DNA from: an uncultured Gammaproteobacteria bacterium | GTDB taxonomy: Bacteria; Pseudomonadota; Gammaproteobacteria; JAADHQ01 | Reading direction: 5' to 3' | Assembly: GCA_947258755.1 (NCBI GenBank) | Contig: CAMYJO010000003.1 | Span: forward strand, 1-50,870 | Length of the DNA: 50,870 bases | In this document: one piece after another, positions 1 to 50,870 of the stretch | Position numbering within the stretch: the first letter of the stretch is position 1 | Layout: each line of letters opens with the position of its first letter | The notes under the pieces: model-generated | What the model was told of the DNA's origin: nothing | Databases searched by the model: none | What the model saw: the letters and a program-made list of their open reading frames with translations, nothing else | Translations under genes and position numbers: made by a program

Positions 1-1271
1 GTGATGGCCGGCAAGGACTCGATCTGGGTAATCGCATCATTCATACTGCGTTCGTTGACCTTATGCGTCAACAGGATGATCGGCACATCGCTTGCACCTT
101 GCGGTGGTTCCTTCTGGATGATGGCCTCGATACTGATTTGCTGGTCACCGAGTATGCGGGTCACATCGGCCAGAACACCTGGCTGGTCCGAGGCTTTCAG
201 GCGCAGATAATAAGCGGTTTCGACGTCTTCCATACCGAGTACCTGGGTATCGGTCATCGCATCTGTCTGGAAGGCCAGATGGGGTACGCGGTTTTCCGGG
301 TCCACGGTCAACACACGGGCGACATCCACGATGTCGGCTACCACCGCTGAAGCGGTAGGCTCGGCGCCGGCACCGGCGCCATAGTACAAGGTCGGCCCTA
401 CCGCATCACCCTGAACCAGTACTGCATTCATAACGCCATCGACATTGGCGATCAGGCGCCGCTCCGGAATCAGGGTCGGATGCACGCGCATCTCGATACC
501 CTTGTCGACGCGACGGGTAACACCGAGGTGCTTGATACGATAGCCCAGCTCTTCGGCATAATTAACGTCTTCACGGGTGATGCGACTAATGCCTTCGGTA
601 AAGACCCTGTCGAATTGCAAAGGAATACCAAAGGCGATTGAACCGAGGATGGCCAGTTTATGCGCGGCATCAATACCTTCAACATCAAAGGTTGGATCCG
701 CCTCGGCATAACCAAGCTCCTGTGCTTCTTTCAACACATCAGCGAAATCCCGTCCCTTGTCACGCATCTCGGTCAGGATGAAGTTACCAGTACCATTAAT
801 GATACCGGCTATCCATTCGATCTGGTTCGCAGACAATCCTTCACGGATGGCTTTTATAATAGGTATACCGCCGGCAACAGCCGCCTCAAAGGCCACCATG
901 ACACCCTTTTCATGCGCGGCCGCAAAAATCTCATTACCGTGCATCGCAATCAGGGCCTTGTTGGCCGTGACCACATGTTTGCCATTGTTGATCGCCTGTA
1001 ACACCAGTTCGCGTGCCGGCTCATAGCCACCAATCAATTCGACGACAATATCCACATCCGGGTCATTGACCACCTGGAAGGCATCATCAGTAATAGTAAC
1101 GCCTTCAAGGCTGTTGAGGGTGTCAGGATTATAGTCACGCGCGGCCACATGGGTGACGTTGATCTCGCGGCCAACACGACGAGTTATTTCAGTGGCATTG
1201 CGTGCCAGTACATTAAAGGTACCACCACCGACGGTGCCCAGCCCCATCAGTCCAACATTTACCGGATTCAA
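1..1271 (-). CDS. hom: homoserine dehydrogenase, C-terminus cut by window edge
   Basis: Reduces aspartate semialdehyde to homoserine in the threonine/methionine branch; cytosolic. The translation opens with a nucleotide-binding loop ([14 protein letters not shown]), has the family core around TANKALIA and [11 protein letters not shown], and ends in an ACT domain ([21 protein letters not shown] region, roughly residues 345-420). 423 codons are visible; the family usually has about 430-436, so only the last few residues are missing. The start is TTG at 1271-1269. An AGGAG lies 9 bases upstream, and the TTG overlaps the TGA stop of the upstream aminotransferase gene (shared TTGA), which suggests translational coupling. 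An aminotransferase-hom-thrC order is common in gammaproteobacteria, so thrC would be expected beyond position 1. Identity is secure; the non-ATG start is an inference from the ribosome-binding site and the lack of a better ATG. Confidence 0.95.
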
Positions 1272-2476
1272 TTCTGTTCTCCTACTGCAATATCAAGGAT
1301 ATTATCTTTGCGAAACATATTACGGATCCCGCGGATTGCCTGCCGGGTCCGGTGTTCATTTTCTATTAATCCAAAACGTACGTGGTCATCGCCATAGTCG
1401 CCAAAACCAACACCAGGGGAAACAGCGACCTTGGCATCTTCGAGTAATTTTTTTGAAAATTCCAATGAGCCAAGATGACGATAGGGCTCAGGTATGGGTG
1501 CCCAGACAAACATCGTCGCCTTTGGGGGTTCGACATGCCAGCCAATGGCATTGAGCCCATTGCACAGCACATCGCGACGGGATTGATACATATCCGATAT
1601 TTCCTTGACGCAGTCCTGCGGTCCTTCGAGTGCAGCAATAGCCGCAATCTGGATAGGCGTAAAGGTGCCGTAATCCAGATAGGATTTCATCCGTGCCAGT
1701 GCCGCGATCAAGGTCGGGTTACCGCACATAAAGCCGACCCGCCAGCCTGGCATATTATAAGTTTTTGACAAGGAATAACTCTCAACCGCAATTTCCTTGG
1801 CCCGTGGTACTTGCAGGATCGATGGCGCCTTGTAGCCATCAAAGACGATCTCTGCATAGGCAAGATCATGGATAACCCAAATCTGGTGTTCCAGTGCAAT
1901 CTCTACAACGCGTTCAAAAAATTCCAGGTCAACGCACTGGGTAGTCGGGTTGCCGGGGAAATTCAGCACCAACATTTTCGGTTTTGGCCAGGAATCCTTT
2001 ATCGCCTTTTCCAGTTCGGCAAAAAAATCCACTCCGGGTACCAAGGGCACATGACGTATATCGGCGCCGGCGATGACAAAACCATACGGATGGATCGGGT
2101 AGGCCGGACTGGGCACCAGTATGGCATCACCCGGGCCGACGGTCGCCAGCGCCAGATGGGCCAGGCCTTCTTTGGAACCGATCGTGACAATCGTCTCGGT
2201 TTCCTGATCCAGTTCTACTGTGTATTTTTGCTTGTACCAGTTGCAGATCGCCCGACGCAGACGCGGTATACCCTTGGACATCGAATAACGGTGTGTGTCG
2301 TCTCGCTGTGCAGCCTCGACCAGTTTGTCGACTATATGCTTAGGCGTCGGCTGGTCGGGATTTCCCATGCCGAAATCAATGATATCCTCACCACGCGCGC
2401 GTGCCTTGGCCTTCAATTCATTAACAATGTTAAAGACATAGGGCGGCAAACGCTTGATTCTTGGAAATTCGTCCAT
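1268..2476 (-). CDS. alaC: AlaC-type alanine/aspartate aminotransferase
   Basis: PLP-dependent class I aminotransferase of 402 residues, close in pattern to AlaC, which makes alanine from pyruvate and glutamate. Visible motifs are the N-terminal [12 protein letters not shown], the [10 protein letters not shown] substrate loop, NFPGNPTTQ, the YAEIVFDG block and the PLP-lysine site [15 protein letters not shown]. The C-terminal arginine region ([12 protein letters not shown]) is present. The ATG at 2476 begins the conserved N-terminus. It is the first gene of a unit with hom, overlapping it by 4 bases. Class I substrate range cannot be read from the sequence: AlaC is the best guess from similarity and from the hom neighbourhood, and aspartate aminotransferase is the alternative. 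Confidence 0.88.
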
Positions 2477-2521
2477 TAATACGGGAACCTGATAACAATC
2501 ATACGGTTAAATAAACATCGA

Positions 2522-2550
2522 ACATTACGCATATTAGGAAATGCTGTCAA
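2522..2550 (-). promoter_or_regulatory. candidate sigma-70 promoter for alaC-hom
   Basis: On the minus strand a perfect -35 hexamer TTGACA (2550-2545) is followed by a 17-base spacer and a weak -10 TAATGT (2527-2522). It ends about 45 bases before the aminotransferase ATG. The -35 and spacing are convincing and the -10 matches consensus at only three positions. Confidence 0.45.
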
Positions 2551-2635
2551 TTGTTGTTAGCGACCATTATAAGGTATTTGCACCCATATTCGAGCGTTCC
2601 TTGAAGAAATTACTATTTTCGGTTAGCTTTTGCCC

Positions 2636-3013
2636 ATGAAACTGAGCCTAGATTACAGCACTGCCAAATATTCGATCACTGCCTATGACGCAGATGCGAT
2701 AACCATCAACAATCAACGCTACACCGGTAGTGTAGTCGTTAGCCCGGAACGCTTACTGGATAACTGGGAACCAAGACATGTCGAACATATCGACGCCGCG
2801 CATATTGAATACCTGATCAGCCTAAAACCCGAGATCATCCTGTTGGGAACCGGCACATCCCAGAGTTTCCCGCACCCTTCCCTCATGGCCCTGGCCATGC
2901 AACAGGGTATCGGCTTTGAAGTCATGGATACCGGCTCGGCCTGTCGCACCTATAATGTGCTCGCTGCCGAAGACCGGAATATTGCGGCTGCGCTTATAAT
3001 CAGTGGCGAGTAG
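2636..3013 (+). CDS. Mth938/Xcc1710-like domain protein (DUF498)
   Basis: Small cytosolic protein of 125 residues from the Mth938-like family (DUF498, related to the mitochondrial assembly factor NDUFAF3). The family pattern is visible: an N-terminal strand pair, the turn around YTGSVVVSPE, the loop PEIILLGTGTSQSFP and a C-terminal TGSACRTYNVLAAEDR segment. Its bacterial function is not settled. The ATG at 2636 was preferred over an in-frame TTG two codons upstream; neither has a strong ribosome-binding site. It is transcribed divergently from alaC. The stop codon lies inside the left arm of the repeat block that follows, so the repeat has reached the very end of the gene. Confidence 0.85.
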   Translation: MKLSLDYSTAKYSITAYDADAITINNQRYTGSVVVSPERLLDNWEPRHVEHIDAAHIEYLISLKPEIILLGTGTSQSFPHPSLMALAMQQGIGFEVMDTGSACRTYNVLAAEDRNIAAALIISGE

Positions 3014-3206
3014 CTAGGGTCTAGTAGCTAGGATTAATATTATACGAACACATCATTGAGCTTGATATTGTCTCTGTGGGAGCGAGCCTTGCTCGCGATT
3101 TCAAACAATTCGCGAGCAAGGCTCGCTCCCACATTATTCCTAGTGGCTAGCAGTGAGAATGAAGCATTAACAGACCATCTTTTCCTGGCTACTCGCCACT
3201 AGCTAC
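3002..3206. repeat. composite inverted-repeat block flanking a REP-like hairpin
   Basis: The 13 bases at 3002-3014 (AGTGGCGAGTAGC) recur as an exact inverted copy at 3188-3200. With one mismatch the match extends to 17 bases. Between and beside these arms are degenerate copies of words such as CTAGTAGCTAGG and CTAGTGGCTAG (3022-3034, 3139-3149, 3198-3206). The REP-like doublet sits in the middle. The arrangement resembles a short non-coding element with terminal inverted repeats, but no target-site duplication is evident and other genomic copies cannot be checked here. Confidence 0.6.
3075..3133. repeat. REP-like doublet: 24-bp perfect inverted repeat
   Basis: Positions 3075-3098 and 3110-3133 are perfect reverse complements of each other (24 bases, 11-base loop). 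Each arm carries its own small palindrome, GCGAGC-CTT-GCTCGC. The arm starting TGTGGGAGCGAGCC strongly resembles REP sequences known from Pseudomonas and relatives, which are moved by RAYT transposases. It lies between the convergent ends of the Mth938-like gene and the lipoprotein gene, a typical REP location. No RAYT gene is in this window. Confidence 0.85.
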
Positions 3207-3274
3207 TTGTTAAAATATGCCAAGTTACTCAACACCAGTAGAAAGATAGATAGGAATTCGGAGAACAGCCAAGC

Positions 3275-3589
3275 CTAGCGAAGAGGGCAGACCTCTACTC
3301 CTTCCTGTTCAGCGCGTACGCCATTAATAGACCCATTAGCTCTTAGTGCTTGCACTATGGCGTCGTAACGTGAAAAAACCACAGATTTATCAAACACAAT
3401 ATTGACAAAGCCATTCTTGCTGACTTTATAGGACGCATTCGACGACAGGTCATTTTCAAACAACAACGAGGCCACCTGATAATCTGCCGCGCTTTGTTTC
3501 TCGATCTCGGCCTTGGTCAACACATCCTCCGAGGCACAACCGCCCAGCATTAAGACAAACGAAATAATGATAGCTTGCAGCTTTATCAT
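3275..3589 (-). CDS. small predicted lipoprotein of unknown function
   Basis: 104 residues. The N-terminus has a basic residue, a hydrophobic stretch and a lipobox ending LGGC at about residue 18, so the mature protein should be lipid-anchored in the envelope. The mature part begins with an acidic/helical segment (SEDVLTKAEIEKQSAADYQ). It contains a strand-rich portion with NGFVNIVFDKS and ends in VEVCPLR, giving one further cysteine. I do not recognise a family. The gene starts only 6 bases after the rpoS stop on the same strand, so it is probably read through from rpoS. Confidence 0.7.
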   Translation of the reverse strand: MIKLQAIIISFVLMLGGCASEDVLTKAEIEKQSAADYQVASLLFENDLSSNASYKVSKNGFVNIVFDKSVVFSRYDAIVQALRANGSINGVRAEQEGVEVCPLR

Positions 3590-3595
3590 AACAAC

Positions 3596-4648
3596 CTATT
3601 TAAACAGTATATCTTCGGAGAAGCCTTCGCTTTCCATGATCTCACGTAAACGCTTGAGGGCATCCATTTGAATTTGTCTGACGCGTTCACGAGTCACGCC
3701 GATCTCCTTACCAACTTCTTCCAGGGTTGAACGTTCATAGCCATGCAGCCCGAAACGGCGTTCAACCACTTCACGCTGTTTATCGTTAAGACGCTCCAGC
3801 CAGGTATCCAGACTGCGATTAATGCTTTCCTCCTGAAGCACCGTCGACGGATCGGGATTACTTTCATCCGGAATGGCATCCAACAACATGCGATCTTCAT
3901 CATCACCAATCGGTGTATCCACCGAGGTAACCCGCTCATTCAGACCGAGCATGCGTTTTACTTCACTAATTGGCTTATCCAGCAGTGTGGCGACTTCTTC
4001 TGCGCTAGGCTCGCGTTCCAGATCCTGAGTGAGTTTACGCGTTGCGCGTAGATACAGATTAATTTCCTTGACGATATGAATAGGCAGGCGAATGGTGCGC
4101 GTCTGGTTCATGATTGCGCGTTCAATCGTTTGCCGGATCCACCAGGTGGCATAGGTAGAAAAACGAAAACCACGCTCCGGATCGAATTTTTCAACCGCGC
4201 GAATCAAACCGAGGTTGCCCTCTTCGATCAGATCCAGCAGGGCAAGACCACGGTTCATATAGCGGCGCGCTATTTTAACCACCAGGCGCAGATTACTTTC
4301 GATCATGCGCGTACGACCGCTTTCTTCGCCCTTTTGCGCCAGGCGGGAATAATATACCTCTTCTTCCGCAGTCAGCAGTGGGGAAAATCCGATTTCATTC
4401 AGGTAAAGCCGTGTCGCATCCATCTGGCCATCAGAAAATTCTCTGGTGCGTCTGGTTGCTTTTTTCTCGGGAATTTTATCGTCGGCAGCTATTGCATCAG
4501 GGGTTTCCTTTGACACGTCGACCTCGACATTGTCCTCATCAACATCCATATCCATCAATGCATCATCCTCAACCACTGCATCAATCTCTTCCTGTTTGCT
4601 TTTATTACTGGCCTTGTCAGAAGGCGCGTCTTTGCTCTTTCTTGGCAT
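3596..4648 (-). CDS. rpoS: RNA polymerase sigma factor RpoS
   Basis: 350-residue sigma-70 family protein. After an acidic, low-complexity N-terminus of about 75 residues come region 1.2 ([17 protein letters not shown]), region 2 with [12 protein letters not shown] and the -10 recognition segment around [19 protein letters not shown], region 3, and region 4 ending in the helix-turn-helix [10 protein letters not shown]. The downstream position after nlpD is the classic rpoS location and supports RpoS rather than RpoD or RpoH. The acidic N-terminal extension is somewhat longer than in the usual ~330-residue RpoS. RpoS directs stationary-phase and general stress transcription. A 190-base upstream gap leaves room for its own promoter and a regulated leader. 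Confidence 0.95.
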
Positions 4649-4838
4649 TTAACTACCTATGGTTGCCCGGGATACGTCAAACTTTCCATGTCCTGCCTGG
4701 TCATTTTATTGTTATATATTTTCAGGGGTTGCCTGTTATCTTACCATTCCGATTTGCAAATACTATACGTTTATAGTCATAAATCCGATAAAATTTTCAA
4801 AGTGTATATCCGTCACCTGTCAGACATGACATGGTTGA
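4649..4838 (-). other. rpoS upstream region
   Basis: 190 bases between nlpD and rpoS, AT-rich in the half near nlpD. On the minus strand a possible -10 (TATAGT, 4767-4762) would give a leader of about 110 bases. An AGGT lies 8 bases before the rpoS ATG. In many relatives the main rpoS promoter sits inside nlpD and the leader folds onto the ribosome-binding site; I cannot confirm such a fold by eye. Confidence 0.3.
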
Positions 4839-5597
4839 CTATTTCGGCAGATATTTCAATGGATTGACCGGCTTGCCATCCTTACGTATTTCAAAATGCA
4901 ACATTGTTCGATCGGTGCCACTACGCCCCATTTCTGCAATTTTCTGTCCGCGCTTGACCTGCACACCTTCTTTTGTCAGCAGACGCCGATTATGTGCATA
5001 GGCACTAAAATATGTATTGTTATGTTTAATGATGATTAGTTTTCCATAACGCAATAGGCCGTTTCCACTATAAACTACCTTACCCGGCGCCGCTGCCACC
5101 ACGGCTTGCCCGGCACGACCAGCGATGCCTATTCCTTTTTTCCCCGAGTCGGTACTAGAGAAACCACGAATAAGCTTGCCACGTGCCGGCCACGACCAAT
5201 GACGCAAGCTATAAGTTGCGCTCTTCGGTTTCTTTTTCAGCACTACGGACCTGTTCTTGTTTTTTGACGAAGGGGTTTTAACGGTCGATTGCCGGGTGGT
5301 TTTTGTGCGCGTGCGCGTGGCGGCCTTTGCCTGCGCCTTTTTCTTTAGTGGGGGCTTCAGTCGCAGACGCTGGCCAGGGTAAATAGAATAGGATTTGGAC
5401 ACCCTGTTCCATCGGGCAACATCGCGATAATCAAGGCCATAGCGCCAGGCGATGGAATAGACGGTCTCACCGGCCGACACCCGGTGATATCCCGAATGTG
5501 ACTTTGAGCGATCGGCAATAGGGGCCGCATAGTGACTGCCACAGGCCCCTAGCAGTGCAAAGGTCAGGACTAATATGAACCCGCGTACGAACGTCAT
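4839..5597 (-). CDS. nlpD: NlpD-type murein hydrolase activator lipoprotein
   Basis: Outer-membrane lipoprotein that activates a cell-division amidase (AmiC in E. coli). The ATG at 5597 begins a signal peptide with lipobox LGAC. A LysM peptidoglycan-binding domain follows (YHRVSAGETVYSIAWRYGL to PGQRLRL), then a basic linker of about 60 residues and a C-terminal LytM/M23 domain. The zinc ligands of active M23 peptidases are absent: the H-x3-D position reads KKGIG, and the H-x-H position reads LHFE with only one histidine. This matches the non-catalytic activator type. Only two bases separate it from the yqaA stop, so the start is probably set by translational coupling; a longer in-frame ATG at 5648 would lie inside yqaA and spoil the signal peptide. 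Confidence 0.92.
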   Translation of the reverse strand: MTFVRGFILVLTFALLGACGSHYAAPIADRSKSHSGYHRVSAGETVYSIAWRYGLDYRDVARWNRVSKSYSIYPGQRLRLKPPLKKKAQAKAATRTRTKTTRQSTVKTPSSKNKNRSVVLKKKPKSATYSLRHWSWPARGKLIRGFSSTDSGKKGIGIAGRAGQAVVAAAPGKVVYSGNGLLRYGKLIIIKHNNTYFSAYAHNRRLLTKEGVQVKRGQKIAEMGRSGTDRTMLHFEIRKDGKPVNPLKYLPK

Positions 5598-5599
5598 TC

Positions 5600-6175
5600 C
5601 TAACGAAAAATCAGGTACGCTGCCAGCAATAAAATAAGCACCAGCCAACCCAGGCGATCAATATACTGGCGTAACTTTTTCTCCATCGCTTCACCACCCC
5701 AGACCATCAGTCCCGAGACCAGATAAAAACGCGACCCACGACCGACGATCGAGGCCAGCACGAATGGGATAAATGGCATCGCGATAACACCAGCCGAGAT
5801 CGTGAAGAGCTTATAGGGGATAGGTGAAAAACCGGCAATCAGAATAGCCCAAAAACCCCATTCATCAAACCAGCTGCGTACATGTAAAAACTTTTCCCAG
5901 TAACCCCATTGATGCAGATAAGGTTCAAGCACATCGAAAAAATACAATCCGATCAGATAACCGGCGATGCCACCCATGACAGATGCAATGGTGGTCAGAC
6001 CCGCAAAAAACCATGCGCGTCGCGGTTGCGCCAAGGACATCGGTGCCAGCATGACATCAGGAGGAATCGGAAAAAACGAACTCTCGGCAAAGCTCAGGCC
6101 AGCCAGATAGCGCGGTGCAAAACGGTGCTGCGACCAGGCCATGACCTTCTCATACAAGGCGGAGAAAATCTTCAT
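5600..6175 (-). CDS. yqaA: YqaA/DedA-family membrane protein
   Basis: 191-residue inner-membrane protein of the SNARE-associated/DedA (VTT) superfamily, YqaA branch. Visible are the amphipathic start, the SFAESSFFPIPPDVMLAPM motif, several hydrophobic segments (AWFFAGLTTIASVMGGIAGYL, WAILIAGFSPIPYKLFTISAG) and a C-terminal membrane helix. DedA relatives act in lipid-carrier or phospholipid translocation and envelope homeostasis; the role of YqaA itself is less clear. The ATG at 6175 overlaps the pcm stop as TGATG, and a purine-rich GAGAAG precedes it. It sits inside the surE-pcm-nlpD-rpoS order, an arrangement found in some gammaproteobacteria but not in E. coli. Confidence 0.85.
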   Translation of the reverse strand: MKIFSALYEKVMAWSQHRFAPRYLAGLSFAESSFFPIPPDVMLAPMSLAQPRRAWFFAGLTTIASVMGGIAGYLIGLYFFDVLEPYLHQWGYWEKFLHVRSWFDEWGFWAILIAGFSPIPYKLFTISAGVIAMPFIPFVLASIVGRGSRFYLVSGLMVWGGEAMEKKLRQYIDRLGWLVLILLLAAYLIFR

Positions 6176-6843
6176 CACACTTCTCCGTTTACTAACGGCA
6201 CAAAACTGACCGACTCAAACATCTCCTGCACATAACCTTCAGGAGTACGGTCGATCACGGCAAGTTGTTGTGCATCACCCTGTTGGCCAACCGGGATCAC
6301 CAACCTGCCCCCCGGCGCCAGTTGCTTGAGTAAGGCCTCCGGGACTTCGCTGGGAGCAGCGGTCACAATAATACCGTCATAGGGCGCTTTGGACTCCCAA
6401 CCCCAGGAACCATCACTATGCTTGAAGCGGACATTGCTTAATTTCAATGATCGCATGCGGCGACGGGTTTGCTGCAGCAGCAGATCAATCCGTTCTACTG
6501 AGAATACCTCGTTCACCAATTGCGACAATATTGCTGATTGATAACCACAGCCGGTACCAACTTCAAGCACTCTATCGGGCGTCTTTTCTGCCAGCAGCAA
6601 CTCGGTCATACGCGCAACAATATAAGGCTGCGAGATCGTCTGCCCATGTCCTATCGGTAAGGCCGTATCCTCATAGGCGCGACTGGCCAGGGCCTCGTCG
6701 ACAAACAGGTGGCGCGGGGTGTTTTTGATGACGTCGAGTACGCGTTTGTCACGAATGCCCTTTTCAGCCAAGCGTCTGACCAAACGCTCACGCGTCCTTT
6801 GTGAGGTCATGCCAATACCGCGGATCATGGATTCAGTAATCAT
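6175..6843 (-). CDS. pcm: protein-L-isoaspartate O-methyltransferase
   Basis: Repairs age-damaged proteins by methylating isoaspartyl residues with S-adenosylmethionine. At 222 residues it has the family's usual length. It shows the PCMT signature: [20 protein letters not shown], the [13 protein letters not shown] substrate loop, the SAM-binding [15 protein letters not shown], and [20 protein letters not shown]. Its ATG overlaps the surE stop by 4 bases (ATGA), and its own stop overlaps yqaA, so the run is one translationally coupled operon. Function is expected mainly in stationary phase, fitting the rpoS neighbourhood. Confidence 0.96.
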
Positions 6844-7601
6844 TTATTCGCTTCCAACCAGGCGCGGGTGTCATCCAGTGCAGAGAACCGGGTCAGATCG
6901 GTATGGATCGGCGTAATCGAAACCCGGGCTGCTCTAATGGCATTAAAATCGGTGCCTTCACCGGCATCGGCCTCTGCTCCACAGGGGCCAACCCAATACA
7001 CGGACCGACCCCGGGGATCGGACATCTCGATGACCGGTTCCGACTTGTGCCGGTGGCCCAGACGGGTCACTTCCATACCGGTCAGGCTATCATAGGGCAA
7101 ATCGGGGACATTGACGTTCAAAATCGTATCAGGCGCCAATGGTTGCATCTTCATGTGTTGTATCAGCTCAACAATCACGCGCGCAGCAGTATCGAAATGG
7201 CGCGGTTTTTGATCACAGACCAGGGACACGGCGATCGCCGGCAAGCCAAGGAAGCGCCCCTCCATGGCCGCGGCGACCGTACCGGAATAGAGCACATCGT
7301 CGCCCATATTGGCACCATGATTGATGCCCGACACCACCATGTCCGGCTCCTCATCAAGCAGCCCGGTTATCGCCAGATGCACGCAATCTGTAGGTGTGCC
7401 ATCGACACCAATAAAGCCATTATCGGCTTGAAAAGCGCGTACAGGATTGTCCAGGGTCAATGAATTGCTGGCCCCACTGCGATTGCGATCGGGTGCCACC
7501 ACGGATATCTCGGCTATTTCTTTTAGTCCTGCTGCCAGTGCCCGTATCCCTTGCGCCTGATAGCCGTCGTCGTTACTGACCAGTATATTCATATCTGTCA
7601 T
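6840..7601 (-). CDS. surE: 5'/3'-nucleotidase SurE
   Basis: 253-residue metal-dependent nucleotidase/phosphatase that dephosphorylates nucleoside monophosphates during stress survival. The metal-binding [10 protein letters not shown] near the N-terminus, [11 protein letters not shown], and [20 protein letters not shown] are all intact. The ATG at 7601 is used here; a second ATG three codons in (7592) directly precedes the conserved NILVSNDDG and is an alternative. First gene of the surE-pcm-yqaA-nlpD unit. In most relatives truD lies immediately upstream; here truD is 26 kb away. Confidence 0.96.
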
Positions 7602-7746
7602 TCAGGCCCCGGCCTGTGTAGGTATATAATTGTTCTGTATAATAATTCAATTGCTAAGGGGTACTATACTTGATTCGCGCCTGCACTCAAAATATAGATC
7701 AGCCCCCATGCTATTCTAAGCCATTGACATATGTTGAAATACCATC

Positions 7747-8301
7747 ATGAAACCTAAAAACGGCACAGAACAAACAGATCGCGAGCTTTTCCGGCAGGCC
7801 ATCGGTGACGTGCGCCCGCTGCAGCACGACCGAATCAAACCCTATAAAAAACGCCCAAAAGCGATCCCGAGACAGACCGAAATCAGTGAACAACGTGTCA
7901 CCCAGGACATGATGTCGGATGATTACGAGGCAGCGGATGTTGAAACCGGTGAGGAATTGTACTTTGCCCGTGACGGCATTCAGTCAAAACTGATACGTAA
8001 ATTAAAACGCGGGCAATATCGCCTCGATGCGGAACTGGACCTGCACGGGCTCAATGTGGAAGCAGCCCGACGCGCTATCAGTGAATTCCTGGAACTCTGC
8101 AGACGCGAGGACCTTCGCTGCGTGCGTATCATCCATGGTAAGGGACTCAGTTCCAGACACAAGGGGCCGGTGCTTAAAAATATGGTCAACCGCTGGTTAA
8201 GACAACGCAAGGAAGTGCTCGCCTTTACCTCGACCCTGCCCCAGCATGGCGGCACGGGTGCAATCTATGTTCTACTGAAGCGCGCGCGCAAAGCGGTGTA
8301 G
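7747..8301 (+). CDS. smrA: Smr-domain protein, SmrA type
   Basis: 184 residues. The N-terminal ELFRQAIGDVRPLQHDRI resembles the start of E. coli SmrA (YdaL). After a charged linker the Smr domain follows: DLHGLNVEAARRAISEFLELC, the IIHGKG motif, and the closing LPQHGGTGAIYVLLKR. Smr domains are nucleic-acid nicking endonucleases; relatives such as SmrB cleave mRNA at collided ribosomes. The DLHG and HGKG catalytic segments are both present, so activity is plausible. The gene is divergent from surE across a 145-base gap and appears monocistronic. Confidence 0.88.
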   Translation: MKPKNGTEQTDRELFRQAIGDVRPLQHDRIKPYKKRPKAIPRQTEISEQRVTQDMMSDDYEAADVETGEELYFARDGIQSKLIRKLKRGQYRLDAELDLHGLNVEAARRAISEFLELCRREDLRCVRIIHGKGLSSRHKGPVLKNMVNRWLRQRKEVLAFTSTLPQHGGTGAIYVLLKRARKAV

Positions 8302-8330
8302 ACTGGTGGCTCACCGAGTTAACCCTACAT

Positions 8331-8723
8331 TCACTCCATCGAGTTCTCTGTAAGCAGGGCCTGCATTTGTGCACGCTGCACGGGTTGCTGCAATACCGCA
8401 GCAATTGGATAGATCTCATTGAGCTTGTCCACATACTGACGTTCGGACTTATCCACCATGACAATGACTCGTGCCGTGGCCTTGTATTTCAGCAGCGTCA
8501 CCAGAAACACATCAAGATTACTGATATGCACGCCACTGTAATTACTACCATAACCATAGATAAATTCAGCGACCACAATATCGGGGATCTGTTTCTTCAG
8601 TTCGGCATTGGCCTTTCTGATCGAATTCAGCCTGATGTCGCGAATACCCAGCTGTTTGTACAAAGCCGAAAAATCCGGATGAGCGGGCGATTCGATTATC
8701 GAGAATAAGGTTTTTTCAGCCAT
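8331..8723 (-). CDS. conserved-looking unknown protein, possibly a pseudo-receiver fold
   Basis: 130 residues with no signal peptide or membrane segment. The pattern of short hydrophobic strands alternating with helices (IPDIVVAEFIYG, ARVIVMVDK, IAAVLQQPVQ) recalls a response-regulator receiver fold. The strand that would carry the phospho-aspartate reads VVAEF, with glutamate instead. A C-terminal KP-type motif is not evident. I infer at most a degenerate receiver-like domain. It begins 3 bases after the DUF924 gene stop on the same strand and is likely co-transcribed with DUF924 and yaiI. Confidence 0.55.
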   Translation of the reverse strand: MAEKTLFSIIESPAHPDFSALYKQLGIRDIRLNSIRKANAELKKQIPDIVVAEFIYGYGSNYSGVHISNLDVFLVTLLKYKATARVIVMVDKSERQYVDKLNEIYPIAAVLQQPVQRAQMQALLTENSME

Positions 8724-8726
8724 ACC

Positions 8727-9275
8727 TCATCCCTTAAAGGCCTCGTCCGAATTCATATAGGCTTGCTCGGCTTCACTACTGTCGCGGCCAAGAATCACAT
8801 TACGGTGTGGAAAACGACCAAATCGTTCGACAATGGATCGATGATGCAATGCAAATTTGACGTTTTCATCGAGGCCGGCAGCCCGATATAATTCAACTGC
8901 ATAATCCTGATCCTGAAGATTTTCACTATGCATGAAAGGCATATACATAAATACTAACTGTTGACCTTGTAATTCTCTGTCAAAACCTGATTGTATCGCT
9001 TGCCTGGCCACGGCAATGGCCCTGGCTTCGGTAGAGAAACTGTTGGCCTGCCCACGATACATATTCAGCGGAAATTGATCGAAGATAATAATCAATGCCA
9101 GGCAACCTTTGGCCGAGTCCAGCCAGCTATCCAGCTTACCAGCCAAGGCCAGCTGCCAAGCAGGTTCGAAACGTCGGCCTATCTCCGCATCGATTGCTGC
9201 CGTGGAGTTAAACCAATGGCCACTCATGGGCTCAGAAAACCAGTATTGAAGTATATCGTCCGGATTCAATTCCAT
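8727..9275 (-). CDS. DUF924 family protein
   Basis: 182 residues matching the DUF924 family pattern: N-terminal ILQYWFSE, WLDSAKGCLALIIIFDQFPLNMYRG in the middle, FMYMPFMHSENLQDQ, and HRSIVERFGRFPHRN near the C-terminus. The fold is all-helical and TPR-like, and the function is unknown. The ATG at 9275 opens the conserved N-terminus. Two bases separate it from the yaiI stop, so the three genes 9736-8331 probably form one transcript. Confidence 0.9.
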   Translation of the reverse strand: MELNPDDILQYWFSEPMSGHWFNSTAAIDAEIGRRFEPAWQLALAGKLDSWLDSAKGCLALIIIFDQFPLNMYRGQANSFSTEARAIAVARQAIQSGFDRELQGQQLVFMYMPFMHSENLQDQDYAVELYRAAGLDENVKFALHHRSIVERFGRFPHRNVILGRDSSEAEQAYMNSDEAFKG

Positions 9276-9277
9276 TA

Positions 9278-9736
9278 TTATTTCCTGGTGTTGGCATGTT
9301 TGGTCAGAAAACGATCCAGCTCATTGGCAAAATTCATGCGGTCACGCTGGCTTAAACTCGCCGGCCCGCCGGTGACGACGCCAGAACCGCGCAGTTCTTC
9401 CATGAAATCGCGCATACCCAGACGTTGCTTGATATTGTCCTCACTATAAAATTCACCACGGGGATTCAATGCATGCGCCTGCTTCTCAATGACCTCTGAG
9501 GCCAGCGGTATATCCGCCGTAATCACCAGATCACCTGCCGACAGCCGCTGTACAATTTCATTATCGGCGACATCAAAACCCGCAGACACCCTGATCGACT
9601 TGATGAACCTGGAAGGCGGTGTATGCAATGGCTGATTGGCCACCAGGGTCGTCATCACCCCGGCGCGCTCAGCGGCCCGAAACAGGATTTCCTTGATGAC
9701 CTTGGGGCAGGCATCGGCATCGACCCATATCTGCAT
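9278..9736 (-). CDS. yaiI: YaiI/YqxD family protein (UPF0178, DUF188)
   Basis: 152-residue cytosolic protein of the DUF188 family, related to PIN-like/NYN nuclease folds. It begins with the family signature [18 protein letters not shown]. It continues with [24 protein letters not shown] and ends with the conserved [19 protein letters not shown]. Acidic residues D6 and D8 would be the metal ligands in a PIN-like site. The biological role is not established. First gene of the small minus-strand unit with DUF924. Confidence 0.93.
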
Positions 9737-9801
9737 GATATCTCCACGTTAAAATAGTTAAAAATAGGCTAATTTAACATGATAATTAACTGAAAAACCA
9801 T

Positions 9802-9807
9802 TATAAT
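9802..9807 (+). promoter_or_regulatory. candidate -10 element for the DEAD-box helicase
   Basis: A perfect TATAAT lies 74 bases before the helicase ATG. No good -35 is present at 16-18 bases upstream, so it may depend on an activator or be fortuitous. If used, the transcript would have a leader of about 67 bases, which is common for cold-induced deaD genes. Confidence 0.35.
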
Positions 9808-9880
9808 GCCTCTTCCAGAGAATAGTCTCTCGATCGTTTTTCAGGGGTCATCTCCCCAACCCACCCACAGGTATTCATAA

Positions 9881-11686
9881 ATGACTGCAGATACATCAGT
9901 ATCGCCCACGTTTTCAGATTTAGATCTAGGCAAACCGGTGCTCAAGGCACTTGCCGACGTAGGCTACGAAACACCCTCCCCGATCCAGGCCCAGATGATC
10001 CCACATGTACTGGCCAACAAAGATGTACTGGGGCAGGCGCAAACAGGAACCGGTAAGACCGCTGCCTTTGCATTACCGATATTGGCGCGTATAGACATCA
10101 AGCAGAAACAACCACAGGTATTGGTACTGGCACCGACGCGCGAGCTCGCCATCCAGGTGGCCGAGGCCTTCCATCGCTATGCCACACACCTGAAGGGCTT
10201 TCATGTCCTGCCGGTTTATGGCGGACAAGACTATAGCGGCCAAATCCGCGCACTAAAGCGCGGTGTGCATGTGGTCGTGGGCACGCCCGGCCGGGTCATG
10301 GACCATATGCGTAAGGGCACGCTCAAGCTGGGCAATCTGAAAACCCTGGTGCTGGACGAAGCCGATGAAATGCTACGTATGGGCTTTATCGATGACGTTG
10401 AGTGGATTCTCGAGCAAACACCTGAGCAGCGCCAGATCGCACTATTTTCCGCCACCATGCCGGCGGTGATCAAGAAAATCGCAAAAAAACATTTGAAAAA
10501 TCCGGTCGAAGTCATTGTCAAAGAACGTACCACGACTGCCTCGACCATCAACCAGCGCTTCTGGCTGGTCAACCGCCTGCATAAACTGGACGCACTGACA
10601 CGCATACTCGAAAGCGAACACTTTGATGCGGTGATTATTTTTGTACGCACCAAGACTGCGACGGTCGAACTGGCGGAAAAACTTGAGGCACGTGGCTATG
10701 CCAGTGCCGCGCTGAACGGCGACATTGCACAGAAACAACGTGAAATGACCATCAATAAATTCAAATCCGGTAAATTGGATATTGTCGTCGCCACCGATGT
10801 CGCTGCCCGAGGACTGGATGTCGATAGAATCAGTCATGTTATCAATTACGATATCCCGCATGACACAGAGTCCTATGTCCATCGCATCGGCCGCACCGGT
10901 CGTGCCGGCCGCAGCGGTGAAGCCATCCTGTTTGTGGCACCTCGAGAACAACGCCTGTTACGCGCGATTGAGAAGGCAACCAGTCAGAAAATCGCACAGA
11001 TGGAGATGCCTTCCACCGAGCTCATCAACGACAAACGCATTGCGCGTTTCAACCAGCGTATTAGTGATGTGCTGGCCGAGGAAGGGCTTGAGTTCTATCA
11101 GCGTCTGTTGGAGCAATACCAGCATGAACATGATGTGCCCGCGCTGGAAATTGCCGCAGCACTGGCAAAGATGGCACAAGGTGACTCCCCGCTGTTACTG
11201 GAGAGCAGGCCAGAAAGAGAAAGTAAGCGCAAAGATAGCCACTTTGAAAAAACAAAGACATCGAATAAACCCCGCTCCACGTCTGCACCCCGCGCTGCGT
11301 CTGAACCTGAAGAAGGAATGCTACGATATCGCATCGAGGTTGGTCATGCACACAAAGTCCAGCCAGGTAATATCGTTGGCGCCATTGCCAACGAAGCCGG
11401 ACTGGATAGCCAGTACATTGGCCGCATCACTATTCATGATGACTACAGCACCGTCGATCTACCCGAGGGCATGCCGCGCGAAATATTCAAGGACCTGCAA
11501 AAAACCCGCGTCGCCGGTCAGGCCTTAAGAATATCGACGGAATCCGAGCAAAAACGAAAGCCTGCCAACAAGGGAAAACCTGCGGGCAAACAAAGAATAT
11601 CCGCTAAAACAGGCAAGGTTAAAAAACCGCGACATAAAAGCAAGACCACAGGCGCGAAAAACAAGCCAAGAAACAAGAAGAAATAA
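9881..11686 (+). CDS. deaD: ATP-dependent DEAD-box RNA helicase, DeaD/CsdA type
   Basis: 601-residue RNA helicase for ribosome assembly and mRNA turnover, especially in the cold. Motifs in order: Q motif (PSPIQAQMIP), Walker A AQTGTGKTA, PTRELA, TPGR, DEAD box VLDEADEML, SAT (FSATMP), then domain 2 with ATDVAARGLD and HRIGRTGRAGR. A DbpA-type RNA-binding domain follows at about residues 483-550 (YRIEVGHAHKVQPGNI, IGRITIHDDYSTVDLP). The last 50 residues are a lysine/arginine tail likely to bind RNA nonspecifically. This architecture is DeaD rather than RhlE, SrmB or DbpA. The gene stands alone and ends at a strong terminator. Confidence 0.95.
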   Translation: MTADTSVSPTFSDLDLGKPVLKALADVGYETPSPIQAQMIPHVLANKDVLGQAQTGTGKTAAFALPILARIDIKQKQPQVLVLAPTRELAIQVAEAFHRYATHLKGFHVLPVYGGQDYSGQIRALKRGVHVVVGTPGRVMDHMRKGTLKLGNLKTLVLDEADEMLRMGFIDDVEWILEQTPEQRQIALFSATMPAVIKKIAKKHLKNPVEVIVKERTTTASTINQRFWLVNRLHKLDALTRILESEHFDAVIIFVRTKTATVELAEKLEARGYASAALNGDIAQKQREMTINKFKSGKLDIVVATDVAARGLDVDRISHVINYDIPHDTESYVHRIGRTGRAGRSGEAILFVAPREQRLLRAIEKATSQKIAQMEMPSTELINDKRIARFNQRISDVLAEEGLEFYQRLLEQYQHEHDVPALEIAAALAKMAQGDSPLLLESRPERESKRKDSHFEKTKTSNKPRSTSAPRAASEPEEGMLRYRIEVGHAHKVQPGNIVGAIANEAGLDSQYIGRITIHDDYSTVDLPEGMPREIFKDLQKTRVAGQALRISTESEQKRKPANKGKPAGKQRISAKTGKVKKPRHKSKTTGAKNKPRNKKK

Positions 11687-11706
11687 CACGCTAATCTCAA
11701 TAAACA

Positions 11707-11730
11707 AAAACGGCCCTGAAGGGCCGTTTT
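11707..11730. terminator. bidirectional rho-independent terminator
   Basis: A 10-base perfect stem (AAAACGGCCC / GGGCCGTTTT) closes on a TGAA loop, with A and T runs on both sides. It lies between the convergent deaD and ComEA-like genes and could stop both. Confidence 0.9.
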
Positions 11731-11745
11731 CTGCTTACTGTCAAT

Positions 11746-12369
11746 TTATTTTTTATCTTTCTTGGATTTACCAGATTTTTTCTTTTTACTATCCTTTTTC
11801 GACTTATCTTTTTTTGACTTTTTCTTCTTACTATCTTTTTTAGATTTCTTGGCCTTTTTCTCTTTACTGTCTTTGTCTGATTTCTTGCTCTTCTTTTTAG
11901 TGTCCTTTTTCTTGGACTTTTTCGATTTTTCCTTTTTTACTTTACCTTGTTTTTCTTTCGAGGTTTTCTCTGACTTCTTGCTCTTTTTACTGGCCTTGTC
12001 TTTTTTTCTGTCTACAGGCGAAGTCTTGTTTTCATCGTTCAGCGCCGAGCGCTCACTGCTTCTGGCCGTAGCCCTGGTCAGACCCTTTGTTGTTGACAGG
12101 TTGTTCCTGTTGCGCTTATACAGCTCTTCACCAATACCGGGTACATTTTGTAACTCTTTCGCGCTTTTAAATGCACCATGTTTTTTTCGATAATCAACAA
12201 TGGCCTTGGCCTTTACCGGACCAATGCCAGATAAATTCTGTTGCAGTGCCTCGGTATTGGCCTTGTTAATATTGACCGTTTCCGCCAGTACATTCAACGG
12301 TGAAAAATTAACGATCAACATCAGGATAAGAATGAGGGAGGAAGGAATGCTTTTATAATGTAAATTCAT
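11746..12369 (-). CDS. secreted ComEA-like helix-hairpin-helix protein with lysine-rich tail
   Basis: 207 residues. The ATG at 12369 (GGAG nine bases upstream) begins a signal peptide ending near VLAETVN. A ComEA-type DNA-binding region follows with two helix-hairpin-helix motifs (LSGIGPVKAKAIVDYRKKHG and LQNVPGIGEELYKRN, about residues 45-90). After a short linker, roughly the last 85 residues are almost only lysine, serine and aspartate/glutamate, in repeats such as SKKSKK and KKDSKKKK. ComEA proteins bind incoming DNA in the periplasm during transformation, usually without such a tail. The tail recalls histone H1-like proteins and should add strong nonspecific nucleic-acid or peptidoglycan affinity. 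A longer ATG at 12384 is less likely because it would contain the ribosome-binding site. Confidence 0.82.
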   Translation of the reverse strand: MNLHYKSIPSSLILILMLIVNFSPLNVLAETVNINKANTEALQQNLSGIGPVKAKAIVDYRKKHGAFKSAKELQNVPGIGEELYKRNRNNLSTTKGLTRATARSSERSALNDENKTSPVDRKKDKASKKSKKSEKTSKEKQGKVKKEKSKKSKKKDTKKKSKKSDKDSKEKKAKKSKKDSKKKKSKKDKSKKDSKKKKSGKSKKDKK

Positions 12370-12673
12370 CTGAACACGCTCCATTTTATTACCGTAAACA
12401 GCCTTTGGCTATCGTAAGTGTCAGCGCATTATAGATATAACCGACTACACAGGCTATAAAGCAGGCATAGAATTCACATGCATTTTACAATTCATTTAGA
12501 GCAAATATAAGCTGAGTGGTAGCCGTACAAGGATTAAGACTTGTTTACAAATAAGACAGTAACTACCTGATAAAGTAATGGAGAGGGTTTTTCATCACGC
12601 GCAAGGAAACCAGGGCACAACAAGCTTCACATATAACAACGCGGCCGCCTTATGATGGCTCTTCTGCTCGCCG
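12370..12673. other. intergenic region without a clear gene
   Basis: About 300 bases upstream of the ComEA-like gene and downstream of the protease gene start region. On the minus strand TATAAT (12433-12428) may be the -10 of the ComEA-like gene, without a good -35. A 25-codon open frame at 12578-12655 lacks a ribosome-binding site. Nothing else is recognisable. Confidence 0.4.
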
Positions 12674-13978
12674 TTAATTGCTTTCCGCCAGCACAATCAT
12701 CACTGACTTCTGAATACGCGCAGCCAGACCTTCAAGATTGTCATTTTGATTGGAGAGCTCTATCAGCGATTGTTCACGTTGCGGTAATTTGCTTATCAGT
12801 GCTTTAAGCACATCCACCTTCAGGGCATAACTGATATTGGCTAATAATGTAGTAGCGCCGGTACTGTCATTGGTCGTACCCAGCATTGAGGTGACGATGC
12901 CTACAACTTCACCCTTCATATTCAGTAAAGGGCCACCACTATTACCGGGCTGCACCGGCACCGATATCTGATAATTCTCTTTATTACCACGCAAGCCGCG
13001 CACCGAACTGATAATACCATCCGTCAATTTCGGCGTTTTGCCCATAATGTCTATGCGTGGATAGCCAATCGTAAATACACTGGCACCCAAGCGCGCATGA
13101 TTTCCCGATAAGGGTAACGCCGGTGGCAGCTTATTCAATTCAGTGACTGACAACAAGGCGAGATCATTTTGCTCGTCGCGTAACACGACCTGTGCATGGA
13201 TACTGTCACCATCGGTATTGATCAAGGTGACTTCGGTACTGCCGGCAACCACATGATTATTGGTCACAGCATAGCCATTCGCCACTGGCCATGCGGTCCC
13301 GGATGACTTGTTGGCAAAGACGTCGGTAGGCAGTTCACTTTCTGCCTGTGGTGTGAAAGTAGTCAGTTTGGTTTGCAGTTCCACTGCGCGCGAATGTTCC
13401 GGTGATATTTGCTTGATCGCCTGCAGTGATTCACGCGATTTTTCCAGGTTGCCTTCTTCCATAAATGACAGCCCGGCCTGATAGAACCATTTGACGGCAT
13501 CGTTATATTGAATCGGTATGCGTTTACCTTCAGCATACAATACGCCAAGATTATATTGTGCTATCGCCAGGCCCTGTTGCGCTGACTGCTGAAGCCAATG
13601 TATGCCCTGGTTGGTATTCTGCTTTACACCTCTGCCTTGCAGATACATTTGGCCGAGATTGAACTGGGCGGAGACATGACCTAGTTTGGCCGCACGCAGA
13701 TACCAGGCTGCTGCGATTTCAGTATTGACTTCAACACCGTTGCCATAGTCATACATAATACCGAGGTTAATCTGTGCATCTGCATTGCCTTGCTCGGCCA
13801 GTGGTAGCCAGATTTTCAGGGCCTCAGCAAAGCGACCCTGATCATAGGCCTGCCAACCCAAAATAAATCCTTGTTCCGGCGATGCTACTGGCTTCGCCTG
13901 GATACAGACCGGCATCATCAACGCCATCCATAAAGCAGGCGCTAGCGATAATCGTCTGATGTCAGTTATAAAGCTCAT
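12674..13978 (-). CDS. secreted trypsin-like serine protease with Sel1 repeats
   Basis: 434 residues. An N-terminal signal peptide (hydrophobic core LAPALWMALMMPVCIQA) is followed by about four Sel1/TPR-like repeats, residues 35-170 (for example AEQGNADAQINLGIMYDYG and AKLGHVSAQFNLGQMYLQG). A DegP-like S1C protease domain then spans about 215-400. The catalytic triad is visible: histidine in VTNNHVV, aspartate in NDLALLSV and serine in PGNSGGPLL. No PDZ domain follows, unlike DegP or DegS. Export to the periplasm is expected. The Sel1 repeats probably recruit a partner or substrate. The gene is monocistronic; the ATG at 13978 gives a good signal peptide. Confidence 0.88.
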   Translation of the reverse strand: MSFITDIRRLSLAPALWMALMMPVCIQAKPVASPEQGFILGWQAYDQGRFAEALKIWLPLAEQGNADAQINLGIMYDYGNGVEVNTEIAAAWYLRAAKLGHVSAQFNLGQMYLQGRGVKQNTNQGIHWLQQSAQQGLAIAQYNLGVLYAEGKRIPIQYNDAVKWFYQAGLSFMEEGNLEKSRESLQAIKQISPEHSRAVELQTKLTTFTPQAESELPTDVFANKSSGTAWPVANGYAVTNNHVVAGSTEVTLINTDGDSIHAQVVLRDEQNDLALLSVTELNKLPPALPLSGNHARLGASVFTIGYPRIDIMGKTPKLTDGIISSVRGLRGNKENYQISVPVQPGNSGGPLLNMKGEVVGIVTSMLGTTNDSTGATTLLANISYALKVDVLKALISKLPQREQSLIELSNQNDNLEGLAARIQKSVMIVLAESN

Positions 13979-14210
13979 ACTAAATACCTCAATATTATTA
14001 CGTATATATATTTTTCATCTACGTATTGGTACTTACTATGGAGATCGGCTGATGACGGCGCTGGCTTTAACAATCAGTTCACAATTAGCACGAATGACAT
14101 AGCCTGCGCATCTAGTAAATATAGATTTAAACTGAGAAAATATCCTTATATTATTGTTTTTATTGTTATTTATGTTTTCTGTTGTTCGTAGGGGGAAATT
14201 CAAGACAATA
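13979..14210. other. AT-rich intergenic region
   Basis: Region upstream of the minus-strand protease gene. It is AT-rich, with a TACGTAT-type repeat (near 13999 and 14020) that may belong to the promoter. I see no gene. Confidence 0.3.
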
Positions 14211-14245
14211 AAAAAGGGAGGGTAAGTCTGCGACCTATCCCTCCC
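14211..14245 (-). terminator. rho-independent terminator of the peptidoglycan-binding lipoprotein gene
   Basis: Read on the minus strand, GGGAGGG (14245-14239) pairs with CCCTCCC (14222-14216) across a 16-base loop and is followed directly by a T run. It starts 33 bases after the stop of the lipoprotein gene. Confidence 0.8.
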
Positions 14246-14277
14246 AATTGCTACTGGAGAAGTACTTCTAAATGGAC

Positions 14278-15441
14278 TTAGTTAGCCAATTTAACACCTA
14301 AAGAACTCAGTGTTTCCATGGTCAGTCCACCTGTGCTCAGCCCCTTGGCACGTTGGTAGGCCTTAGTTGCTGACAGGGTCTGTGAACCGATAACGCCATC
14401 CAGAGGGCCTGGGTTATAACCGGCAGCCTTCAGGGATTTCTGTACACGCAGTCCAACCTGTTGATTCATGTTGGTCTTACACAGAACCGGTGCCCATTGC
14501 ATCTTCTCATCAGAGACCTTGATGCGCTTGGTGATAGTCGTGTATTCAGCCTTGACTGGAATAGCAGTAGTCTTGGCAGGTTCTACCAGTTTGCGAGCCT
14601 TGATGGTTTTGTACTCAGCCGGTACAGGAATAGATCGAGTAGTCGCAGGTGTTTTCACGACACGTTTCTTGACTGTTTTATACTGAGCAGGAATTGTGAT
14701 GGTCTTGGTAGTAGCCTTGTTGACCAGAACGCGCTTGGCAACAGTCTTATAGGTTGCAGGCACGGTAACCAGACACATGATGTCGCCCGTAGCTGAATCG
14801 ATCTTGGTAATAGGGCCAGAACCTTTCTTCCACACGGTATGCTCAGGCTTATCAAGGATCTTCTCATATTCAGTCTTGTAAACAGGTGCTATAGCTTCGA
14901 TACGCTCACTGGCAGGAGACACCAGCACTTTTTCGGTAACCCAAGCATAAGTGGCAGGAACAACCTGGATACGCTCAGATGCTTCCTTGACCAAGACACG
15001 CTCAGTCCCCATTTCATAACGTGCAGGGATGACTTGTAAACGCTCGGAAGCGTCCTTTTTCAGTACGGTCATTGTTTCTGTCTTGTATTTTGCTGGAGAG
15101 AATACGCGTGCATAACATTCACCGGCCTTGGCATTAGGTGGCAACAATTCGGAACCAATGCCTGTAGGGGCGCTGGATTGATGTGATGCAGCCATTGACA
15201 TGGACTCACGCTCCTGCTCAAGACGGCTGCGCGCAGCCCTTTCTTCCTGCAAGCTTGATTCCAGAGAAGAGATCTTCTGATCTCGCTCACCAATCAGCAT
15301 GTCGGTCTTGGCAGCCGTACTAGTGGTTGCGCTGGTACTGGCCGTCTTGTTCTGTTGCATAGTACTACAGCCACTCATGACCAATGCTGATATCATTACT
15401 GGCAGGGCCAGCTTTTTAACAGTAAATAGATTGTTTTTCAT
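14278..15441 (-). CDS. lipoprotein with eight ~23-residue repeats and a C-terminal peptidoglycan-binding domain
   Basis: 387 residues from the ATG at 15441, which is preceded by AGGTGAG. A lipoprotein signal with lipobox VMSGC is followed by a serine/threonine-rich and coiled segment (residues ~30-90). Then come about eight tandem units of the form PAxYKTVxKRVLVxxAxxxxIxV (for example PAQYKTVKKRVVKTPATTR and PATYKTVAKRVLVNKATTK). A short insert with a cysteine (DIMCLV) interrupts units 4 and 5. The C-terminal 65 residues form a PG_binding_1 domain (LRVQKSLKAAGYNPGPLDG). The likely role is outer-membrane-to-murein tethering. The repeats probably form a beta-rich rod; their function is unknown. 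It is monocistronic, with its own terminator. Confidence 0.85.
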   Translation of the reverse strand: MKNNLFTVKKLALPVMISALVMSGCSTMQQNKTASTSATTSTAAKTDMLIGERDQKISSLESSLQEERAARSRLEQERESMSMAASHQSSAPTGIGSELLPPNAKAGECYARVFSPAKYKTETMTVLKKDASERLQVIPARYEMGTERVLVKEASERIQVVPATYAWVTEKVLVSPASERIEAIAPVYKTEYEKILDKPEHTVWKKGSGPITKIDSATGDIMCLVTVPATYKTVAKRVLVNKATTKTITIPAQYKTVKKRVVKTPATTRSIPVPAEYKTIKARKLVEPAKTTAIPVKAEYTTITKRIKVSDEKMQWAPVLCKTNMNQQVGLRVQKSLKAAGYNPGPLDGVIGSQTLSATKAYQRAKGLSTGGLTMETLSSLGVKLAN

Positions 15442-15510
15442 TTGACTCACCTTTTAATTTAATAGATCACTAATAGCTGACGTTGCAAATTCAGCCGCTT
15501 TTAAAAACTA

Positions 15511-16296
15511 CTACTTTGTTGCTGATACCATGTATGCGACGGCCGCCTTAACTTCGTCATCTGACAGTGCCGCAAAACCGCCCTTCGCAGGCATATAGCC
15601 CTTAGAACCCTGGTAACCCTTGACCGCATGGTCAACCATTACATCCATACCTTGTGCCTTACGCTCACCCCAGCTGCTATCGTCCAGCTTTGGTGCACCT
15701 GCAGCACCCGAGGCATGACAGACAGTGCACTTGCTGGAATAGACCGCCTTGCCGGCTTCCAGATCCACCGCTGGTGCCTCGGCGCTCGTGCTAGCCGCAC
15801 CTGTTACGGCTGCACCAGCAGATGAATCAGCCAGCATACTTCCGGCTTTTTCCTTTACTGTGTCTACCGCTGAGGTTGATCCCGCAGGGGCAGTTTCAGG
15901 GACTACGCTTTCAGGCGTTGTAGTTGGCATCATATCTGCGGCTTTTTCTTTCACAGTATCGACGGCATCTGATACACCTTCTTTTGCTTTTTCAACCACG
16001 CCTTCTGTTGTTTCTTCAACTTTCTCCATAACCGTGGTGCTGCCTTTCTTAACGAAAGACGATGCTTCCTCGGCTGCAGACTTGGCTTTTTCGGTACCTT
16101 CTTCAATAAGCTCTTTACCCTCTTCCATGACATTTTCAGCTGTCTTGGCCGTGCTGTCTTTCATCTCAGTAACGACATTGGAAGCCTTATCAACCATCGA
16201 CTCAGCCGCACTCTTCGCCGCATCATCGTCAGACTTACTACATGCAGCAGACAGGACGGCAATCATGCTTAAGGATAAAATCATATTCGTTTTCAT
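15511..16296 (-). CDS. c5-type cytochrome c lipoprotein with long amphipathic-repeat spacer
   Basis: 261 residues from the ATG at 16296 (GGAGAG upstream). The N-terminus is a lipoprotein signal ending LSAAC. Residues ~25-170 are a charged, alanine-rich helical region in near-11-residue periods (AKSAAEEASSFVKKG, and AVDTVKEKA twice), like LEA or apolipoprotein repeats. The last 85 residues are a class I cytochrome c with heme motif CTVCH, the family's KLDDSSWGER segment and an axial methionine in GYMPAKGG. The domain resembles cytochrome c5. It should be an envelope-anchored, one-heme electron carrier held away from the membrane by the spacer. No oxidase or reductase genes are adjacent, so its redox partner is unknown. 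Confidence 0.87.
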   Translation of the reverse strand: MKTNMILSLSMIAVLSAACSKSDDDAAKSAAESMVDKASNVVTEMKDSTAKTAENVMEEGKELIEEGTEKAKSAAEEASSFVKKGSTTVMEKVEETTEGVVEKAKEGVSDAVDTVKEKAADMMPTTTPESVVPETAPAGSTSAVDTVKEKAGSMLADSSAGAAVTGAASTSAEAPAVDLEAGKAVYSSKCTVCHASGAAGAPKLDDSSWGERKAQGMDVMVDHAVKGYQGSKGYMPAKGGFAALSDDEVKAAVAYMVSATK

Positions 16297-16437
16297 TTTT
16301 AACTCTCCGATTAGCTTTTTATAGTTTAATACCAACTATCAATTCGGCAGCGCCCATAATAGTCAGCTTAATTCTTAATTATAGCTGATTTACATCAATC
16401 TTTAATAAATACTGCAACAAAACTGAATACTCTGTAA

Positions 16438-16848
16438 CTAATAACTCACCTTCGGATCCAGACTCTTGGCCTGCTCTACCCAGGACTGAATACTTTTCAG
16501 GCTCGGAGTCTGCCTAACCAATTTCTTTGCAGCATTAATTTCCTTGACCTTATCTGCGAGGTTTTCCGCATTTCGATTTCTCAGTTCCTTGACGGTATCT
16601 ACACCGGCCGCTTCCAGTAATTCCGAATACTGGGTAGAAATACCCGAGATACGACAAAGATCACACAGGTTTACCCATTTAAGGATTCGCGAATCGTCGA
16701 TACCCGTTTTCTCTGCCAGCGTCTTACGCCCTTTCGTAGTACAACCCTGGTCAAGTAATTTATTAGGATTGCTTATGCCCTGGTTACGCAATAATTCGCC
16801 AAACTTGGGACCAATACCTTCAATATCTTCTATTTTCATTGACATCAT
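16438..16848 (-). CDS. DUF4332 helix-hairpin-helix protein
   Basis: 136 residues, with no signal peptide. The N-terminal IEDIEGIGPKFGELLRNQGI is a helix-hairpin-helix of the DUF4332 type. The motif recurs as CRISGISTQYSELLEAAGVDTVKELRNR, giving two tandem pairs. DUF4332 proteins are small and of unknown function; the motif suggests DNA or protein binding. Three nearby ATG codons (16848, 16845, 16839) follow a GGAGAA; 16845 has the best spacing. Cysteines cluster in LCDLC. The gene lies between two envelope-type genes on the same strand but is not tightly linked to either. Confidence 0.8.
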   Translation of the reverse strand: MMSMKIEDIEGIGPKFGELLRNQGISNPNKLLDQGCTTKGRKTLAEKTGIDDSRILKWVNLCDLCRISGISTQYSELLEAAGVDTVKELRNRNAENLADKVKEINAAKKLVRQTPSLKSIQSWVEQAKSLDPKVSY

Positions 16849-16915
16849 TATTCTCCTGGCAGTGTGATATTTTCGTCTTTAATTGTTATTCGCACTAGCG
16901 TCATTTTTTAAAATA

Positions 16916-17239
16916 TTAGAAATGCTTATAGCCACTCAACACCTCACCCATCCTATTACCGCCAAGTTGGCTGAATATGTTGGGCAAAAGATAATTCATA
17001 CCACTTTGAATCAACTTATTATCTACACCTACTGTAAAAGCGATAGCAGCCAAATCCATGCTATCGAGAATCGTATTGGCGTCTGTAATACCGTCATTCT
17101 TATCAAATACGGCAATAATCTTGCTACTAGCCTCGGGCAGGAACCTTTGCGCCTGTTCCTCGCTAAAACCCCGGCCGATCAGTCCTGAGATCAATAGCCC
17201 AGCTGTTTTGTCACCAATAATCGATTGTACTGAATTCAT
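16916..17239 (-). CDS. unknown 107-residue protein
   Basis: From the ATG at 17239, with AGGAG seven bases upstream, the protein has 107 residues; the longer in-frame extension to 17383 lacks a ribosome-binding site and looks non-coding. It is helical and glycine/leucine-rich (TAGLLISGLIGRGFSEEQAQ, NYLLPNIFSQLGGNRMGEVL) with no cysteines or clear membrane helix. A DFxKNDG-like acidic turn (FDKNDGITD) resembles a calcium-binding loop, though it is not a full EF-hand. I do not recognise a family. It is divergent from yjgR. Confidence 0.6.
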   Translation of the reverse strand: MNSVQSIIGDKTAGLLISGLIGRGFSEEQAQRFLPEASSKIIAVFDKNDGITDANTILDSMDLAAIAFTVGVDNKLIQSGMNYLLPNIFSQLGGNRMGEVLSGYKHF

Positions 17240-17507
17240 CCAACATCTCCTGCCAGCCTTAAATCCTGTCCGTGCAGCTGTCTGTCTGTACATTTGATGA
17301 GTATTGTAGGCCTGTCGGTGATGAAAACAATGCTCAACACAAACATTTAACAATTTTTTTATAACTGTTAATATTTGTAACATTTACGTCATTCCAGAAT
17401 GAATGCTTAACTACATCAATTACAATAATTATCTGTATAGTAGGGTAAAATTGGCACCAGGAACCAGGCCCATCAGACCATACCTACCGACCCATAGGAG
17501 TAAAGAC

Positions 17508-18977
17508 GTGACTAACAACAACGGCATTTATATAGGCAAGGGAGAGACCGACATTTACCTGTCGCCTGCATTAGCCAATCGTCATGGTTTAATCGCGGGT
17601 GCCACCGGCACAGGAAAAACGGTCACGCTGCAAATCCTCTCTGAAGGATTCTCGAAGCTGGGCGTCCCCGTCTTCATGGCCGATGTCAAAGGCGACCTGG
17701 CCGGCATCAGCATGCCCGGGAAGACTCACGCCAAACTCGAGGAACGGGCGCGCGATATCGGCATGCAAGATTATAAATACGAAGGCTTTCCAGTCATATT
17801 GTGGGATTTGTTTGGCGAGCAAGGACATCCAATCAGGACCACCGTGTCCGATATGGGGCCGCTGCTGTTATCACGACTATTGGACCTGAATGACACCCAG
17901 GAAGGCGTTATGAATATCGCCTTCAAACTCGCCGACGATGAAGGCCTGTTATTACTGGACTTCAAGGACCTGCGATCCATGATTCAATTCGTAGGCGAAA
18001 ATGCCAAGCAACTAACCACTGAATATGGCAATGTGTCATCGGCATCCATCGGCGCTATTCAGCGGCGTTTGTTAGTTCTTGAACAACAAGGTGGAGAAAA
18101 CTTTTTCGGTGAACCTGCACTCGAGCTCAACGATTTGATGCGCACGGATACCAATGGCCAGGGTTACATCAATATCCTGGCAGCAGATCAATTAATGATG
18201 AATCCGAAGCTCTACTCAACCTTCCTGCTATGGCTGCTGGCCGAATTATTCGAACAGCTACCGGAAGTGGGCGACCCCGACAAGCCAAAACTGGTGTTCT
18301 TCTTTGACGAAGCTCACCTACTCTTTGATGACGCACCGAAGGCTCTGATCGATAAAGTCGAACAAGTTGTACGCCTGATCCGTTCCAAAGGTGTGGGTGT
18401 TTATTTTGTCACGCAGAACCCGATGGATGTACCCAATGACGTGCTCGGCCAACTCGGCAACCGCATTCAGCATAGTCTCAGGGCCTTTACCCCACGTGAT
18501 AAAAAAGCGGTCAAGGCCGCTGCTGACACCTTCCGTGCAAATCCTAATTTTGATGCCAGTGAGGCCATCACTCGCCTCGGCGTTGGTCACGCACTGGTAT
18601 CCACATTAGAAAAGAAAGGTATACCAGGCATTGTCCAGGAGACCACCATTCGCCCTCCCAGCTCTCGCATGGGGCCCATCAGTTCAAGTGAACGCCAGTC
18701 CATGCTCGGCGGGCCCATGCAGGGACGTTATGACAAGCCAATTGACCGTCTGTCTGCGCACGAACTGCTGCTTGAAAGGGCTAAAAAGAAGGCGCTGGAG
18801 ATCGAACGACAGGAACAGGAAGAGGAACGGGAAAGACTAGAAAAAAAACAGTCCTCTGGACGTAAAAGTAATCGCCAGGGTGTCGGTGAGGCCATGCTAA
18901 AAAGCCTGGTTCGCAGCATCGGTAGTGGCCTAGGCCGTAAAATAGTACGTGGGCTACTTGGCTCACTACTGAAATAA
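17508..18977 (+). CDS. yjgR: YjgR/HerA-like ATPase (DUF853)
   Basis: 489-residue P-loop ATPase of the HerA/FtsK superfamily. Walker A reads [10 protein letters not shown] (about residue 30), Walker B is [13 protein letters not shown], and an arginine-rich segment lies near [18 protein letters not shown]. The family feature [15 protein letters not shown] precedes the P-loop. The C-terminal 60 residues are a charged coiled coil plus a basic tail. Start: GTG at 17508 with AGGAG seven bases upstream; the preceding in-frame sequence to 17403 looks non-coding. The cellular role of YjgR is poorly known. The response regulator gene follows after 30 bases and may be co-transcribed. Confidence 0.9.
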
Positions 18978-19007
18978 TCAGATAATGACCGTAATGGGAG
19001 ATACAAT

Positions 19008-19700
19008 GTGCGCATAGCCCTTCTCGAAGACGAACCCGCTCAGGCAGAACTGGTCCTACACTGTCTGAAAGCAGCAGATCATGATTGCCATCATTTCTCC
19101 ACTGGTAAATCATTTCTGCACAGTGTGACCAACGATACTTATGATTTATTGATCATGGACTGGAATGTACCCGATACCAATGGCCCTGATGTACTGAAAC
19201 AGATACGCGACAGACTCGACTGGGAGATCCCGGTACTTTTCGTCACCAGTCGTATTAGTGAGGATGATATCGTCTATGCCCTTGAGCAAGGTGCCGATGA
19301 TTACATGACCAAGCCGGTCAAGCAAAAGGAAGTCATTGCCCGCGTTAATGCCCTTGAACGTCGAGCAAAGGCAAAGACGCAAAAAGCCACCGAAATCGAG
19401 CTGCCTCCTTATGTTATCAACATCAGCAATCGAGAATTCAAAAAACACGGCAAGCCGATTGAACTCACGCAAAAAGAGTTTGATGTTGCCTTATTACTAT
19501 TCACCAATCGCGGGCGCTTATTGTCACGAAAATACTTGCTGCAGAACGTCTGGGGGCATACCGCAGACTTAAATACAAGGACTGTGGACACACATATCAG
19601 CAAGATCAGGACGAAACTGGGTATTAATCCGGCCGAGGGCTGGCGCTTAAGCTCGGTATATCAGCACGGCTATCGTCTGGAACAGAACGAAGAACTGTAA
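19008..19700 (+). CDS. OmpR-family response regulator
   Basis: 230 residues. The receiver domain (1-120) has acidic pocket E7/D8, phospho-acceptor D51 in LLIMDWNVPD, T80 and K102 in MTKPVK. The winged-helix DNA-binding domain (about 130-228) has the usual ELTQKEFDVALLLF start and TRTVDTHISKIRTKL recognition helix. The start is GTG at 19008 after GGGAG; the overlapping ATG two bases earlier is out of frame and stops at once. It precedes the LysM-FecR and CHASE2 kinase genes on the same strand (66 and 12 bases between genes). The kinase is therefore its probable partner. Confidence 0.93.
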   Translation: MRIALLEDEPAQAELVLHCLKAADHDCHHFSTGKSFLHSVTNDTYDLLIMDWNVPDTNGPDVLKQIRDRLDWEIPVLFVTSRISEDDIVYALEQGADDYMTKPVKQKEVIARVNALERRAKAKTQKATEIELPPYVINISNREFKKHGKPIELTQKEFDVALLLFTNRGRLLSRKYLLQNVWGHTADLNTRTVDTHISKIRTKLGINPAEGWRLSSVYQHGYRLEQNEEL

Positions 19701-19766
19701 TAAAATCATAAGATAATAACAATAACATCAAGACCACTGAAGAATGTTTAGGTAGTTTTAGCAACC

Positions 19767-21449
19767 ATGCGGGGCAGTATGAAGACGATGACTTCTAATA
19801 CAGTATCTATACGCAAACCAGGCGCGGCAGCGTCCTGGCCGCTAGCATGGCTAGTGATATGCATCAACATACTTCTGTTGGCCGGCCCTGGCACAGCTAA
19901 CGCCGATGACTGGCTCTACACCGTCAGGCCCGGAGACAATCTTTCCACCATCAGCAGTAAATACCTGACCAAGAAAAAACAGGCCGCCGATCTTCGCAAA
20001 TTAAACAGGATAACTAATCCATCTGAGCTACAACCTGGCAGCAAAATACGGATTCCGATAACGTGGTTAAAACAACAGCCTTCGTCCTCACATCTGGTAC
20101 AGGTACAGGGCGAAGTCATCATCATTCGTGCAGCCGGTGAACAACCCGAAAGTGTTAACGACGAAATCAGATTGTATGTCGGTGACACGATAACAACCGG
20201 AGCGAATGGTACGGCAACACTGGAATTTGCCGACAAATCACGCTTATTGATCCAACCCGATTCTGAGCTAGTGATGGACACGCTCAGCACCTTTGGTGAC
20301 AGTGGCATGGTCGACACCCGATTACGGCTACCGGCCGGTCGGGTAGAAACACAGGTGACACCGAAAAAAGGCCCCGCCTCACGGTTTGAAATCACCACCC
20401 CGGCGGCTGTCGCGGCCGTTCGTGGCACCGATTTCCGCGTCGGTGCGGATCACGATCAGGCCATTAGTCGTAGCGAAGTGCTTGAAGGCAAGGTCAAGAT
20501 TAAAGGCGCACAGGGAGATCGTGACATCCCAGCCGGATTCGGCACCGTGACAAAGGCAGGCGCACCGCCGATCGCACCTAAAAAATTACTCGCCGCGCCG
20601 CTAACCACCAATACACGCAATCATTTTAACGCGATCCCCATCAGCTTTGAATGGCAAGCACTCAAACTGGCAACGGCCTATCGAGTACAAATATACGCTG
20701 CAGACAATGCCGATAAACTACTCATGGATAAACAGATTAAACTTAACCGCTTTGAACTAGCCGACCTGCAAGACAATGATTATATACTAAGGGTACGCGC
20801 TATCGACGACCTTGGACTGGAGGGCCTCAATCAGGACCACTCATTCAAGGTCGATGCCCGCCCTTTCCCACCCGTTCTGAATAGTCCTGAGGACAACAGC
20901 CTATTACGCCAGCAGCGGCCTGTTTTCAAATGGAGCGGACAACAAAATGTTGGTGCCTATTTTTTGCAAATAGCCACCGATAGGGACTTTAAAACAATCA
21001 TTCTTCAGTCGGATAAAATTAATGGCCTGGAATACTCTCCAGCAACAGCACTACCGGATCAGCCATTATACTGGCGTGTTGCTGCAGTCGATCACTCAAC
21101 CCAGCACGGCCCATTTTCCGATACCAAGCAATTTTCAATCAGAGTGTTACCCGATACACCAAGCATAAAAGCGTTGACATATGACAGTCAGAATATGAAT
21201 GTTAGTTGGACTGAAAGTCGCCAGGATCAGCGCTATCATTTCCAAATGGCGACGGATGAAAATTTTGAGAATATCGTCATCAACAAAAAGATCAAGGCGA
21301 CAGACAGCTTGGCATTAAAACGGCCGCAATCCAACATCTATTATTATCGCACGCGAGCCATCAATAGCCATGGAGAAGCAAGCCCTTTCAGTCAATTAAA
21401 AATTCTCCACGTCAAACCCTTGAACTATAATAATCCCAAGCTTCGTTAA
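19767..21449 (+). CDS. periplasmic LysM-FecR protein with fibronectin-like repeats
   Basis: 560 residues. After a signal peptide (hydrophobic core near WLVICINILLLAGPGTANA), a LysM domain (YTVRPGDNLSTISSKYL, about 50-100) should bind peptidoglycan. A FecR domain follows (about 110-260: VQGEVIIIR, DTITTGANGTATLEFADKS, TPAAVAAVRGTDFRV). The rest is two or three fibronectin type III-like modules (ISFEWQALKLATAYRVQIY, PVFKWSGQQNVGAYFLQIA). FecR domains act as periplasmic sensors or scaffolds. The gene is 12 bases upstream of the CHASE2 histidine kinase gene, suggesting it passes an envelope signal to it. Start is uncertain between ATGs at 19767, 19779 and 19788. Confidence 0.88.
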   Translation: MRGSMKTMTSNTVSIRKPGAAASWPLAWLVICINILLLAGPGTANADDWLYTVRPGDNLSTISSKYLTKKKQAADLRKLNRITNPSELQPGSKIRIPITWLKQQPSSSHLVQVQGEVIIIRAAGEQPESVNDEIRLYVGDTITTGANGTATLEFADKSRLLIQPDSELVMDTLSTFGDSGMVDTRLRLPAGRVETQVTPKKGPASRFEITTPAAVAAVRGTDFRVGADHDQAISRSEVLEGKVKIKGAQGDRDIPAGFGTVTKAGAPPIAPKKLLAAPLTTNTRNHFNAIPISFEWQALKLATAYRVQIYAADNADKLLMDKQIKLNRFELADLQDNDYILRVRAIDDLGLEGLNQDHSFKVDARPFPPVLNSPEDNSLLRQQRPVFKWSGQQNVGAYFLQIATDRDFKTIILQSDKINGLEYSPATALPDQPLYWRVAAVDHSTQHGPFSDTKQFSIRVLPDTPSIKALTYDSQNMNVSWTESRQDQRYHFQMATDENFENIVINKKIKATDSLALKRPQSNIYYYRTRAINSHGEASPFSQLKILHVKPLNYNNPKLR

Positions 21450-21461
21450 GTCAACAGCCTA

Positions 21462-24098
21462 ATGGCGACAAAAACGAGGACACGTCAACCAGGAAGACCC
21501 GAACGGGTATTTTTCTGGCTTGCTATTATCATTCTGACGCTGATACTGATTAAGGGTAATTGGTTATGGCGTCTGGATTTGATCCTTTATGATGCACACC
21601 TACAATTGTGGGACCGTCCCTCTCCTGATGACATTATTATCGTCGCTGTTGATGATGAAAGCCTGAAAAAACTGGGGCGCTGGCCCTGGTCACGAGACAT
21701 ACATGCCAGGCTCATCGATAAGCTAACGAAAGAAAACGTCCGCGCTATCGCCCTGGATATTATCTTCGCTGAACCATCGCAATATAACAAACACGCAGAT
21801 CGCAAACTTGCAGACGCCCTTTCCCGGAACGGTAAAGCCGTATTGCCTGTTTTGGTTGAACAATCCAGAAGTGGTGGTCAACTGATCGAAACCCTGCCCA
21901 TCAGCATACTGGCCAATGCCACCAAGGCGCTCGGCCATGTCGATGTAGAACTCGATCAAGACGGCATTGCCAGAAGCGTCTATTTAAAGGGCGGTCTGGG
22001 TACACCACATTGGCCTAACCTGGGCCTGGCTATACTGCAGATTGCCGACCCTGCTTATACAAAATTGACCATGGGGTCGCGTAGACCTGCCGAACAAACT
22101 GATTCTCCGATGGTATGGACGCGTGATCATAAAATTCAAATCGCATACGCAGGCCCACCTGGACACTTTCAGCGAATCTCCTATGCACAGGTACTGGAGG
22201 GACATTTTTCACCGGGTACTTTTACCAACAAACTGGTTTTGGTCGGCGCCACCGCGACCGGTCTAGGTGATGTATTACCTACCCCGGTCTCTGGTTCATA
22301 CCACCCTATGCCTGGCGTGGAGATTAATGCCAATATCATTGACACTATTCGTAATAATATCGATTTACAGGTCATGCCGGTGATGCTGCAAATGCTGACA
22401 TCGGCCCTGATCATCCTCATTCCAACCCTGTTCTTTGTCCAACTGACGCCACGTTCGAATCTGATACTCACCGCCACGCTTCTGGCCTTCACCCTGCTGG
22501 CAAGTTTAGTTTTATTGCGCACCGCATATATCTGGTTTCCACCCTCTGCTGTGTTGTTGGCGCTGATTGTGTGCTACCCACTATGGAACTGGCGCAGACT
22601 GGAAAATACCATGCATTATCTGGACCATGAATTAAACCGTTTACACGCTGAGCAATCCGGAACACCGACTCATAACCTTATAGACGTTGCAAAAACCATG
22701 CAATTTCTGTCACAGATGCTGCCTATATCAGGCTGGACCTTGTATAGCAAACAGGGCAATGTAAAGAGCACTGACGGCTCACAACCAGCACCGATCAATC
22801 TAGAGGACGTTGAGTTTGATGCCTGGCATAGTCAAAACAACAGCCTGTGGCTGAATATGTCAGCCGATAACAAGCTTGGCTACCTTGGAATAAGCTGGGA
22901 TAGCCCAGAAGCACCGAGCCAGGCGCAGCAGACACTATTGAATGATCTTCTGGAACGCTATCAGTCACAATCGCAACATGTGCCAACGGACACTGTCGAA
23001 CTTGTGCAGGCAAGAATAGAACAAGTTCAGTTAGCCACCGACCGACTACAGGCCTTACGTCAATTCATACTCGATGTAATTTCACAAATGAGTGATGGTG
23101 TATTAGTAGTCGACCCACTAGGGAATATTGTTCTTGCCAATGACAGGGCCCTGCATTATTTGGCAGACAAGCAACAGTATAACTTAAATGATATGCTGCT
23201 GACTGAAGCCCTTTCGGAGTTACAGATACAAGGTACCCAGACCTGGTCAACTTTACTGAAAGAAGTCCTACTCGAACACAGGAATATTCAAATCAATGCA
23301 CAACATAAAGATGGCCGCGACCTTCTTGTACAAATAGTCCCTTTAGATAGAAGTAAACGCGAATTGGGCGGGCTAATCGTCAATCTATCTGATATATCCC
23401 CGCTAAAATCAAGTGAACGCAAACGCTCAGAATTACTTGGCTTCTTATCTCATGACCTGCGCTCTCCATTGGTTTCACTGCTTGCACTACTTGAAATTTC
23501 TCGTAGCAAGAACCCAGGGACGGAGTTGGAAACACTACTCGATAGAATGGAAGGCTATGCTAATAATACGATCAATCTTGCAGAAGAATTCCTGCAACTG
23601 GCGCACGCCGAAAGCGGTGAAAATATTCAGTTAAATGACGTTGATTTGCTATCGGTTTCATACAATGCCTTGGAACATGTGTGGGCCCAGGCCGAGAGAA
23701 AAGACATATCACTGCAACAAAGTTTCAATATAGATGACGCCTGGATATATGCCGATGCCAATCTTATTGAACGCGCATTGGTTAATCTACTCAATAATGC
23801 GATAAAGTACAGCGACAGACAGACTCATATCACTCTAAGCCTGGACAAGAGCGGCAACACATATTGCTGTTGTATTAAAGACCAAGGGAAAGGCATTCCC
23901 CAGCATGAGCTGCATCACTTATTCGACCGCTTTTACCGTGTAACCGATGACAACAATATGGCACTAGAGAGAGGTGCTGGTCTTGGCTTAGCCTTTGTGC
24001 AGGCCGTAATGGATCAACATAGTGGGCAAGTCACTGTAAAAAGCACCCCTGGTGAGGGTTCGGAATTTTGCCTGATACTACCTATCCCAAGCACTTAG
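21462..24098 (+). CDS. CHASE2-domain sensor histidine kinase
   Basis: 878-residue membrane kinase. One membrane helix (about 16-32) leads into a periplasmic CHASE2 domain (35-300) with the hallmark YDAHLQLWDRPSPDDIIIVAVDD, GRWPWSR and PGVEINANIIDTI. Three membrane helices follow (about 305-385). The cytosolic part has a linker, a PAS domain (about 535-645), a HisKA helix with H664 in GFLSHDLRSPL and an HATPase domain (NLLNNAIKYSD, DQGKGIP, LFDRFYRV, GAGLGLAFV). All catalytic boxes are intact. It sits 12 bases after the LysM-FecR gene, and the likely response regulator lies upstream. CHASE2 is more often joined to adenylate cyclase in FecR-linked loci; here the output is phosphotransfer. No obvious ribosome-binding site is present, so translation may be coupled. 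Confidence 0.93.
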   Translation: MATKTRTRQPGRPERVFFWLAIIILTLILIKGNWLWRLDLILYDAHLQLWDRPSPDDIIIVAVDDESLKKLGRWPWSRDIHARLIDKLTKENVRAIALDIIFAEPSQYNKHADRKLADALSRNGKAVLPVLVEQSRSGGQLIETLPISILANATKALGHVDVELDQDGIARSVYLKGGLGTPHWPNLGLAILQIADPAYTKLTMGSRRPAEQTDSPMVWTRDHKIQIAYAGPPGHFQRISYAQVLEGHFSPGTFTNKLVLVGATATGLGDVLPTPVSGSYHPMPGVEINANIIDTIRNNIDLQVMPVMLQMLTSALIILIPTLFFVQLTPRSNLILTATLLAFTLLASLVLLRTAYIWFPPSAVLLALIVCYPLWNWRRLENTMHYLDHELNRLHAEQSGTPTHNLIDVAKTMQFLSQMLPISGWTLYSKQGNVKSTDGSQPAPINLEDVEFDAWHSQNNSLWLNMSADNKLGYLGISWDSPEAPSQAQQTLLNDLLERYQSQSQHVPTDTVELVQARIEQVQLATDRLQALRQFILDVISQMSDGVLVVDPLGNIVLANDRALHYLADKQQYNLNDMLLTEALSELQIQGTQTWSTLLKEVLLEHRNIQINAQHKDGRDLLVQIVPLDRSKRELGGLIVNLSDISPLKSSERKRSELLGFLSHDLRSPLVSLLALLEISRSKNPGTELETLLDRMEGYANNTINLAEEFLQLAHAESGENIQLNDVDLLSVSYNALEHVWAQAERKDISLQQSFNIDDAWIYADANLIERALVNLLNNAIKYSDRQTHITLSLDKSGNTYCCCIKDQGKGIPQHELHHLFDRFYRVTDDNNMALERGAGLGLAFVQAVMDQHSGQVTVKSTPGEGSEFCLILPIPST

Positions 24099-24215
24099 CA
24101 TTATAACAACGGTGACAATTCAGACTTTGTGGCTTGCGCCTGATGCGTGATCTTCTGCCACAGATCAATAAACGATTTTATACCGAATATTCCACTAGAC
24201 TTTTTGCCTGCTTAG

Positions 24216-26624
24216 TTATTTAGACAGGCTTGCATCAACATTGGAAAATTCATACTCAGCTTCCATAGTGGCTAATGGCTCACTGTAGTAATATCCCTGG
24301 GCCTCATCGACACCAAGCTCAGTAAGAATGGTATGTATCTCCTTGTTTTCAACAAATTCCGCTATTGTATAAATACCAAGGCCATTAGCGATATCACAGA
24401 TTGCCTTAACAAAAACACGATCGCTCGTTTCTGTATGTAAATTACGTACAAAGGAACCATCAATTTTGATAAAATCAACAGGCAAATGCTTGAGGTAGTG
24501 GAGCGTTGAGAAACCGACACCGAAATCATCCAAAGCAAACTTGCATCCCAAAGCCCGCAATGATTCGATAAAACTACGTGCCTGCGACAGATTCTCAACT
24601 GCCGCAGTCTCGGTTACCTCGAAAATAAGGTTCTCCGGTATAGCTTTGTAATGTTGCAGCCAGTACTCAAGTTTCCTCAATAACTCCGTACTACCGAAAT
24701 TTCTACCCGACAGATTCACAGCCAGGGAGATAGGGTTACCGCGCGCGCTTTCTTCGCCAAGTTTCTGAATGGCGTGCTCCAACACCCAGGTATCGATGTC
24801 TTTTATCAGCCCGAATCGTTCAGCGGTGTCGATAAACGCAGAAGGCATTATCAATTTATCATTATCCTTATCATAGATACGAAGCAAAGCTTCATAGTGA
24901 GCAATGTCACCACTATTTATCTCGATTATTGGTTGATAATGAAACAAAAACGAATCTTCGCTCAGCGCACGTTTGATACGATCTTCCCAATGCACTTTTT
25001 CCTGCATATGTTGCAATTGGCGATCACTATCATGATATAGATGAAATCCATTTCGACCTTGAGCCTTAATGGTATACATGGCGGCATCCGCTTTTGCCAG
25101 TAGATCACTCACTTCGTTACTATGATCTGGAAAGATTGCGCCACCAATACTAGCACTAATATGTGCCTGCAAACCCTGTGAAACTAGTACCTCCTCTGAA
25201 AGCAGGGCCAATAGCTTGGTAGCTACTGATTCAATATCGTCATCATTTATTTCGGGCAGGATAATACCAAATTCATCACCGCCCAATCGACCTAAAATGT
25301 CAACGTCTCTTATCGATTCCTGCAGACATTTCGCTACTGCAATAAGGTATTCGTCTCCACCCTGATGACCAAGTGAGTCGTTGACATACTTAAATTGATC
25401 AAGGTCGATAAATAACACAGCACCCTTATGCCTAAAACGATCAGCAGACCTGATGCATCGGTGCAATTCTTCCTGAAACCGCCGGCGATTCATTAAACCC
25501 GTCAATGCGTCATGATTTGCAAGGTATACAATCCGCTCTTCCGCCTTCTTTTGATCAGTAATATTGATCATTAGACCACGTAGAATAAGCCCAATCTTGA
25601 CTTCGTCCACGGCAGTCAAAATACTTCTCACCCAGAGGTACTCGTTATTCTTATGCTGCATTCGATAATCGAAAGTATAGGATTGACCTGCGATAATATT
25701 ATTTTCTATTTTAGCCTGCATCACAACTAAATCGTCCGGATGAATATGATCACACAGGAATTGGTCACCGAACCATTCACTGGTTTCATAACCTAATAGA
25801 TTCACCGCCTCTTTGCTGACATAGAGGGATTGACAAGATGCTGGATCAAATTCAATGATTACAGCATTTACGCCATTCAATAAAGTATGTAGACGGCCTG
25901 TCTCACGTCCCAGCTCAGCATTTTTATATTGCAACTCTGCCTGCATGTCAAACAGGTTCTCTGCCATAAGATTAAATGACCTGGCTACATCCGATATCTC
26001 GTTATTTCCCTTTATAGCTATGCGATAGGACAATTCACCTTTCGATAGCTTTTGCGCACCCATTTCCAGATCATACAGTCTTCGTTTTAGGAAGATACCA
26101 ACAGCGATGGTAAATACGATTGATATCAGTAGTGCAATCACTGCTATAATTGTATTTTGAATACGCGTCTTACTGGTTATATCTTTAACTTCACCTTGTG
26201 TATAGCTCGCATATAGGGTCCCCATGTATTGACCCGCCAGATTGATTTTTTGCGCAATGGTATACACGCCATCTACATTTGCTACGCGCTTTTGATCCTG
26301 TTCCTGTGGATTGACTGTTTGAGAGTTTTTATCGCCAATATAGCTTAGTAAAACTCCATCTCGATTATAAACGGCTGAGTAGACCAGGTTCTTTCTATTA
26401 GTCATCAACGACAGTGAATCAAGCAACATTGCACGGTCATCAACCGCAAGTCCCGGGGCCAATGAATTTGCCAGAACGATGGTTTCCTGCCTTATTGAAC
26501 GTTCAAATAATTCCATATGACTGGAATTTATTAAACGCACACTGTTCCAGACCAACATCAGCAACATCGCCGTAACAACAACAGCGATACCGATGACCAA
26601 TCTCGTTGATAGCCGGATACGCAT
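24216..26624 (-). CDS. membrane sensor with HAMP, PAS, GGDEF and EAL domains
   Basis: 802 residues, a dual c-di-GMP enzyme. Two membrane helices (about 9-28 and 158-178) bracket a periplasmic domain. HAMP (180-232) and PAS (245-365) precede the GGDEF domain, which has an intact GGDEF motif at 448-452 and an inhibitory RxxD site (RDVD, 439-442) five residues upstream. The EAL domain has EAL at 578-580, NLSG, FEVTET, the DD pair near 700, FIKID, AEFVE and AQGYYY, so the phosphodiesterase should be active. Both synthesis and breakdown are plausible. The ATG overlaps the stop of the upstream PhnD-like gene by one base (TAATG), implying coupled translation and a shared function. Its N-terminal sensor resembles that of the disrupted gene at 29.9-32.7 kb. 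Confidence 0.93.
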   Translation of the reverse strand: MRIRLSTRLVIGIAVVVTAMLLMLVWNSVRLINSSHMELFERSIRQETIVLANSLAPGLAVDDRAMLLDSLSLMTNRKNLVYSAVYNRDGVLLSYIGDKNSQTVNPQEQDQKRVANVDGVYTIAQKINLAGQYMGTLYASYTQGEVKDITSKTRIQNTIIAVIALLISIVFTIAVGIFLKRRLYDLEMGAQKLSKGELSYRIAIKGNNEISDVARSFNLMAENLFDMQAELQYKNAELGRETGRLHTLLNGVNAVIIEFDPASCQSLYVSKEAVNLLGYETSEWFGDQFLCDHIHPDDLVVMQAKIENNIIAGQSYTFDYRMQHKNNEYLWVRSILTAVDEVKIGLILRGLMINITDQKKAEERIVYLANHDALTGLMNRRRFQEELHRCIRSADRFRHKGAVLFIDLDQFKYVNDSLGHQGGDEYLIAVAKCLQESIRDVDILGRLGGDEFGIILPEINDDDIESVATKLLALLSEEVLVSQGLQAHISASIGGAIFPDHSNEVSDLLAKADAAMYTIKAQGRNGFHLYHDSDRQLQHMQEKVHWEDRIKRALSEDSFLFHYQPIIEINSGDIAHYEALLRIYDKDNDKLIMPSAFIDTAERFGLIKDIDTWVLEHAIQKLGEESARGNPISLAVNLSGRNFGSTELLRKLEYWLQHYKAIPENLIFEVTETAAVENLSQARSFIESLRALGCKFALDDFGVGFSTLHYLKHLPVDFIKIDGSFVRNLHTETSDRVFVKAICDIANGLGIYTIAEFVENKEIHTILTELGVDEAQGYYYSEPLATMEAEYEFSNVDASLSK

Positions 26625-27499
26625 TATTTTTTCGTATCCACATATTTACGCAGCACATCAAACTCCTGTGCGCTGGCAATACGATAACCGGGATAAGATA
26701 TAGCCCTGAGAACACGCCTTCCATGATGTTGCTTGTCCATGTCCACCAACACGTCCCGCAATTGCGTGCGCAGTGGCAATGGTAAGTCTTTCGATGCAAT
26801 AATTGACATATTTGGAAATCTAAAACTTGAAGCAATAGAACGAATAGCCTTTTCTTGCTTTATCGCTTTATTGTAAATATTAACCGATATCAGCGCGGCA
26901 TTAGCCTGATCAGCCAATACAGATTCATAGGCTGCATTATGCGTTTTATATGGACGGAAACTGGGTTGATTCTTGCCCTTCAGCGAATGTTTATCAAACA
27001 TTTCCATGCCAATTTTAGTAATAATGGCACGTGGTGAGGGCGTAGCTATGAATTTACCCTTCAACTCATCGATGTTTTTCACCGTACTATTCTTCTTGAT
27101 CACAAGCTGTACAGACAATGGCTGAGTAATTGTAGTCAGCACCACATAGCGACCACTATCAATGGCAGGCAACACAAAATGGGGGGCAGTTTCGAGAAAG
27201 TCATATTTACCCTGCCCTGTACGCTTGATGAATTCTTTGAAATTACTTGCTGTTTCCAATACCACCGGTCGATTTAAGGCGTGCTGTAGATATTCCCTGA
27301 GTGGCGCATAGCGTTTAAATTTCGTAACCGGACTTTCCGACGGCAACAAACCGAATACGAGCGCCTTCTTTTCAAGTGCTGGGCCAGCGTCATGATCCTG
27401 TGCATGTACAAGAAGTGAGGAAGAAATTAAACAGCAAACAAATAGCGCCCACAGTAAAGTGGTACGCATCACACCGATGATCAAGATATTGCCCCTCAT
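26624..27499 (-). CDS. PhnD-type periplasmic substrate-binding protein
   Basis: 291 residues, with a signal peptide ending near LLVHAQDHD. The PhnD/phosphonate-binding fold shows LVFGLLPSESPVTKFKRYAPL at the start, the GKYDFLETAPHFVLPA block, DELKGKFIATPSPRAII, and HNAAYESVLADQANAALI before the C-terminal helices. Such proteins normally serve ABC transporters, but no permease or ATPase is nearby. The next gene, overlapping by one base, is a GGDEF-EAL sensor. I infer a ligand-binding input subunit acting on the sensor's periplasmic domain. The ligand is unknown; phosphonate should not be assumed. The ATG at 27499 or the one at 27469 could be the start. Confidence 0.88.
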   Translation of the reverse strand: MRGNILIIGVMRTTLLWALFVCCLISSSLLVHAQDHDAGPALEKKALVFGLLPSESPVTKFKRYAPLREYLQHALNRPVVLETASNFKEFIKRTGQGKYDFLETAPHFVLPAIDSGRYVVLTTITQPLSVQLVIKKNSTVKNIDELKGKFIATPSPRAIITKIGMEMFDKHSLKGKNQPSFRPYKTHNAAYESVLADQANAALISVNIYNKAIKQEKAIRSIASSFRFPNMSIIASKDLPLPLRTQLRDVLVDMDKQHHGRRVLRAISYPGYRIASAQEFDVLRKYVDTKK

Positions 27500-27646
27500 T
27501 ATTCTTTATTAAAAGATCTCCATTATTTTTATATCGGTTTACAAGGCCAATTCCTTTAATGCAGGACCGGTTAATAATGAGGGTATTCAGGAGGTATTTT
27601 ATCTTATTGTTTTATATGTTATTTATAAGGCCGGAGGTACAGGTTC

Positions 27647-28039
27647 CTAGACACTTCCCCACCCTGATATGATAACGACAAATCGCAGGCGCTCCTCATC
27701 ATCTACTTCCTCTATCGATTCATCGTTGAATTGCATCTTTGCCCCGAGTTGCCTGGCTCGCTGCTGCAACGACTCGAAACCAGCCGTCGATTCAATCTCA
27801 TCGCGTGTAATGTAATCGTTATCTTGCCACTCTGTTTGTAATTCAGCCCCTGAGCGATCTTGTAGTACATATTCAATAGTGGCATCGCTAGTAGCGGCAG
27901 CCGACTCTATACTTGACTGCAGTTCGTCAGCAAATGTCTGCAACTGTAAACTGACATGTTTTAGCAAATCCTCGGCTGATGCCCTTTTCGACATTTTGAA
28001 CAGTGCACGCATTCTTTGTATAAAACTCATCTCAGGCAT
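27647..28039 (-). CDS. unknown acidic protein
   Basis: 130 residues, with no signal peptide or membrane helix. The N-terminus is basic and amphipathic (MRALFKMSKRASAEDLLKHV), followed by a helical segment (LQTFADELQSSIESAAATSD). The C-terminal half is strongly acidic (DDEERLRFVVIISGWGSV at the end). I do not recognise it. The gene is alone, divergent from mscL. Start at the ATG of 28039 or at 28030. Confidence 0.55.
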   Translation of the reverse strand: MPEMSFIQRMRALFKMSKRASAEDLLKHVSLQLQTFADELQSSIESAAATSDATIEYVLQDRSGAELQTEWQDNDYITRDEIESTAGFESLQQRARQLGAKMQFNDESIEEVDDEERLRFVVIISGWGSV

Positions 28040-28310
28040 ACCTCAATAAATTTTTTCTAAGTTCAACATTATTAACTCAAGCTGATAGCGAGATTATTAA
28101 ACAACGCCTGTCAGCTAGGTGTGATCTTACATGTTATTTGTAATCCAGACAGCGTATAGATCATGACAGGCCAGAGTAAGATCCAGTATATAACCAAAAA
28201 CTTAAATTCCTGCATTAATTCATACTTCTTAACAATTACCCTATTCCCACCACCCTCAATTACCAGTAGTATTCGTGATGAAAATTATAAACCCTTCGGA
28301 GGAATTACCT

Positions 28311-28709
28311 ATGGGAATGTTAAAAGAATTCAAAGAATTTGCCGTCAAAGGCAACATGGTCGATATGGCCGTTGGTATCATCATAGGCGCGGCCTTTGGC
28401 AAAATCGTATCATCCTTGGTTAAGGATGTTATCATGCCGGCTGTTGGGGTGATGGTCGGCGGCGTCGATTTCAGTAACCTGGCCTATACCCTACAAGAGG
28501 CTAAAGAAGGCGTTGAAGCCGTTACTATCAAATATGGCGCCTTTATCCAGACAATAATTGATTTCCTGATTGTTGCAATGGCCATTTTTGTTGCCGTCAA
28601 GGTGATCAATTCCATGAAAAAGAAGGAAGAAGAAGCCCCTTCTGCTCCACCCAAGCCATCCAATGAAGAAGTACTGCTTGGTGAGATACGTGACCTGTTG
28701 AAAAAATAA
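28311..28709 (+). CDS. mscL: large-conductance mechanosensitive channel MscL
   Basis: 132 residues; forms a homopentameric inner-membrane pore that opens under hypo-osmotic tension. The N-terminal helix [20 protein letters not shown], the pore-lining TM1 with [12 protein letters not shown], and VIMPAVGV are diagnostic. TM2 ([18 protein letters not shown]) and the C-terminal bundle ([12 protein letters not shown]) complete it. The ATG at 28311 has GGAGG eight bases upstream; an earlier in-frame ATG at 28275 would put that site inside the coding region. Monocistronic, with a strong terminator. Confidence 0.97.
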
Positions 28710-28732
28710 ATCAATTCACATTTCACGTTGAT

Positions 28733-28761
28733 AAAAAGGCCGGATTTATTCCGGCCTTTTT
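28733..28761 (+). terminator. rho-independent terminator of mscL
   Basis: An 11-base perfect stem (AAAAAGGCCGG / CCGGCCTTTTT) with a 7-base loop and trailing T run lies 23 bases after the mscL stop. Confidence 0.92.
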
Positions 28762-28915
28762 TATGTCATCAAATAATATTTACCATAAAACATTATTTCC
28801 TGAAATCATCGCAAGCTTTGTAACTGTAATATATTGTTATTTTTACTTACACGGTGTTTAAAGTTTGTTCATTCTGCCTTAAAATTCAACGAATAACCAC
28901 GCTGGAGATGAGACC

Positions 28916-29800
28916 ATGTTTAAGCGTATTTCCCTGTTCATGATAACCAATATGGCAATATTATTTGTCCTTAATATAACTATGCGCCTATTGGGTTTTG
29001 AAAGGATTCTCGATGAACAAGGTGTTGATCTCAATCTGAATGCATTACTCATTTTTGCCGCTGTGCTCGGATTTAGTGGTTCATTAATTTCCCTGGCGAT
29101 GTCGAAATGGACCGCCAAACGCAGAACCGGCCTGCATATCATCGAGCAACCCAGCGATGAACAACAACGCTGGCTGATGGATACCGTCAAACGCCAGGCG
29201 CAACTGGCCGGTATTGGTATGCCCGATGTCGGCATTTACACTGCACCGGATGTCAATGCCTTCGCGACCGGCATGAGACGTAATAGTGCCCTCGTCGCCG
29301 TCAGTACCGGCCTGCTCAACAATATGACACGGGATGAGGCCGAGGCCGTGTTGGGCCATGAAATATCGCACGTCGCTAACGGTGACATGATCACACTGAC
29401 CCTGATTCAGGGTGTCGTGAATACCTTCGTCATCTTTTTATCGCGCGTCATCGGCCACCTGGTAGATCGAGTCGTCTTCAGAAACCAACGCGGTCATGGG
29501 CCTGCCTATTGGATAAGCAATATTGCTGCCGAATTCATGTTGGGTATCCTTGCCAGCATCATCGTCAGGTGGTTCAGTCGCCAACGCGAATTCAAGGCAG
29601 ATGCAGGAGGGGCCAGCCTGGCCGGCAGGGAGAAAATGATAGCGGCCTTGCAGCGTTTACAACTGGGCTCGGGGCAGGCGCAGTTACCGGAGGAAATGGC
29701 GGCCTTTGGCATCTCGGGTAAATTTGGTCAGGGCATCAAGCGGCTACTGTCCACTCACCCGCCCCTGGAAGAACGCATCGCTTATCTGCGTAATAGCTAA
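28916..29800 (+). CDS. htpX: membrane protease HtpX
   Basis: 294-residue zinc metalloprotease of the inner membrane that degrades misfolded membrane proteins. N-terminal membrane helices (residues 5-25 and 36-58) precede the zinc site [10 protein letters not shown] (about residue 142). Two further hydrophobic segments follow, then the third ligand region [17 protein letters not shown] and the closing [14 protein letters not shown]. Length and motifs match E. coli HtpX. The gene is monocistronic. Confidence 0.96.
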
Positions 29801-29856
29801 AAATACACCTGGGATATGACTGCTTATTTTACTATACCACTAGCTAACCACGATGT

Positions 29857-32726
29857 CTAAATACCACTGATTTTGGCAATAGTCACAGGGTTGCCAATGA
29901 GTGTCGGTTCTGCGATAGCATACCCTTGCGCGTAATCAATGCCAATGGAGCGTAATCTTTCCATGGTTTCAATATCTTCGACAAATTCTGCAATGGTATC
30001 AATTCCTGCAGCAGATCCAAGTTGATGTATTGCCTCAACAATGGCGATATCCATTGGGTCCTGAAGCATTTTCCTGACAAAACTACCATCAATTTTGAGA
30101 AAATCTACCGGTAAGGCCTTCAGATATGAAAATGAACTCAAGCCACTACCAAAATCATCCAGTGCAATACGGCATCCCAGCTTCCTGATCTCACTAATAA
30201 ATATCGATACGCGCTGTAAGTTGGCGATAGCCGCAGTCTCTGTTATTTCGAAGCAGACTCTTGAAGGGTCAAGTCCAAACGTATTAAATTGTTTACGAAT
30301 GTAGTCAACCAGATCTTCATCATTCAACGAGGTGCCCGATAAATTAATAAACAACATAGACGACGGCGTGCGCGTATCTGAACCGGAACAGGCATATTCG
30401 AATACTTCACGAATAACATATCGGTCCACATCCTGCATCAGATTGTAACGTTCTGCTGAGCTAATAAAAGAACCCGGTAAAATCACCTCACCACCCTTGG
30501 CACGCATACGCACAAGATGCTCATACATAGGAGTCCCTGGGCTATCTGCATCGAGACTGATAATCGGTTGGTGAAAAATGACAAAATTATCATGGTCCAG
30601 CGCCTCACGGATAACCGAAACCCAATTCATCTCACTCCTGCGTTCTGCCAGCTCCGTATCATCTTCACTATACAAATGATAGCGATTGCGGCCGGCATCT
30701 TTAGCAGCATAGCAGGCCAAATCGGCGGCTTTCATTACCTCAGCGATAAAATGACTCTGCTCATTGATCCTGGCAATGCCAATACTGACGCCCACAGCGA
30801 AAGTACGGCCCTCCCAGACAAAACGAAAATTACTAATTAATTCTACTAGTTTACCTGCAACCTGCTCTGCACGTTCCAGTGGGCAGTTTTCCATCAACAA
30901 ACCAAACTCATCACCACCCAGGCGCGCCATGGTATCGCGCTCACGAATATTCTTTAACAGTATAGTGGCCAGTTGGCGTAACATTTCATCGCCTGCTGTA
31001 TGGCCACAGGTATCATTAATGACCTTAAATTGATCCAGATCGAGGTATAATAAGACGTGTTCATGCTTATGTTTATGCGCGCTACTTAAAGCATTGGTAA
31101 TACGTGCTTCAAATTCATTGCGATTATAAAGGCCCGTCAAGGCATCACGATAAGCCATAAATCGAATGGTTTCTTCAGCCTGTTTGCGCTCTGATATATC
31201 AGTGGAAATAGAACATATCCCAAACGGCACGTTTTGGCCAGATCCAAGCACGGGAAATTTTAAGGTCAGGTAGGTATGCATGCTCAGGTCTTTATGCTCA
31301 ACCACCTCTTCCACCTCGACTGAGCCATGCTTGTCGATTTCCTGTAAGTCATTCTGCCACTGCTCCAATGCCAACTCTTGCACAGACAGATCAGTAATAT
31401 CTTTACCGATATACTCGCCAGCGTTCGCTCCGGCAAGCATATCAAAACGTCGATTGGCCATCGTAATACGGCCATCCATATCCCTGATTGAGATCAAGGC
31501 CGGTGCATTATCGATGACGGCTTGAAATTCGCCTCACTTTCACGTAAGGAATTTTCCGCTGCATGGCGCTCCAGTTCCATCGAGATGCGATTTGCAAATA
31601 TCTCCAATAACAGATCCATCCAGGGTTCAACAGATAAGGGCTGCACGTGTGCAACGACGACCACACCTTTCTTTTTACCATTCGCATATATAATCGGCAT
31701 ACCAAAGTATGCCTCTAAACCTAACTCCCGCAATAATTCGTCTTTTGGGTACAAACTGCTGACATCAGAGGGTATCAGCTGTTTACAAGTTTCAACCACC
31801 TTTTCACAGGGCGTATGCTGTAATTCAAAGCTGAAATTTGGGGCAATCTCACCATTGACTGCTATGGTCTTGATATGCGCTTGAGCATGTGTCTGCTCAT
31901 CAACAAGGGCGATAAAAGCAAACTTTGAAGCAAAGGTTGTACTCAGCATCTTGACTGCTTCTTCGAAAAAATCATTACCGCTCTCACCAGACGTGCCGGC
32001 CAGCGCTTTCAATGCGGATTCAACATGCATGCGTGTAGCCGCCATTTCATTAAATGCATGCGCTGTCTGTCCTATTTCATCTTTATTTTTTTCAATAATA
32101 CGCACCGACAGATCACCATCTGACATTTTTTGTGCGGCACTAGTCAAATCCATCAGGTGGCGAGTCAACGCCAAACCTAACAGAGTTAATAAGACAATAC
32201 TAAGAACCACTTCGACAGTGGCAATTATCGCACCTTGCGCACGCAAGGCCTGAACTGCCTGCACAATATAGGAAACATTGAATTGAACTCGCATAGTGCC
32301 AATTGGCCGGGATGCGACAACAATGGGTGTTGTTATTTCCAATACATCACCAAGCTTTTCTTCCGATAAGTCAATACGCTGATTATCGAGTGTACGCATG
32401 ACCTCTGCGAAACCTGGTTGACCATAGGCAATTACTGGGCGGTCATCACCCGTCGATAATTCGACGTGACGCACACCCTTGTCAGTGACGATTTGTGCCA
32501 ACAACTCCTCAAGCACGGCGACATCATAATCCAATAGCGGCACAGCGAGGCTGGCATTTAACAGAGGCAGGATTTCGTTGATGCGGTTTTCGGTTTGTTG
32601 CAAGAGATGTGTTTCAGCGATACGTATGCTATTCCAGACCAGAACGCTGAGCATAACCACTTCGACAATAACGCTGGCCAATACGAGTTTGCGTCGTAAT
32701 GATTTTCTTATATATTTAATAATCAC
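29857..32726 (-). pseudogene. HAMP-GAF-PAS-GGDEF-EAL sensor gene split by a one-base frameshift
   Basis: Two reading frames together encode one protein of about 955 residues. The first (32726 to 31494) has two membrane helices, a periplasmic domain, HAMP and a GAF-like domain, and runs on to ...SEANF. The second resumes in the -1 frame with QAVIDNAPALISIRDMDGR, a typical PAS start, then GGDEF with inhibitory site RERD, and EAL with its catalytic acids (the EAL triplet reads EHL; DDFGSG, FLKIDG and AQGYAI intact). The break is at a run of three A (T on the coding strand) at 31525-31527: one added base restores the frame. The second frame's only start there is an internal TTG, so separate expression is unlikely. 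GTG start at 32726 overlaps the stop of the PhnD-like gene (GTGA). True mutation or sequencing error cannot be told apart here. Confidence 0.8.
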
Positions 32727-33626
32727 TGTGTGCCAAGTTTATTTTTCAGAAGATCTGCCAGCCTGGTCAATTCCTTTATTTTCTGATCATTTATTTCTTC
32801 CATGTCTCCAAAGGCCACACGACTGAAAAACACATTACCTGGCCCCTCTTTGGTAAAAGCCAGCATCGCTGCCGAGAGTGCTTCAACATCCTCTTTTGCT
32901 AAATCCTTGCGCGCATGAAACATCATATGTGGAATACTGTTCGTGCTTTTCAAGACACGCAGGTTCTTTTTAACGACTTCAGGCATATTGTCATAGATCG
33001 TGATACCGACTACGGTAATATCCTGCTCACCCTTGGCTACCAGAATCATCGCGTTATTATGTGTTGTAAAATGCCTCACAAAGTCTCGATCAGGGTCCAG
33101 GCCTTCGTTTAATAACATCTCTTCGCCAAGAAGCGTTATCACTGCCAGTGGATCCGGATAGGCAAAACGCTTGCCTTTAAAATCTGCCAGGGACTGGTAT
33201 GGTGAGTTTCTGTGGACAACAAAATGCCCTTTTAATTTTCGCGTAAAACTGGAAACACGTTGCGCCTGGTGCTCACGCTCCATGTAGGCAGAGATATGCG
33301 GGGCAGCATGAAAAATATCATATTCCCCTTTAATCGCTCGCTCGATATAGACCTTGAAATTGGGCGCCGAACGTATCTCTACTGGTCGCCCCAGTGTCTG
33401 CTCCAGATAGGCAATCATTGGATTAAATTTTTTAACCAGTGTGGTTTTGGTGATAAAAGGAAGCAACCCGAACCTGATAGCGCTACGTGGCTCCGGTTCC
33501 TTAGCAATAATGGGCCGTGCATATCATCAACAGAAGTGTGAGTAAAACGAGCGAGAGAATCTTCAGGGGCGCATTGATATAACGCTCATGCTGATGCTTG
33601 CTCTTATTATAATGATCCGTTTGCAT
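32723..33626 (-). pseudogene. PhnD-type binding protein gene with a frameshift between signal peptide and mature domain
   Basis: The mature part (frame of 32723-33466 and upstream to about 33515) is a PhnD-like binding protein: IRFGLLPFITKTTLV, GEYDIFHAAPHISAYM, DFKGKRFAYPDPLAV, TTHNNAMILVAKGEQDI. That frame has no usable start or export signal before stops. A 41-codon frame from the ATG at 33626 supplies a basic N-region and hydrophobic core (LKILSLVLLTLLLMICTA), then stops at 33501. Removing one base from the C run at 33512-33514 would join them as ...MICTAIIAKEPEPRS. I therefore call one gene with a one-base insertion. It is the partner of the split GGDEF-EAL gene, so both genes of the pair are broken. 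Alternatively one or both indels are assembly errors. Confidence 0.75.
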
Positions 33627-33862
33627 GACTACTGCCTGTTAGCAAGGCCGATGAATCGGTGGTCTATAGTATGTATCGTGTCACAGTGTATTAAACTTTA
33701 ATAAAATCTCGTTCACCCTGTAATATTAGACCAAACACATTAATAATGAGCCACGCTGGAACATTTAACATAAATTACAATGTTACAAATGTATTATTTT
33801 CTCTAACTTTCATATACATAGAGGATTTTACAAGAATACAGCATGCGCTGAGACGGTGAAAT

Positions 33863-34897
33863 TTAGCTGCGCTCTAGCATAAACAGCTCATGCAACAAGG
33901 TCGTCGCATACTGGCCCGGGCCTAGCTCAAACATCAGTTGTAGTGCGTTTGTGGAGATCATGTTAAGGCCGATGGACATTGGTTTCATCCTCAGCGCGCG
34001 CCGATCCATTTTCAGTCCGGCGTCTGCAAGCCCCTGCTGCAATAAGCTGTCATCCTTAAGGATATCACTCTCAAGCTCCAGCGCGTCCAGACTTGTCAAA
34101 GCGGCGCCCGCTCCCCACAGCGGGCCTGTCGGGTGGATATCAAAACGCTGTAATCTTGACAGAATTTCAGCATCAGGCTGCTCGATGGCAAAGAAACTAT
34201 TGCTACCATCCAGCATCATGCAGTCACCGGCGAGTGCTGTATGCCAATTGCCCTGTCTAACACGCTCAGCCAGGACCAGATTATACAAATAGCTGCGCGC
34301 AGCAGACAGATACAGACCTTTTTTTTGCCGCGACTTAACTTTAATTTTACCCGCAAACAAATCTCTGGCCTGGACAATATTATTGGCATCATGACCAAAA
34401 CGTTGCTCACCAAAGTAATTAGGTACACCCTGTTGCTGAATCAATTGCAGGCGTTCATGCAAGGCCTGCTCGTCGAAATTATCTGCATACAAAGTGATAA
34501 TGAATTGGTTTTTTTTCGCCATACCCGGACGCAACTTGGTGCGGTGACGCGTCACTTGCAATATGTCGATACCATGTAGAGTGAATTGCCGCCAATCAGG
34601 CTCTTTGTCGGAGTGTAATAACAGGCTAAACCATTGCGTCGTGACTGCATTACGGTCTTTAAGACCAGCATAGCTAACATCGCGTAATTTCATGCCAGCA
34701 TAGTGGGCCAACTCACGCGCCAGCCACTGGGTATTTGTATTGCGTTTTTTTATGTGCAGATAGACGTGCTCGCCTTCACCATCAGGCTCAAACACCAGAC
34801 TTTCGTTGACAATAAAATCTTCAGGAGAACGACGAAACGCAACCTTACACAAGGGCTCACCGTAGGCCCTTGGGCTCGAGATATCGATGTTATTCAT
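33863..34897 (-). CDS. truD: tRNA pseudouridine(13) synthase TruD
   Basis: 344 residues. TruD modifies U13 in tRNA-Glu. The catalytic aspartate lies in YAGLKDRNAVTTQW. Other family blocks are FIVNESLVFEPDGEGEHVYL, the NYFGEQRFG segment and the C-terminal LRMKPMSIGL. The ATG at 34897 is preceded by GGAAGTG; a second ATG four codons earlier (34909) is possible. Follows ispF after 94 bases on the same strand. In most relatives surE follows truD directly; here the next gene downstream is the broken PhnD-like gene and surE is 26 kb away. Confidence 0.95.
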   Translation of the reverse strand: MNNIDISSPRAYGEPLCKVAFRRSPEDFIVNESLVFEPDGEGEHVYLHIKKRNTNTQWLARELAHYAGMKLRDVSYAGLKDRNAVTTQWFSLLLHSDKEPDWRQFTLHGIDILQVTRHRTKLRPGMAKKNQFIITLYADNFDEQALHERLQLIQQQGVPNYFGEQRFGHDANNIVQARDLFAGKIKVKSRQKKGLYLSAARSYLYNLVLAERVRQGNWHTALAGDCMMLDGSNSFFAIEQPDAEILSRLQRFDIHPTGPLWGAGAALTSLDALELESDILKDDSLLQQGLADAGLKMDRRALRMKPMSIGLNMISTNALQLMFELGPGQYATTLLHELFMLERS

Positions 34898-34991
34898 ATT
34901 CACTTCCATCTTTTAGGACTACGAAGTCACATCAATCAAGATTAAGCTTATAGGCAAGACAAGTATAATAATGCATGCTAGTGGAGAACTA

Positions 34992-35462
34992 TTATTCTAT
35001 TAATAACACCACGGCCTCTGCCGCAATCCCTTCTTTGCGTCCAGCAAAACCCAATTTCTCGGTTGTTGTTGCCTTTATATTCATGTTCGCACTATCGACC
35101 CCGCAATCTTCGGCAAGGTTAAGACGCATTTGATCAATGTGGACAGCCAATTTTGGTGCTTGCGCGATAATGGTACAGTCCGCATTACCAACACGCAGGT
35201 TCTGTGCAGACAGTTTCTGTATGACGGCTCTTAATAATTCGCGGCTATCGGCATTTTTAAAACGATCATCGGTATCGGGAAAATGCTTGCCTATATCGCC
35301 AAGGCCGGCAGCACCTAACAAGGCATCGCACAAGGCATGTATCAATACATCACCGTCTGAATGCGCCTCAAGTCCCATTTCATAGGGAATGTCGACACCG
35401 CCAAGAATTAGTTTTCGGTTTTCGACCAATCGATGTACATCGTAGCCCTGCCCTATTCTCAT
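34992..35462 (-). CDS. ispF: 2-C-methyl-D-erythritol 2,4-cyclodiphosphate synthase
   Basis: 156-residue enzyme of the MEP isoprenoid pathway. Zinc-binding and active-site motifs are intact: GYDVHRLV at the N-terminus, [30 protein letters not shown], and the C-terminal [12 protein letters not shown]. The ATG overlaps the ispD stop by four bases (ATGA), giving the standard coupled ispDF pair. Confidence 0.97.
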
Positions 35463-36184
35463 ACCAGACGCCCCTGCTGTTGTAGATAAAATTCTGCCAG
35501 AGCCAGGTCTTCCGGCCGGGTAATCTTGATATTGTCACCACTACCTTCGACCAGGCGAGGTTTACGTCCTGCCATTTCAATGGCCGATGCCTCATCAGTA
35601 ATTAATATATTCTCTTGGAGTGCCTGCTTGATGGCATTAAATAATTCACCGACGCGAAACATTTGCGGCGTTAATGCATGCCAGAGCTGATCGCGATCAA
35701 CCGTGCCCTGCACGCGACCATCGGTACCTGCTCTCTTCATAGTATCTTTGACCGGCATCGCCAACAGGCCGCCTACAGGATCATCCAGCAGCGATTCGAT
35801 CAGATACTCAATATCATCCTTACGCAGGCAAGGGCGTGCCGCATCGTGTACCAGGACCCAGTCATCGGCATCCGCATTCGGTAATAGATGCAGCAAGGCA
35901 TTAAACACGGAATGGCAACGCTCCTGGCCGCCATTGACCTCGAACAAGGTATCATGTCCTTGCAAACCCAGTGTTGGCCAGAATGGATCATCATTGGCGA
36001 TAGCTATATAGGTTGCTGTTATTTGCGGATTACCAAGAAAACAATCCAGGGTGTGTTCCAATACCGTTTTTTCGGCCAGGCGCAAATACTGCTTGGGGCG
36101 ATCGGCCAGCATGCGACTACCGCTCCCGGCAGCCGGGATGATAGCCCAGTAACGTGGCTGCTGCTTGGCGCTTGCATCAGTCAT
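35459..36184 (-). CDS. ispD: 2-C-methyl-D-erythritol 4-phosphate cytidylyltransferase
   Basis: 241-residue enzyme that transfers CMP onto MEP in isoprenoid synthesis. The nucleotide loop [11 protein letters not shown] followed by RPKQYLRL, the VHDAARPCL block and [10 protein letters not shown] are diagnostic. Nine bases separate it from ftsB upstream, and it overlaps ispF downstream, so ftsB-ispD-ispF form one operon. Confidence 0.97.
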
Positions 36185-36192
36185 CTATGAAT

Positions 36193-36483
36193 TTATTTTG
36201 AACCCTTGTCTTCAACGATCTGGTAAAAGGTTTCATTTTTATTTTTTATCATGCCCAACTCGCTACGCGCACGTTCTTCCACTGCACCAAGCCCCTGCTT
36301 CAGATCCTTGACTTCAGCCGCCATTGAATCATTTCGTTCCTTGATTAGATGGTTTTCCTGACTTTGCGCCTCAACCGCCTTACTGAGTTGATTGACCTCG
36401 GCAAGACTGCCATCACCTACCCACAATTTAGCCTGCAGGGCGAAAAACAGTATAATAAGCACAAGTGCTATCCATTTCATCAT
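36193..36483 (-). CDS. ftsB: cell division protein FtsB
   Basis: 96-residue bitopic inner-membrane protein of the divisome, partner of FtsL and FtsQ. A short cytosolic start leads into one membrane helix (WIALVLIILFFALQAKLW). A leucine-zipper coiled coil (VNQLSKAVEAQSQENHLIKE) and a C-terminal segment RARSELGMIKNKNETFYQI, matching the conserved GMxxxxExFY pattern, follow. Position between eno and ispD confirms it. Start at the ATG of 36483 or the next codon. Confidence 0.95.
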   Translation of the reverse strand: MMKWIALVLIILFFALQAKLWVGDGSLAEVNQLSKAVEAQSQENHLIKERNDSMAAEVKDLKQGLGAVEERARSELGMIKNKNETFYQIVEDKGSK

Positions 36484-36520
36484 ACGCGTCTATCATCCGC
36501 CAAGGAAAATGTTTGCAAGC

Positions 36521-38167
<1,647 letters not shown>

Positions 38168-38512
38168 ATGAATCGATACCTACTATCAATCATTGTACCT
38201 CCCATCGCAGTTTGCCGGTATGGCTGCGCGGGCTGTTGTGCAGCACCCATAGCCGTCTTCTGGCTTGCCGGGATGACCAGTCTCATCTATGGCTATCTTG
38301 GAGGGCCGTTGGAATTGGCAGGGGTCAGCTGGTACACGATCAGCCTCGGCGGCTTACTATGGGCCATCGCCTCTGTCTGGGCCATGATTACCGTTCACAA
38401 TGTCAATAGTGAACAATGCCTGTCAAAATCCAGGAGCAGTTCCCTGTGCGGGAAAATGTCACCCAAGCTTGACGAAACCGATCCGCTTGATGAGATACGT
38501 AAGGCGCATTAA
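38168..38512 (+). CDS. small cysteine-rich membrane protein of unknown function
   Basis: 114 residues. The N-terminal segment has a striking cysteine cluster, CRYGCAGCCAAPIAVFW (about residues 16-32). A membrane helix around IAVFWLAGMTSLIYGYLGG and a second around WYTISLGGLLWAIASVWAMI follow. The cytosolic-looking tail is polar and acidic with two more cysteines. The CxxxCxxCC arrangement next to the membrane suggests metal or cluster binding or disulfide chemistry, but no function is known to me. AAGAAAGG precedes the ATG at good spacing, and the gene stands alone between eno (divergent) and secF (convergent). Confidence 0.72.
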   Translation: MNRYLLSIIVPPIAVCRYGCAGCCAAPIAVFWLAGMTSLIYGYLGGPLELAGVSWYTISLGGLLWAIASVWAMITVHNVNSEQCLSKSRSSSLCGKMSPKLDETDPLDEIRKAH

Positions 38513-38548
38513 AGCAGTTAAGCTGTTAGTGTCCGATCGAATTATTTA

Positions 38549-38564
38549 GCTGTCATATGACAGC
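38549..38564. repeat. perfect 16-bp palindrome between convergent genes
   Basis: GCTGTCATATGACAGC is its own reverse complement. It lies 37 bases after the small membrane-protein gene and 94 bases before the secF stop. It lacks a T run and a loop, so it is not a standard terminator; it may be a protein-binding site. Confidence 0.5.
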
Positions 38565-38657
38565 GAGGGTTCGCTATAGACCCACTAAGATAGCGCACGT
38601 AGCGTATTGCAGGAAATGTTTTCTATAAACGAGCGACTGCGTTACTTATCGCCCTAT

Positions 38658-39590
38658 TCAGGGGCTGTCGAATTCTTCGCCTTCCTTTTTCACTGGCATC
38701 AGATCTACTTTACTGACACCCAGATACAGGGCGACGGTGCTGGCGACGTAAATGGAAGAGTAGGTACCGATCAGCACACCGACAAGCAATGCGACTGAGA
38801 AGCCATGAATCACCTCACCACCGAGAAAGAACAACGCCAATAACACCAGCAAGGTTGTCGTTGAGGTAACTATGGTACGTGCCAGCGTTTGGTTAATTGA
38901 GGTATTCATCACATCGACAGGCGTACCCTTGCGCATTTTTCGAAAATTTTCACGGATGCGGTCATAGACCACGATCGTATCATTCAGGGAATAACCAATT
39001 ACCGCCAGCAGTGCAGCCAATACGGTCAGGTCAAAACTCATCTGCGTTAACGAGAAAAATCCCAAGGTCAGCATGACATCATGCACCAGGGCCGCAACCG
39101 AGCCGATAGAAAAGCGGTATTCAAAACGCAAGGTGACGTAAATGAGGATGCCAATCAGGGCATAGAGCATGGCTAGTCCACCCTGCTCTGTCAGTTCCTC
39201 TCCAATTTGCGGGCCGACGTATTCACTGCGACGCAACTCGACATCGTCCGAAACGGCTTGTACTGCCTGCTTGACATGAGAACTAATATCATTTTGTGAT
39301 ACCCCTTCGCGCGGCGCGACACGAATAAGCACGTCACGGCTGGTACCGAAATGCTGTGTCGTGGCATCATCAAAACCCTTCTCTGCCAGGGCAGCCTGCA
39401 CCTTAGTCAAGTCAGCACTGGTCGGGTAACGCACCTCAACGAGTGTGCCACCGGTAAAATCAATGCCAAAGTTGAGTCCGTTTATTACCAGAGAAGAGAT
39501 CGAGACCAGTAACAAGATACCGGAGAGCAGCATCGCGTACTTTCGCTTCGACATGAAGTCGATGTTACTTTTTTTTATGAATCCGAACAT
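38658..39590 (-). CDS. secF: protein translocase subunit SecF
   Basis: 310-residue inner-membrane partner of SecD that uses the proton gradient to finish protein export. First membrane helix near residues 17-37, then the conserved GLNFGIDFTGGTLVEVRY. The periplasmic P4 domain and the C-terminal five-helix block (YSLNDTIVVYDRIRENFRK, NQTLARTIVTSTTTLLVLLALF) follow. Starts 28 bases after secD. Last gene of queA-tgt-yajC-secD-secF. Confidence 0.97.
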   Translation of the reverse strand: MFGFIKKSNIDFMSKRKYAMLLSGILLLVSISSLVINGLNFGIDFTGGTLVEVRYPTSADLTKVQAALAEKGFDDATTQHFGTSRDVLIRVAPREGVSQNDISSHVKQAVQAVSDDVELRRSEYVGPQIGEELTEQGGLAMLYALIGILIYVTLRFEYRFSIGSVAALVHDVMLTLGFFSLTQMSFDLTVLAALLAVIGYSLNDTIVVYDRIRENFRKMRKGTPVDVMNTSINQTLARTIVTSTTTLLVLLALFFLGGEVIHGFSVALLVGVLIGTYSSIYVASTVALYLGVSKVDLMPVKKEGEEFDSP

Positions 39591-39618
39591 GATATTTCCC
39601 GTTTAATTCTGTATGCAA

Positions 39619-41478
39619 TCAAATCGACAGTTTCTTGACCTTTTTGCCACCATAGATCAGATTAATGACAGCTCTGGTTCCCATGATCGCTGTAAACATT
39701 GACGCCAGGATACCCAGCGACAGAGTCACGGCAAAACCCTTGATCGGTCCGCTACCAAAACTAAACAGCACGACCGCCGCAATCAAGGTGGTGATATTGG
39801 CATCCGCAATGGTTGAGAATGCCTTTTCATAGCCGGAATGGATACTGGCCTGCGGACTGTTACCGACACGAATCTCTTCGCGAATACGCTCAAAAATAAG
39901 CACATTGGCATCCACCGCCATACCGACCGTCAATACGATACCAGCAATACCCGGTAAGGTCAGGGTCGCCTGAAGCAGGGACAGCAAGGCCACGATAATG
40001 ACCAGGTTCAGGAACAACGCGACATTGGCAATAATGCCAAAGGTCTTGTAGTACAGGGCCATGAATATCAACACCAGGATGAAGCCAATCACCACCGAGT
40101 TAAATCCCTGATCGATACTGTCCTGACCGAGGCTCGGACCGATAGTCCTTTCCTCGATTATTTCTATCGGTGCCGCCAGCGCCCCGGCTCGTAACAAGAT
40201 CGCCAGATTGCGGGCCTCAACTGGCGAATCCAGGCCGGTGATCTGGAAACGTCGTCCAAGACGCTCCTGGATAACGGCCACATTAATGACCTCTTCAATT
40301 TTTTCCCTGACCTTGACCGGCTTGCCATCAACCAGTTTGGTTTTCACCTTGCTCTCTATATAGACGACGGCCAAGGAATCCCTGACGTGGTCCTTGGTGA
40401 AATTATCAAAACGGCTACCGCCACGGCTATCCAGATTAATGGTCACCGCTGGTTTATTGCTACGCGAATCGAAACCCGAAGAGGCATGGGTGATACTTTC
40501 GCCGGTCAGGATCACTTCCTTACGTAGTAATACAGGGTTGCCGTTGCGCTCATAGTAAATACGGGTTCCCGGTGGCGCCCGACCCTTTTCCACAAACTCA
40601 CCAACACTTAGATTGCGCTCATCGACCAGACGCACTTCCAGTGTTGCTGTCGCACCGAGGATATCCTTGGCTTCATCCGGATTCTGTACACCTGGTAACT
40701 GTACGATAATTCTGCGGTTACCATTTTGCTGGATAACCGGCCCGGCAACACCGAGTTCGTTGACACGATTTCGCAGGGTTGTGATGTTTTGCGTCAAGGC
40801 TGCCTTGCGTACCTGTACCGCAGCTTCCTCGCGCAATACGGCCTGCAGATAGGGATCACCATTGCTTTCAGTCTCGCTGAACTGTAGATCGCGCAATTTG
40901 CTCGACAAGAAGGACAGCGCCTTGGCGCGGGCTTCAGTATCACGGAAACGGATACTGATGTCCTGATCGAGGTTAACGCCGGCATGGCGAATGGTCTTGT
41001 CACGCAAGCTGGTTTTGATCTCGCCGACAAAACGCTGTTTTTCCTTCTTGATCGCAGCATCCATATCGACATCCATCAGGAAATGGATACCGCCCTGCAG
41101 GTCCAGACCCAGATACATCGGCCTGCCGTGAATAGCACGCAGCCAGTCAGGTGTGGATGGCGTCAACGTCTGCGCAACAATAAATTTGTTTTCCAGTAAT
41201 GGATTTAATTTATCGGTCGCTTTGAGCTGGTTCTCGGTATTGTCAAAGCGAAGCAACAATTTTTCACCAACACGCTCGACACTTTTATAAGCAATGGTCG
41301 CTTGATCGAGTGATTGCTTGATGTTGGTGACCTGCTCTTTGTTCATTTCATTCGCACGTAGCGGCGAAATGACCAGGGCGGGATCCTTACCATAGAAATT
41401 CGGCAGGCTATACAGCGCACCGAATATCAATACAGCAACAATGATCACATACTTCCAGGCGGGATATTGATTTAACAT
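39619..41478 (-). CDS. secD: protein translocase subunit SecD
   Basis: 619-residue inner-membrane subunit. One N-terminal helix, then a large periplasmic region with the signature GRPMYLGLDLQGGIHFLMDVD. The RND-type membrane part has VGMAVDANVLIFERIREEI and GSGPIKGFAVTLSLGILAS. The aspartate in AVDANV is in the proton-path region known from the family. The length matches E. coli SecD (615). Confidence 0.97.
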   Translation of the reverse strand: MLNQYPAWKYVIIVAVLIFGALYSLPNFYGKDPALVISPLRANEMNKEQVTNIKQSLDQATIAYKSVERVGEKLLLRFDNTENQLKATDKLNPLLENKFIVAQTLTPSTPDWLRAIHGRPMYLGLDLQGGIHFLMDVDMDAAIKKEKQRFVGEIKTSLRDKTIRHAGVNLDQDISIRFRDTEARAKALSFLSSKLRDLQFSETESNGDPYLQAVLREEAAVQVRKAALTQNITTLRNRVNELGVAGPVIQQNGNRRIIVQLPGVQNPDEAKDILGATATLEVRLVDERNLSVGEFVEKGRAPPGTRIYYERNGNPVLLRKEVILTGESITHASSGFDSRSNKPAVTINLDSRGGSRFDNFTKDHVRDSLAVVYIESKVKTKLVDGKPVKVREKIEEVINVAVIQERLGRRFQITGLDSPVEARNLAILLRAGALAAPIEIIEERTIGPSLGQDSIDQGFNSVVIGFILVLIFMALYYKTFGIIANVALFLNLVIIVALLSLLQATLTLPGIAGIVLTVGMAVDANVLIFERIREEIRVGNSPQASIHSGYEKAFSTIADANITTLIAAVVLFSFGSGPIKGFAVTLSLGILASMFTAIMGTRAVINLIYGGKKVKKLSI

Positions 41479-41513
41479 TAAACGACCCTGTTATTATTTT
41501 ACTTGAATGTGTT

Positions 41514-41846
41514 TTAACTACTTTGAATCGTACCTTTGGGTACCAAGGCAGACACGGAAGGACGCTGGATCTTGATGTCTACATTGTCAGCGATTTTCAG
41601 CGTGACATAGTTTTCATCGATATCGGTAATCGTGCCCAGAATACCGCCATTGGTGACCACTTCGTCACCTTTGGCCAGACTGGCCACCATGTTCTTGTGT
41701 TCCTTGGCGCGCTTGCTTTGCGGACGAATCAGCAGGAAATAAAACACTGCGAACAGAATGATCAATGGCAAAAAGCTGGCCAGCCCACCCGGTCCAGCGG
41801 CAGCGGCTTCAGGTGCTGCCATGGCTTCAGATATAAAGAAACTCAT
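41514..41846 (-). CDS. yajC: Sec accessory protein YajC
   Basis: 110-residue single-span membrane protein associated with SecDF. The membrane helix FLPLIILFAVFYFLLIRPQSKR is diagnostic, followed by the soluble domain with GDEVVTNGGILGTITDIDENYVTLKIAD. The stretch before the helix is glycine/alanine-rich. Starts upstream of secD with a 35-base gap, in the usual yajC-secD-secF order. Confidence 0.96.
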   Translation of the reverse strand: MSFFISEAMAAPEAAAAGPGGLASFLPLIILFAVFYFLLIRPQSKRAKEHKNMVASLAKGDEVVTNGGILGTITDIDENYVTLKIADNVDIKIQRPSVSALVPKGTIQSS

Positions 41847-42028
41847 GATATTGTCTCAACTTCTTGATTATTGGATTAAAAATTACTTTCCCATGCCCGG
41901 CTGATGAAAACCTGCCGACAGGCGGCTGATATTATGCCATATAACCGGGTAATTTCATAAAGCTTATCAAGCCTGTGCCAGGCCTGCACCTGAGCTTGAG
42001 CATCGCCCGCACCAGTACAGGTATGGGG

Positions 42029-43159
<1,131 letters not shown>

Positions 43160-43218
43160 CTATTCTTTAAAATAATTAATAATTAAATGAGTCCCCGGCA
43201 AAGCCGGACAATCCACTT

Positions 43219-44265
43219 TTACCTTTTACCTTTAACCTTTCCCCTGCCCTCAATAAACATCGCATCGCCATAACTGAAAAACCGATACTGCTGTTGCACC
43301 GCATGTTGGTAGGCATGCAGGGTATTATCATACCCGGCAAAGGCGCAAACCAACATTAATAATGTCGATTCCGGCAAATGAAAATTGGTGATCATGGCGT
43401 CCACCGTCTTAAAGGTATAACCCGGATAGATAAAAATATCGGTGTCACCACTAAAACTGGCGATGGTGCCGCTGGCAGACGCGGATTCCAGCGCCCTTAC
43501 CGCCGTGGTACCAACCGCAATCACACGCCCTCCGGACTGTCGAGTTTGCTTTATTTTTTCACAGGTTTCTTCGGTAACCTGCAACCATTCACTGTGCATG
43601 TGGTGATCGGCAATATTATCCGCGCGCACCGGTTGAAAGGTACCGGCGCCCACGTGCAGGGTCACCTCGGCCTTCTCAACACCCATCTCCTGTAGACGAT
43701 CAAGCATGTCCAGATCAAAGTGCAGACCGGCCGTCGGCGCCGCGACCGCACCGGGCACGCTCGAATACACGGTTTGATAGCGCTCGCGGTCATTGTCCTG
43801 ATCCCGCCGTTGTATATAGGGTGGCAGCGGCATATGCCCAATGGCATCGAGCATGGCCAATAAGCTTTGCTCGGATTCCAATTGCAGGTGAAACAATTCG
43901 CCCTGGCGTCCCAACACCCGCATCAGCGTACCGTCTTCGAGCACCATCGCCGTGCCGGCACCGGGTGATTTACTCGCTCTGACATGGGCCAGCGCCTCGC
44001 GCTCCGTCATCAGTCTTTCGATTAAAATCTCGGTCTTGCCACCGGTCTCTTTACGTGCAAACAGACGCGCCGGAATCACCCGGGTATTATTGAATACCAG
44101 CAGGTCGCCAGCCTGCAGCAGTTCCGGCAGCTGCCTGAATTGCCTGTCCTGCAGGGCACCTGATTTGCCATCAAGACACAAAAGCCGGCTATCGGCCCTC
44201 TCCCCGGTGGGAAACTGGGCTATCAGTGCCTCGGGCAGATCAAAATGAAAGTCCTGACGTCGCAT
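43219..44265 (-). CDS. queA: S-adenosylmethionine:tRNA ribosyltransferase-isomerase
   Basis: 348 residues; adds the epoxycyclopentane ring from SAM onto preQ1-tRNA. Family blocks: [57 protein letters not shown] and [13 protein letters not shown]. The ATG at 44265 begins the conserved N-terminus, and an upstream ATG at 44301 adds a non-conserved stretch. The C-terminus ends in a short basic tail (GRGKVKGKR) within a pyrimidine-repeat stretch. Confidence 0.97.
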
Positions 44266-44314
44266 GGCGGCGATGTTACCAGTTGGGCGGGGCAAATGCA
44301 TCCAACATGACTAT

Positions 44315-44342
44315 TTGCCCTGGGCGCAGAATTCTTTATACT
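44315..44342 (+). promoter_or_regulatory. promoter of tRNA-Leu
   Basis: TTGCCC (44315-44320), 16-base spacer, TATACT (44337-44342), then a GC-rich discriminator (ATGCGACC). The tRNA begins about 80 bases downstream. A GC-rich discriminator is typical of stringently controlled stable-RNA promoters. Confidence 0.65.
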
Positions 44343-44421
44343 ATGCGACCTAGCCCGCAGGGATGGATATCCCTCAGGACCCACTTATTATTCAGTCGGT
44401 CTGATCAGACATGCGGTTTAT

Positions 44422-44508
44422 GCCGGTGTGGTGAAATTGGTATACACGATGGATTCAAAATCCATTGCCAGAAATGGCGTGGCGGTTCAAGTCCGCCCAC
44501 CGGTACCA
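44422..44508 (+). tRNA. tRNA-Leu, anticodon CAA
   Basis: 87 bases with CCA encoded. The acceptor arms GCCGGTG and CACCGGT pair (one G-U). The anticodon loop TTCAAAA gives CAA, decoding TTG leucine codons. A long variable arm (TTGCCAGAAATGGC region) is as expected for leucine tRNA, and the T loop GGTTCAAGTCC is standard. Located beside queA, as in Pseudomonas, but transcribed away from it. Confidence 0.97.
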
Positions 44509-44535
44509 TTTATTTTAAATCGCCTTGAGGTGCAA

Positions 44536-45114
44536 TCAGACTATCGAGTTCGCATCGGGTAGGTTGTTGTAAACATCCAGATAGGTTTCACAGCTATTTA
44601 GTACATCAACGACTGCCGTCAGAGGCTGCGCCAGGATGTCCTCGAAATCAATCTCGTTTTCATCCTGTATGGCAAAGGCCAGTTGTTCGCGCGGCGGACA
44701 AAAGTGCGCATCAACTCCTTCCTTGTTACCCCTTGCATCGATACGGTACCAACCGATGTCTGGCAAATACACCGCATTCAGGCCATGCAGGCAATAGGGT
44801 GTGCCATCGTCGTTGACACTAAGACGTTGATAACACAAACCGGCCGGTATGTGATTGGCACGCAGCAGTGCTGCCAGTAAATGACTTTTTGCATAGCAAT
44901 AGCCGGTACGGTATTTCAATACATCAGAGGCTTTACAGGTCACCGGATTCATACGGAAATCCATGCTATGTTTTATATTGTCGCGTACCCACACAAAACA
45001 ATTGCCTGCAATCTGCGTATTATCAGTAGAGTCCGCACGCAATTGCCCGGCCAGGGTCATAATATCGGGGCATTTCCAATCGATGATATCGCTATACCGT
45101 AAAAATTCCTGCAT
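44536..45114 (-). CDS. transglutaminase-like cysteine protease-fold protein
   Basis: 192-residue cytosolic protein with the transglutaminase-like fold. The Cys-His-Asp triad is visible: cysteine in YRTGYCYAKSHLLAALLRA, histidine in YCLHGLNAVYL and aspartate in WYRIDARGNK. The N-terminal FVWVRDNIKHSMDF strand-helix is also typical. Substrate is unknown; bacterial members are often peptidases or amidases. No signal peptide. Stands alone, convergent with the tRNA. Confidence 0.88.
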   Translation of the reverse strand: MQEFLRYSDIIDWKCPDIMTLAGQLRADSTDNTQIAGNCFVWVRDNIKHSMDFRMNPVTCKASDVLKYRTGYCYAKSHLLAALLRANHIPAGLCYQRLSVNDDGTPYCLHGLNAVYLPDIGWYRIDARGNKEGVDAHFCPPREQLAFAIQDENEIDFEDILAQPLTAVVDVLNSCETYLDVYNNLPDANSIV

Positions 45115-45215
45115 TGTTGGTCGTTATACCCGGCATCAATATAAATAGCATAATATGCTGTGGCAACATCGCATGCTTGTCAAGTTAATTCAAATCAATG
45201 GCAGCTGACTGAACG

Positions 45216-46838
45216 CTATTCTTTAATTGCATTGATGGAAGGATCATACATCAGGATACTGATACCGGTATACTTAGCCTTGTACATGGCTAGGTCGGCA
45301 TGGCGCATCAATTCTTCACAGCTTTTACCATGATCCGGATACAAGGCAATGCCAATACTGACACCGAGATTGCAATTATGTCCGCTCACCGATACCGGCT
45401 CCTTCAATACCTCAACCAGTTTTTTTACAATTGCAACCACATTTTCGGCATGCGAGAAACCCCGCATCAATAACACAAATTCATCACCGCCGAGACGCGC
45501 CAGCGTATCAGTTTTTCTTACCACTTCGAGAAAACGCTCTGCCACCTGCTTGAGCACCTTGTCACCCATCTCATGACCCAGGGTATCATTGATACGCTTG
45601 AACTGATCCAGGTCGATTATGGCTATGGCAAGTGGTTCATCGTTCCTGTTGCTGTTATTGATGGCTTGATGCACCCTGTCCAACAATAAGCTGCGATTTG
45701 GCAAATCGGTCAATGTATCATGCAAGGCCTGATACTTGAGCCTGCCCTGTAGCTCTTCCCTGACAATGATTTCACGCTCTAGTTGCTTGTTGGAAAATAC
45801 CAGTCGTCGATTACGACCAATAAAATACGAACTCAGTACTGACAGAGTAAACATAGCTAGCAGAATATAGACAAACCATTGCCAGTAATGTGCCAGTATA
45901 TCCGTCACTGCTATTTCGCCATAGTTCTCATAGGGACCAACCTGCAGTTCCTTCATCAGAATATCCACTGACTGATAATCTAGCGGTGCAGTCCAGCCCA
46001 TTATCTTTGCCGAGCGTGTCGCATAATGATCTTCCGGGATACCCAGCAGGGCCAGGGCCACATCCTGGGCCAGATCGACAGATACTTTTGTTGTCGCGGC
46101 AAAGGGCCATTCTGGATATAGGCGGGTACTGAGATGGAGTGGAAAATAATGATATTCTTGTCGATTGATTATCTTGAATTGCTGTATGTCTATCAGACCA
46201 TCACTATTCATGCGCTCCAACAGGCTGGTACGTACTGTACCGGCATCGACTTCGTTATTCAGGACCGCATAGACAATCTTGTCTTGCGGGAAGCTGGAAA
46301 ATTTTAATTGCTGAAAATCCCGATACGGATCGAGGCCGACGCTTCTGATTTCACGCTGTGCCATCCACCATCCGCCAAACGCATTGCGGTGCACGGCCAT
46401 AAAACGCTTACCCTTGAGATCGCCGATATCCTGGATATCGTTACGGTCCTGGCGTGTAAAGATGACTGCTCCAAATTCAGTTGCCGAGCCACCATTTGAT
46501 CTGTTTAACATGGTTGCCAGGCGCCTGACATGGTGTTTTTTCGCAAGCATCGCATAGGACGCAGGATTTGATAGTACAAAATCAATCTTGCCCTGCTCGA
46601 CGATCGACTCAATATTGTCATTGTTCACCGTAACAACGGTGAAATGATAATCAGGTATTTGCTCGGACAAATAGTCGGCCATCGGCTGCCAACGTTGGCG
46701 TGTAATCTCGGCCCCACGAAAGGCCAGCACACCAATTTTAACGACGTTTTCTTCATCGCCGGATTTTACTGTGCGCGCAATTGAAAGATCGACAAACATT
46801 GCCGTAAGCAATAATATGCCTAACCAATAACGCATCAT
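45216..46838 (-). CDS. PhnD-type binding domain fused to a membrane diguanylate cyclase
   Basis: About 540 residues. After a signal/anchor (WLGILLLTAMFVDL), residues ~33-300 form a PhnD-like periplasmic binding domain (VVKIGVLAFRGAE, GKIDFVLSNPASYAML, DLKGKRFMAVHRNAFG). A membrane helix at about 322-343 and a short coiled coil lead to a GGDEF domain with GGDEF at 452-456, LDQFKRINDTLGH substrate region, and an inhibitory RKTD site at 443-446. No EAL domain. It should make c-di-GMP in response to a bound periplasmic ligand. Start at ATG 46838 or 46835, after AGGTGA. The fused form parallels the separate binding-protein and GGDEF-EAL pairs at 26.6 and 32.7 kb. Confidence 0.92.
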   Translation of the reverse strand: MMRYWLGILLLTAMFVDLSIARTVKSGDEENVVKIGVLAFRGAEITRQRWQPMADYLSEQIPDYHFTVVTVNNDNIESIVEQGKIDFVLSNPASYAMLAKKHHVRRLATMLNRSNGGSATEFGAVIFTRQDRNDIQDIGDLKGKRFMAVHRNAFGGWWMAQREIRSVGLDPYRDFQQLKFSSFPQDKIVYAVLNNEVDAGTVRTSLLERMNSDGLIDIQQFKIINRQEYHYFPLHLSTRLYPEWPFAATTKVSVDLAQDVALALLGIPEDHYATRSAKIMGWTAPLDYQSVDILMKELQVGPYENYGEIAVTDILAHYWQWFVYILLAMFTLSVLSSYFIGRNRRLVFSNKQLEREIIVREELQGRLKYQALHDTLTDLPNRSLLLDRVHQAINNSNRNDEPLAIAIIDLDQFKRINDTLGHEMGDKVLKQVAERFLEVVRKTDTLARLGGDEFVLLMRGFSHAENVVAIVKKLVEVLKEPVSVSGHNCNLGVSIGIALYPDHGKSCEELMRHADLAMYKAKYTGISILMYDPSINAIKE

Positions 46839-47203
46839 AATCACCTATATATAATATAGTAATTATTATTAATTATTTATATATAATTGATACGACAATA
46901 TTGTTGATACGTCAATGAAGTAAATCAAATTCGGTGAATATATTTCCAAAATCTAATGACCTATTTACCCCGCCATGCTGACACACACTTAAATCTCTAG
47001 ATCCCATATAGTAAGAATTAAATTATTAAATTTATATACCGAAAAGCCATTTGACATATACATAGAAAACTATCTGCACTACGCGACAGATCTAGTCAGT
47101 GATACATGCGCACTAATCTCTGGCAATCAACCGGATATTCAATAATATTCGACTCATCGCAAATATTATTAAAAGCAGACTGCGCAACACGCCAACAGGA
47201 ATA
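46839..47203. other. AT-rich intergenic region with repeats
   Basis: 365 bases of very AT-rich sequence between the binding-protein/cyclase gene and the histidine kinase gene. It contains TATATATA-rich inverted stretches near the cyclase start and the TTGATACG direct repeat described separately. No open frame looks coding, and no terminator for the kinase gene is obvious. Confidence 0.4.
46886..46916. promoter_or_regulatory. candidate operator: paired TTGATACG around a palindrome
   Basis: TTGATACG occurs at 46887-46894 and again at 46904-46911, spaced 17 bases start to start. Between them is the perfect palindrome ACAATATTGT (46895-46904). The whole forms an imperfect dyad of 31 bases about 50-80 bases before the cyclase start, a typical position for a regulator site. 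Confidence 0.35.
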
Positions 47204-48742
47204 CTATGCAATGGGTAATTCGATATAGAATGTCGAACCCTGGCCTTCAATGCTAACAAAACCGACGCGGCCTCCCTGTTTTTCAATCAGGGTTTGTACA
47301 ATACTTAATCCCAGCCCGGTACCCTTAAGCTTAGTATTCGACACGCTATCCAATTGCGCAAATCGGCTAAACACACGGGGCTGATCAGACAACGGAATAC
47401 CTGGACCGTGATCCGTTATTTTGACACACGCATAGCCCCCCGAGTGCTCGATGGAGATCAGGACCTTGTCCTGTTTGGCACCGTATTTCACTGCATTCGA
47501 TAACAGGTTCGACAGCGCTTGCTCGAAACGCGACGCATCAACGTTGACTGCAATATCATCCTTAGGATTCTGCAAAGCGAAACTGGCCTTATGCTCCTCT
47601 GCATACGCCTTGTTATTTTCAATGCATTGACTGACCAGGCTATGCAGGTTTTGCCTTTCAATATTAAACGTCATCTTGCCGGCCTCGATCTTCTGCAGAT
47701 CGAGCAAATCATTTATCAACAGTGATATACGTTGACAATTATTGCTCGCGATCGTTAAACATTCATTCATCTGCTCATTGGTTTCACCGAGACAGCCACT
47801 ATTGATCAACTCCACTGAGCCACGAATGGCCGTGATCGGCGTGCGTAGATCATGACTGACAACGGCAAGAAATTCATCCTTGTTGCGTTCGGCCGCAATA
47901 CGTAAGCGCTCCTCCCTACGCACAATCATATAAAAAATAAAACTAGCGAGTAGGAATAGCATGAATATCAATGATGAATATAAAACCAGGGTATTTCTGA
48001 AATCGGCAAGCAAACCGGGCAAGTATAAATCGACAGCATCCCAGGCCGTATTGTCGACTTTGCTTACATAAAGGATCCTGTTTTTCTCATCGGTGGATAG
48101 GCGATAATCATCGCGCTCCCACTTAATCCTGGCGCCATCAACGGTGACTTCAATCAGGTTCGCAGTTGGTTCAATCAACAATAACTGATGCCCAAGTGCT
48201 TGAGCATTGTGCAGTACGCGGCCGAGTATATCTGCATGAAAACTGATGAACAGCGTCCCTGATTGCAACTCAGCCGGTAGTGGCGCAAGAATATCGAAGT
48301 GATAAACTGCATTATTGGGGTGAATACGAGGCAATTGCTTATCATGCTCGGCAAATTTCTTCAGATCTACCTTGCATAAATCACCAACGTAACCTTCGAA
48401 ATCCTCCCTGACAGGAATACCGGCAGCATCAGCAACCGTAAAGGTAAAGAAGTGTGGAAAATAGTTGGCAATGGCGCTATATAATCGTTCATATAAAGCA
48501 TCATCTTCAGGGTCTTGCATGTATTGACTGATCTGATCCTTGTGTTCGTTGACAAATAATGCAACCAGACGTTTTTTTTCTGCGATAAAACTGGAAATAG
48601 CTTGTGCGGAAGAAGCAGTGGATTCCTGCGCAATGGATATATGATAGGCCTTGAAATCGCGATAGCGCTGATTACCCATCCAGGTCAGCAGGACCAGAAT
48701 CAGGATATTGATGACTAACAGATAAATGGTGTATTTGCGCAT
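47204..48742 (-). CDS. membrane sensor histidine kinase
   Basis: 512 residues. Helix 1 (about 6-24) and helix 2 (about 251-274) bracket a periplasmic domain of about 225 residues with Cache-like features (FTVADAAGIPVREDFEGYVGD). The cytosolic part has HisKA with H297 in VVSHDLRTPITAIRGSVELI, then HATPase with NLLSNAVKYGA, DHGPGIPLSD, and GTGLGLSIV. All catalytic boxes are intact. No response regulator is adjacent, so it is an orphan here. Confidence 0.93.
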   Translation of the reverse strand: MRKYTIYLLVINILILVLLTWMGNQRYRDFKAYHISIAQESTASSAQAISSFIAEKKRLVALFVNEHKDQISQYMQDPEDDALYERLYSAIANYFPHFFTFTVADAAGIPVREDFEGYVGDLCKVDLKKFAEHDKQLPRIHPNNAVYHFDILAPLPAELQSGTLFISFHADILGRVLHNAQALGHQLLLIEPTANLIEVTVDGARIKWERDDYRLSTDEKNRILYVSKVDNTAWDAVDLYLPGLLADFRNTLVLYSSLIFMLFLLASFIFYMIVRREERLRIAAERNKDEFLAVVSHDLRTPITAIRGSVELINSGCLGETNEQMNECLTIASNNCQRISLLINDLLDLQKIEAGKMTFNIERQNLHSLVSQCIENNKAYAEEHKASFALQNPKDDIAVNVDASRFEQALSNLLSNAVKYGAKQDKVLISIEHSGGYACVKITDHGPGIPLSDQPRVFSRFAQLDSVSNTKLKGTGLGLSIVQTLIEKQGGRVGFVSIEGQGSTFYIELPIA

Positions 48743-48766
48743 TCTTTACCAGATACAAATAAAATA

Positions 48767-49036
48767 TTATTTAATTCTATGCCAGGTAGTTTCCACTAAC
48801 TCCACTTCATAACGAACCTTACTGGCAAAATCCTCGCGTGTCATGGTCAGGTATTTGCGACGATTCTTGCCGACCAAAATACGGAACCGAATGATATCCC
48901 GCTCACACAATGCTTCGTCTTCACAGGAGTCGACCGTTATCTCAACTACCTGCCAGACGTTCCATTTCGCCCCGAACTCGCCATTACTGTAACAGGCTCC
49001 CTGGCGTATACTGCTTACTCGAACTGCCATGCTCAT
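48767..49036 (-). CDS. small unknown protein
   Basis: 89 residues with a strand-rich pattern (RVSSIRQGACYSNG, WNVWQVVEITVD, YEVELVETTWHRI). Three cysteines lie in the first half, two as CEDEALC. No signal peptide or membrane helix. I do not recognise a family. It starts 35 bases after mogA and ends 24 bases before the histidine kinase start, all on the minus strand, so it may be co-transcribed. Start at 49036 or at a second ATG (49030). Confidence 0.6.
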   Translation of the reverse strand: MSMAVRVSSIRQGACYSNGEFGAKWNVWQVVEITVDSCEDEALCERDIIRFRILVGKNRRKYLTMTREDFASKVRYEVELVETTWHRIK

Positions 49037-49071
49037 TCACTCAAATCGACTTGCCCTGACACTCACTGAGC

Positions 49072-49614
49072 TTATTTTTTCGCACGCGGACGAAACGCCT
49101 TAATAAAGTCTTCATTGGCCACCAGGAATGGGCCTTCGATCAAATCAATACAATACGGTATTGCCGGGAACACAGCATTCAAACAATCGGCAATGGCCGA
49201 AGGCTTGCCAGGCAAATTAACAATCAGGCTATTACCGCGAATCACGGCAATCTGTCGTGACAGAATGGCCGTCGGTACATATTGCAACGAAACCGAACGC
49301 ATCAATTCACCAAAACCATCCATGATCTTGTCGGCAACCGCCTCAGTCGCCTCGGGTGTAATGTCACGTATTGCCGGCCCGGTACCACCGGTAGTCACCA
49401 CCAGGCAACAGCCCTGCTGGTCACATAATTCCTTCAATGTCTCCTCAACCAGTGCTTGCTCATCGGGAATTACACGGCTGACCGCCTGCCATGGCGAACT
49501 CAATGCATTATTCAGCCATTCGTTTATTGCCGGACCACCTAGATCCTCATATTCACCGCGACTGGCGCGGTCAGATACGGTAACAACACCGATACGTGCA
49601 ATGTCCTGAGCCAT
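49072..49614 (-). CDS. mogA: molybdopterin adenylyltransferase MogA
   Basis: 180 residues from the ATG at 49614 (AAGGG upstream); a GTG two codons earlier is possible. MogA adenylates molybdopterin before molybdenum insertion. Motifs: IGVVTVSDRASRGEYEDLGG, VVTTGGTGPAIRDITPEAT and NLPGKPSAIADCL. These favour MogA over MoaB or the cnx-like domain of MoeA. No other cofactor genes or molybdoenzymes are in the window. Confidence 0.95.
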   Translation of the reverse strand: MAQDIARIGVVTVSDRASRGEYEDLGGPAINEWLNNALSSPWQAVSRVIPDEQALVEETLKELCDQQGCCLVVTTGGTGPAIRDITPEATEAVADKIMDGFGELMRSVSLQYVPTAILSRQIAVIRGNSLIVNLPGKPSAIADCLNAVFPAIPYCIDLIEGPFLVANEDFIKAFRPRAKK

Positions 49615-49717
49615 AGACACAAACCCTTATTTAATAGCCATAAATGGCGATCGAGTTTAACGTATCGGGCGCCGATGAGAAAGCGATGGCCTGAAAAAAT
49701 AATACAATCATGAGCGC

Positions 49718-50569
49718 TTACGCCGCCGACATCAACATCCGTGTCATTGAATTAATCTCTTCTCGGGCCTCATACAGTAACTCGATACTGGCATCGGGGC
49801 CGATCGTGAACAGCGGCAATTTCCGGAACGAGGCAATGTCCTCTATCACCGGCCTGTCAGTATCTTCCTTGCCAAACTGGCTGTGCATATTGGCGACGAT
49901 AACGATGTCGGTATAATCGACATCGTTATCCGGTTCATAGTCATGATTGTTGACCATGCTCGGAATTTCCACCAGTTCACTGTCAAAGGACCATTGCTGT
50001 AACACCAGGCTGCCGAGTTTTTTCCCCAGGCGCTCGATCAGATCATTGATCAGCGTGCGATTTTTACTGAGCTCAGGGTAATCTGCTGCATAACGTAATA
50101 TCGGTATCGCGCCGATATTGTGCACCAGGCCTGCCAGCAGGGCCTTGTCGGGCACCATACCCATGGTCACCCTGGCCAGCACATAGCTAATGGCAGCCAC
50201 TTCGCTGCTTTTATTCCAGGTATTACGGGCGATATCCCTGACAATGGCCGAGCCGATCTGGAAGCTTTGCCGTAACGCGAAACTCATGACCAGGTTGCGG
50301 GTCGTCTTCATTCCCAGGCGCGCAATTGCGGTACGGCAATCTTCAACTCTACTGCCCCTGGCATACAAGGCACTATTGGCAACCTGTACCAGCTTGGCCG
50401 CCAGGGCCGGATCCATCTGAATGACCTTGGCCATATTCGCCATGTTGGCATTCGGGTCGCCAACATATTTATTCACCTTGATCGCCACTTCCGGCAAGCT
50501 GGGCACCTTTAAGCGACCCTCCTTGAAATCCGACTGGATCCGGGTCACCAGTTCCTGAATCTGTTGCAC
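49718..50569 (-). CDS. HDOD domain signalling protein
   Basis: 283 residues. The HDOD domain (about 20-215) shows LPSLPEVAIKVNKYVGDPNANM, IQMDPALAAKLVQVANSALY, and LLAGLVHNIGAIPIL, where the HD dyad is replaced (HN), as is usual in HDOD proteins. The output is unknown; family members regulate motility, c-di-GMP and stress responses. The start is GTG at 50569 with GGGAG seven bases upstream. Confidence 0.93.
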   Translation of the reverse strand: MQQIQELVTRIQSDFKEGRLKVPSLPEVAIKVNKYVGDPNANMANMAKVIQMDPALAAKLVQVANSALYARGSRVEDCRTAIARLGMKTTRNLVMSFALRQSFQIGSAIVRDIARNTWNKSSEVAAISYVLARVTMGMVPDKALLAGLVHNIGAIPILRYAADYPELSKNRTLINDLIERLGKKLGSLVLQQWSFDSELVEIPSMVNNHDYEPDNDVDYTDIVIVANMHSQFGKEDTDRPVIEDIASFRKLPLFTIGPDASIELLYEAREEINSMTRMLMSAA

Positions 50570-50709
50570 GCCACACTCCCTAACTATAGTTATCCCACCC
50601 TATCGGTCAGGAACTGGAATCATTTAATAATAGCGTGACACGGAAATATAATTTACTTTAATAAAGATTATTATATCTTTGTTTTTATTGATTAATATAG
50701 AATTATCTA

Positions 50710-50870
50710 TCAAGCATGATTTTTCAGGTAAACCGGCTGGCGTTTCGCCCCCCAAGTGCCGGCCTCAGCCTCGAAGATACCGGCGCAGGGGCTACCACAT
50801 TTTTTACAGCGACCCTGCTCATCCAGATTCCAGTCCGACAGTACATACCAATCACGCCCGATCAGCCGTT
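50710..50870 (-). CDS. amrS: AmmeMemoRadiSam system radical SAM enzyme, C-terminus only
   Basis: The last 52 codons of a gene entering from the right edge. The translation contains LIGRDWYVLSDWNLDEQGRC, a CKKCGSPCAG cluster and WGAKRQPVYL near the end. This zinc-ribbon-like C-terminus is characteristic of AmmeMemoRadiSam radical SAM proteins. The radical SAM core lies outside the window. The rest of that system (AMMECR1 and Memo proteins) is not visible here. Confidence 0.75.
   Translation of the reverse strand, partial: RLIGRDWYVLSDWNLDEQGRCKKCGSPCAGIFEAEAGTWGAKRQPVYLKNHA

Follow-up and report, generated by a model that had tools for sequence, protein, structure and literature searches.

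A c5/c555-type monoheme cytochrome on a predicted LEA-like helical stalk in an uncultured gammaproteobacterium

Electrons are usually taken to cross the periplasm on freely diffusing small cytochromes or along multiheme chains. Long N-terminal tethers towards the peptidoglycan or the inner membrane are found in outer-membrane lipoproteins such as LpoB and Pal, and Group 3 LEA proteins and the A1/A4/E apolipoproteins are characterized by an 11-residue amphipathic helical repeat. In the Neisseria cytochromes c5 (CycB) and tri-heme CcoP, a c5-type heme domain is carried on a low-complexity linker (Ala/Ser/Pro-rich, 34-42 residues long, located between heme domains and bearing glycan sites), which, as the authors raised as a possibility, might bridge the periplasmic gap to an outer-membrane-linked enzyme (PMC2924362). 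A functional link to the cbb3 oxidase is reported for Shewanella ScyA, which is described as soluble and as an unlikely direct donor (PMC4335978). A large monoheme c552 was rejected as a close match to the protein described here, as its disordered tails are His-rich and only 21-23 residues long, and the protein was purified from the periplasm (PMC9456337). The lipid-modified azurin (Laz) of Neisseria is presented as an outer-membrane-bound redox protein and a partner of an outer-membrane-attached peroxidase (PMC10452240). On that account, Laz resembles our protein in being a small redox protein placed at the outer membrane, and differs from it in being a copper protein. We know of no hendecad helix in Laz.

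The cytochrome gene considered here lies in a window (the whole stretch of DNA that was analysed, 50,870 nucleotides) of an uncultured gammaproteobacterium, and its features are collected in Table 1. The reading frame opens with ATG, and the protein contains, in this order, a signal peptide, an Ala/Lys/Glu-rich segment, a linker and one heme domain. A preliminary description of this DNA had recognized a stalked, probably lipid-anchored c5-like cytochrome with one heme, and we confirm it: the ORF is in place, the heme domain matches PF13442 (E 7.5e-14, 52.2 bits, cut-off 27) and PF00034 (E 3e-10, 41.7 bits, cut-off 21.3), and CTVCH occurs once. The stalk, given there as about 145 residues, does include a long Ala/Lys/Glu-rich segment; its length needs correction, the distance from Cys19 to the heme domain being about 157 residues. 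An ORF on the opposite (+) strand (15749-16324), facing the stalk, was judged to be a mirror of the biased codons and not a gene.

Table 1. Positions in the window of the cytochrome gene, its parts and its immediate neighbours.
Feature	Position	Strand	Basis
Stalked c5-type cytochrome, probable lipoprotein; CDS including stop, 261 aa	15511..16296	-	reading frame; domain and structure-relative searches
Signal peptide and putative lipidated Cys, residues 1-19, VLSAA/C-S	16240..16296	-	sequence reading
Predicted continuous helix, residues 24-121, hendecad (11/3) periodicity	15934..16227	-	model; periodicity
Pro/Ser/Thr/Ala-rich linker, residues 122-176, with second AVDTVKEKA copy (143-151)	15769..15933	-	model; repeat test
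c5/c555-type monoheme domain, residues 177-261, CTVCH at 190-194	15514..15768	-	profile matches
DUF4332 (helix-hairpin-helix) protein, upstream	16438..16848	-	PF14229 E 5.9e-40; neighbour in G003 and G265 too
Lipoprotein with C-terminal peptidoglycan-binding domain, 69 bp downstream	14278..15441	-	PF01471 E 2.4e-8; neighbour in G003, three genes off in G265

The best solved relative of the heme domain is cytochrome c-555 (4j20, E 5.6e-23), followed by c551, cA, c-556, ScyA (1kx2) and c5; the solved chains of 4j20 and ScyA (closest and fifth-closest) are 81-88 residues long and have no stalk. The distal heme Met is probably the one within YMPAKGG, a motif that, together with CTVCH and the Pfam matches above cut-off, places the domain in the class I c5/c555 type. 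Classical c5 is marked by an extra Cys pair near the C-terminal helix; this pair (GTCxxCS) was seen in three of the relatives (L026, L065 and L066) and is absent from the window cytochrome, which is therefore c5-like in the c555 sense and not a classical c5.

Outside the heme motif the only cysteine is Cys19 (the complete set being 19, 190 and 193), and both this residue and the SKSDD that follows it align in the orthologue from genome G003, of the same genus. The strict lipobox is [LVI][ASTVI][GAS]C, and a looser PROSITE-type pattern exists. The window protein (LSAA/C, with Ser at -3) and the G003 orthologue (LTIA/C, with Thr at -3) match the looser pattern and not the strict form, and the Pfam scan of the window cytochrome listed no lipid-attachment-site model. 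Lipidation at this N-terminal Cys is a likely inference. The +2 residue is Ser in both proteins and Asp in the homologue from G302; according to the E. coli sorting rule, Asp at +2 keeps a lipoprotein in the inner membrane, and Ser at this position makes anchoring of the window cytochrome in the outer membrane probable.

The preliminary description had proposed a prediction of the helix length, and single-sequence AlphaFold2 gave one helix of 98 residues at 24-121 (10-residue block means 68-91), with low confidence from residue 126 on, in a model with a mean pLDDT of 54.9 and a pTM of 0.27 (38.7-46.0 mean pLDDT in the other four models) whose heme domain has no confident fold. For residues 20-125, hydrophobicity has its spectral maximum at 97.5 degrees (period 3.69), with a power of 12.5 against a shuffle mean of 2.9, and over the window protein and the G003 orthologue the peak falls at 97.5-98 degrees (period 3.67-3.69), with 0 of 1000 shuffles as strong for either. 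Such a peak corresponds to an 11/3 hendecad, and a heptad (7/2) coiled coil was ruled out, the peak not being near 103 degrees. Positions 1, 4, 5 and 8 of the 11-mer (a/d/e/h spacing) are mostly Ala, Val and Met, and on an 11-position wheel Lys falls between 50 and 140 degrees except for 2 of 15 residues, which lie farther out, and Glu, for 17 of 18 residues, beyond 100 degrees. The helix contains no Pro and has a net charge of -11; only one of its 84 18-residue windows passes a lipid-binding discrimination score, which together with the charge argues against a helix lying flat on an anionic membrane, an arrangement that we rejected. The duplicated AVDTVKEKA pointed out previously is indeed an exact 9-residue repeat (starting at residues 111 and 143), longer than any repeat in 2000 shuffles of residues 20-176, where the longest was 8. 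The Ala/Lys/Glu-rich segment is no ordinary low-complexity linker.

The earlier wording "LEA/apolipoprotein-like" is appropriate for the pattern, since the stalk shows the 11/3 amphipathic periodicity and shares with Group 3 LEA proteins and apolipoproteins the 11-residue repeat with Lys towards the interface and Glu/Asp on the polar face. It is not appropriate for the family profile: PF01442 reaches only 15.5 bits where 90 are needed, no LEA model was listed in the Pfam scan, and the best PF01442 score among nine scanned relatives was 28.4 bits (G077). The window stalk also differs from those proteins in being exported and fused to a heme domain. Similarly, "flexible" describes the second part of the stalk, the linker, whereas the long part is predicted to be helical. 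In the hyperosmotic wild-type E. coli cells measured, the distance from the outer membrane was 9.7-10.8 nm to the peptidoglycan and 30-32 nm to the inner membrane (PMC8824477). Compared with these values, the helix, if extended, would measure 14.7 nm (98 residues at 0.15 nm) and the linker, with its 55 residues, could add at most 19.8 nm, so that reaching the cell wall or spanning the periplasm, as had been imagined, is geometrically possible.

In relation to the Neisseria linker (PMC2924362), the window protein has its 98-residue hendecad helix after a lipoprotein-type N-terminus; only its 122-176 linker resembles the Ala/Ser/Pro-rich type. Gammaproteobacterial anchored c5 proteins, such as L003 from the same genome, belong to the same class I heme family and have a linker before the heme, but the N-terminus of L003 reads as a transmembrane anchor, with no lipobox and, by eye, no LEA-type helix. 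LpoB- and Pal-type lipoproteins share the long N-terminal tether and lack the redox domain. The Ag473 family lipoprotein (NF047840) has a similarly charged, repetitive body without a heme domain, and matches residues 10-122 of the window protein weakly (E 1e-4, 23.1 bits, far below the cut-off of 100). The NCBIfam model NF052675 ("XAC1346 family secretion chaperone") matches weakly over signal peptide and stalk in G012 (L117:1501-2118, E 1.3e-5) and, at E 0.02, in the window protein, both far below cut-off.

The order is represented by four genomes (G000, the present one, to G003), all from one genus. G003 contains a full-length orthologue of the cytochrome (63% identity) in the gene order of the window, namely DUF4332 protein, cytochrome, peptidoglycan-binding lipoprotein, Sel1/trypsin protein and helix-hairpin-helix protein (named by likeness to the scanned window genes). 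G001 (95% complete) and G002 (79%) yielded no full-length orthologue, only other c-type matches (best E 4.3e-11 and 8.4e-8, respectively), no match at E 0.001 to the peptidoglycan-binding lipoprotein and none to DUF4332; the three genes co-occur, all of them being in G000 and G003 and none being found in G001 or G002. Between G000 and G003, pN/pS is 0.125/0.659 in the heme domain (85 codons, 79% identity), 0.189/0.74 = 0.26 in the helix (90 codons) and 0.352/0.773 = 0.46 in the linker (55 codons), values of which only the order is safe, synonymous sites being near saturation; the linker has diverged most and the heme domain least, with the helix in between. Among the non-overlapping reading frames of at least 90 aa in the window, a search restricted to c-type heme motifs found no CXXCH besides that of the cytochrome, which supports, rather than proves, the earlier remark that no redox operon is nearby.

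Parts of this neighbourhood recur in family f153. In G265, the peptidoglycan-binding lipoprotein, MscL, DUF4332 and a lipoprotein-like c5 stand in a row, followed, as in the window, by a CHASE2 kinase and a LysM/FecR protein (domains confirmed in both genomes); the stalk of this c5 is not hendecad, 455 of 1000 shuffles being as strong in a first run and 298 of 1000 in a second. G360, from another genus, has two copies of a neighbourhood with HerA, DUF4332, the peptidoglycan-binding lipoprotein and MscL (HerA, DUF4332 and MscL confirmed by domain scan in one copy), each with a heme-less LEA-like lipoprotein beside MscL (L103:6385-6810 and L104:7676-8104), and the one that was tested peaks at 98 degrees with 0 of 1000 shuffles as strong. 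Taken with the window, these loci show the lipoprotein of this gene setting as LEA alone, as LEA plus heme and as another stalk plus heme. The peptidoglycan-binding lipoprotein itself was matched in 77 of the 369 genomes of the class sample (some in several copies, some through the short C-terminal domain alone), and in 30 of its loci, read with flanks of up to 1.5 kb, a c5 adjoins only in the present genome, G003 and G265, with another CXXCH frame in G077; so wide a spread with so few c5 neighbours argues against tight linkage.

The cytochrome was matched in 277 of the 369 class genomes, where most of the matches listed span the heme domain and little before it; 30 loci from this search and 30 regions picked mostly for long query coverage were then read (L021, L033 and L040 for their heme domains only; L058 was left out). 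By reading, many of these relatives combine a transmembrane anchor with an Ala/Pro-rich linker tens of residues long, and some are lipoprotein-like, contrary to the preliminary view of c5 cytochromes as mostly soluble or short-anchored. A scan of named genomes for homologues of the whole protein gave one locus (L013), whose relative has a signal peptide and no stalk. The architecture of the window protein, which had been recommended for searching elsewhere, is not unique. LEA-type stalks occur on c5 domains in G000 and G003 (f1), G077 and G204 (f75), and G302 and G068 (f66), on c553-like domains in G012 and G274 (f10), and on a c551-like domain in G207 (f81), that is, in at least nine genomes and five families of the class sample and on three heme-domain types; the c553- and c551-like labels are by resemblance, Pfam giving PF00034 at E 1.2e-10 to 1.4e-9. 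In all nine of these heme-protein stalks the maximum lies at 97-98.5 degrees and none of 1000 shuffles equals it, and nine heme-less LEA-like lipoproteins are also periodic (eight with 0 and one with 1 of 1000 shuffles), although, as the LEA-like stalks were chosen by eye, the test speaks for periodicity and not for frequency. In the control stalks of G311, G342, G076, G334 and G265, 492, 609, 678, 52 and 298 of 1000 shuffles were as strong, respectively; G334 came nearest (peak at 98.5; 107 of 1000 in an earlier run). A search with the stalk only matched 15 of the 369 class genomes, with a heme in the frame in six (G000, G003, G204, G012, G274 and G207) and none in the other nine; this search is insensitive, since it missed the stalked c5 of G077 and returned in G068 and G302, each of which has a stalked c5 too, the heme-less relatives. 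At the phylum level, 9 of 398 genomes were matched, and of the frames inspected at these matches none but the present cytochrome had a heme.

Heme-domain trees, built on about 85 columns, have few firm forks. The first (36 rows, 33 of 50 loci, with 17 loci absent, including L015 and L029 from G077 and G204) forces at its starred branches at least two changes of the LEA-stalk label, and the second (54 rows, 48 of 51 loci; L002, L008 and L061 absent) forces one, which suggests that LEA stalks may have arisen independently within c5. The present cytochrome groups with those of G334 and G265 at a support of 93/93 in the first tree and 88/43 in the second.

Two of the stalked proteins, from a single genus of f10, belong to a denitrification setting: the stalked c553 gene of G012 (L125:7795-8475) and G274 (L114/L126) is located between nor genes and nirJ, beside nirS and nirN/nirF-like genes. 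In the G012 cluster, NirS (with a cytochrome domain) matches PF02239 at E 1.2e-122, the NorB frame PF00115 at E 2e-57, the NorC frame PF00034 at E 2.9e-9, and NirJ is above cut-off for TIGR04051; the names NorB, NorC, NirN and NirF rest on likeness and gene position (PF00115 cannot separate NorB from an oxidase), and the G274 cluster is described from reading only. The f10 relatives of this c553 are unstalked signal-peptide proteins (L132, L135 and L136) and, in G369 (L133), a protein with a lipobox and a shorter stalk, the simplest story being that a soluble carrier may have become a leashed one. In G077 (f75), a rubrerythrin gene (NF045767, above cut-off) lies just upstream of the stalked c5.

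As to possible partners, PF00115 is found at three places in the present genome and there is no further COX1-type gene, hence no NorB. An aa3-type oxidase (subunit I, TIGR02891, beside CoxB, TIGR02866, both above cut-off) has a CoxB that reads as carrying CXXCH and is for this reason called caa3-like, and there are two CcoN-CcoO pairs (TIGR00780 and TIGR00781, all above cut-off). Besides L003, the genome has two further monoheme matches (L002 and L004).

We favour, with a probability of about 0.5, a reading in which the window protein is a tethered periplasmic electron carrier, probably anchored in the outer membrane, with a helix and linker that reach partners at the inner membrane. The N-terminal Cys would be lipidated and, having Ser at +2, would end up on the outer membrane's inner face; a single long amphipathic LEA-type helix (residues 24-121) would stand off the membrane and pass the peptidoglycan, alone or in a right-handed hendecad bundle; the disordered linker would let the heme domain swing; and the partners with which the heme would swap electrons would sit at or close to the inner membrane, most probably on the route to either cbb3 oxidase or to the caa3-like enzyme. 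In favour of this reading are the periodicity, significant in 9 of 9 LEA-type heme stalks and in 0 of 5 controls, the predicted single helix, the order of constraint between the two species, the like stalks on c553-like domains in a denitrification cluster and on a c551-like domain, the unstalked f10 relatives and the oxidases of the genome. The architecture, helix prediction, periodicity, conservation and recurrence are what the analysis shows; lipidation, outer-membrane location, extended geometry, carrier role and partners are inferred. Several observations count against it. In the window the cytochrome has no c-type redox gene as a neighbour, L003 could serve the oxidases, and the single-sequence model has low overall confidence. 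Sorting to the outer membrane is weakened by the loose lipobox, by the E. coli origin of the rule and by the Asp at +2 in G302. Since G334 and G265 carry related heme domains on stalks whose hendecad periodicity is not significant, the group as a whole can do without this exact helix.

The same evidence bears on three other explanations. The LEA-like lipoprotein could be the working part, a desiccation-type helix acting in envelope or osmotic stress (self-associating or lying on a surface), with the heme as an added sensor or passenger. The heme-less lipoproteins in both copies of the G360 neighbourhood fit this idea, as do the 9 of 15 stalk-matched genomes without a heme in the frame (G068 and G302 among them) and the position of MscL, adjacent in G265, near in G360 and 12 kb from the cytochrome gene in the window. 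A passenger would, however, be expected to drift, whereas conservation is highest in the heme domain (pN 0.125), with CXXCH and MPAKGG kept; moreover, the G012 and G274 proteins sit among denitrification genes, and the stalk search of the present genome found no separate LEA-like lipoprotein (next match E 0.34), so that we regard this explanation as unlikely. We hold it equally unlikely that the stalk is a mere spacer, for which any low-complexity sequence of the same length would do. Pro/Ala linkers in other c5 proteins, the Pro/Ala- or Thr-rich stalks of the lipoprotein-like c5 of G311, G342 and G076, and the G334 and G265 stalks speak for such a spacer, while an 11/3 signal far above shuffles in every LEA-type heme stalk and a lower pN/pS in the helix than in the linker speak against it. 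More improbable still is a stalk serving as an oligomerisation device, in which a right-handed hendecad coiled coil would cluster the hemes, for example in an electron relay or in a wall-bound array with the neighbouring peptidoglycan-binding lipoprotein: the Ala, Val and Met at the a/d/e/h-spaced positions, with Lys and Glu outside, and the joint presence of the three neighbouring genes within the genus would suit it, but an Ala-rich core is weak, and G265 has the same neighbours with a non-hendecad stalk.

More tentatively than the tethered-carrier reading itself, hendecad-stalked lipo-cytochromes might constitute a recurrent, independently assembled class of carriers, LEA-type lipoproteins having been fused several times to c5, c553-like and c551-like hemes as periplasm-spanning arms past the peptidoglycan, for aerobic respiration here and for nitrite/nitric oxide respiration in another family. 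What seems new is the LEA-type hendecad helix as an arm, on a lipoprotein and in several cytochrome types; a full-text literature search, with subscription papers mostly outside its coverage, showed among the papers listed none on a cytochrome with a LEA-type stalk. If a single heme were carried on a long helical arm, electrons would have one more way to cross the periplasm (some tens of nm) and the peptidoglycan, and the LEA-type helix would gain a role beyond stress protection. Arm length has reportedly been altered experimentally for Lpp, and in denitrification clusters the stalked cytochrome gene is one to look at.

Some minor observations were made along the way. In G076 (L060, 974-2344, an open frame of 457 residues), a c5 heme domain ends a very long Thr/Ala-rich, lipoprotein-like stalk, and in G207 (L121/L124) a Pro-rich stretch precedes the hendecad stalk with the c551-like heme, among neighbours that by reading are not obviously redox genes. 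The peptidoglycan-binding lipoprotein of the window has repeated VPAxYKTV-type units before its C-terminal domain, and a Sel1/trypsin-like frame (by resemblance) adjoins this lipoprotein in the present genome, G003, L078, L081 and L083. The gene at 11746-12384 encodes an exported helix-hairpin-helix protein (PF12836) with a C-terminal tail of mostly Lys and Ser; a terminator-like hairpin lies just 3' of it, at 11731-11706, in a promoter and terminator scan whose counts were no higher than chance. Finally, between the DUF4332 gene and HerA there is a 155-residue ORF (16916-17383) without a Pfam or NCBIfam match at E 1, for which a shorter start near 17233 is likely, as the 108-residue frame of G003 (L109) begins there, with VMDILQSILGDKAGEM.
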